37,581 nucleotides of DNA from Thermostichus vulcanus str. 'Rupite' (GTDB lineage Bacteria; Cyanobacteriota; Cyanobacteriia; Thermostichales; Thermostichaceae), in the NCBI RefSeq assembly GCF_022848905.1, contig NZ_JAFIRA010000040.1, positions 1-37,581 of the forward strand, read 5' to 3'. A program made the position numbers and the translations under genes. Positions 1 to 37,581 of this stretch are shown here, piece by piece. Under the pieces are notes generated by a model, which was given only the letters and a program-made list of their open reading frames with translations, did not search any database and was not told the origin of the DNA. Numbering within the stretch: position 1 is the stretch's first letter; the number at the start of each line of letters is the position of its first letter.

Positions 1-126
1 GTTGGGACTTGGGCCGATGTGTTGAACCGGGCCAACCTGGGTATGGAGGTGATGCATGAGCGCAATGCTCACAACTTCCCCTTGGATTTGGCGGCTGTGG
101 AGACGGCTCCTGCCATCCGTGGTTGA
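1..126 (+). CDS. psbA: Photosystem II D1 protein, C-terminal fragment
   Basis: This is the last 41 codons of psbA, open at the left edge and ending with TGA at 124-126. D1 is the photosystem II reaction-centre core subunit in the thylakoid membrane; its C-terminal carboxylate and nearby residues ligate the Mn4Ca cluster. The visible tail contains the conserved [23 protein letters not shown] stretch (written here as [14 protein letters not shown] then AHNFPLDLA). It is followed by a precursor extension, [10 protein letters not shown], that the CtpA protease is expected to remove after the LDLA alanine. The extension is 10 residues, shorter than the 16 or so usual in cyanobacterial D1. A candidate ctpA lies about 3 kb downstream. 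The family call is very secure; which psbA paralogue this is cannot be told from the fragment. Confidence 0.97.
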
Positions 127-166
127 TGGCTAGCCAGTACTGGTGTTAGCTGAATAGCATTGAGGT

Positions 167-197
167 ATCCCCTAGCCAAAGCTGGGGGATTTTTTTT
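167..197 (+). terminator. Rho-independent terminator of psbA
   Basis: A 10-bp stem (ATCCCCTAGC against GCTGGGGGAT, one G-T wobble) closes a CAAA loop and runs straight into a tract of eight T residues at 190-197. It begins about 40 nt after the psbA stop. This is a textbook intrinsic terminator. Confidence 0.9.
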
Positions 198-269
198 ATT
201 TGGTTGGGTTAAACAAGAGCAGAATACTCTGCTCCAATTCATTACATCTTCATTACATCAGGCCGGAGT

Positions 270-1358
270 CTAAAGCATAGCCAAAATCTTTTCTCCCATC
301 TCCTGACAACCGATCAAGGTCATTCCCTCAGAGTAAATATCTCCGGTTCGGTAACCCTGAGCCAAAACCGCTTCCACTGCCTGTTCGATCTGGGCGGCAG
401 CTTCCGGTTGATCCAACGAGTAGCGCAGCATCATTGCCCCGGAGAGCACCTGGGCAATCGGGTTGGCTTTGTCTTGTCCAGCAATATCGGGGGCGGATCC
501 ATGCACCGGCTCATAGACTCCAGGCCCCGAGGCTCCCAAAGAAGCAGAAGGCAACATCCCAATGGATCCCGTCAACATTGCCGCCTCATCCGAGAGGATA
601 TCGCCAAAGAGATTGCCCGTTAGGATGACATCAAACTGCTTGGGCCAGCGCACCAGCTGCATCGCTGCATTGTCGACATACATATGGGAAAGCTCGACAT
701 CTGGGTACTCAGCCGCAACAGCCGTGACCCGCTCCCGCCACAGTTGTGATACCTCCAACACATTGGCCTTATCGACTGAGCAGAGTTTGTGTCCGCGTTT
801 TTGGGCCAGATCGAAGGCTACCCGCGCAATTCGATCCACCTCCGCTTCGCTGTAGACCATGGTATTCACGCCGCGCCGGGATCCCTGTGCATCCGTAAAG
901 ATACCCTTGGGTTGGCCAAAGTAGATGCCGCCCGTCAATTCTCGCACCACCATCAAGTCGATCCCTTCAATGACCTCCCGCTTTAGTGAGGAAGCATCCA
1001 CCAGTTGGGGCAAAATTTTCACTGGGCGGAGATTGGCAAATAAACTCAGACCAGCTCGCAACCCCAACAAAGCCCGTTCCGGACGTTTCTCCCGCGGCAA
1101 GGTGTCGTACTTAAAATCCCCAACTGCAGCCAAATAGACTGCATCACTGTCTTGGGCCATTTTCAGGGTTTCTGGCGGTAAGGGATCCCCGGTTTGTTCG
1201 TAGGCAATGCCCCCTATCAAGCCCTCCTGCCACTGAATGCCAAACCCCATCCGCTTCGCTACAGCATCCAATATGGCTCGCCCCACCTGCAGAATTTCTG
1301 GGCCAATACCATCTCCGGCCAGTGCAGTGATCCGATAGGTACGTGCAGAAGCAGTCAT
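270..1358 (-). CDS. leuB: 3-isopropylmalate dehydrogenase
   Basis: LeuB oxidatively decarboxylates 3-isopropylmalate with NAD+ in cytosolic leucine biosynthesis. The 362-residue product has the family's normal length. It shows the N-terminal [10 protein letters not shown] motif, the substrate-binding arginines in [13 protein letters not shown] and [12 protein letters not shown], the central [13 protein letters not shown] segment, and the metal-binding [22 protein letters not shown] region. The C-terminal [16 protein letters not shown] motif marks NAD specificity. It is convergent with psbA and lies downstream of the petBD unit on the same strand, separated by about 240 bp that holds a likely petBD terminator, so it is probably transcribed separately. 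The start is the ATG at 1358. Confidence 0.97.
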
Positions 1359-1451
1359 AGCAATCTAAAAGCAGGGCAAGGGCTTAGAGATATTACCATT
1401 TTGGATCCCTGGGTCTCGGCGTTCGGCTCAAAAACTTCCCAGAAACTTCCA

Positions 1452-1485
1452 AGAAAAAAGAGCAGCCTAGCTATCGCCACGCTGC
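1452..1485 (-). terminator. Possible intrinsic terminator for petBD
   Basis: Read on the minus strand, a short GCAGC/GCTGC stem (1481-1485 with 1462-1466) is followed by TCTTTTTTC, about 110 nt past the petD stop. The stem is only 5 bp with a long loop, so the call is tentative. The rest of 1359-1596 holds no gene I can support. A TTGACA-like hexamer on the minus strand near 1526 could belong to a leuB promoter, but no convincing -10 box was seen. Confidence 0.45.
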
Positions 1486-1596
1486 ACCCTTGGGTTGCCC
1501 ACTTACACTTACTTGTGTTTGTCAATCCTTATTTGTCAGGACTCTATCAAGACACAAGATCACCACACAAGAAAGAATAGGGATACCCCCTCAAAT

Positions 1597-2109
1597 TCAG
1601 AACAGGCCCAGAGTCACCCACTTATCCAAAGGTAGAGTTGCACCGATGCCCAAGTAGAGGGTAACCAAAGTGCCAATCAGGAACACCGTGGTGGCCACCG
1701 GACGACGCAGCGGGTTTTGGAACTTGTTGACGTTTTCAATGAAGGGCACAAACAGCAAACCAACAGGAATGGCCGACATCAAGGCAATCCCCAAGAGCTT
1801 GTTCGGCGCAATGCGCAACAGGTGGAAAGCAGGGTAGAGATACCACTCCGGCAAAATTTCCAGAGGAGTGGCAAAGGGATCCGCAGGCTCTCCTACACCC
1901 GCCGGATCCATCACCGAGAGTGCGACTATCAAACCAATCGTGCCCAGGATCACCACCGGGAACATATAGAGCAAATCATTGGGCCAAGCGGGCTCACCAT
2001 AGGTCATGTGGCCCATGTTTTTCTTCAGCTTGGCTACTACCTTGGGATTGTCGAGGTCAACCTTACGGGTAATCGCTTCGGTAGCCACAACCTGCTTTGA
2101 GACAGCCAT
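1597..2109 (-). CDS. petD: Cytochrome b6f complex subunit IV
   Basis: Subunit IV combines with cytochrome b6 to form the quinol-oxidising core of the cytochrome b6f complex in the thylakoid membrane. The 170-residue product has three hydrophobic segments, the [13 protein letters not shown] motif that includes the Qo-site PEWY residues, and the conserved [12 protein letters not shown] loop. The reading frame is open upstream to 2181, but the family start MAVSKQ corresponds to the ATG at 2109. A GGAGAAC Shine-Dalgarno sequence sits just upstream of it. petB lies 112 bp upstream on the same strand, the usual petBD order. Confidence 0.97.
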
Positions 2110-2221
2110 GGGAGTTCTCCTTGTCGAGGTGCAAAAGTTGCTAACAGTTGGGGAAGGGCTTGGCCGAACCGCTAAGAGCAAGAAAGCTCACACAGGGATC
2201 CCAACCAAGCCAAAGGACAGA

Positions 2222-2869
2222 TCACAAAGGCCCGGAAATGCCTTGGCGACGGATCATCAAAAAGTGCATGGTCATGAAGACAGCGATCAACCAAGGCAAC
2301 ACAAAGGTGTGCAGACTGTAGAAGCGGGTCAACGTCCCTTGGCCCACAGCTTCACCTCCCCGGATGAGCTGTACCAACAGGTCACCCACCACCGGAATAG
2401 CACTGGGCACACCGGAGACGATCTTGACCGCCCAATAGCCCACCTGATCCCAGGGTAGGGAGTAGCCGGTCACACCAAAAGAAACCGTCAGCACCGCCAA
2501 AATCACACCGGTCACCCAGGTCAGCTCGCGGGGCTTCTTGAACCCCCCCGTTAGGTAGACCCGGAAGGTGTGCAAAATCATCATCAACACCATCATGGAG
2601 GCGCTCCAGCGATGGATGGAACGCAACAACCAACCGAAGTTCACCTGGGTCATGATGTAATTAACCGATTCAAAGGCCTCCGCCACCGTCGGACGGTAGT
2701 AGAAGGTCATGGCGAAGCCCGTGGCAAACTGAATTAAGAAGCACACTAGGGTTACCCCGCCCAGGCAGTAGAAGATGTTAACGTGAGGCGGAATGAATTT
2801 CCCAGTTGCATCGTCGACAAAAGGCGTGATCTCCAGCCGCTCGTCCAACCAGTCGTAAACTTTGCTCAT
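2222..2869 (-). CDS. petB: Cytochrome b6
   Basis: Cytochrome b6 is the haem-binding integral subunit of cytochrome b6f, carrying electrons across the membrane during plastoquinol oxidation. The 215-residue product matches the family length. It has four transmembrane helices, paired haem-ligand histidines (SIHRW and ILHTFRVY in helix [11 protein letters not shown] and [10 protein letters not shown] in helix D), and the N-terminal FYCLGG segment carrying the cysteine that binds haem c' (ci). It is co-directional with petD and divergent from ctpA, with a shared upstream region of about 200 bp. The start is the ATG at 2869. Confidence 0.98.
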
Positions 2870-3067
2870 AATGCCTGCTGCGATTTTTGAAAGTCGATAT
2901 CTTGGGGCGGGTTAGGCCCACATCACCAAGCAATGTAACACGATCATTGAGTTAGGCTCAGCTTTGGGGCAAGGAAACCTTTCTCCAGCGGCAAAAGTAA
3001 CCTTTTACGTCCATTGTTGTTCATGTTTCTTAATAAAACTGTTGTTGAGAAGCCGGGATTGAGAGGA

Positions 3068-4351
3068 ATGAGTCGGGTTCGAGCAGGGATCCCATCGCTG
3101 CTACGGTGGGGGATACGGGTGTGGATCCTGGGGTGTTTGCTCTGGGGTGTATTGGGGAGCGGGGCCGGCCAAGTACAGGCCAGCCGCTGGGGAGAAGAAC
3201 AGCAACTGATCGCCCAGGCTTGGGCTTACGTGGATCGAGCCTATGTGGATCCGGCCTTTAACGGACAAAACTGGTGGCAGGTGCGGCAACGGGTGCTATC
3301 TAGGCCCTTGAGTGAGCGGCAGCAAACCTACCATGCCATCGAAGAGATGTTGGCAACCCTCGGGGATCCTTTTACCCGGTTTCTGGATAAGGAACACTAC
3401 CTGAGCTTACAAACCTCCACCGCCGGGGAACTGAGTGGCATTGGTTTGCAAATTGCCATTGACGATCAAGGCTCGGTACGGGTGATCGCCCCGATGGAAG
3501 GCACTCCTGCCGAGCAAGCCGGGATCCAAAGCCAGGACGAAATTCTGGAGGTCAATCAGGTGCCGGTGGCCGGCTTGAGCCTAGACGAAGTGGCCGAACG
3601 GATGAGGGGCCCCAGTGGTACTCCTGTCACCCTGAAGGTGAAACGACAGGATCGCATTTGGGAGCTGGAATTGGTTCGGCAATCGATTACCATCAACCCG
3701 GTGCGCACTCGCTTTTTCCAGCAACCGGAAGGAACCATCGCCTACATTCGTCTCAACCAGTTCAACGGTAATGCTGCTACCCAAGTTCGACAAGCCATCC
3801 AAGCAGCAGAAAATCAAGGAGTACAGGGCTACATTCTCGATTTACGCAACAATCCCGGTGGACTCTTGCAGGCGGCGATTGAAATTGCTCGGTTTTGGAT
3901 CCCCAGTGGCAATATTGTGCTGGTAACAGACCGCCACGGCATCCAAGACAGCATTCCTGCCACCGGAGACATTCTCACAGAGGCCCCCCTAGTGGTGTTG
4001 GTGAACCAGGGCAGTGCCAGCGCCAGCGAAGTCTTGGCAGGGGCGCTACAGGATAGTGGACGGGCTCAACTGGTGGGAACTCGCACCTTCGGCAAGGGCC
4101 TGATCCAATCCCTTTTGGAGTTGGCGGATGGTTCGGGGCTAGCGGTCACTACTGCCAAATACCTGACTCCCAGCGGCCACGACATCCATCGGCAAGGGAT
4201 CCAACCGGATGTGGTGGTGGCGGAGGGATCCGTGCCCCTGACGGCGGAAACCCTAGCTGGGCCGGAGGATGTGCAGTTGCAGCGGGCTTTGCAGTTGTTT
4301 GGTCAACCAATGCCTTTGGCCAAAGGGAGACCGCTAGGACAGGCTGCCTGA
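3068..4351 (+). CDS. ctpA: Carboxyl-terminal processing protease (D1 processing type)
   Basis: This is an S41-family serine protease with a Ser/Lys dyad. In cyanobacteria CtpA cleaves the C-terminal extension of pre-D1 in the lumen so the Mn cluster can assemble. From the ATG at 3068 the order is: a hydrophobic signal sequence (about residues 12-38), an N-terminal helical region, a PDZ domain starting near GELSGIGLQI, and the protease core. The core includes ILDLRNNPGG, the nucleophile Ser318 in GSASASE and Lys343 in TFGKG, spaced 25 apart as in E. coli Tsp. The frame is open further upstream (TTG 3014, ATG 3023). I chose 3068 because it gives a normal signal peptide, though no start has an ideal ribosome site. 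Its position beside petB and near psbA fits a photosynthetic role, but a CtpB/CtpC paralogue cannot be excluded. Confidence 0.92.
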   Translation: MSRVRAGIPSLLRWGIRVWILGCLLWGVLGSGAGQVQASRWGEEQQLIAQAWAYVDRAYVDPAFNGQNWWQVRQRVLSRPLSERQQTYHAIEEMLATLGDPFTRFLDKEHYLSLQTSTAGELSGIGLQIAIDDQGSVRVIAPMEGTPAEQAGIQSQDEILEVNQVPVAGLSLDEVAERMRGPSGTPVTLKVKRQDRIWELELVRQSITINPVRTRFFQQPEGTIAYIRLNQFNGNAATQVRQAIQAAENQGVQGYILDLRNNPGGLLQAAIEIARFWIPSGNIVLVTDRHGIQDSIPATGDILTEAPLVVLVNQGSASASEVLAGALQDSGRAQLVGTRTFGKGLIQSLLELADGSGLAVTTAKYLTPSGHDIHRQGIQPDVVVAEGSVPLTAETLAGPEDVQLQRALQLFGQPMPLAKGRPLGQAA

Positions 4352-4464
4352 AGGATCCCGATCTCAGGGGTTAAGGATTGTTTTAGGATCAGGAATACAG
4401 ATTTTGCGCGGCCTTGGGCAACTGTTTAGCCAAACGATGACCTTATCCTGAAAACGAACCTCGC

Positions 4465-5019
4465 ATGAAGCCTCTTGAGCAATTTCATCACTTCTTCAAC
4501 TGCTGCATTGGCGCTTGGAGCACCGAGCGAACCTATCATCACCTCACTCGCGGCGAAGTCGAGCGCTCCCGCACTGAGTTCACCATCCGTACCCTCACCC
4601 CCGACCTCAAGCACAAGGTTCTCGCCGACAATCATTACCCCAACCACAGTGTGGATGGATTTTTGGGCTTTCACCTCGCCTTCGAGACCGTTTCTGAAAC
4701 CGGAGAAGAGGTGGCGCAGGAGCTAAACATGCTATTCGTGCCGCAGCAGGAAAACTCAAGGGGCCTAGAGGGGGATTATCTGCGGGATCGGGCCTATGAA
4801 GAAGATCGACCGATTGTCGCCACCTTTCGCTTTGATCCCGGATCCCTGCAATTGAGCATGACCACCATTTACACCCACGTGGTTGCCGTAGACTCCATTA
4901 CTTTGCTCAATCCCCGCCTGCGCCTGCGGCAGATTCTCACCTATCAGCGTCCCCCAGCAGGCCAACCTCTACACGATCTGATCTTGGTGGGGTTTGGAGT
5001 AGAACAGAAACTGACTTAA
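4465..5019 (+). CDS. CpcS/CpeS-family phycobiliprotein lyase
   Basis: S-type lyases attach phycocyanobilin or a related bilin to a conserved cysteine of phycobiliprotein subunits during phycobilisome assembly. The 184-residue product has family length. It begins with the characteristic N-terminal block in which a Trp precedes an ERT-x-HHL motif (GAWSTERTYHHL), followed by the expected lipocalin-like run of beta strands, with DNHYPNHSVDGFLGF and TFRFDPGSLQLSM blocks. It starts at ATG 4465, 113 bp after ctpA on the same strand. The family is clear, but I cannot tell CpcS from CpcU or CpeS, so no symbol is given. Confidence 0.85.
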   Translation: MKPLEQFHHFFNCCIGAWSTERTYHHLTRGEVERSRTEFTIRTLTPDLKHKVLADNHYPNHSVDGFLGFHLAFETVSETGEEVAQELNMLFVPQQENSRGLEGDYLRDRAYEEDRPIVATFRFDPGSLQLSMTTIYTHVVAVDSITLLNPRLRLRQILTYQRPPAGQPLHDLILVGFGVEQKLT

Positions 5020-5040
5020 TCTGAACTCTACATCTGTGAA

Positions 5041-5559
5041 GTGAACCCTTCGGAAGACCTGAGATTGCCCCAGCATTTAGCCCTGATCCAGTCAGGGTTT
5101 GAGCGAGGCCAGTATCGACAAGTGTTGGAGCAAATCCGACAGGCCCAAAGCCGCTATCCGCAGTCGGGCAAGCTACGGCTGTGGCAGGCACTGGCACAAG
5201 AAGCTCTGGGGCAAACCCAGGAAGCTATTCTATTGGCCCAAACCCTCGTGCGCAATCCTGACCCAGAAGTAGCCCAGCAGGCTCGCTATATCCTCGGCAT
5301 TTGGCAGGCTCCCCGGTTGCGACGTCCGCCGGAATGGCTGAGTGAAATCCCCGATCTCAGTCACTTGGAGGATGCCGAGCCACCCGAACACCGCCTCGCC
5401 TATCGGCGACCTCAACCCAAGCACTCTCGCTCAAACCCTGCTGCTCAAGCTACGGATGCCTCCAACCCCAGCGGAGCTGATCGCTTTGATACTAAACTTA
5501 TTTGGGTATTAATCGGGATCCTCTCGGCGTTATTGGCCGTCCTAGCCAGGTTGCCTTGA
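5041..5559 (+). CDS. TPR-like protein with C-terminal membrane anchor
   Basis: The function is not recognised. The 172-residue product starts at a GTG 21 bp after the lyase stop. Residues 10-85 look like two TPR-type helical hairpins (FERGQYRQVLEQIRQAQ and LWQALAQEALGQTQEAILLAQ). These are followed by a proline-rich, charged linker and a single C-terminal hydrophobic helix (about 150-170, LIWVLIGILSALLAVLARL). The layout suggests a tail-anchored cytosolic scaffold. It sits between the bilin lyase and thrB, but nothing in the sequence ties it to either pathway. Confidence 0.75.
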   Translation: MNPSEDLRLPQHLALIQSGFERGQYRQVLEQIRQAQSRYPQSGKLRLWQALAQEALGQTQEAILLAQTLVRNPDPEVAQQARYILGIWQAPRLRRPPEWLSEIPDLSHLEDAEPPEHRLAYRRPQPKHSRSNPAAQATDASNPSGADRFDTKLIWVLIGILSALLAVLARLP

Positions 5560-5635
5560 TCTGCCGGGTCGTCCCCAGGACGAAAGGGATCCCAGGGCGA
5601 TTGGGTTGCCCGCCGTTTTCTAAGGAGTTGACCCT

Positions 5636-6550
5636 TTGGTGAAAGAGCAAGTACAGGTGATCGTCCCGGCTACCACCGCCAATTTGGGGCCAGGTTTCGA
5701 TTGCATCGGTGCAGCCTTGGATCTCCACAATCGCTTCCAATTCCGCGAGATCCCTTCTGGCCTCAGCATTCACTATCGCGGGGGCGACCATGTCAGCCAG
5801 AGTAAAGACAACCTCGTCTACCGGGCCTTCAGCCGCGCCTTTGAGTTGCTGAGTAAACCGGTGCCGGGGGTAGAAATTGAAATTACCCTGAATGTCCCCC
5901 TTTCCCGTGGGTTGGGCAGCTCTGCCACCGCTATTGTTGGGGGGTTACTAGGGGCCAATGCCATTGGGGGGCTTAACCTAGCTCCGGAAACCCTGCTGCA
6001 ACTGGCCATCGCCCTCGAGGGTCATCCAGACAATGTGGTACCCGCTTTGCAGGGCAGTTGTCAGTTGTGCGTACAGGGGCAGCAAGGGCAATGGGTGTTT
6101 TGCCCGATCGAGTGGCACGAGAGCATTGGCCTCTTGGCGGTGGTGCCCAACTTTAAGCTGTCCACCCAAGCTGCCCGCGAGATCCTGCCCAAATCGGTGA
6201 GCCTAGCGGATGCGGTGTTTTCCAGCAGCCATCTGGGGCTGTTGATTCGCAGCTTACAATTGGGCCGTGTGGACTGGCTGAGGGTAGCCCTGCAGGATCG
6301 TCTGCATCAACCGGCTCGTTTGGAATTGATCACCGGGTTCAAAACCGTTCAAGCTGCTGCACAGGCCGCCGGAGCCTACGGGGTGGTGATCAGTGGCGCT
6401 GGCCCCACCCTTTTGGCCCTTTGTGCTCCCGATGACCGAGAACGGGTGGGATCCGCCATGGTCAGTGCCTGGGCGCAACTGGATATTGAAGCAGAGGCCA
6501 AACTGCTCAACCTAGACCGGCAGGGTGGGCGGGTGCTGGAAGTTCCCTAG
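5636..6550 (+). CDS. thrB: Homoserine kinase
   Basis: ThrB, a GHMP-family kinase, phosphorylates L-homoserine with ATP in threonine biosynthesis. The product is 304 residues. It has the N-terminal VPATTANLGPGFDCIG motif, the GHMP ATP-binding motif PLSRGLGSSATAIVGG, and the C-terminal glycine-rich GVVISGAGPTLLAL motif. The start is TTG at 5636 or GTG at 5639, in adjacent codons. An AAGGAG at 5622-5627 lies 8 nt from the TTG and 11 nt from the GTG, so TTG is slightly favoured. It is the last plus-strand gene before the oppositely oriented globin/GTPase operon. Confidence 0.96.
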   Translation: MVKEQVQVIVPATTANLGPGFDCIGAALDLHNRFQFREIPSGLSIHYRGGDHVSQSKDNLVYRAFSRAFELLSKPVPGVEIEITLNVPLSRGLGSSATAIVGGLLGANAIGGLNLAPETLLQLAIALEGHPDNVVPALQGSCQLCVQGQQGQWVFCPIEWHESIGLLAVVPNFKLSTQAAREILPKSVSLADAVFSSSHLGLLIRSLQLGRVDWLRVALQDRLHQPARLELITGFKTVQAAAQAAGAYGVVISGAGPTLLALCAPDDRERVGSAMVSAWAQLDIEAEAKLLNLDRQGGRVLEVP

Positions 6551-6649
6551 CTCGGGTAAACTGACCTCTTCATCTAAGGAATCTCTTAAGAAGCCCTTGC
6601 CCCCAAAGTGAACGCGGGTTTGCCACAATATCAGTCAGGTTTTGAGTTC

Positions 6650-7498
6650 CTAAGTCCGAACTTTGGATTGCAGGAACGACAACAGAGAATTGAGAAAGGA
6701 CTGACTCAACTGGCCACCTTCAGCTGACTCCCCACCAGGAACTAGCACTGGTTCTGAGTAGCGTTCGTTGATGGTAAAAACTTCTTCAACAATGCCCACA
6801 GTTATCAGACAAAACCCCACCTTTTGGATCTCCAGCGGGGGCTGACGCAGAACCGCGGCAATATCACTGATCGTCGTTGTGCCGTTGGCATATTCCCACA
6901 CCTGCCATTCCAAGCTAGTCAACTGATAGGGAGGGTTACCTCGAATGGTACTCATCAGAGTAGAAGTGGGTAGCGGCAGTTTCTCTATCAAGTTGGACCA
7001 GCTGTTAACTAGCCGTAAGCCCGACAGCGCCACCTGCTGGGGTGAGGCAACAAGCCCTGTCATCTCAGCATAGGGAGGAGGATAGCCATCATCAAAGGTA
7101 AAATAACCTTCCTCTAGAGTAAACAGCTTGGGAATTGGCGTTAGTACCTGCTGCTTAAACAGTAGCTTCAGCTGTTCTGTGGTCAATGCTCCTTGGATCT
7201 TCAAGTACAGCCCCAGAGGTTCTTTGTTAGCGCTAAGTCTCAACAAATGTTCAATGGTAGCAGCTCGTAACCAGCCTCGATGCCCAATCAGTGTTCTCAA
7301 ACCTTGGTGATCCAACCGATTTGCTGCGGCTACAATCTTGCCATGCTGTAGGAAAATGTAGAAGTTCTCAACTTCCTCCTTTAATTGCACTGGTTCACCT
7401 ACCGGTTGGATAGATAAACATCCTGACTTTTGTCCTTCTTGGAGGAAGCGGAAAAGTTCACCCAAAGAAAACTCTGATAGGTAACCTGTGATTTTCAT
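6650..7498 (-). CDS. DUF4388 (PatA-N-like) protein with winged-helix-like C-terminus
   Basis: This is the last gene of the four-gene operon. The N-terminus MKITGYLSEFSLGELFRFLQEGQKSG and a following beta-rich segment ending FYIFLQHGKIVAAA are characteristic of DUF4388, a domain found at the N-terminus of PatA-type response regulators and next to small GTPases. A second part (about residues 190-250) contains TSLEWQVWEYANGTTTISDIA and a LRQPPLEIQKVGFCLITVGIVEEVF stretch (here split: LRQPPLEIQKV, then GFCLITVGIVEEVF), which reads like a winged-helix fold. The start is ATG 7498, which has GGGGA 8 nt upstream; an in-frame ATG at 7513 lacks a usable ribosome site. It is probably an effector or scaffold of the GTPase, by analogy with CvnC (DUF742). 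That role is inference. Confidence 0.8.
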   Translation of the reverse strand: MKITGYLSEFSLGELFRFLQEGQKSGCLSIQPVGEPVQLKEEVENFYIFLQHGKIVAAANRLDHQGLRTLIGHRGWLRAATIEHLLRLSANKEPLGLYLKIQGALTTEQLKLLFKQQVLTPIPKLFTLEEGYFTFDDGYPPPYAEMTGLVASPQQVALSGLRLVNSWSNLIEKLPLPTSTLMSTIRGNPPYQLTSLEWQVWEYANGTTTISDIAAVLRQPPLEIQKVGFCLITVGIVEEVFTINERYSEPVLVPGGESAEGGQLSQSFLNSLLSFLQSKVRT

Positions 7499-7525
7499 AT
7501 CTAAATTCCCCATCTTCCGTGTTTT

Positions 7526-8089
7526 TCAGTGACTCAGGACTTCCTGCAACTCCTTTGCCTGCTGCGCTGCATAGGTCTGAATGAGAGCAGTAATGAGGTT
7601 AATGGCTGAATCCCTATCCAATGCATTCACAGGTACCATGGGTGGGCGTCGATGCGGACTAAGGTACCCTAAAGCAGTAGCAATTTCTCCCACAGGCCAA
7701 GCATTGGGATGATCAACATGACTCAAGCCAATGATCATAGGCACTTGAGTGCGTCGCCGCATAAAAGCGAGGATTCGACGCGCCGGCAGAAAGTCTTGGG
7801 GTCGATGGGAGCTTACCAGTAGAATAAATGCATGGGCTTTAGAGATCAGGATTTCCCACATGAAATTGAACCGCTCTTGGCCAGGAGTTCCATAGAGATG
7901 CAATGCTACATTGGGGCCAAACTGTAGACGTCCAAAATCCATAGCTACTGTGGTTGTTCTCTTTAATTGACTCACCTCATCAGTAGCCTGCTTGTCAGTA
8001 TCTACTGGTTCAATTTCACTGATTGTCCGAATTAAACTTGACTTACCAGAGCCAACTGGCCCGGCAATAACAATCCGCATGATTTCCAT
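7526..8089 (-). CDS. Small Ras-like GTPase (MglA/CvnD-like)
   Basis: This is a 187-residue P-loop GTPase of the bacterial MglA/CvnD type, which usually acts with a Roadblock/LC7 partner. The P-loop is GPVGSGKSS (residues 10-18). The G3 region reads YGTPGQERFNFMW, the form typical of conservon-type GTPases. The G4 specificity motif NKxD is replaced by SHVD (in GLSHVDHPNAW), so guanine recognition may differ. No lipidation motif or membrane helix is seen. The start is ATG 8089, with AAGGAG 8 nt upstream. It lies 28 bp after the Roadblock gene and about 27 bp before the DUF4388 gene, which argues for co-transcription. Confidence 0.9.
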   Translation of the reverse strand: MEIMRIVIAGPVGSGKSSLIRTISEIEPVDTDKQATDEVSQLKRTTTVAMDFGRLQFGPNVALHLYGTPGQERFNFMWEILISKAHAFILLVSSHRPQDFLPARRILAFMRRRTQVPMIIGLSHVDHPNAWPVGEIATALGYLSPHRRPPMVPVNALDRDSAINLITALIQTYAAQQAKELQEVLSH

Positions 8090-8117
8090 GCTTGCTTCTC
8101 CTTCTGTGCTACCTGTG

Positions 8118-8513
8118 CTACACAGCAGCGGTACTCAAGCTGCTACTGAAGCAACTTGACAGCTCCTTAACAATCTCTTTAATCTCCAAGTTCAAAAGAC
8201 CTAGCTTAGCTGAGCTATCAGCAAGTACCAAAAGGACGGCTTCTTGTGTACAGCTAGTGAGAATTCCAAGACCAGCTTCTCCTTCAACCAAAATACGCTC
8301 CACTTTGCCGCGAGATAACTCTCGACTGATGCGCTCACTTAAAGAGAGCATTGCCGCAGACATTGCAGCAACACGCTCTTCATCCATTCCTCCCATCAGA
8401 CTGGATGCAAGAGTCAAGCCATCAGGTGAGACAAGAGCTGTCCCCTGTACACTAGCTGTGTTGGCAACAAATTGTTGTAGAGTACTCTCCAATTTCCCAA
8501 GATTGATAGCCAT
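8118..8513 (-). CDS. Roadblock/LC7-domain protein
   Basis: The 131-residue product is a single Roadblock/LC7 domain. Its N-terminal helix LGKLESTLQQFVANT leads into the strand VQGTALVSPDGLTLASSL, then the helix ERVAAMSAAMLSLSERISREL, a beta hairpin (KVERILVEGEAGLGILTSC) and a final helix. Members include MglB, a GTPase-activating protein for MglA, and CvnB of Streptomyces. It is therefore the probable regulator or dimeric platform for the adjacent GTPase. AGGAG lies 8 nt before the ATG at 8513. The gap to the globin gene is 110 bp, the largest inside the operon, so an internal promoter is possible. Confidence 0.9.
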   Translation of the reverse strand: MAINLGKLESTLQQFVANTASVQGTALVSPDGLTLASSLMGGMDEERVAAMSAAMLSLSERISRELSRGKVERILVEGEAGLGILTSCTQEAVLLVLADSSAKLGLLNLEIKEIVKELSSCFSSSLSTAAV

Positions 8514-8623
8514 GGTTATTTCTCCTGATTAGCTAGAGGTTTTGAGGATTCATCGGAATGCTAGAAATTGTTAACTTTTAGACTTTCGAACTTGCCAAGT
8601 AAAGTGACTAACAATCACACTAC

Positions 8624-9178
8624 CTATATCGCTGCTGCTCCTGTAGCAATGAGACGTTGAAAGAGAGCCTGTGTCCAACCCGTTTCCTGTAGAACTGCCT
8701 GAGAAGATACCTCCACGTAAGCCTGCTCCATAAAAGCCAAGTCGATCATGCAAACTTTGCTCAGTGCATTCTCCAAAGTTTCTGGTTGACTATCCTGTCG
8801 TAAGCGCTCACGGACGGCTTTGATCACGACCGACATAGCCGGAACAACATGCTGGGGATTAATGCCTAAGCGCACATGAACCAGTCCAATTTTCCAGCGC
8901 CGCTCAGCATAGATCTTTCCCCAGTTGTCGATGCCGGTAAACATTTCGACAAACCAATCCTCAAATGTTTTGTGTAAGCGCTGCAACCGCCCTTCGCTAC
9001 TATTGAGAATTTGGTTCATTTCCTCATCTCTACCCAGGTAGCTGTAAAAGACATCTGCCATTTGGGATGCAATTTGTTTCCCCCAATTCGAGGCACCTTG
9101 CAATGCCTCTTTATCAGCTTGCTCCAGTTGTACACGACGAGCTAATGTTTCCAAAAGCTTAAGCGGTTCAATGGTCAT
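8624..9178 (-). CDS. Protoglobin / globin-coupled-sensor domain protein
   Basis: The 184-residue product consists of one sensor-globin domain of the HemAT/protoglobin family, which binds haem b and senses O2, CO or NO. The key signature is RRWKIGLVHVRLGI (residues 93-106), the F-helix motif in which His101 would be the proximal haem ligand. The preceding helices (SNWGKQIASQMADVFYSYL, then RLQRLHKTFEDWFVEMFTG) and the following helix (AMSVVIKAVRERL) fit the fold. No output domain is attached, so the signal must pass by protein contact. The operon supplies candidates: Roadblock, GTPase and DUF4388. The start is ATG 9178 with AGGGA upstream. An in-frame 11-codon ORF with a stronger ribosome site ends at a TAG just before it. 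Confidence 0.85.
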   Translation of the reverse strand: MTIEPLKLLETLARRVQLEQADKEALQGASNWGKQIASQMADVFYSYLGRDEEMNQILNSSEGRLQRLHKTFEDWFVEMFTGIDNWGKIYAERRWKIGLVHVRLGINPQHVVPAMSVVIKAVRERLRQDSQPETLENALSKVCMIDLAFMEQAYVEVSSQAVLQETGWTQALFQRLIATGAAAI

Positions 9179-9187
9179 GGCACTTCC

Positions 9188-9223
9188 CTAAAAAGTATAG
9201 GTTGGATCGTGGAAGCGAGGCAT
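9188..9223 (-). other. Short in-frame upstream ORF with strong ribosome site
   Basis: On the minus strand, AAGGAG (9231-9236) stands 7 nt before an ATG (9221-9223) that opens MPRFHDPTYTF and ends at TAG (9188-9190). It is in the same frame as the globin gene, 45 nt upstream. It is either a leader peptide or the former N-terminus of the globin protein cut off by an amber codon. The Shine-Dalgarno match is better than that of the annotated globin start. Confidence 0.45.
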
Positions 9224-9261
9224 TGAGTTTCTCCTTGTTTTGGAATTACTGAACAAGTGTA

Positions 9262-9277
9262 CTTAAGTGCTTAAGTG
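9262..9277 (-). promoter_or_regulatory. Tandem CTTAAGTG repeat, possible operator
   Basis: Two perfect adjacent copies of CTTAAGTG (9262-9269 and 9270-9277) stand about 85 bp upstream of the globin start. The CTTAAG core is itself palindromic. The same TTAAGT core recurs in a second tandem pair at 9427-9450. Spacing near the expected promoter makes a regulator-binding site plausible, but nothing shows which protein would bind. Confidence 0.4.
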
Positions 9278-9426
9278 ATATATCAAACCAGTTAACCCTT
9301 TGATCACGTAAGTGGAGTAAAAATCACTGCCTCAATAAACTTCAACTCTTGCCAAGGCCATTATAAGAACCTCATCGAGCGGTTGTCTTGTATCTTGAGC
9401 TACAGCAGTCAATAAGATAGTCTAAA

Positions 9427-9450
9427 AATAGTTAAGTCAATAGTTAAGTC
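9427..9450. repeat. 12-bp tandem repeat with TTAAGT core
   Basis: Two exact copies of AATAGTTAAGTC lie head to tail (9427-9438 and 9439-9450). They share the TTAAGT core with the pair nearer the globin gene, about 165 bp away. A local duplication or a two-site regulatory element would both explain this. Confidence 0.6.
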
Positions 9451-9802
9451 AAAGTGGAAAAGCCTAAGATAGATTTAGATAACCTAATAGAATCACGATG
9501 CATGCAGATTTTTCACATAATTTCATAAATCAGATAAGTGAAAGTCAAGTGTTTTTATGTCTGTTGATAATTGTTCATGACGAAGTGGTAGGCTCCCACT
9601 GACTGAGGGACTACCAGTGAACAAAATCAAGAGGGATTTGACTTGGGATCTTCAGGAGCCACGACAGCAGTTGGTTGCCTTTCTAGGGTCTTCGGGATAA
9701 CTGCTAGGGGAGTGCTGGAGATCTGGGGCTGAGATGAGTTGAACTTCCTCTTCTACAGACCCCTTGCGTGAAATCTTGAGGGGTAGGAGGAGGGAGATAA
9801 GG

Positions 9803-10399
9803 TTACTTTACTGCCCCCGAGCCATTCTGCAGCAGCAGTAGTAGGGGAGGCAGAAACAGCCAAGCCGCCACCAGCAAGGCTACTACTGCTGCAATCAGGA
9901 CTGCTCCTGCCGCACAATCTTTGGCGATCGCCGCCAGGAGATGGTATTTGTTGCCCAACGTTAGATCCACCACTGCTTCCAGGGCAGTATTCACCAACTC
10001 CAAAGCCATGACCAATCCTGTCGCCAAACTGATCAGGGCCATCTCCACGGCACTTAGCCTCAAGCCAAAGCCCAGCGCAAAAGCTACTGCCGCCACCGCC
10101 ATATGAATGCGGAAGTTCCGTTGGGTGCACATAGCGTATAGCAAGCCTTTGCCCGCATAGTAAAAGCTTTTGCCCAGGTTCGTCGCCACCCGCCAGGAGG
10201 GAGGTCGTTGCCAGGGATCCACAGCCTTTGGGGAGGGATCCCTCTGAACATCTCCCAGGGTATCTGTTGCAGATGAATCAGTTGAAGGATCGGGAGCCAC
10301 AACAGCCGAATTGAGGTGAACTCCGCGCCGCCGAAAAGCCACCAGTCGAGAGCGCTCCACCTGCAGACGCTGTAGAGAACGGCTAGAGCTACTGGCCAT
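9803..10399 (-). CDS. dgkA: Diacylglycerol/undecaprenol kinase family protein
   Basis: This small membrane kinase family phosphorylates diacylglycerol or, in Gram-positive-type members, undecaprenol. The 198-residue product has an unusual hydrophilic N-terminal extension of about 75 residues before the three-helix DgkA core. The core shows the conserved motif ALELVNTALEAVVDL (helix 2) and AKDCAAGAVLI (helix 3), which carry the active-site acidic and Asn residues. The upstream segment FYYAGKGLLYAMCTQRNFRIH is also typical. The start overlaps the ybeY 3' end by 11 bp, so the two are probably translationally coupled. The ybeY-dgkA pairing is common in bacteria. Lipid specificity cannot be read from the sequence. 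Confidence 0.92.
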   Translation of the reverse strand: MASSSSRSLQRLQVERSRLVAFRRRGVHLNSAVVAPDPSTDSSATDTLGDVQRDPSPKAVDPWQRPPSWRVATNLGKSFYYAGKGLLYAMCTQRNFRIHMAVAAVAFALGFGLRLSAVEMALISLATGLVMALELVNTALEAVVDLTLGNKYHLLAAIAKDCAAGAVLIAAVVALLVAAWLFLPPLLLLLQNGSGAVK

Positions 10400-10874
10400 G
10401 GGTTACCTCCGAGCCTAATTGGATTGCCGACAGCAATTGCCGTTGTTGCTGCAACATCCGCTGTAGGGAGAGTTCATCCGGGTGATCCCACCCCAGTAGG
10501 TGAAGCAACCCGTGGGTGGCCAACCAAGCCAGCTCATCCGAGAGACGGTGCCCCTGAGCCTTGGCCTGCAGACGGGCCGTCTGTACCGAAATCACGATAT
10601 CCCCCAGCAGCCGTACTCCCGACACTTCACGGATCCCGACGGGAGCAAGCATTTCTTGGGCAGCAAAGGCCAACACATCGGTGGGCTCATCGATTTGGCG
10701 AAACTCCCGGTTGAGCTCGCGGATGTGATCATCGGAGGTGAGGCAAAGGCTCAGTTCACATGGGGTTTTCACCCCTAGCTCCCGCAACCAAATCTCAAAC
10801 CAATCATGCCAGGTGGCTTCTTCGATTGGACTTGGGATGTTGAACTGTAGGTACAGATCCAGGAATCCATCCAT
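10389..10874 (-). CDS. ybeY: Endoribonuclease YbeY (16S rRNA maturation)
   Basis: YbeY is a zinc metallo-endoribonuclease that acts in 16S rRNA 3'-end maturation and ribosome quality control. The diagnostic H-x3-H-x5-H zinc motif is present as HGLLHLLGWDH. The upstream TDVLAFA and LLGDIVISVQTA blocks match the family. I start it at ATG 10874, which has GAGG 5 nt upstream; an in-frame GTG at 10892 is less supported. The length of about 161 residues is normal. Its 3' end overlaps the dgkA start. Confidence 0.95.
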   Translation of the reverse strand: MDGFLDLYLQFNIPSPIEEATWHDWFEIWLRELGVKTPCELSLCLTSDDHIRELNREFRQIDEPTDVLAFAAQEMLAPVGIREVSGVRLLGDIVISVQTARLQAKAQGHRLSDELAWLATHGLLHLLGWDHPDELSLQRMLQQQRQLLSAIQLGSEVTHGQ

Positions 10875-10920
10875 GTAAGCCTCACTCCACACCGATACGC
10901 CCCCTATTCTAGTGGCTGGG

Positions 10921-11631
10921 TCAGATTAGGCCAGATTTCTGCGGGAATTGGCGCATTTGTATCAGCGGCGCGAGCGCTTGACGAATGCGATTCTCCAACT
11001 TTTGCTCGTCAGGTACTGTATTTAAATACGCTTCTGGTGGGAATAAATCTCCAGCAATGCCCACAGCCCATGCTCCGGCCTGTAGGTATTCCAACCCATT
11101 GGCCAGGGTTACCCCTCCTGTCGGGATTAAAGGCAGGGATCCCAGCGGTTGCCGCAAATGACGAATGTACCGGGATCCCCCCAAGCTCTCCACCGGAAAC
11201 ACCTTCACCGCCGTTGCCCCCGCCCGCCAAGCGGACCAAATTTCCGTCGGGGTGAGAGCCCCCGGGACGATGGGTAACCCTACTTCCTGTCCCCAACGGA
11301 TGATCTGCTCATCGGCAAAGGGAGAGACACAAAACTGTGCCCCCGCCCGCCAAGCCTGCTCAGCCATGGGTTGATGCAAAACCGTACCGACCCCAATCCA
11401 GCACTGGGGATACTGCTGCCGCAACCTGGTGATCAACTGCAAGTACTGGGGTACCTGGGTGGTGATTTCAATGTGTTGGATCCCGGCTCGGATGGCCACA
11501 GTCGCCTGTTGGGTGGCTTGGGTCAAGCTCTCTTGGGCACGAATCACCCCAATTAAGGGTTGCTGCCACAACTGCAGTAACCAGGGGTGGGCCAAACGGT
11601 TGTCCAGGCTGGGTTCAGAACAAGCAAACAT
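10921..11631 (-). CDS. eda: KDPG/KHG aldolase
   Basis: This class I aldolase cleaves 2-keto-3-deoxy-6-phosphogluconate to pyruvate and glyceraldehyde 3-phosphate, the last step of the Entner-Doudoroff route. The 236-residue product shows GVIRA at the first strand, the catalytic glutamate in HIEITTQVP, GVGTVL, the Schiff-base lysine in ATAVKVFP, and the phosphate-binding LIPTGGV segment. It carries about 25 extra residues at the N-terminus relative to short family members. Neighbouring genes do not belong to the pathway, so the substrate assignment rests on family motifs alone; KHG or a related keto-acid remains possible. Confidence 0.88.
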   Translation of the reverse strand: MFACSEPSLDNRLAHPWLLQLWQQPLIGVIRAQESLTQATQQATVAIRAGIQHIEITTQVPQYLQLITRLRQQYPQCWIGVGTVLHQPMAEQAWRAGAQFCVSPFADEQIIRWGQEVGLPIVPGALTPTEIWSAWRAGATAVKVFPVESLGGSRYIRHLRQPLGSLPLIPTGGVTLANGLEYLQAGAWAVGIAGDLFPPEAYLNTVPDEQKLENRIRQALAPLIQMRQFPQKSGLI

Positions 11632-11709
11632 CAGAATCCGATATCGGGAGAAGGCAGCTCAGGTGAGTTTTGGTAGGATAAGCCCTGAGGTTGTGAGGAG
11701 AGGTCGGGC

Positions 11710-12879
11710 TTGGAAGGCGTGGCACGCAGCCTAAAGGCGTGGATGTTGTTCGGGTTGCTCACCCTGCTGCTGTTGGCAGGGCTGTGGGTGGTGGCTCCAT
11801 CGCAAGCTCAGAATGTCAATCAACTGCAACAACGGCAGCAGCAGATTCAGCAACAAATTCAAGGCAACCAACGCCGCTTAGAGGAACTGCGCCAAGCGGA
11901 ACAGGAAGCCCGTCGCCGCATGGGATCCCTGCAGCAAAACATCCAACAAACAGAATCTAGCCTTCGGGATAACCAGTATCGCCTGGAACAGGCCCAGAAA
12001 GCACTGGAGCAGGCCCAAAAGGATCTAGAGGATTTGGAGGATCGCCTGCGACGGCAACAACAAGGTACAGCTGCCCGGTTGCGTTACATGCAGCGACAGG
12101 GGGCAGAGCATTGGTGGGCTTTGTTACTGAGTAGCCGCGATTTGAACGAGTTTTTTGACCGCCGTCACCAACTGCAACTGTTGATCGAAGCGGATCGACA
12201 ATTGATCCAAGAGCTTCAAGCCACTGCCACCGAGGTGGATCAACAACGCATTGCCCTAGAGGTACAGCGCAACGAGATTTCTTTGATTCTACAGGAGCTG
12301 GCGGCCCAGAAAAACCAACTGCAGCAGCAGGCTGCTACCCAAGAACAATTGGTCGGGCGCTTGGCCAATGAGCGAGCTGCTTTTGAGGCCGCACAACGAC
12401 GGCTGGAAGCCGATTCACAACAGCTCACGGGTTTGATCCAGCAGCTGATCGCCCAACAAGCGCAACAGCGGGGCGGCGGGGATCCCGTTCAAGGGACAGG
12501 CCGGTTGATCGCGCCGGCGAATGGCCCGATTACCAGTCCGTTTGGCTGGCGGGTTCACCCCATTTATCGTACCCGTCGCTTCCATGCGGGCATTGACTTT
12601 GGCGTGCCGACCGGAACACCTGTGCGGGCGGCAGATCGGGGTACGGTCATTTATGCCGGCTGGTACGGTGGCTACGGCAATACTGTGATCATCAATCACG
12701 GCGGCGGTATTACCACCCTCTACGCCCACAACAGCCGTGTTGCTGTCGGTGTCGGTCAATCGGTGCAGCGAGGGCAAACCATTGCGGCCGCAGGCTCGAC
12801 GGGGCTTTCCACCGGGCCCCACGTCCACTTTGAGGTGCGGGTTAACGGTCAACCGGTCGATCCCCGTCGTTACCTCTAG
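11710..12879 (+). CDS. EnvC-like murein hydrolase activator, M23 (LytM) domain
   Basis: This is a secreted peptidoglycan-associated factor. Residues 1-33 form a signal peptide with a hydrophobic core and an SQA cleavage site. Residues about 35-245 are a long Gln/Glu-rich coiled coil. The C-terminal LytM/M23 domain begins near PITSPFGWRVHP. It keeps the metal-binding signature (HAGIDFG and HVHFEV), so it may be an active endopeptidase rather than a degenerate EnvC-type activator. The start is TTG 11710, with GAGGAG at 11695-11700 at 9 nt; the first downstream ATG (11743) would shorten the signal peptide. It likely acts in cell division or septal wall splitting, by family analogy. Confidence 0.9.
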   Translation: MEGVARSLKAWMLFGLLTLLLLAGLWVVAPSQAQNVNQLQQRQQQIQQQIQGNQRRLEELRQAEQEARRRMGSLQQNIQQTESSLRDNQYRLEQAQKALEQAQKDLEDLEDRLRRQQQGTAARLRYMQRQGAEHWWALLLSSRDLNEFFDRRHQLQLLIEADRQLIQELQATATEVDQQRIALEVQRNEISLILQELAAQKNQLQQQAATQEQLVGRLANERAAFEAAQRRLEADSQQLTGLIQQLIAQQAQQRGGGDPVQGTGRLIAPANGPITSPFGWRVHPIYRTRRFHAGIDFGVPTGTPVRAADRGTVIYAGWYGGYGNTVIINHGGGITTLYAHNSRVAVGVGQSVQRGQTIAAAGSTGLSTGPHVHFEVRVNGQPVDPRRYL

Positions 12880-12916
12880 CTCTTTGACCCAGAAACCCAA
12901 CCAGAAGCCCCATAAG

Positions 12917-13567
12917 CTATCGATGAGCCACCACATCCGCAGGCACAGACAGCAGGGATCCCGCCTGTAACGTCCACTGTACATCGGCTATCTGGGCCAA
13001 TTCCTCCGGGTCGTGGGAAACCACCAGTACCGTCCACGTCGATTTCAGCCGTGCCAACAACTCAATCAACTGCCGCCGTACTGACCAATCCAACCCTGCC
13101 GTCGGTTCGTCCAGCAGCAACAAAAAGGGGCCACGAATCAGCTGCACCGCCAGCGCCAGCCGCCGCTGTTGCCCGCCACTCAAATGGTTGGGGGAACTGC
13201 GCAATGGGATCCCTTCCAACCCCACCTGCTTGAGGACATTTTCAATCTCTTTTTCCCGCAGCTCGGGGTGGCCAAAGCGCATTTCATCCAAGAGCGTGAG
13301 GCCACAAAAGTGCCGCTCCGGGAACTGAAACACCAACCCGGCCATGCCTCGCAACTGGGTGGGCAACAGAGTCACCCCTTCCCAGCTGATCTGTCCCTGT
13401 GTCGGTCGAGCCAATCCCGCCAAAACTTCCAGCAAGGTGCTTTTGCCTGCCCCACTTTTGCCGACGATTAAGCCCAACTGGTTCAAGCCCAATTGGAAAG
13501 AGAGATCCTTCAAAATCGGTTGAGAAGCGGCTGCTGGATGGTAGGAAAGGTTCTGGACTCGAAACAT
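12917..13567 (-). CDS. ABC transporter ATP-binding protein, ECF/CbiO-like
   Basis: The 216-residue ATPase has all the hallmarks of an ABC nucleotide-binding domain: Walker A GKSGAGKST (36-44), the Q-loop segment VFQFPERHFCG, signature LSGGQ (129-133), Walker B LLLLDEPTAGLD and the switch histidine in VVSHD. The FPE-x-HFCG-x-TLLDE segment is typical of energy-coupling-factor ATPases and of the plant plastid homologue ABCI11/NAP14. No transmembrane or substrate-binding partner is adjacent, so the substrate (a vitamin or metal would be usual) is unknown. It is convergent with the EnvC-like gene. Confidence 0.88.
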   Translation of the reverse strand: MFRVQNLSYHPAAASQPILKDLSFQLGLNQLGLIVGKSGAGKSTLLEVLAGLARPTQGQISWEGVTLLPTQLRGMAGLVFQFPERHFCGLTLLDEMRFGHPELREKEIENVLKQVGLEGIPLRSSPNHLSGGQQRRLALAVQLIRGPFLLLLDEPTAGLDWSVRRQLIELLARLKSTWTVLVVSHDPEELAQIADVQWTLQAGSLLSVPADVVAHR

Positions 13568-13639
13568 GAAGGGCTGAGACAGGGAAGGCTGTGGTTATTC
13601 TGGCATTGCAAGGGTTCTCCTCTCAAAAGCCCGGCGTCC

Positions 13640-13888
13640 CTACAGCCATTCTTCTAGGCGCCCCAGCTGATCCCGAAAGCCATGGGTGAGCTCGCGATAC
13701 CAATCCCGCAGCTCCAGTTGATCCACCGCACGGCGCAGCGCCTCCTGAGAACGCTGGATCGGTCGCAAGGTTGCAGGCGGGATCCCTTCTTGAGCCGCAA
13801 CTTGCTCAAACAGGGCCAGCTCCGTTTGCACGTAGAGAATTAGATTGGCCACATCCTGGGGGTGTGGGTAGGGGGTGGAATCGGGCAT
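13640..13888 (-). CDS. Small conserved-looking protein of unknown function
   Basis: I do not recognise this 82-residue protein. It is predicted to be almost all helical and soluble, with three amphipathic stretches (DVANLILYVQTELALFEQVA, QRSQEALRRAVDQLEL, LTHGFRDQLGRLEEWL) and no Cys, signal or membrane segment. It lies just upstream of the ABC ATPase on the same strand, with 72 bp between them, and is divergent from the tyrosine phosphatase. The start is ATG 13888; no strong ribosome site is visible. Confidence 0.6.
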   Translation of the reverse strand: MPDSTPYPHPQDVANLILYVQTELALFEQVAAQEGIPPATLRPIQRSQEALRRAVDQLELRDWYRELTHGFRDQLGRLEEWL

Positions 13889-14009
13889 GGGCAGTAAACC
13901 AGCAAAACTAGCTCCATTTTGGCCAGGGATCCACCCATGGGTTGTTCATCTGCCTTGGGGAAGAAGGCTGGTAAGGTAAGAAGGGATTTTTTGCTGCTTG
14001 GGAGGTTGC

Positions 14010-14510
14010 ATGAGCCAGAAGCTACTGTTCGTCTGTCTGGGCAACATCTGTCGCTCCCCTACAGCCGAAGGCATCACCGATCACCTCCTGCGCAGCAGCG
14101 GGATCCCGGAGGAAATTCTCTGTGACTCCGCCGGGACTGCCGCCTACCATGTCGGCAGCCCCCCGGATCGACGCATGCGCCAAGCAGCCCAACGCTATGG
14201 GCTTGAGCTGCGGGGGGAAGCCCGCCAAATTCGTCCGACGGACTTGCAGGAGTTCGATTTGATCCTGGCCATGGATCGGCAAAACTACCGCGATATTCTC
14301 AGCCTCGATCCGCAGGGAAAATATGCTGAGAAGGTGCGCTTGATGTGCAGTTATTGTCGTTCTCATCCTGACGCAGAGGTTCCGGATCCCTACTACGGGG
14401 GCGAGGCGGGATTTCACTACGTGATTGAGCTGCTCTGGGATGCCTGTAGTGGTCTGTTGGACTCTTTGGTGCCGGGGGTGAATCTACCTCCCTTGCCCCC
14501 CCGTGCCTGA
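14010..14510 (+). CDS. Low-molecular-weight protein tyrosine phosphatase
   Basis: This enzyme dephosphorylates phosphotyrosine through a cysteinyl-phosphate intermediate. From ATG 14010 the catalytic P-loop C-x5-R appears as CLGNICRSP with Cys9 and Arg15, and the general-acid loop as VPDPYYGG. The length (166 residues) is right for the class. GGAGG is 4 nt upstream of the ATG; the frame continues to a TTG at 13998 that is less likely. No tyrosine kinase or exopolysaccharide gene is adjacent, so the substrate is unknown. The 216 bp downstream hold an unpaired GGGGTG/CACCCC hairpin at 14585-14603 without a T tract, and no gene. Confidence 0.93.
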   Translation: MSQKLLFVCLGNICRSPTAEGITDHLLRSSGIPEEILCDSAGTAAYHVGSPPDRRMRQAAQRYGLELRGEARQIRPTDLQEFDLILAMDRQNYRDILSLDPQGKYAEKVRLMCSYCRSHPDAEVPDPYYGGEAGFHYVIELLWDACSGLLDSLVPGVNLPPLPPRA

Positions 14511-14726
14511 GCCGGTTTCTAGAAGCCATTCCGTAATTTTAATGAAGTCTCTCTGGGCAAAGGGATCCCTTTTAGTTTCGTTTGGGGGTGGGATCCACAC
14601 CCCTAGAGTTGGTTTGTTCTGGAAGATCTCTGAGAAAGGGTATCCCTAGGCTCGCTTCTCTTCGAGGAAGTGGAATTAATGGAAAATTCCTCACTGTTCC
14701 AATAAACTTGCGGGAGATCAAGACTC

Positions 14727-15074
14727 ATGGATGAATCGTTATCAGGGCTGATTTCGATCGCCTTTTATGTCTTTTTTAGTTACACCTTGATGGTGATTGG
14801 GCAAAAATTGAGTGTGCCGAACGCTTGGTTAGCCTGGATCCCGATCGCCAATATCTGGGTGATGTGCCGAGCTGCTGATAAGCCGGGTTGGTGGGTGATC
14901 CTCTTTTTCATCCCTTTGGTCAATTTGATCTTTGCCATTCCCCCCCGCCTGAACAAATCCCGCTGGTCAGGGCTACTGATCTTTCTACCGGTTTTGGGAG
15001 CTTTGGCTTATTCCGGCATCTTGGCCTTTACGAAAAGCAGCGTAAAGCCCCCGGTTTCTAACCGGGGGATATAA
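14727..15074 (+). CDS. DUF5684-like small membrane protein, C-terminus altered by IS insertion
   Basis: The product has four hydrophobic helices and the motifs SVPNAWLAWIPIANIWVMCR and WWVILFFIPLVNLIFAI, which match the DUF5684 family; its function is unknown. The last 13 codons (KSSVKPPVSNRGI) are not native. They are read from the left end of the TnpB element that begins at 15032. Joining the flanks across the element restores TTT ACC TAA, so the ancestral protein ended ...GILAFT and was about 102 residues. The next gene began 10 nt after that stop, so the pair was probably an operon that the element has now split. Confidence 0.75.
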   Translation: MDESLSGLISIAFYVFFSYTLMVIGQKLSVPNAWLAWIPIANIWVMCRAADKPGWWVILFFIPLVNLIFAIPPRLNKSRWSGLLIFLPVLGALAYSGILAFTKSSVKPPVSNRGI

Positions 15075-15126
15075 GCGCACAGGCTGAATTTATTCAGCAA
15101 CAGAAATAGTACATACAATAGTCCCC

Positions 15127-16326
15127 ATGAAACGGGTCACCACCACACTCAAGCTCAAGTTTCTTGACCTCAATGCGGTCAAAGCAGAGATGTTTAACCA
15201 GACGGTTTGTGCGACAACCGAACTGGCAAACGAACTGCTCCGCATCAGTCCGAAGGAACGAAAAGCATTAACAACCGCCAAAGTGGTGACACCACTCAAG
15301 TCGGCCCTCTCCAACCAGGTGATTCGTGTCCTGAAGGGGAAAGCCGGCCAGCGGGTCAAGCACTTCAAAGTGTTCTGGCCAGAGGTCAACAACCAAAACT
15401 GGAAGCTGCACAAAGTAGGTAGCACCTACTCGGTGAGTTTTCCCACAATTCAGGGTGACAAGCGGGTTCCCCTTGAGGTTAGCAGTTCCTACTATGCCGA
15501 GCGTCTTGAGCGCATCCTGGCCGAACAGGATTGTGAACGGGGAACCTTGAAACTCATGAAGCTACGGGGCTGTTGGTACGCGGTTGTATCTATCACTTGG
15601 GAAGTTCCCGAAGTGAAGAGTACGGAGCGGTTAGGTGTTGACCGGGGGCAGAACCGTTTGGCAGTGGCGGCCACCCGTTGGGGTCGGGCGGTGTTTTTTG
15701 GGGGTGGAGAGGTAGCCTATCGTCGTCGTCGTTTCCAGAAGCGTCGTGCCCAGTTGCAACAGGCGGGTAAATACCGAGCACTCAAGCGACTGGAGCGCAA
15801 AGAAGCCCGTTGGATGAGGGCAGTCAACCACACCGTTAGCCGCCGCATTGTGCGGTTTGCCAAGGCGGTAAATGCAGATGTGTGGATGGAAGACCTCTCG
15901 GGTATTCGCCAATCCAGACAGAGCCAGAAGGCGCGTTCGGATGCCGGGAAATCGCGCCATACCTGGTCGTACTACGACCTGGAGTGGAAGGTTGCCTACA
16001 AGCTGGAAATGGCGGGTAGGACGCTGCATAAACGTCCTGCTGCCTACACATCCAAAACCGACCACAGGACAGGATTGATTGGGAAAAGGAGTGGGCATTT
16101 GTTCACCGGGCAGGACGGGTATTGCTGTGATGCAGACTGGAATGCCGCAATCTTGCTACGCAAGACGCGGAGCGTCATGAACCTAGCCCAGTGGGACGGC
16201 TTTTCGTGTCCCTTGAGTCTAAAAGAAGCCCTGCCCGTAATAGGTAGGGTCGGCTCAGGGGATGGGGTATTTGGCAATCCCCTGAACTCCATGAATCCCT
16301 CACAGCTTCAAGCTGTGGGGAGCTAG
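15127..16326 (+). CDS. tnpB: TnpB RNA-guided nuclease, zinc-ribbon-degenerate
   Basis: TnpB proteins are omegaRNA-guided DNA endonucleases, ancestors of Cas12. The RuvC residues are present: Asp172 in LGVDRGQNR, Glu255 in VWMEDLSGI and Asp337 in CCDADWNAA. The zinc ribbon that normally lies before the third motif, with two Cys-x-x-Cys pairs, reads TDHRTGLIGKRSGHLFTGQD (residues 311-330). All four canonical cysteine positions are replaced while the spacing and the GKRSG core are kept. The 399-residue length is normal. The last codons overlap a hairpin expected to be part of the omegaRNA. The start is ATG 15127. Nuclease activity is plausible from the catalytic triad but uncertain without the ribbon. 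Confidence 0.93.
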   Translation: MKRVTTTLKLKFLDLNAVKAEMFNQTVCATTELANELLRISPKERKALTTAKVVTPLKSALSNQVIRVLKGKAGQRVKHFKVFWPEVNNQNWKLHKVGSTYSVSFPTIQGDKRVPLEVSSSYYAERLERILAEQDCERGTLKLMKLRGCWYAVVSITWEVPEVKSTERLGVDRGQNRLAVAATRWGRAVFFGGGEVAYRRRRFQKRRAQLQQAGKYRALKRLERKEARWMRAVNHTVSRRIVRFAKAVNADVWMEDLSGIRQSRQSQKARSDAGKSRHTWSYYDLEWKVAYKLEMAGRTLHKRPAAYTSKTDHRTGLIGKRSGHLFTGQDGYCCDADWNAAILLRKTRSVMNLAQWDGFSCPLSLKEALPVIGRVGSGDGVFGNPLNSMNPSQLQAVGS

Positions 16327-16365
16327 AAGGGAGAATCCCCCGGTTTCTAACCGGGGGAGTGTCAA
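16240..16365 (+). ncRNA. Probable omegaRNA (right-end RNA) of the TnpB element
   Basis: In IS200/IS605 elements the guide RNA covers the tnpB 3' end and the right end, with its guide derived from flanking DNA. Here a 10-bp stem with a three-base loop lies at 16298-16320, followed by the terminal hairpin at 16337-16357. The second copy keeps the same stem with compensating changes, including G-U pairs that form only in the tnpB-sense RNA. The 5' boundary is a guess; the 3' boundary before the guide would be at about 16365. Confidence 0.6.
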
Positions 16366-16378
16366 CTAACCCAAAACC

Positions 16379-16789
16379 ATGGAACGACCCGCCAGCGTCA
16401 CCCTCATCGCACTGATGCAAGTGCTGTTTGCTGGGCTAACCCTCTTGGTCAGTTTGATCGGGGTGATGGCCGGTGCTGTGGTGGGGGGGCTGGCCGCCTC
16501 CGGTGGAGATACTCTTTTCGGGATAGTGCTGGGTAGTTTGGTTGCTTTTATTTTTCTGCTCAGCCTGGCTTACGGCTTCCTCGGAATTGTCTTTTCGGTT
16601 GGTTTGTTGCAACTCAGGGGTTGGGGATGGCTCGGATCCCTGGTGATGCAGGCGCTGGGTTTGGGGTTTGGATTGCTTCAGTTGTTGGCAGGCGAAGGGA
16701 GCGGCCTGTCTCTAGGGAGCATCCTCATCAGCGGCATCATTATCTATGTGCTGTTGCGGCCTGAGGTGAAGCGGGTCTTTGGCCGATAG
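16379..16789 (+). CDS. Small integral membrane protein, unknown
   Basis: This 136-residue protein is not recognised. It has four strongly hydrophobic segments (about residues 7-40, 45-75, 80-103 and 108-126) and ends with a basic tail RPEVKRVFGR, so the C-terminus is probably cytoplasmic. No ribosome site precedes the ATG at 16379. Before the IS inserted, the stop of the DUF5684-like gene lay 10 nt upstream, so translation was probably coupled. The insertion would have broken that coupling, and expression may now be reduced. Confidence 0.7.
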   Translation: MERPASVTLIALMQVLFAGLTLLVSLIGVMAGAVVGGLAASGGDTLFGIVLGSLVAFIFLLSLAYGFLGIVFSVGLLQLRGWGWLGSLVMQALGLGFGLLQLLAGEGSGLSLGSILISGIIIYVLLRPEVKRVFGR

Positions 16790-16820
16790 GGTACTGGCAA
16801 GAAGTTGACAGGAGCCCAGG

Positions 16821-17129
16821 CTACCACTTGAGCAGGTTGAAGCTCTCCATATCAATGGTGGCACGATTGCGATAGATCCCCAAGACAATGGCCAAACCCA
16901 CTGCCGCTTCTGCAGCCGCCACCGTAATCACAAACACGGAAAAGACTTGGCCGCGAATCATGCCCGAATCCAGAAAGTTGGAAAAAGCAATAAAATTCAG
17001 GTTTACAGCATTCAACATCAACTCAATCGACATTAGCACCCGAATCGCATTGCGGCTGACGATCAACCCATAAATGCCGATACAGAAAAGAATGGCCGCC
17101 ACCAACAGGAAAAACTGTAGTTGCAACAT
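16821..17129 (-). CDS. ndhE: NAD(P)H-quinone oxidoreductase subunit 4L
   Basis: NdhE (NuoK-like) is a three-helix membrane subunit of the NDH-1 complex, which serves respiration, cyclic electron flow and CO2 uptake in cyanobacteria. The 102-residue product has the conserved glutamate-bearing helices [13 protein letters not shown] and [19 protein letters not shown] start it at ATG 17129, which has GAGGAG 7 nt upstream; the frame extends to a TTG at 17144. It is 79 bp downstream of ndhG on the same strand, as in the usual ndhG-ndhE order. Confidence 0.96.
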
Positions 17130-17208
17130 CGACAGGCTCCTCAAAGGCAGTACATGGATTCAAGAAAACATCTGGGCTGAGAAAGGGATCCCTGAGGGCA
17201 CCCTGCCC

Positions 17209-17817
17209 CTAACGAGTGCTCACCAATTCCGCTTCGGTCTCTGTAGCGGATTCGAACTGAGGCCGTGCCCGCTCGAGCAAACTCAGATCCCCTTCTCCCG
17301 CTTGAGGGGCGGCAAATTCTCGACGTGCCAGCACAATCGCCCCGATCAACGCCATCAACAGCAACACCGAGGCCAGCTCGAAAGGCAGTAGATAATCACT
17401 GAAGAAGTGCCCACCCATGACCAACACACTGCTTAAGGGTTGGATCGGTTGCAATTCCCAGGGCGTATCAAAGGCCATGGCCGCCAAAAGGGCAAACAGC
17501 CCCAGACACACCACTGCCGTCACGCCATTGCGGAGCCAGCCGAGCTTGAGGGGGGCAAAATTGTAGCGCCGATTCACCAACATGATGGCGAACAGGATCA
17601 ACACGTTCACGGCACCGACATAAATGAGTACCTGCGCTGCCGCAACAAAATCGGCATTGAGGAGAAGGTACAACCCCGCCATGCTCAAGAAAACTCCGCC
17701 GAGCAAGAAACCGGAGTAGACGATACTGGGGGCCCAAACCACTCCTAGAGCAAACCCGATCGCCATCAGCGATAGCACGACAAACGTGACCAGTTGTACG
17801 CCTTCTCCAAGGGTCAT
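17209..17817 (-). CDS. ndhG: NAD(P)H-quinone oxidoreductase subunit 6
   Basis: NdhG (NuoJ-like) is a five-helix membrane subunit of NDH-1. The product shows NADFVAAAQVLIYVGAVNVLI followed by LFAIMLVNRR, the hallmark third-helix region with its pi-bulge, and the C-terminal SDYLLPFELASVLLLMALIGA followed by IVLARRE. The start is ATG 17817 (MTLGEGVQ), with AAGGA upstream; an in-frame GTG at 17850 is possible. The usual upstream partners ndhA and ndhI are not in this window; a DUF457-like gene precedes it instead. Confidence 0.95.
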   Translation of the reverse strand: MTLGEGVQLVTFVVLSLMAIGFALGVVWAPSIVYSGFLLGGVFLSMAGLYLLLNADFVAAAQVLIYVGAVNVLILFAIMLVNRRYNFAPLKLGWLRNGVTAVVCLGLFALLAAMAFDTPWELQPIQPLSSVLVMGGHFFSDYLLPFELASVLLLMALIGAIVLARREFAAPQAGEGDLSLLERARPQFESATETEAELVSTR

Positions 17818-18003
17818 TGGCTGTCCATCCTTGCGATTTCCCTTTACCACTGTACTGTCCCGGCGGATTTAGGAGAAGGGCTAACCGCTTTGGAGAAAGA
17901 TAGGAGAATCTCTATAGGTCAAACCAGCAACTACCAACTGCCCCCGGCACCACCACCACTGCTGCTGCCCCCGCTGAAGTCACCCCCCGTCCAGGATCTC
18001 CAG

Positions 18004-18560
18004 TCAATCGGGGGGTCGCCAGTTCCGTCGCAATCTTGGCCCCATCCAGTAGAGCCACAACAGCCCATTCAGCACCACTTCTATCCAGAAAAACCAGTCC
18101 CCTCCATAGCGGGGATCCCAGTAGCTCACCGGGCCACGCCAGCGGTAGCTCCAATGGAAGGGGAAAAACACCAAGGGCCCATCCGTGACATGGACAGGGA
18201 TATCCACCAGCGTATGCAGCAGACAAGCAGATAAAAACCAGCGCAGCCACGGGGATCCCTTCCAGAACACAGCCCCACCCAAGCCCAGCACCAGCACAGT
18301 CGGAGAATGGAGGACATTATGGCTGGCAATCCAAAAAGGGTTGTGAAAAAACAACTCCCGAAACATGTAGCGAAAGGCATCGGATGGATCCCAACCCAAG
18401 AACAGGCAGTAGTAGACCCAACCCCCCAACGTCAGCAGATACAGAGGAATATCAGGGGCAATGGATCCCCACCACCAAGCGAACCGCAGTGGGTGGATCC
18501 CCTGTTGCTGGAGGGGCCGCCCCAAAGCTGCCGTCAAGATGAAATGGGTGGGGGTATTCA

Positions 18561-18561
<1 letters not shown>
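18004..18561 (-). CDS. DUF457/YdjM-like membrane metal-dependent hydrolase
   Basis: The 185-residue product begins MNTPTHFILTAALGRP and contains GSIAPDIPLYLL, ASHNVLHSPTVLV and LLHTLVDIPVH followed by FFPFHW. This is the arrangement of His and Asp residues spread between membrane helices that marks the DUF457/YdjM family of putative metal-dependent hydrolases. The substrate is unknown. Its ATG overlaps the gyrB stop by one base (TAATG), so the two genes are likely translationally coupled. About 185 bp separate it from ndhG. Confidence 0.8.
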
Positions 18562-22157
<3,596 letters not shown>

Positions 22158-22348
22158 CTAAAGATCCAGGCCAGGGTCAACAGAATTCCAGGAAAATTGA
22201 CCTTGAAGGCCAGGTATGAGCTTGATGCCAAAATTCATTCCCATAATAGCACAAAAGGCTAGAACAGGCACCTAGCCCCCTCTGAGGGCAAACTTCGAAA
22301 TGGGATGTAGTTTTGAAGAGAATGTAGGGAGCACTGCAAATCTGCCCC

Positions 22349-22927
22349 CTAGCCCAGAAAGCTCTCCAACAATCCAGGTGGCGGTTGTATGTGCACCTGC
22401 CCTTGTTCCAAATCCACAACGGGTACAAAAGCCTTGACAAACGGGATCAGCACCTGTTGTCCTCTAGCAGTCGTGACTTCTAGGACATCCTGTCCGGCAG
22501 CCCAAATCCCCGAGACCTGCCCCAGCCATTGGCCCTCGTGGTACACCGCCAACCCGATTAAGTCCCGGTAGTAGTACTCATCAACCTCCAGGGGCACCCT
22601 GTCGGAAGCGGGTACCAGCACCCTTGCCCCTAACCAGGCTTCTGCTGCCGTGCGATCGGGGATCCCCTGTAACTGCACCAAGTACAACCCCTTGGCCGGG
22701 AAAAACTGCCCCTGAATCAAGGGATACAATAGCGGTTCAGGATCCGTATCCCGCTGTAGCCAGCGCTGCCCCGGCTCCGTCAGGCGCTCCGGAAAATCCG
22801 ATAGACATTTCACTCGTAGCCACCCCTGCAAGCCATGGGCCGCCACCACCCGTCCCACCAGCAACCAGTCGGAGTTGGGATCCGGCATCTTATTGGGCAT
22901 AGTGCTCAAGCGCAGTTCCAGAAACAC
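22349..22927 (-). CDS. rimM: 16S rRNA processing protein RimM
   Basis: RimM binds ribosomal protein S19 and assists 30S head maturation. The product shows the N-terminal WLLVGRVVAAHGLQGWLRVK motif, the DEYYYRDLIGLAVY block at the domain junction, and the C-terminal QQVLIPFVKAFVPVVDLEQGQ PRC-barrel. The frame begins with GTG 22927, which overlaps the stop of the SPFH gene by one base (TAGTG), suggesting translational coupling. ATG codons at 22900 and 22888 are alternative starts nearer to the conserved domain. No start has a clear ribosome site. Confidence 0.94.
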   Translation of the reverse strand: MFLELRLSTMPNKMPDPNSDWLLVGRVVAAHGLQGWLRVKCLSDFPERLTEPGQRWLQRDTDPEPLLYPLIQGQFFPAKGLYLVQLQGIPDRTAAEAWLGARVLVPASDRVPLEVDEYYYRDLIGLAVYHEGQWLGQVSGIWAAGQDVLEVTTARGQQVLIPFVKAFVPVVDLEQGQVHIQPPPGLLESFLG

Positions 22928-23901
22928 TACTCATGGCGAGGAAAATCTGCCTCAGCCGGAAAAGAGGTGGGGGTGCGCAGAGGGAACCGCTGCTGAGGGA
23001 GGGTACGAGGGGTGGATCCCGAAGCTTCCGACACATTCACCATGGAAAGCAATCCCTGCAATGTGCCCGGGATCGAGTTGGGATCCATAAAGATCACCTT
23101 GGAGCTGGGGCTATTGCCCACCTTCAACCCCATATCGATGTAGTTTTGCGCCATCAGGTATTGCAACGCATTGCTCGCCTGGGGCTCCGCTTGCAAGGTA
23201 GCGGCAATGGTTTTCAGGGCTTCTGCAGTCCCTTCCGCCAGCAACAGCCGTTCTCGTTTGTCTGCTTCTGCCCGCAGCAGTTGTGCTTTGGCGGCCCCTG
23301 TGGCTTGATTGATACTGGCCTGCTGTTCCCCTTCCGACTTGAGGATGGCTGCCCGCTTTTCTCGTTCCGCCGCCATCTGCTTTTCCATCGAGTCTTGGAC
23401 GGTCTTGGAGGGTTGAATGTCTTTCACCTCCACCCGCGTTACCTTGATCCCCCAGGGATCCGTGGCCTCATCCAGTTCGGTTAACAGGCGGGCGTTAATC
23501 TCGGCCCGTGAAGAAAAGGTTTGATCCAACACCATGCGGCCAATTTCGGAGCGCAACGCCGTCAACACCAGGTTGATCAAGGCCCGTTGCACATCCTCCA
23601 CTGCGTAGCGGGCTTTGATCATATCGGTAATCCGCCAATAAACCACGGCATCGGCCATCAAAGAGACGTTGTCGCTGGTGATGCACTGCTGCGGCGGCAC
23701 ATCCAACACCTTCTCACGGATGGTTTCCCGGTACACAATGCTGTCGATGGGGGGCAAAATGAAGTGCAAACCGGGGGTCAGTTTGCGGTGAAACTTACCC
23801 AGTCGCTCCACCAGCGCCTCGTAACCCTGATTGATAATTTTGACCGAGTTGAACAGGTAGCCGAGAAAGATCAGGGCAATGGCCGCCAAGATACCTGGCA
23901 T
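22927..23901 (-). CDS. SPFH-domain membrane protein (stomatin/prohibitin, QmcA-like)
   Basis: This is a membrane scaffold protein of the stomatin/prohibitin group; relatives organise membrane microdomains and associate with FtsH proteases. The 324-residue product has one N-terminal membrane helix (1-20), then the SPFH domain ([30 protein letters not shown] and the [17 protein letters not shown] region). A coiled coil follows, rich in Ala/Glu ([20 protein letters not shown]), then [19 protein letters not shown]. The C-terminal tail is low in order. It is upstream of rimM and overlaps it by one base. Confidence 0.92.
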
Positions 23902-24054
23902 AGAGGTCTTCTCCTTATCTGGAGTCCAAGCTCCATTTTAAGCGATTGCCCTTTCCCCTTGGACTCAGGCCATACACAGCTTTTCTTAAGACTCTCTTCA
24001 TCTCGAGAGGCTCTCCAAGGGTTATCACAGAAACATTGCAAGGGGATCCGATCC

Positions 24055-25053
24055 ATGAAGTTGAGCAGCAAAAATCTAGAAGTTGCCCTGAACAAGACCT
24101 ATGACGTGATCGTGGCCGGGGGAGGAGCAGGTGGCCTCTCGGCGGCGATTTATTTGGCCCGTTACGGGTTGAGCTGCTTGGTGGTGGAAAAGGGCAAAGG
24201 TCGTTCCTTTTGGATGCAGGATTTACGCAATTATCTGGGCTTGGCCCCAACAACGCCAGGGCGAGACCTGTTGCAACAGGGACTGGAGCACGCCCTCAGC
24301 TTAGGGGTAGACTATTTGCGCGGCTTTGTCGAAGAGGCTCGTGACGAAGGGGATCTCTTCGCTGTCAAGGTAAAAGTAGGCAAAGCCAATAGTCTCTACC
24401 CGATTTTTCACAGCAAATATCTGATTGCGGCCACCGGTATCATCGATCATCTGCCGCAACTGCCAGATATGCAAAATGTTTATGACTATGCAGGCTATTC
24501 TTTGCATGTGTGTTTGATCTGCGATGGTTATGAAATGCGCGATCAGAAGGCCGTGCTAATTGTTAATTCTGAATCTCAAATCAACACAGCTTTCGTGTTA
24601 AATTGGTTCACCCCTTATATTTCAGTGTTGACCCACGGGTTGTGTTCGGTTGGCCCAGCCATGCGGGAAAAACTAGCTGAGCATGGCTACCCCCTCTACG
24701 AAGCCCCGATTCGACGCTTTTGCGGAGAAAACCATCAACTCAGCGGCGTAGAACTGGAAGATGGCACCCACATTGAAGCCACCACCGGCCTTGTGGCCAT
24801 GGGATCCCGGTATCACAATGCCTATCTAAAAGGGATCCCGGACTTAAATTGGCAGGGGGAGAACCTGCTCACCGATGAGTGGTGCCGCACCTCCCATCCG
24901 CGCCTTTTTGCCCTGGGGGATCTGAAGCAAGGCTTGAACCAGGTGTCGATTGCTGTTGCCGATGGCACCCTGGCCGCCACCGCGATTTGGCGGGAGATCC
25001 GACGGGCCGCCCCACCCCGCAAGTGGGTAGAACGACTGGGCTCCCCAGCTTAG
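24055..25053 (+). CDS. Thioredoxin-reductase-like flavoprotein lacking NADPH motif (DDOR/FFTR-like)
   Basis: The 332-residue protein has TrxR architecture. FAD motif 1 is GGGAGG (22-27), the redox-active pair is CLICDGYE (Cys153, Cys156), and the C-terminal FAD motif is LFALGDL (285-290). In the central domain, where TrxR has a GGGxxA NADPH loop, the sequence reads IVNSESQINTAF (169-180), with no glycine motif. NADPH-independent relatives are known: ferredoxin-dependent flavin thioredoxin reductase and the diflavin disulfide oxidoreductase DDOR of Gloeobacter. I infer membership near these groups. The start is ATG 24055 with AAGGGG upstream; the open frame further 5' is antisense to the SPFH gene and is not coding. 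Confidence 0.85.
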   Translation: MKLSSKNLEVALNKTYDVIVAGGGAGGLSAAIYLARYGLSCLVVEKGKGRSFWMQDLRNYLGLAPTTPGRDLLQQGLEHALSLGVDYLRGFVEEARDEGDLFAVKVKVGKANSLYPIFHSKYLIAATGIIDHLPQLPDMQNVYDYAGYSLHVCLICDGYEMRDQKAVLIVNSESQINTAFVLNWFTPYISVLTHGLCSVGPAMREKLAEHGYPLYEAPIRRFCGENHQLSGVELEDGTHIEATTGLVAMGSRYHNAYLKGIPDLNWQGENLLTDEWCRTSHPRLFALGDLKQGLNQVSIAVADGTLAATAIWREIRRAAPPRKWVERLGSPA

Positions 25054-25207
25054 CTAGTCGGCAGGAACGAAACTCTAAACGGACGCGGAGGTGTAAGACT
25101 GGCTTGCCCGCAACATCCCGTGAAGCGTCAACCCGCCTAAACAAGGGCCAGTTATGTCTGGCCCTCTAGATAGAAATCTCCACCCTTTAAGGTGGGGAGG
25201 ATGTTAA
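25054..25207 (+). mobile_element. Relic of a TnpB-type IS: tnpB tail plus right-end hairpins
   Basis: Immediately after the flavoprotein stop, an open stretch reads NETLNGRGGVRLACPQHPVK (then RQPA) to a TAA at 25138-25140. This resembles the C-terminal tail of IS1341-type TnpB proteins. It is followed by a perfect GGGCCAG/CTGGCCC hairpin (25145-25164), then a CTCCACC/GGTGG hairpin (about 25178-25198) and TTAA four bases later. That order matches the right end of the intact element in this window. No RuvC motifs remain. The assignment rests on layout and tail resemblance, not on an alignment. Confidence 0.5.
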
Positions 25208-25524
25208 TGACCTCAGGTCTATCCCCTGCCAGAGAGCATGGTACGCCGCAGTTACACCCCCTAGATGCGGATGCGCTGTCTTAAGGGGATCCCTTAACTC
25301 AAGCTCTCCTGCTCAAGTAAAGCCAAGATGCAACACTATTGCCTTTATTGCCTTTTATTGCTGAATAGGCCTGGCTATCTCGTCGGTAATGAAAGCAGGG
25401 CTAGGGTAGACAAGGATAGCTAAATCATTACTTTGCACCACGCAAAGCCGGACGCTATCCGCTTTGCCAAGAGAGAAAACACGCGAGGACGTTCACTCAC
25501 CGTGTGGCTATGTAAGGTGTGGTT
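25208..25524. other. Intergenic region upstream of the HlyD-type gene
   Basis: No gene or RNA is recognised here. The stretch has a near-palindrome TTAAGGGGATCCCTTAA around 25281-25297 built on the genome-wide GGGATCCC motif, a GCAAAGC/GCTTTGC inverted pair near 25443-25476, and short repeats of GCCTTTATTG near 25341-25360. A promoter for the HlyD-type gene is expected but was not identified. Confidence 0.5.
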
Positions 25525-27003
25525 ATGAAAAACGATGAAAGGCAGCTCGCAACCGAACACGCCCGCCCAACCCAAACGGGTTCAACCCACACCAGGGATC
25601 CTCACCCTGCTACCGCCGAATCCCAGTCAACCCCAAAGCCTCAAACGGAGCAATCCTCACTCCCACCGTCCTTGAAGCGCAAACGCTCTTGGAAACCTGC
25701 CGCTTATGCCTTGGGAGGGGTGGGTTTTGTGGTTCTGGTGGGTTGGGCGTTTTGGCCGTCCCCTGTGCCGGTAGACATGGCAGTAGTGGAGCGGGGTCTG
25801 TTGCAGGTCACCGTTGAAGCAGAAGGCAAAACCCGCCTGCGGGAACGGTTTGAGATCGCGGCCCCGGTAGATGGGCGGCTGGAGCGGATCCCGGTACGAG
25901 TCGGGGATCCCGTAGCAGCAGGGGATGTTATTGCCCGTATGGATCCCTTGCCCTTAGCTTCCCAAGTACAGGCGATTCAGGCCCAGATCCAGCGGCTTGA
26001 AGCGGAAAAACGGGGGGTGGACACCCAACGGCCCAAAGCCGCATCGCTGGTGCAGGCAGAAGCCAACATTACTGCGGTCCAAGCCCGTCATCAACAGGCC
26101 CTCGCCCAGCAACAGGAGACCCAGGCCAGTTTCGAACAGGCGCAGCGAGAACGGCAGCGAGTCGAAGGTCTTTTTAGTCAAGGGGTCATCTCCCGTCAGG
26201 CCCTGGAAGAAGCAGAATTGATGGAAACCAGCCGTCGCCAAACCCTCTTTGCTCGTCAACAAGAGGTGGAGCAGGCCCAAGCAGCCATTGTCGCAGCACA
26301 ACAGGGGTTGCAGGTGCTGCAAGCGGAGCAACGGGATCCCGACTACCTGCTGCAGGTTTACGATGCCCAGATTCGCAGTCTAGAAGCTGAGCTGGCCAGC
26401 CTCTCAGACTCGGCGCAGCGCACCACCATCACCTCCCCAGGTGCGGGGCAGGTTTTACGGGTTCATCAGGAGAGCGCCCGGTTTGTCCCCGCGGGTACCG
26501 TCTTGGTGGAGGTAGGGGATCCCGGTCAGTTGGAGCTGGAAATTGACGTGCTCTCCAGCGATGCGGTCAGGATTCAACCTGGGGATCCCGTGCGGATTCG
26601 GCAGTGGGGCGGAGCGGAGGTGCTGCAAGGCAGCGTGCGCACCATTGAACCCGCAGCTTTCACCAAAGTATCGGCTCTGGGAGTCGAAGAACAACGGGTT
26701 AACATCATCGCTGATTTGGAGGAGCCCCCGGCTCGCTTAGGGGATGGTTATCGCATTGAGGCTGAGGTCATCATCTGGCAAAACGAGGAGGCTTTGAAAT
26801 TACCCCTGAGCGCCCTGTTCCGCTGCCAGGAAGCGTGGTGTGTCTACGTGGCGGAGGCAGGACTCGCCCAACAACGGCAGGTTGCCTTAGGCCATCGCAG
26901 CACCACCCTAGCTGAAGTGGTGTCGGGCTTGGAACCTGGTGAGACAGTGATTCTTTACCCTTCCGATCAAGTTCAGCCTGGGCGACGGATCCAACCTCGT
27001 TAA
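25525..27003 (+). CDS. HlyD/RND-type periplasmic adaptor protein
   Basis: This membrane-fusion protein would link an inner-membrane pump to the outer membrane. From ATG 25525 (AAGG 7 nt upstream) the order is a cytosolic Pro/Thr/Gln-rich N-terminus of about 55 residues, one membrane helix (AYALGGVGFVVLVGWAFW), and a lipoyl half-motif (APVDGRLERIPVRVGDPV). A long alpha-hairpin coiled coil rich in Gln follows, with VEGLFSQGVISRQALEEAE at its tip. Then come the second lipoyl half (SPGAGQVLRVHQESARFVPAG) and beta-barrel and membrane-proximal domains. No pump or ABC permease is adjacent, so the cargo is unknown. Confidence 0.9.
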   Translation: MKNDERQLATEHARPTQTGSTHTRDPHPATAESQSTPKPQTEQSSLPPSLKRKRSWKPAAYALGGVGFVVLVGWAFWPSPVPVDMAVVERGLLQVTVEAEGKTRLRERFEIAAPVDGRLERIPVRVGDPVAAGDVIARMDPLPLASQVQAIQAQIQRLEAEKRGVDTQRPKAASLVQAEANITAVQARHQQALAQQQETQASFEQAQRERQRVEGLFSQGVISRQALEEAELMETSRRQTLFARQQEVEQAQAAIVAAQQGLQVLQAEQRDPDYLLQVYDAQIRSLEAELASLSDSAQRTTITSPGAGQVLRVHQESARFVPAGTVLVEVGDPGQLELEIDVLSSDAVRIQPGDPVRIRQWGGAEVLQGSVRTIEPAAFTKVSALGVEEQRVNIIADLEEPPARLGDGYRIEAEVIIWQNEEALKLPLSALFRCQEAWCVYVAEAGLAQQRQVALGHRSTTLAEVVSGLEPGETVILYPSDQVQPGRRIQPR

Positions 27004-27017
27004 CAGCCCCTTGCGCT

Positions 27018-27055
27018 AAAGAACCCCCCGCATTCTATGCGCGGGGAGTCGTCAG
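27018..27055 (+). repeat. Solo IS200/IS605-like end hairpin (relic)
   Basis: AAAGAA precedes a G/C-rich hairpin (CCCCGCAT, TCT loop, ATGCGCGGGG with a two-base bulge, 27024-27046), followed by AGTCGTCAG. The order of an A-rich guide-like tetranucleotide, a C-run hairpin with TCT loop, and a TCA-containing end mirrors the TnpB element here. No tnpB body is recognised in the remaining 170 bp before the next gene. It could simply be the terminator-like hairpin of the HlyD-type gene, though it has no T tract. Confidence 0.4.
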
Positions 27056-27228
27056 GTTCTTCGTAATCAGTTGCCTTGGATGTAGCAGCCCCAGTCCGAC
27101 TGGGATCCCGCTTCAGGTACAACTCCCCCAGCCAATGCCTTAACATCGCCCGACCTTGCCTCCCCTTATTATTCCTGTACCCTTTATAGGTTGTAGGCAG
27201 AAGTTAGGAGTATGGGGGATCCCTGCCG

Positions 27229-28383
27229 ATGCGTCGACGACAGTTTGGGGTGGGTTTACTGGGATCCCTGTGGATTACTTCTCGCTGCTCCGTTCAAGCT
27301 CAGCCGTCTCTGGGTTGGTTACCGGTGGAGCTGTTTAGCCGTTTGGGGGATCCCCTGACCCATTTGGAAGTGACCGGCCCCTTTCACTTGGAGCGGCAAC
27401 CTTTTCCCAGCGGTAGCTGGCGGATCCATGTCCATCACCAGCAGCTTTTTTTGAGCGGGCCGGGGCAGCCGCGTCGCTATCAGGGCTCCCTTTGGCTGGA
27501 GGGCGGGGAGTTACGCAGCCCCACTGGGGAGCCACGGCGTTACCGGGGTTGGGTGCAAATTCGTCCACAGGGGCCGGAGCGACTGCACCTGATCAACTGG
27601 GTGCAGTTGGAAGACTACCTGTTGGCCTTGGTTCCTGGCGAAATGCCTGCCGATTGGCCAGCCGCTGCTCTGCAAGCCCAAGCCATTCTGGCCCGTACCC
27701 TAGCCGTTCCCTACTTACAGCCCAGCCTAAGAACGGAGTTGACGGGGGGAGCCCGTGCGGCGGATACCTTGCGAGATTCCACTGCTGATCAGTTTTATGG
27801 CGGACTGACCTACGAAACCGCCTCTACTACCGCCGCGGTACGGGAAACCCAGGGGCAGATTCTCACCTACGGAAGTGAACCGATAGCAGCTCTGTTCCAC
27901 TCCACCTGTGGCGGCCACACCAGCGCCAACCAAGATATTTTTGCCCCACCCGCCCGCCCTTACCTGCAAGGAGTGGCCTGTGAGTGGTGCCAAGACTCTC
28001 CCTTTTATGGCCCCCACACCGTTCAGGTGAGCGCAACAGATCTGGAACAGGCTCTGGGCAGTTCCGATCTCCAGGTGCTGCAATCGGATCCCTGGGGGCG
28101 ACCCCTACGCATTCGAGTCGGATCCCGCCTGTTAACCGGTCAGGAGGTTTGGCTGCGTCTTGGCCAAACCCTGGGCTGGGGGATCCTGCCCAGCAATCGG
28201 TTTCAACTGGAGGGATCCGCCACCTCTGCTGCCTACCGCTTCACCTATCGGGGAGCAGGGCATGGGGTAGGACTGTGTCAGTGGGGAGCCCGTGGCCTAG
28301 CCCAGCAGGGGTTTAGCACCCAGCAAATCCTGGATCACTACTTTCCCGGAACGCAAGTGATAGAGGGGGCTCCCAACTTGTGA
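27229..28383 (+). CDS. SpoIID/LytB-domain protein
   Basis: SpoIID-type proteins are peptidoglycan lytic transglycosylases or amidase enhancers. The 384-residue product has a short N-terminal hydrophobic/export segment (MRRRQFGVGLLGSLW, Arg-rich) and the family blocks LEDYLLALVPGEMPADWPAA and LQAQAILARTLA. Further blocks are FHSTCGGHTSANQDIF and the C-terminal AGHGVGLCQWGARGLAQQG. The catalytic Glu equivalent is in PGEMP. In cyanobacteria such proteins are presumed to act on septal wall. The start is ATG 27229, and the gene stands alone on its strand. Confidence 0.92.
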   Translation: MRRRQFGVGLLGSLWITSRCSVQAQPSLGWLPVELFSRLGDPLTHLEVTGPFHLERQPFPSGSWRIHVHHQQLFLSGPGQPRRYQGSLWLEGGELRSPTGEPRRYRGWVQIRPQGPERLHLINWVQLEDYLLALVPGEMPADWPAAALQAQAILARTLAVPYLQPSLRTELTGGARAADTLRDSTADQFYGGLTYETASTTAAVRETQGQILTYGSEPIAALFHSTCGGHTSANQDIFAPPARPYLQGVACEWCQDSPFYGPHTVQVSATDLEQALGSSDLQVLQSDPWGRPLRIRVGSRLLTGQEVWLRLGQTLGWGILPSNRFQLEGSATSAAYRFTYRGAGHGVGLCQWGARGLAQQGFSTQQILDHYFPGTQVIEGAPNL

Positions 28384-28396
28384 ACGCTGAACCCAG

Positions 28397-29023
28397 TCAT
28401 TTCTCCCCCCATACTTCCGCCAAGCGCCGATCCCGCCCGCAGGCATAGCGATAAAACTGGTAGCGATTCGGATTTTTCAGGTAATAGTCTTGGTGGTAGT
28501 CTTCGGCGGGATAAAAGGGGGCTGCCGGCAATATGGTTGTGGCAATCGGCTGTGAAAAGCGGCTTTCCAATTCAAGCTTGGAGGCTTCCGCCCACTCTCG
28601 CTCCGCGTCATTGCCTACAAAAATGGCGGAGCGGTATTGATCTCCTTTGTCACAAAATTGCCCAGAGGCATCAAAGGGATCCACATTGCGCCAAAACACC
28701 TGCAACAACTCCGGATAGGTGATCACCTCAGGGTCATAAGCCACCTGCACCACTTCGTAATGGCCGGTCTTACCGGCAGAAACCTCTGAATAGGTAGGAT
28801 CCACCGTATGCCCACCCATATAGCCGGAGGTGGTGCGTAAAACCCCTGGCAACTTATCGAAGGGCGGCTCCATGCACCAAAAACATCCCCCTGCAAACGT
28901 GGCCACTGCTGGTGGATCTTGGAGCAAACTCGACTCCTGTGGCTGCGAATGGGAAGTAGAGCATCCCCCGATCCAGAGACAGACAGCCAAAACCAGCAGG
29001 ATCCAGCGGCGCAACTTCAACAT
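28397..29023 (-). CDS. msrA: Peptide methionine sulfoxide reductase A, lipoprotein form
   Basis: MsrA reduces S-methionine sulfoxide in damaged proteins. The 208-residue product carries the catalytic GGCFWCMEPPF motif, the substrate pocket residues in TSGYMGG and GHYEVVQVAYDP, and the late YHQDYY block. An N-terminal signal of about 20 residues ends in WIGGC, a lipobox, so the enzyme should be anchored outside the cytoplasmic membrane. That is less common than the cytosolic form. A possible resolving cysteine remains near the C-terminus in YACGRD. It is convergent with the SpoIID-like gene, with 13 bp between stops. Confidence 0.95.
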   Translation of the reverse strand: MLKLRRWILLVLAVCLWIGGCSTSHSQPQESSLLQDPPAVATFAGGCFWCMEPPFDKLPGVLRTTSGYMGGHTVDPTYSEVSAGKTGHYEVVQVAYDPEVITYPELLQVFWRNVDPFDASGQFCDKGDQYRSAIFVGNDAEREWAEASKLELESRFSQPIATTILPAAPFYPAEDYHQDYYLKNPNRYQFYRYACGRDRRLAEVWGEK

Positions 29024-29099
29024 CGGAGGGTCTTAGCGAAGGTTCAGGGAATCACTGAATGAATGGGAAGTGAATGGGAAGCCAAAGCCCTCATCTAGG

Positions 29100-29537
29100 C
29101 TAGTCCACCGGGCGTAACGGGATCACCTTCAGTTGAAAGCGGCCCGCGCCGATCTCTCCAAAGCTACCCACCCGAATCGTGTAGTCTTGGCCAGCTTCAA
29201 CCCGACTGACCAAAATCGAGTTGGTGGTTTCAAAGTTGGCATCGTCGTTTTCGGCCACCAAGCTGCCATCTGAGCCGATTAGCCGTACCACCGTGTCGAA
29301 ATCCTCAGAAGACAGCTCAACCGCCAGATAGGATCCTGATGCAACAGTGATGCGGTAATCCCGGTAAAAAGCGCCCAACTCGCCACTCGGAATATCTTCC
29401 GAGGAGAGAACCGACTCGACCGTTTCTCCAGCGGTCAGGGGGATTGGGTTGTAAAAAGATTGGGCCGAGGCGGCAAACTGGCCCAATAGCAGGCAACTGG
29501 CGATCAACCCCAATCCAGGCAAATGAACAACACGCAT
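29100..29537 (-). CDS. Secreted PPC-domain-like protein
   Basis: The 145-residue product has a signal peptide (MRVVHLPGLGLIASCLLLGQ, then FAASA). Its beta-rich body resembles the bacterial pre-peptidase C-terminal (PPC) domain: YRITVASGSYLAVELSSEDF, DTVVRLIGSDGSLVAENDDA, and a final YTIRVGSFGEIGAGRFQLKV. PPC domains usually accompany secreted proteases, but here the domain stands alone. I start it at ATG 29537, where the signal peptide begins and a GGAG lies 10 nt upstream. The open frame to 29618 adds an unlikely N-terminus. It is 97 bp downstream of the SNase/PspA-like fusion gene on the same strand. Confidence 0.82.
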   Translation of the reverse strand: MRVVHLPGLGLIASCLLLGQFAASAQSFYNPIPLTAGETVESVLSSEDIPSGELGAFYRDYRITVASGSYLAVELSSEDFDTVVRLIGSDGSLVAENDDANFETTNSILVSRVEAGQDYTIRVGSFGEIGAGRFQLKVIPLRPVD

Positions 29538-29634
29538 GACAGCCGATCTCCGCAATGAATGAATATCCCTGTCATAGAGCAAGAGGTGACCCTCAACGAA
29601 GATCCAGATCACAGACAACCCATCGCCTATCCGT

Positions 29635-30522
29635 CTACTCCCCCTCCCCTAAGGATGCCCATCCGGCCAGCTCAATCCGGGTACTTTCTACCCGCACGGT
29701 TGCCTCATCCAATGCCTGTTGTAACCGTTCCACCTCTTTGAGATGCGCTTGTTTGCGCAGTAGGGCTTGGCGGGCCAGATCCTCCTGTTCATTGTGCAAA
29801 GCCATCTTGGCCCGTTCTAACCAAATATCGGCCTGCTGTTTGGTGGCTTGCAATTGACGCTCTAGGTGTTTTTGCTCCCGCAACTGTTCCACCAGGGATC
29901 CCTGTACCTTCCGCAAGTCGCGGTTCGGAGGTTGGGTTCTCGCACCTTTGCGCCGCAACTTTTGGGCCAGTACCCCCAGCGACACCACCGCCACTGCCCC
30001 GCCCACACCCCACAGCGGGATCCCACCGGGCAAAGGGGTAGCGGCTTGGGCCCTAGAAGCCGATTCCACCGCCTGCCATACTCCCAATTGATTGGCTTGG
30101 GCATAAGCTTGCGCTTCGCTGTACCAGGTTTGCAAAACTGGATTGGGCAGCCGCCAAGGAGCCACCGAACGTCCTGCTGCCAGCATTTTTAAGTTCACCA
30201 AGCCATCGCTGCTGTAGACATAGGCAAACAAGCGCCCATCAGAAGCCTGCCAAGCCACATCCAACTGTACCGGCGTCCCTGGAGGTAACAGTTCTTCTAA
30301 ATAGTTGCGAGCTTGCCGTTCGACCTCCAAAGACCCAATCGGCGGACGCACGTAGACCAAATCCACCTGTACAGTTTGGCCGTTGATATTCACCAGCACA
30401 TCATCCCCCCCGATCACCCGCTCCACAGTACCCGAGAGCATGGTTTGGGCAGAGACAGCATTGGAACCGAGAAAGGCAGTTAGGGATCCCAGCAGCAGGG
30501 CAAGCGGAAGGGTGGGCTTCAT
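29635..30522 (-). CDS. Degenerate SNase domain fused via membrane helix to PspA/Vipp1-like coiled coil
   Basis: This 295-residue protein has three parts. A signal peptide (1-25) leads to an SNase-like beta-barrel (about 27-151: GTVERVIGGDDVLV, DGRLFAYVYSSDGLVNLKML, AQANQLGVW). A membrane helix follows (166-186), then a coiled coil (203-285). The coiled coil contains KHLERQLQATKQQADIWLER and EDLARQALLRKQAHL, resembling the central helices of PspA/Vipp1 (IM30). Of the nuclease residues of staphylococcal SNase, the arginine in the DGR position remains, but the first Arg and the Asp/Glu pair of the VDTPE loop (here VRPPIG) are gone, so catalysis is unlikely. The topology implied is a barrel outside and a coil inside the cytoplasm. 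The start is ATG 30522; no clear ribosome site is seen. Confidence 0.8.
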   Translation of the reverse strand: MKPTLPLALLLGSLTAFLGSNAVSAQTMLSGTVERVIGGDDVLVNINGQTVQVDLVYVRPPIGSLEVERQARNYLEELLPPGTPVQLDVAWQASDGRLFAYVYSSDGLVNLKMLAAGRSVAPWRLPNPVLQTWYSEAQAYAQANQLGVWQAVESASRAQAATPLPGGIPLWGVGGAVAVVSLGVLAQKLRRKGARTQPPNRDLRKVQGSLVEQLREQKHLERQLQATKQQADIWLERAKMALHNEQEDLARQALLRKQAHLKEVERLQQALDEATVRVESTRIELAGWASLGEGE

Positions 30523-30666
30523 GCAGATGACCAAGGCAGAGGACAGGAATTGTTAAGAAAATCATAGCTGCCCTAGCTCAGGGATCCGGTTCCTTTTGAA
30601 CGGTTTGGTGTCCCGACCTAAGTGGCTCGGGCCGGAGGTGGCAGCGAAGCAGCCTCTAGCAGTTTT

Positions 30667-32553
30667 CTAGAATTTTTCGCCGATACTAAAATGCAACTGT
30701 CCCTGACCAGCGTCCCCTTGCCCGACCCCGTAGTCGATCCGCAGCGGCCCCAGGGGCGACTGAATGCGAATGCCAGCCCCTAGTCCTAGGCCACTGCCGG
30801 GCTTGTTGCGAACCAAGGCAGGATTCCCCGCCACAGCGGCTCCACTGCCCAAGTCCGTGCCATAGTCGGCGAAGACCACCGCCCCCACCGGGTCGAAAAT
30901 GGGGAAGCGCAATTCGGCTGTGGCTGTGGCAAAGCTGCGACCGGAACCCACACCCCCCTCGAAGAAGCCCCGTACTGAGTTGCCACCCCCAATGGCAAAG
31001 GCATCGTAGGGCGCCAGATCCCCGATGGTCGTGCCTGCCCGCACATCAAAGGCTAGCACCTGAGGCCGTTCACTGCGGGTCTCAAACAGCTCCACAGGAA
31101 TGAACTGGCTGTAGCTGGTTTCTAGACGATTGGCATTGAGGCCGTTTTGGAATAGGCGCACCGACTGCTCGGTCGAGATGCGAAAAACGGATCCCTCGCT
31201 GGGGTTATTGCTGTTGTCACGGGTATCATTCACAAGACCAAACCGCAGGGTGGTATAGCTGTCTTGGCCACTTTCGCTAAAGGTGATCGGGTTGCCCAAC
31301 ACATCAAAGCGCTGCTGTTCACCATTGCTATCGCGGGCTTCCACAAACTGGACTCGAGTGCCCAGGCTGGCCCGCCAGTTGTCTCCGATGGGCCGTGAGA
31401 AGGTAACCCCACCCCCCAGTCGATTGATGCGCACGGGATCCCCATTGGGCAAGGTGAAACCCTCATTAAAGACAAAGCTCGAAGCTTGCTGGTTGGCCAC
31501 ATTGACGTTGTAGGAGGTGGGAATGTCCATCGTGGCAATTTGGGGATCCGTGAAGTTCAGGTCGAAGAGGGTTTCGGTCGTACCTACCTGAACATTAAAG
31601 CTGGCGCTTTGGTTGTTACCCCCCAAGTTTTGCTCCGAGAGGTTGAGGCCGGCAAACACACCCGTAGCCGAGCTAACGCCCAAGGTGCCCCCAAGGGTAC
31701 CAGTGCGCCGTTCCTCTACATTGACCACCACCACCACTTTGTCGGGATCCTGGCCGGGGTTGAGGCCGACATTCACATCCTGAAACAGGTTCAGGTCAAA
31801 AACCGCCTGGAGATCTTCCTGAATTTGGTTGCGATTAAAGACATCCCCCGGTTTGGCCTTCAACTCACGAGTAATGATGAAATCGCGAGTTTTATCGTTC
31901 CCCTGTACGCGAATATCTTCAATTTCCCCTTCGGCAATTTCCAAAATGATCGTGCCATCTTCCGAGGAACGTACATCCGTAACCTTGGCCAGCACATAGC
32001 CATTGTCGGCATACCACTGCTCAATATCCGCCACTCCGATTTGCAGGTCGCCAAAATTCAAAACCCGCCCTTCCTGATCCTGGAAGGCTTCTCGCAACAC
32101 CTCGGGATCCAACACTCTTGCGCCTTCTGTTTTCACAGCTTTGAGGATTGGGTTGGGTTTCACCTCAAAGGTGACCCGTACCCCCAACGGGGTGTCGGAG
32201 GGAATCGCCCGCACATCGGCAAAGAATCCGGTGGCAAAGACGGCGTTGATGTCCTCCCGCAATTGGGAACGGGTGGAAATTTCCCCGGCGCGGGTGCGAA
32301 TAACACTGTAGATCCGGTCGATCAACTGAGGATCTTCTGTTCCTTGGATCAGCACCTCTGCCACCAATACCTCGGGTTCGCCTGTGGCAGGGGCGGTGGG
32401 AGCAGTTTGAGCTGGAGTATCACCACCGGTGCGCAAATCCAGGGTGCCGGCTTCGGGAGCCGATTGGGCCCAAGCCGGTAGCCCCACCCATAAACTCATC
32501 CCGCAGGTAAGAGCAGTCGCTAGCCAAGGGCGCAGTTGCCTGGAACGATTCAT
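30667..32553 (-). CDS. Omp85/BamA-family outer membrane protein
   Basis: Omp85 proteins insert beta-barrels into the outer membrane; cyanobacterial members are relatives of plastid Toc75. The 628-residue product has a signal peptide (ending PAWAQ) and a Pro/Thr/Ala-rich linker. Three POTRA domains follow (starting VLVAEVLIQG, NPILKAVKTEGARVL and EIEDIRVQGNDKTRDF), then a 16-strand-type barrel. The barrel's conserved NSVRGF motif sits in loop 6 (GGGNSVRGFFEGGVG), and the chain ends in an aromatic Phe (IGEKF). I start it at ATG 32553, where the signal peptide begins. It is followed at a distance by the SNase-fusion gene on the same strand. Confidence 0.94.
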   Translation of the reverse strand: MNRSRQLRPWLATALTCGMSLWVGLPAWAQSAPEAGTLDLRTGGDTPAQTAPTAPATGEPEVLVAEVLIQGTEDPQLIDRIYSVIRTRAGEISTRSQLREDINAVFATGFFADVRAIPSDTPLGVRVTFEVKPNPILKAVKTEGARVLDPEVLREAFQDQEGRVLNFGDLQIGVADIEQWYADNGYVLAKVTDVRSSEDGTIILEIAEGEIEDIRVQGNDKTRDFIITRELKAKPGDVFNRNQIQEDLQAVFDLNLFQDVNVGLNPGQDPDKVVVVVNVEERRTGTLGGTLGVSSATGVFAGLNLSEQNLGGNNQSASFNVQVGTTETLFDLNFTDPQIATMDIPTSYNVNVANQQASSFVFNEGFTLPNGDPVRINRLGGGVTFSRPIGDNWRASLGTRVQFVEARDSNGEQQRFDVLGNPITFSESGQDSYTTLRFGLVNDTRDNSNNPSEGSVFRISTEQSVRLFQNGLNANRLETSYSQFIPVELFETRSERPQVLAFDVRAGTTIGDLAPYDAFAIGGGNSVRGFFEGGVGSGRSFATATAELRFPIFDPVGAVVFADYGTDLGSGAAVAGNPALVRNKPGSGLGLGAGIRIQSPLGPLRIDYGVGQGDAGQGQLHFSIGEKF

Positions 32554-32801
32554 GGGGATCCCTCGCACACCACTGGAATTGTAGAACTGGGTTAAATGGG
32601 GCTACGCAAAGTGTGTAGCAAAACTGGGCCACCGCCAAAACAAGGCGGACAATCGCTCTGAATTATATCAACCCAGATCCGGGCATTGGCGCTGGCGGGG
32701 TTGCGGACTTGGGCAGTCTTGAGTGCCAAAAGCGGCCTCCCCACTGGCTCAATGGGATCCTGTCCTGCTAAATCTATTTCGCTGCTCAACCTATGGAAAT
32801 C

Positions 32802-33173
32802 CTAGGGAAGGATGTAGCTGCTGCAGCGACCCTGTTGACAAGGGTCTGGTGTTGGCTGGGTTTCCACGGGCCCGTTGATGACTTGGTTGACGAAAATGAC
32901 GGTAATGGAGGTAGGAGGTGGGGTCGGACGAGAAGAACCTCTACCACTGAGGCCCCAACTGCCGGAACGACGTGGCGCGGGTGCATTGGGCACGATCAAG
33001 AGGTTGTTTTGGATGGTGGTGGCATTGCCAGAGCCGCTATTGACGGTAGTGGCATTGCTGTTGAGGATCACCTTTTGTTGAGGAATGACGGTTTGTGCCT
33101 GGGCTGCTGAGCCGATGCCGATGCACAGGCTGAGTAGGGCCGCTGCGCCGAAGATGCGCTGAGCAGATAACAT
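32802..33173 (-). CDS. Small secreted protein, Asn/Thr-rich, unknown function
   Basis: Not recognised. The 123-residue product has a clear signal peptide (MLSAQRIFGAAALLSLCIGI ending AAQAQ). A segment rich in Asn, Thr and Ser follows (VILNSNATTVNSGSGNATTI, then QNNLLIVP), then a basic Pro/Ser/Gly-rich stretch (PAPRRSGSWGLSGRGSSRPT). A hydrophobic patch TSITVIFVNQVI and a tail with two cysteines (DPCQQGRCSSY) that could form a disulfide end the protein. The start is ATG 33173, with GGAGG 11 nt upstream. It is on the same strand as Omp85, 248 bp upstream of it. The spacer at 32554-32801 holds nothing else I recognise. Confidence 0.65.
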   Translation of the reverse strand: MLSAQRIFGAAALLSLCIGIGSAAQAQTVIPQQKVILNSNATTVNSGSGNATTIQNNLLIVPNAPAPRRSGSWGLSGRGSSRPTPPPTSITVIFVNQVINGPVETQPTPDPCQQGRCSSYILP

Positions 33174-33639
33174 GGGGCATCCATCCTCCAAAACACTCGG
33201 GATCCCGTTACCCTAGCCCGTCCCGAGGGTAAAGCCCTATCGACTTGCCGCAAAACCGGCTACGCGACAGAGAGGGATCCCTTTATAGAAGTTTCACGAT
33301 ACCTCCGCACAGGTTATGTGATCCTCGCGCTAAGACACCAACTACGGGATCCTGCGGTAATTTCCGCAGATTTACGTAGGGGATCCCTGGGAATCTCCGC
33401 CATTTCTCCGAATGAAAAACGTAAACAAATCGGGTTTGATAAGGGTACGCTGAGATTTCAGGCCGGATGAGCAACGCAGCACATCAATACCATATCTGTA
33501 CCATATCTGTGTTGAGTCATCTGTGTTGAGTCGTTCTCTTCATGGTGCCTGAATTCTGTGCAGGCTTATCTCCAAATCTCTAAACAACACCTGTCTTCAG
33601 GCTGTTGCCCCTCTTATCTAGATTTAGAAGCCCGATCCT
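33174..33639. other. Intergenic region with short tandem repeats and a hairpin
   Basis: Divergent spacer between the small secreted protein and the large TPR gene. It holds a perfect CTGCGG-TAATTT-CCGCAG hairpin (33352-33369), several GGATCC motifs, an 11-bp tandem pair TACCATATCTG (33488-33498, 33499-33509), and directly after it a 14-bp near-tandem pair TCTGTGTTGAGTC(A/G) (33506-33519, 33520-33533). No gene or tRNA is recognised. Confidence 0.6.
33488..33533. repeat. Two overlapping short tandem duplications
   Basis: An exact 11-bp tandem duplication (TACCATATCTG twice) runs into a 14-bp tandem duplication (TCTGTGTTGAGTC plus A or G). They stand 107 bp upstream of the TPR gene start. They may be slippage products or a multi-site regulatory element. 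Confidence 0.65.
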
Positions 33640-36600
33640 ATGACTATGACTGCCATCCCCATCGATACCCAACTGAAGGAGCTGCAGAAAAACCTGGCCG
33701 TGAGGTTAGCTCCTCTGAAAGTCCGTGTGGTGCGCAAGGCTGATGAGCTGCATATTTTGATTGAGTATCCCAGCGATCAAGTTCCACCACGGCCTCAACT
33801 GGTGCGACAGGTAGCAAGTTGTCTGGTGACCGAGCGACCGGCTGAGCTCGAGAAGCTGATCCTGTACGGACGGCAAGCAGGGCAGAGCCAAGCAGAATGG
33901 CGCAAAGTGTTGCGGTTCTCAGGCCAAGGATCCGCTCAGGATCCGCCCTTGGCTGAGCAAACGGAATTGGTGATGCAGGAGCCGCCCCCAGCCGAGATGG
34001 CCCCAGAACCCCAACCGGAAAGAGAGCCACCCCCCACAGCCCCAGAACGCTCCGGCCAGCCCCTATCCGAAAGACTCAACGCCCTCTGGCATCAACTACC
34101 CCAGACACAAGTTTTCAAACAACGGGGAGTGCAGTTGGCCCTGGGGGCAGTTCTGGTGGGATCCCTGGTGGGGCTGGGATCCGCCTACAAAATTTCACGG
34201 GATGGGGAACTGGCCGAACGGGGCTACCAACAGGGATTGCAACAGGCCCGGGCGGAGCGGTGGCAACAGGCGATCGAACAGTACGAACAGGGCTTGCGCC
34301 ATCGCCCACGGGATCCCCGTCTACAGGCAGCCCTGCTCCATGCCCAAAACCGCCTCAACCAAGCTAACGAGCGCATTCAACAGGCGCAAACCCAACTGGC
34401 TGCGGATCCCAGTAATACTGTTGCTCGCCTCAACTTAGCCACAGCCTTCTCTCAGCAGGGCAACCTCAGTGCTGCTGCCAGCGAGTTGAGCACACTGCTG
34501 TCTTTCGACCCGAACCACGCCCCAGCCAGGTTCCTATTGGCTGAAATCCACTTGGCCCAAGGTAGCCTGCCGGAAGCGATTGAACAGTACCGCGCCGCTT
34601 TGGCGGTGGATCCCCAGCTTCCTTCCGCGCAGCGCCAGTTGGGCATGGCTCTCTTAAAACAGGGGCAGACCGAAGCGGCTTTGCAAGCCCTGCAAACGGC
34701 CGTCACCCAAAACCCCAATGATGCCGAGGCCCACTATCAACTGGGATCCGCCTACGCCCAACAGAAAAATTGGGATCCCGCCCTTCGTCATTATCTGCAG
34801 GCTGCCCAACTGGATCCCGCGCATGTGGCCGCTCAGGAGCGGTTGGGTCGATGGTTCTTAGCACGGGGGTACACTGAGGCTGCCCTCAGCTCTTTACAAG
34901 CTGCCGTCCAAGCAGATCCACAGAATCCCCAGTTACGCCTGCAATTGGGCATGGCTCAGCAAGCGGCAGGAGATCTACAATCTGCCCGCAGCAGCTATGA
35001 ACGGGCCTTGAGTTTGGACGCCAACCTGACAGAGGCCCGCCTCAACCTGGCCCAGCTACACCTGGCCCAAGGCAACCCTGAGGCAGCTATTCCTTTGTTT
35101 GAACAGCTCCTGCAGGTAGATCCGAATGCCTGGGAAGCTCGTTTGGGTTTGGGGATTGCTTTGGCGGAACAGGAGGGATCCCTGGATAACGCCATTCAGC
35201 ACCTCCAACAGGCTAGCCAGCAGCAACCTACTCATGCCCTCACCCGTCGCTATTTGGGGTTGGCCCTAGAACAAGCGGGCCGCCGAGAAGAAGCCATTGC
35301 TCAACTCCAAGAAGCAGTGCGGTTGGATCCCAATGATGCGGAAGCTCAACGTTACCTGGGGTTACTCCTCGCTCAGCAAGGCCAAACCCAAGCCGCTCTT
35401 GCGCAACTGGAACGCTCTCTGGACCAAGACCCCACCAACCCCACAGCCCTCGGATCCCGAGCGGTATTGCAGGTGAGTGTTGGGGGGCAGGCGGAACGGG
35501 AAGCACAGATCGCAGCGACCCTTGCCCGTCAATCCACCCCCAATCCTTCTCGTCTCGTCGCGGCCACCGAAAACCAAGCCACCCGGCAATTGAGGTTGCA
35601 GATCCCCCTCAGCCGCCTGCAACCCGCTCAGGCCAATCCTGTTCCGAATACCTCGGAGGGTCAACGCCCCCCAACCCAAGGTCAACCCACTGCCCCCCAG
35701 CTAGCCCAGGTCCCACCCCCACCCACGGCTGCCACGAGTGCGGCCACTCCCACCTACAGCCCCAGCGAAACTCTGCCCCTACCGGGAGGATGGTGGGCCT
35801 GGATAACGGGAGGATTGCTAGGGATCCCCAGTCTGCTCAGCCTCACCTGGCTGGCTGGACGGCAGCTGCGTCGGCGGAACTCGGGGGCTGGGGGTGGTCA
35901 AACCCCGAAAGACCAGGCTAGCCGCCACTACAGCCGTGCTCTTAGCTTGATCGAAGGGAAGCAATTGAGCCAGGCCATCGGAGCGTTGCAACAAGCCTTG
36001 AGTATCAACCCCGACATGGCTCCGGCCCATTTTCGTCTCGGACAACTGCTGATTCAAACGGGGCAACTGCAGAGCGGACTGGATCACCTTTGGTCGGCCC
36101 GCCAGTTGGATCCCTACCAACCGGATATCGACACCCATCTGGTCAAAGCTTTACTCAGTCAATCCCAACAGCTGCTGTCAAAACGGCAACCAGGGGCAGC
36201 CTTAGAGCCCTTGAAACTAGCCCTCACCCTGAACATCAAATCCCCAGGATTCCAAGCCCATATCCACCAACTGCGAGGAGAAGCTCTGGCTGCACAAGGA
36301 GAAGGGGCAGCAGCCTTGGAGGCGCTCAACCGGGCTCGGCAGTTGGATCCCAAGCGAGCAGAGGTCTTGCTCAGCATCGCCAAGGTCAAAATTCTGCAGA
36401 AGCAGTACCAATCCGCTATTGACAGCTGCTGGGAAGCCCTAGCCTTGAACGAGGGGTTGCCTGAGGCTCATCACCAGATGGGCATTGCCCTCTACCGACT
36501 TGGACAGCTGAAGGCGGCAATAGCGGCCTACCGCACCGCTCAAACCTTGAGAACTCCGGCCACCCCCGCCTTGCTGACGGATTATGGTCTGGCTCTGGTC

Positions 36601-37191
36601 CAGGCTGGGGATCTGGCTCAGGCTGGGCAACAGTTCTCACAAGCCCTAGTGCAGGAACCCGGTTTTGCCCCAGCGATATATGGTACGGGTATTGTTCTGA
36701 TGGCCCAGAGCAATTTTGCCGAAGCCGAACAACGCTTTCATCAAGCACTAGAGCTGGATCCCGAGCTTCATGTTGCCACGGCTGCCCTGGGTTTGCTGCA
36801 ACTGGCCCAGAAGCAATCGGATGACTCTGGCAAACGCTTTATCAATTCTCGTCAGGCGGAGGTGGCGCTGCGCTACTTTGAGAGTGCCCTGCGCAAGGAT
36901 CCCGACTTGCCGGAAGCTCACTTTGGCCTTGGGGAACTGCAACGGGTGAAAGGAAACCTGATCTTTGCAGCCCAACGGTATCAAGAAGCCCTGGAATTGA
37001 ACAATAGCTACGTGGCCGCCCATTACCGCCTCGGATCTGTACAAGCTCGCCTAGGCAAATTGGATTTGGCAATTGAGGAGTTCCGCCGGGCTTTAGAACT
37101 CAACCCGCACCTACCTGAGGCCCAGAAGTCTTTACATAAGCTGCTCTCACGGCAACCAGAGGACGTTCACACCGATATCCTAATGAGCTAA
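33640..37191 (+). CDS. Large TPR-repeat protein with two membrane helices
   Basis: The 1183-residue protein has an N-terminal alpha/beta domain (1-95: TQLKELQKNLAVRLAPLKVR and LHILIEYPSDQVPPRPQLV) seen by eye as a separate fold, then a Pro/Gln-rich linker. A membrane helix (about 163-183) leads to a first array of roughly a dozen TPR units (about 190-620, repeated patterns such as LDPNDAEAQRYLGLLLAQQG). A Pro/Thr/Gln-rich linker and a second membrane helix (about 717-739, WWAWITGGLLGIPSLLSLTW) follow. A second TPR array (about 760-1175) completes it. The two arrays lie on opposite sides of the membrane if both helices span it. No catalytic domain is visible; a scaffold role is inference. It carries about 18 GGATCC sites, mostly at Asp-Pro or Gly-Ser codons. 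The start is ATG 33640. Confidence 0.88.
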   Translation: MTMTAIPIDTQLKELQKNLAVRLAPLKVRVVRKADELHILIEYPSDQVPPRPQLVRQVASCLVTERPAELEKLILYGRQAGQSQAEWRKVLRFSGQGSAQDPPLAEQTELVMQEPPPAEMAPEPQPEREPPPTAPERSGQPLSERLNALWHQLPQTQVFKQRGVQLALGAVLVGSLVGLGSAYKISRDGELAERGYQQGLQQARAERWQQAIEQYEQGLRHRPRDPRLQAALLHAQNRLNQANERIQQAQTQLAADPSNTVARLNLATAFSQQGNLSAAASELSTLLSFDPNHAPARFLLAEIHLAQGSLPEAIEQYRAALAVDPQLPSAQRQLGMALLKQGQTEAALQALQTAVTQNPNDAEAHYQLGSAYAQQKNWDPALRHYLQAAQLDPAHVAAQERLGRWFLARGYTEAALSSLQAAVQADPQNPQLRLQLGMAQQAAGDLQSARSSYERALSLDANLTEARLNLAQLHLAQGNPEAAIPLFEQLLQVDPNAWEARLGLGIALAEQEGSLDNAIQHLQQASQQQPTHALTRRYLGLALEQAGRREEAIAQLQEAVRLDPNDAEAQRYLGLLLAQQGQTQAALAQLERSLDQDPTNPTALGSRAVLQVSVGGQAEREAQIAATLARQSTPNPSRLVAATENQATRQLRLQIPLSRLQPAQANPVPNTSEGQRPPTQGQPTAPQLAQVPPPPTAATSAATPTYSPSETLPLPGGWWAWITGGLLGIPSLLSLTWLAGRQLRRRNSGAGGGQTPKDQASRHYSRALSLIEGKQLSQAIGALQQALSINPDMAPAHFRLGQLLIQTGQLQSGLDHLWSARQLDPYQPDIDTHLVKALLSQSQQLLSKRQPGAALEPLKLALTLNIKSPGFQAHIHQLRGEALAAQGEGAAALEALNRARQLDPKRAEVLLSIAKVKILQKQYQSAIDSCWEALALNEGLPEAHHQMGIALYRLGQLKAAIAAYRTAQTLRTPATPALLTDYGLALVQAGDLAQAGQQFSQALVQEPGFAPAIYGTGIVLMAQSNFAEAEQRFHQALELDPELHVATAALGLLQLAQKQSDDSGKRFINSRQAEVALRYFESALRKDPDLPEAHFGLGELQRVKGNLIFAAQRYQEALELNNSYVAAHYRLGSVQARLGKLDLAIEEFRRALELNPHLPEAQKSLHKLLSRQPEDVHTDILMS

Positions 37192-37221
37192 CTATCCAAC
37201 CGGTGGTGTCCCTAACCGATG

Positions 37222-37288
37222 TCGTCCGTAGGACGAGAGGCGTTGGCAAAGCCTGTCGGCGCCATACGCGCTAGCGTACCCTTGGCGC
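37222..37288. repeat. Cluster of nested palindromes
   Basis: Three hairpins follow one another: TCGTCC-GTA-GGACGA (37222-37236), AGGC...GCCT (37238-37254), and GCGCCA...TGGCGC (37259-37288) enclosing TACGC-GCTA-GCGTA. Chains of this kind resemble the interspersed palindromic repeats of cyanobacterial genomes. There is no T tract, so it is not a simple terminator, though it follows the TPR gene by about 30 bp. Confidence 0.6.
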
Positions 37289-37455
37289 AAAGGGCTGTAT
37301 CTTTTCGTGATTTTATCAATGCCCCAGAGTTAACCCCTGAGTTTCCAATCCGGCCCAAAGGTACTCAGGCAAGGGCAGTTTGGCAATAGGGATCCCAGAT
37401 ATGGCGGTAGCACCGACGACGAGGGGCTGAGTTTAACTCCTAAGAGTGCGAGAAC

Positions 37456-37581
37456 TTGACACTCCCCCGGTTAGAAACCGGGGGATTCTCCCTTCTAGCC
37501 CCTTGCAACCTTAGACTGCAAGGTATTCATGGAGTTCAGGGGATTGCCAACTACCCCATCCCCTGAGCCGACCCTACCTAT
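37456..37581 (-). mobile_element. Right end of a second TnpB element copy (truncated by window)
   Basis: On the minus strand this is a second copy of the element at 15032-16365, continuing beyond the window. Its TCAA end is at 37456-37459, the hairpin at 37464-37484, and GAAT at 37485-37488, with the same 4-nt spacing. It is nearly identical to the first copy except for a diverged hairpin at 37501-37523 and one base near 37551. The outer flank differs from copy 1 right after TCAA, which fixes the boundary. Confidence 0.9.
37495..37581 (-). CDS. tnpB: TnpB C-terminal fragment (second copy, partial)
   Basis: The last 28 codons plus stop of tnpB, in the frame IGRVGSGDGVVGNPLNSMNT then LQSKVARG. 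The first copy ends ...NSMNPSQLQAVGS, so the final nine residues differ in sequence but not in number. Those codons overlap the covarying hairpin. The rest of the gene lies outside the window. Confidence 0.9.
   Translation of the reverse strand: MGRVGSGDGVVGNPLNSMNTLQSKVARG

Follow-up and report, generated by a model that had tools for sequence, protein, structure and literature searches.

Proteins of the PspA and Vipp1 (IM30) family (PF04012) belong to the ESCRT-III superfamily. According to a comparative study, more than 98% of PspA homologues vary little in architecture, and the fusions that occur include one with an NlpC/P60 domain (PMC11237479). In the polymers formed by Vipp1, as described in two structural studies, helix α5C of one subunit (j) docks at the hairpin tip of the subunit three further on (j+3; Interface 1) and removal of α5/6 abolishes the polymers (PMC8281802), while α5N also docks on hairpin tips, across protofilaments (Interface 3; PMC11919738). 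The words 'nuclease' and 'SNase' are absent from the main text of the comparative study (PMC11237479), and no description of an SNase-PspA fusion was found in the open-access literature searched. Since fusions of the PspA hairpin are already in print and the SNase form was not found among them, the kind is known and the form described here, with an SNase domain, a signal peptide and a type I membrane arrangement, appears to be new.

The window, that is, the whole stretch of 37,581 nucleotides that was analysed, carries on its minus strand a gene for a protein of 295 residues, which runs from an ATG at 30522 to a stop codon ending at 29635, a TTG at 30534 being a possible alternative start (Table 1). 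The AF2 model, calculated from a four-row alignment, comprises a barrel (elements E28–36 to H128–143, mostly at high confidence) and two hairpin helices (residues 199–243 and 247–291), the confidence being low for the signal peptide, the linker and the membrane helix. In all ten family members one hydrophobic stretch (Kyte-Doolittle value of at least 1.82) is followed by Lys or Arg residues, and Ala-Gln is invariant at the expected signal peptide cleavage site; the N-terminal hydropathy peak exceeds 1.6 in six of the ten. Because the basic stretch LRRKGAR follows the membrane helix, the positive-inside rule places the C-terminus in the cytosol, and the likely topology has the barrel outside and the hairpin inside. 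We regard it as close to certain that this architecture (SNase barrel, membrane helix, PspA hairpin), which appears to be new, is real and well supported. The window genome is a draft in 120 contigs, which might suggest a frame error, a chimeric assembly or a chance coiled coil; however, the probability of such an artefact is negligible, as homologues refute it (ten full-length members, the window's included, from seven genomes, two of which are single-contig), and the dN/dS values well below 1 and the shuffle controls given below also speak against it.

Table 1. Features of the fusion gene and of its neighbours in the window
Feature	Residues	Coordinates	Strand	Basis or remark
Coding sequence, 295 aa: signal peptide, SNase-like barrel, TM helix, PspA/Vipp1-type hairpin	1–295	29635..30522	-	ORF, Pfam, AF2
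Predicted Sec signal peptide	1–25	30448..30522	-	A25-Q26 invariant, 10/10 family rows
SNase-like barrel	26–151	30070..30447	-	Pfam, AF2, Foldseek, VIA
Barrel residues lost	R35 (D54); D40 (R59); E43 (I62)	30361–30363; 30346–30348; 30337–30339	-	
Barrel residues kept	D21 (D40); R87 (R97)	30403–30405; 30232–30234	-	
Single membrane helix, then basic LRRKGAR	~168–190	29953..30021	-	Hydropathy; low-confidence helix in AF2
PspA/IM30-type two-helix hairpin	199–291 (turn 244–246)	29650..29928	-	Pfam match 201–285
Hairpin tip, W..RA..AL....EDLAR.AL..K	234–257	29752..29823	-	Best-kept hairpin part
Omp85/BamA gene, upstream neighbour		30667..32568	-	Pfam 1.3e-64; ends 144 bp upstream; adjacency not conserved
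PPC-like protein, downstream neighbour		29100..29618	-	16 bp gap; PPC match 24.0 vs Pfam cut-off 25.9

A preliminary description of this DNA had read the protein as an extracytoplasmic, dead-looking SNase-like barrel joined by a membrane helix to a cytosolic coil with a PspA/Vipp1-like pattern, and had held that a coil without a PspA/IM30 profile match would be generic. A match was found: PspA_IM30 (PF04012) aligns with residues 201–285 (profile positions 37–121 of 220) at E = 8.6e-10 and 39 bits, over a cut-off of 33.9, and is over the cut-off in all seven SNase-fused members scanned (35.3–55 bits in the six relatives of the window protein). The NCBIfam PspA model also matches (3.4e-11), far under its whole-protein cut-off, and the best sequence matches in the PDB are cyanobacterial Vipp1 proteins (residues 201–287, 3.3e-5). 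When scored with a Vipp1/PspA profile made from 16 cyanobacterial proteins, the window hairpin reached 51.9 bits, a value attained by none of 1000 plain, 1000 heptad-preserving and 1000 residue-class-preserving shuffles (maxima of 10.2, 10.1 and 32.5 bits, respectively); thus, the coil is not generic. The membrane helix and the two folds that the earlier reading had proposed also stand, the former in all ten family rows, the latter as a confident SNase barrel and two-helix hairpin in the AF2 model. The PspA-like protein L003 (G000:C31), which was omitted from the reference profile and from the pI comparison below, is divergent (profile positions 27–216) and occurs besides Vipp1 in genomes of the window's family.

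Structure alone does not settle whether the coil is generic. The membrane helix and hairpin, modelled alone, gave pLDDT values of 93–98 across most of the hairpin, and a Foldseek search of the PDB with this model returned only Vipp1/PspA structures at ranks 1–17 (E from 2.7e-3 to 0.098, none below 0.001), followed at rank 18 by an Asgard ESCRT-IIIB filament. VIA, which is non-discriminating here because long hairpins are compared, scored unrelated hairpins (BBSome, HAMP-Tsr and others) as high as Vipp1 (Z of 12.4 vs 12.3). Helical hairpins are common folds, and these scores would be in keeping with a hairpin that serves the outer barrel merely as a stalk or as a means of dimerisation and is unconnected to membrane repair. 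We consider such a role improbable, in view of the specificity of the sequence profile, the Foldseek ranking and the retention of a Vipp1-type tip in a second, separate type of fusion, with an LRAT domain (see below). What the hairpin lacks is also clear. There is no α0 amphipathic helix in the window protein, the match starting at profile position 37 with the membrane helix upstream of the hairpin, and there is no α4–6, the match stopping at position 121 of 220 and the protein ending at residue 295, four residues past the second helix. As α5 is essential for the polymers (PMC8281802), the window hairpin should not form a Vipp1-type polymer alone.

The fusion occurs in every one of the eight searched genomes of the window's GTDB family; in the eighth (G004) the gene is split across two contig ends. 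Among the matches listed for 388 genomes of the class, those of full length (at least 310 of 320 model positions, the weakest at 1.5e-111) come from the window's family only, the others covering the SNase part, the PspA part or the membrane helix with the PspA part (best 1.2e-31); in the phylum search, which covered 292 genomes, 1e-40 was passed in two genomes only, both belonging to the window's genus. As these searches scored about five or seven candidates per genome, the absence elsewhere is strong and not absolute. A search of genome contigs, insensitive because of its pattern filter, returned six loci, four from the window's family and two with the SNase part only. Relatives with names are the metagenome-assembled genomes 'Synechococcaceae cyanobacterium SM2_3_1' (two copies), 'uncultured cyanobacterium H1_Bin_Bin_12' and 'Synechococcus sp. 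M44_DOE_062'. No full fusion was found on viral contigs, where the one relative covers query residues 20–123, or in plasmids, where 11 records match the SNase part only and none spans 80% of the query. One apparent fusion outside the family (G254, model positions 30–227) was rejected, since it reads as a plain SNase that carries a long open tail. Four matches of about 390 residues to the membrane helix and PspA part (L048, L052, L108 and L111) were likewise rejected as SNase fusions; they have no SNase domain, and their Gly-rich, hydrophobic N-terminal half marks them as another membrane-inserted form of PspA. The fusion-bearing family is, we presume, the Thermostichus, or hot-spring Synechococcus, lineage. 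The Thermostichus lineage is an early-branching one among cyanobacteria.

The full-length members fall into two paralogous clades, A (the window, G003, G006 twice, and G007) and B (G000, G001, G002, G003 and G005, to which the split gene of G004 belongs). The window genome (G000) holds both clades as well as a full-length Vipp1 (C67), and clade A is accessory in the genus g1, where two of six genomes have it. In an SNase tree, which relates the barrels to secreted cyanobacterial SNases, A and B group together, opposite a set of 17 SNases (99/96), as would be expected if a single fusion event had been followed by duplication into the two clades; in the hairpin tree, which is weaker, the G007 protein forms a long branch and falls outside clade A. 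Both trees were built on short alignments, with several weak forks.

The barrel of the window protein has the OB-type fold of SNase by both VIA and Pfam. The Pfam profile (PF00565) matches residues 71–150 just over its cut-off (E = 3.9e-4; 21.3 vs 21.0 bits), NCBIfam thermonuclease NucI matches at 1.6e-5, far under its whole-protein cut-off, and thermonucleases appear in the PDB sequence search over residues 32–151 (0.0048), ranking below cyanobacterial Vipp1. The barrel model matches staphylococcal nuclease from the PDB both in Foldseek (1.4e-8) and in VIA (Z of 16.6, rmsd of 2.7, 125 aligned residues, 19% identity). In the two clade B members scanned the SNase match is clear (9.7e-12 and 9.1e-11); it is marginal or absent in clade A.

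The catalytic set of SNase, part of its accepted mechanism, consists of D21, R35, D40, E43 and R87. The window barrel does not have the full set: R35, D40 and E43 are replaced by Asp, Arg and Ile, respectively (Table 1). The claim that the catalytic Arg and the loop Asp and Glu had been lost stands, with the correction that R87 (here R97) is kept and the missing catalytic Arg is R35 only. In clade A (staphylococcal numbering throughout) R35 has become Asp or Asn, D40 Arg, Val or Met, and E43 Ile, Leu or Pro, each in five of five proteins, with R87 kept in all five and D21 in four. Clade B, in contrast, keeps D19, D21, R35, D40 and E43 in five of five and has Leu for R87 in all of them. R87 is present in all 17 related cyanobacterial SNases compared, the only unbiased count for these rows, since they were picked by a motif demanding DxD, R and DxPE. 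Of 19 SNase loci tried, two (L069 and L078) missed that motif; both have DAPE and YGR, and L069 has His at R35 and DQYGR. Thus, each clade has lost a different portion of the active site, and each probably reached the pseudo-nuclease state along its own route. The catalytic residues that persist in each clade, and the relationship of the barrels to secreted SNases, would suit a membrane-tethered working nuclease, for defence or for phosphorus scavenging; we rate this as very improbable, however, given the loss of R35, D40 and E43 throughout clade A and of R87 throughout clade B. A second SNase-like protein of the window's family, which is unfused (L100, L104, L105 and L106), also seems to be without the DRYGR arginine (TGLVEAY or DGPVEAY) and is a further possible pseudo-nuclease.

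Despite its incomplete active site the barrel is the more constrained domain. By the Nei-Gojobori method, dN/dS in clade A (one pair, G000 vs G003) was 0.066 for the barrel, 0.173 for the hairpin and 0.367 for the linker and membrane helix, and in clade B (five pairs) 0.020–0.054 for the barrel and 0.066–0.125 for the hairpin; the barrel value was thus the lower in six of six pairs, though some dS values are high and the domains are short. This pattern argues for strong purifying selection on the barrel and for a binding role.

Within the hairpin, conservation is concentrated at the tip. The comparison used those columns that are conserved across 14 or more of the 16 Vipp1/PspA rows, numbered with the Trp as 71, as in IM30, and with the tip at 67–101. 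For the ten fused proteins, anchor columns included, the matching cells number 103 of 150 at the tip, against 44 of 150 for the first arm and 33 of 100 for the second arm. The anchor motifs used to excise the hairpins fix W71 and, in part, R74 and A75 (in LRAT rows also A78 and L79); with columns 71, 74 and 75 removed, the matches are 75 of 120 tip cells vs 77 of 250 elsewhere. A bias of this size arose in 89 of 10000 permutations (66, 80 and 219 of 10000 with three other tip limits), figures that are not clean probabilities because the limits were set around a known turn and motif and the ten rows are related. A78, A87 and A90 are identical in all ten fused proteins, and R88 and L91 in nine; in the four LRAT-fused hairpins compared (LRAT_G017, L051, which its anchor did not pick up, was excluded), E84, A87, A90 and L91 are kept in four and R88 in three. 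The charge of the hairpin points to divergence: all 16 Vipp1/PspA hairpins are basic (pI 9.16–9.98), whereas eight of the ten fused ones lie below that range, at 5.44–8.44, so that the hairpin surface has diverged.

These two observations bear on a rival reading, in which the hairpin faces lipid or senses curvature at the surface of an anionic membrane, aiding membrane association or lateral self-packing and never meeting Vipp1. The adjacent membrane helix would favour such a role, and isolated α1–3 of IM30 bind to anionic membranes in vitro and, in Synechocystis, to membranes as well (PMC12636044). That binding is, however, ascribed to basic charge (pI 9.43; PMC12636044), which most fused hairpins do not share, and the best-kept part is the tip and not the arms. 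We hold this alternative to be unlikely, but deserving of weight.

The surroundings of the gene say little about its function. It does lie between an Omp85 gene and a gene for a PPC-like protein, as described earlier, the PPC match falling just under the Pfam cut-off. A functional meaning of this position is not supported, and we rejected the neighbourhood as evidence: in the other seven family genomes no fusion copy lies inside the 1.5 kb flanks taken around the Omp85 gene (adjacency in one of eight genomes), and the G003 orthologue, 83% identical, adjoins a CpeT gene instead. The context of clade B is steadier than that of clade A, with the same upstream gene in six of six genomes of the genus; this gene codes for a 272-residue protein with no Pfam match (L035:5253–6071, minus strand). 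The clade B gene is directly followed, on the same strand, by an MscS-type mechanosensitive channel gene in G000 (48 bp away), G003 and G002 (L035:2833–3936, minus strand; L037:2256–3359; L043:2433–3530), and no orthologue at E ≤ 1e-30 was found in the other three of the six; the adjacency fits a membrane-stress theme, if weakly. Elsewhere in the window, an ORF of 1183 residues (33640–37191, plus strand), TPR-like by eye, matches self-like segments at many offsets in another genome.

We tentatively favour, at somewhat less than an even chance, the reading that the fusion is a receiver for Vipp1/PspA anchored in the membrane, which would tether, cap or nucleate these proteins. The single-pass protein would expose its pseudo-nuclease barrel outside as a binding or sensing head and its truncated ESCRT-III-type hairpin inside as a receiver for Vipp1/PspA, the tip accepting α5 of a subunit; having no α5 of its own, the fusion hairpin could not pass the chain on, and polymers would be tethered, capped or nucleated at membrane sites picked by the barrel. 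With the tip present and α4–5 absent, the hairpin is in principle a receiver that cannot hand on. The full-length Vipp1 encoded in the same genome and the better conservation of the tip support this reading, and a precedent is found in Bacillus subtilis, where the integral membrane proteins YdjG and YdjH, with YdjI, bring PspA to the membrane (PMC8581546). The coupling of an outside ligand to Vipp1/PspA, which the preliminary description had suggested in similar terms, is plausible. Against it, the tip residues may be kept as builders of the turn, the pI of most fused hairpins is below the Vipp1/PspA range, and clade A is found in only two of six g1 genomes. That the protein binds Vipp1/PspA, in which direction a signal runs, and that the barrel has a ligand at all are what we infer. 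A bolder form of the receiver reading, rather unlikely in our estimate, is a transmembrane receptor for bacterial ESCRT-III, in which the pseudo-nuclease head would sense a ligand (nucleic acid, a nucleotide or cell-wall material, for instance), the tip would capture α5 and polymers would be nucleated or capped at that place; the two paralogues, which retain different parts of the nuclease site, would then read different ligands.

Outside the Psp systems, little is established, to our knowledge, about how bacterial ESCRT-III proteins come to act at particular sites on the membrane. If the receiver reading is true, the fusion provides a built-in transmembrane link, with one side outside and a receiver-only ESCRT-III hairpin on the other, and may connect membrane repair with something on the far side of the membrane. 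Taken with the LRAT fusion, it suggests that PspA was reduced to its hairpin more than once in cyanobacteria, for use as an adaptor, and its occurrence in a small, early-branching lineage bears on the origins of Vipp1 and of thylakoids.

Among known systems, Vipp1/IM30 and PspA share with the window protein the α1-α2/3 hairpin and the tip motif W..RA..A.....LAR.AL; the window protein differs from them in its membrane anchor, its outside SNase-like domain, the lack of α0 and α4–6 and, in most fused members, a less basic hairpin. The published NlpC/P60-PspA fusion (AFZ52345.1; PMC11237479) and the LRAT proteins are alike in joining a domain, a hydrophobic segment and a PspA hairpin of about the same extent, and we infer that the LRAT-PspA proteins are that published fusion. 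Proteins of this LRAT type are common in other cyanobacteria (L046, L047, L049, L050 and L051), with matches over nearly the full length (at least about 230 of 245 residues) in 12 of 59 relatives and in none of the eight genomes of the window's family. Unlike the window protein, in which Pfam found no NlpC/P60 or LRAT domain at E ≤ 1, they carry an LRAT-type enzyme domain and lack an evident signal peptide, which makes another topology likely. Secreted cyanobacterial thermonucleases (PF00565) resemble the window barrel in fold and are related to it in sequence, but the latter has lost catalytic residues and is fused to a membrane helix and hairpin. YdjG, YdjH and YdjI of Bacillus subtilis, membrane proteins on which the arrival of PspA at the membrane depends (PMC8581546), are separate proteins, and the likeness drawn here to the fusion is one of role.
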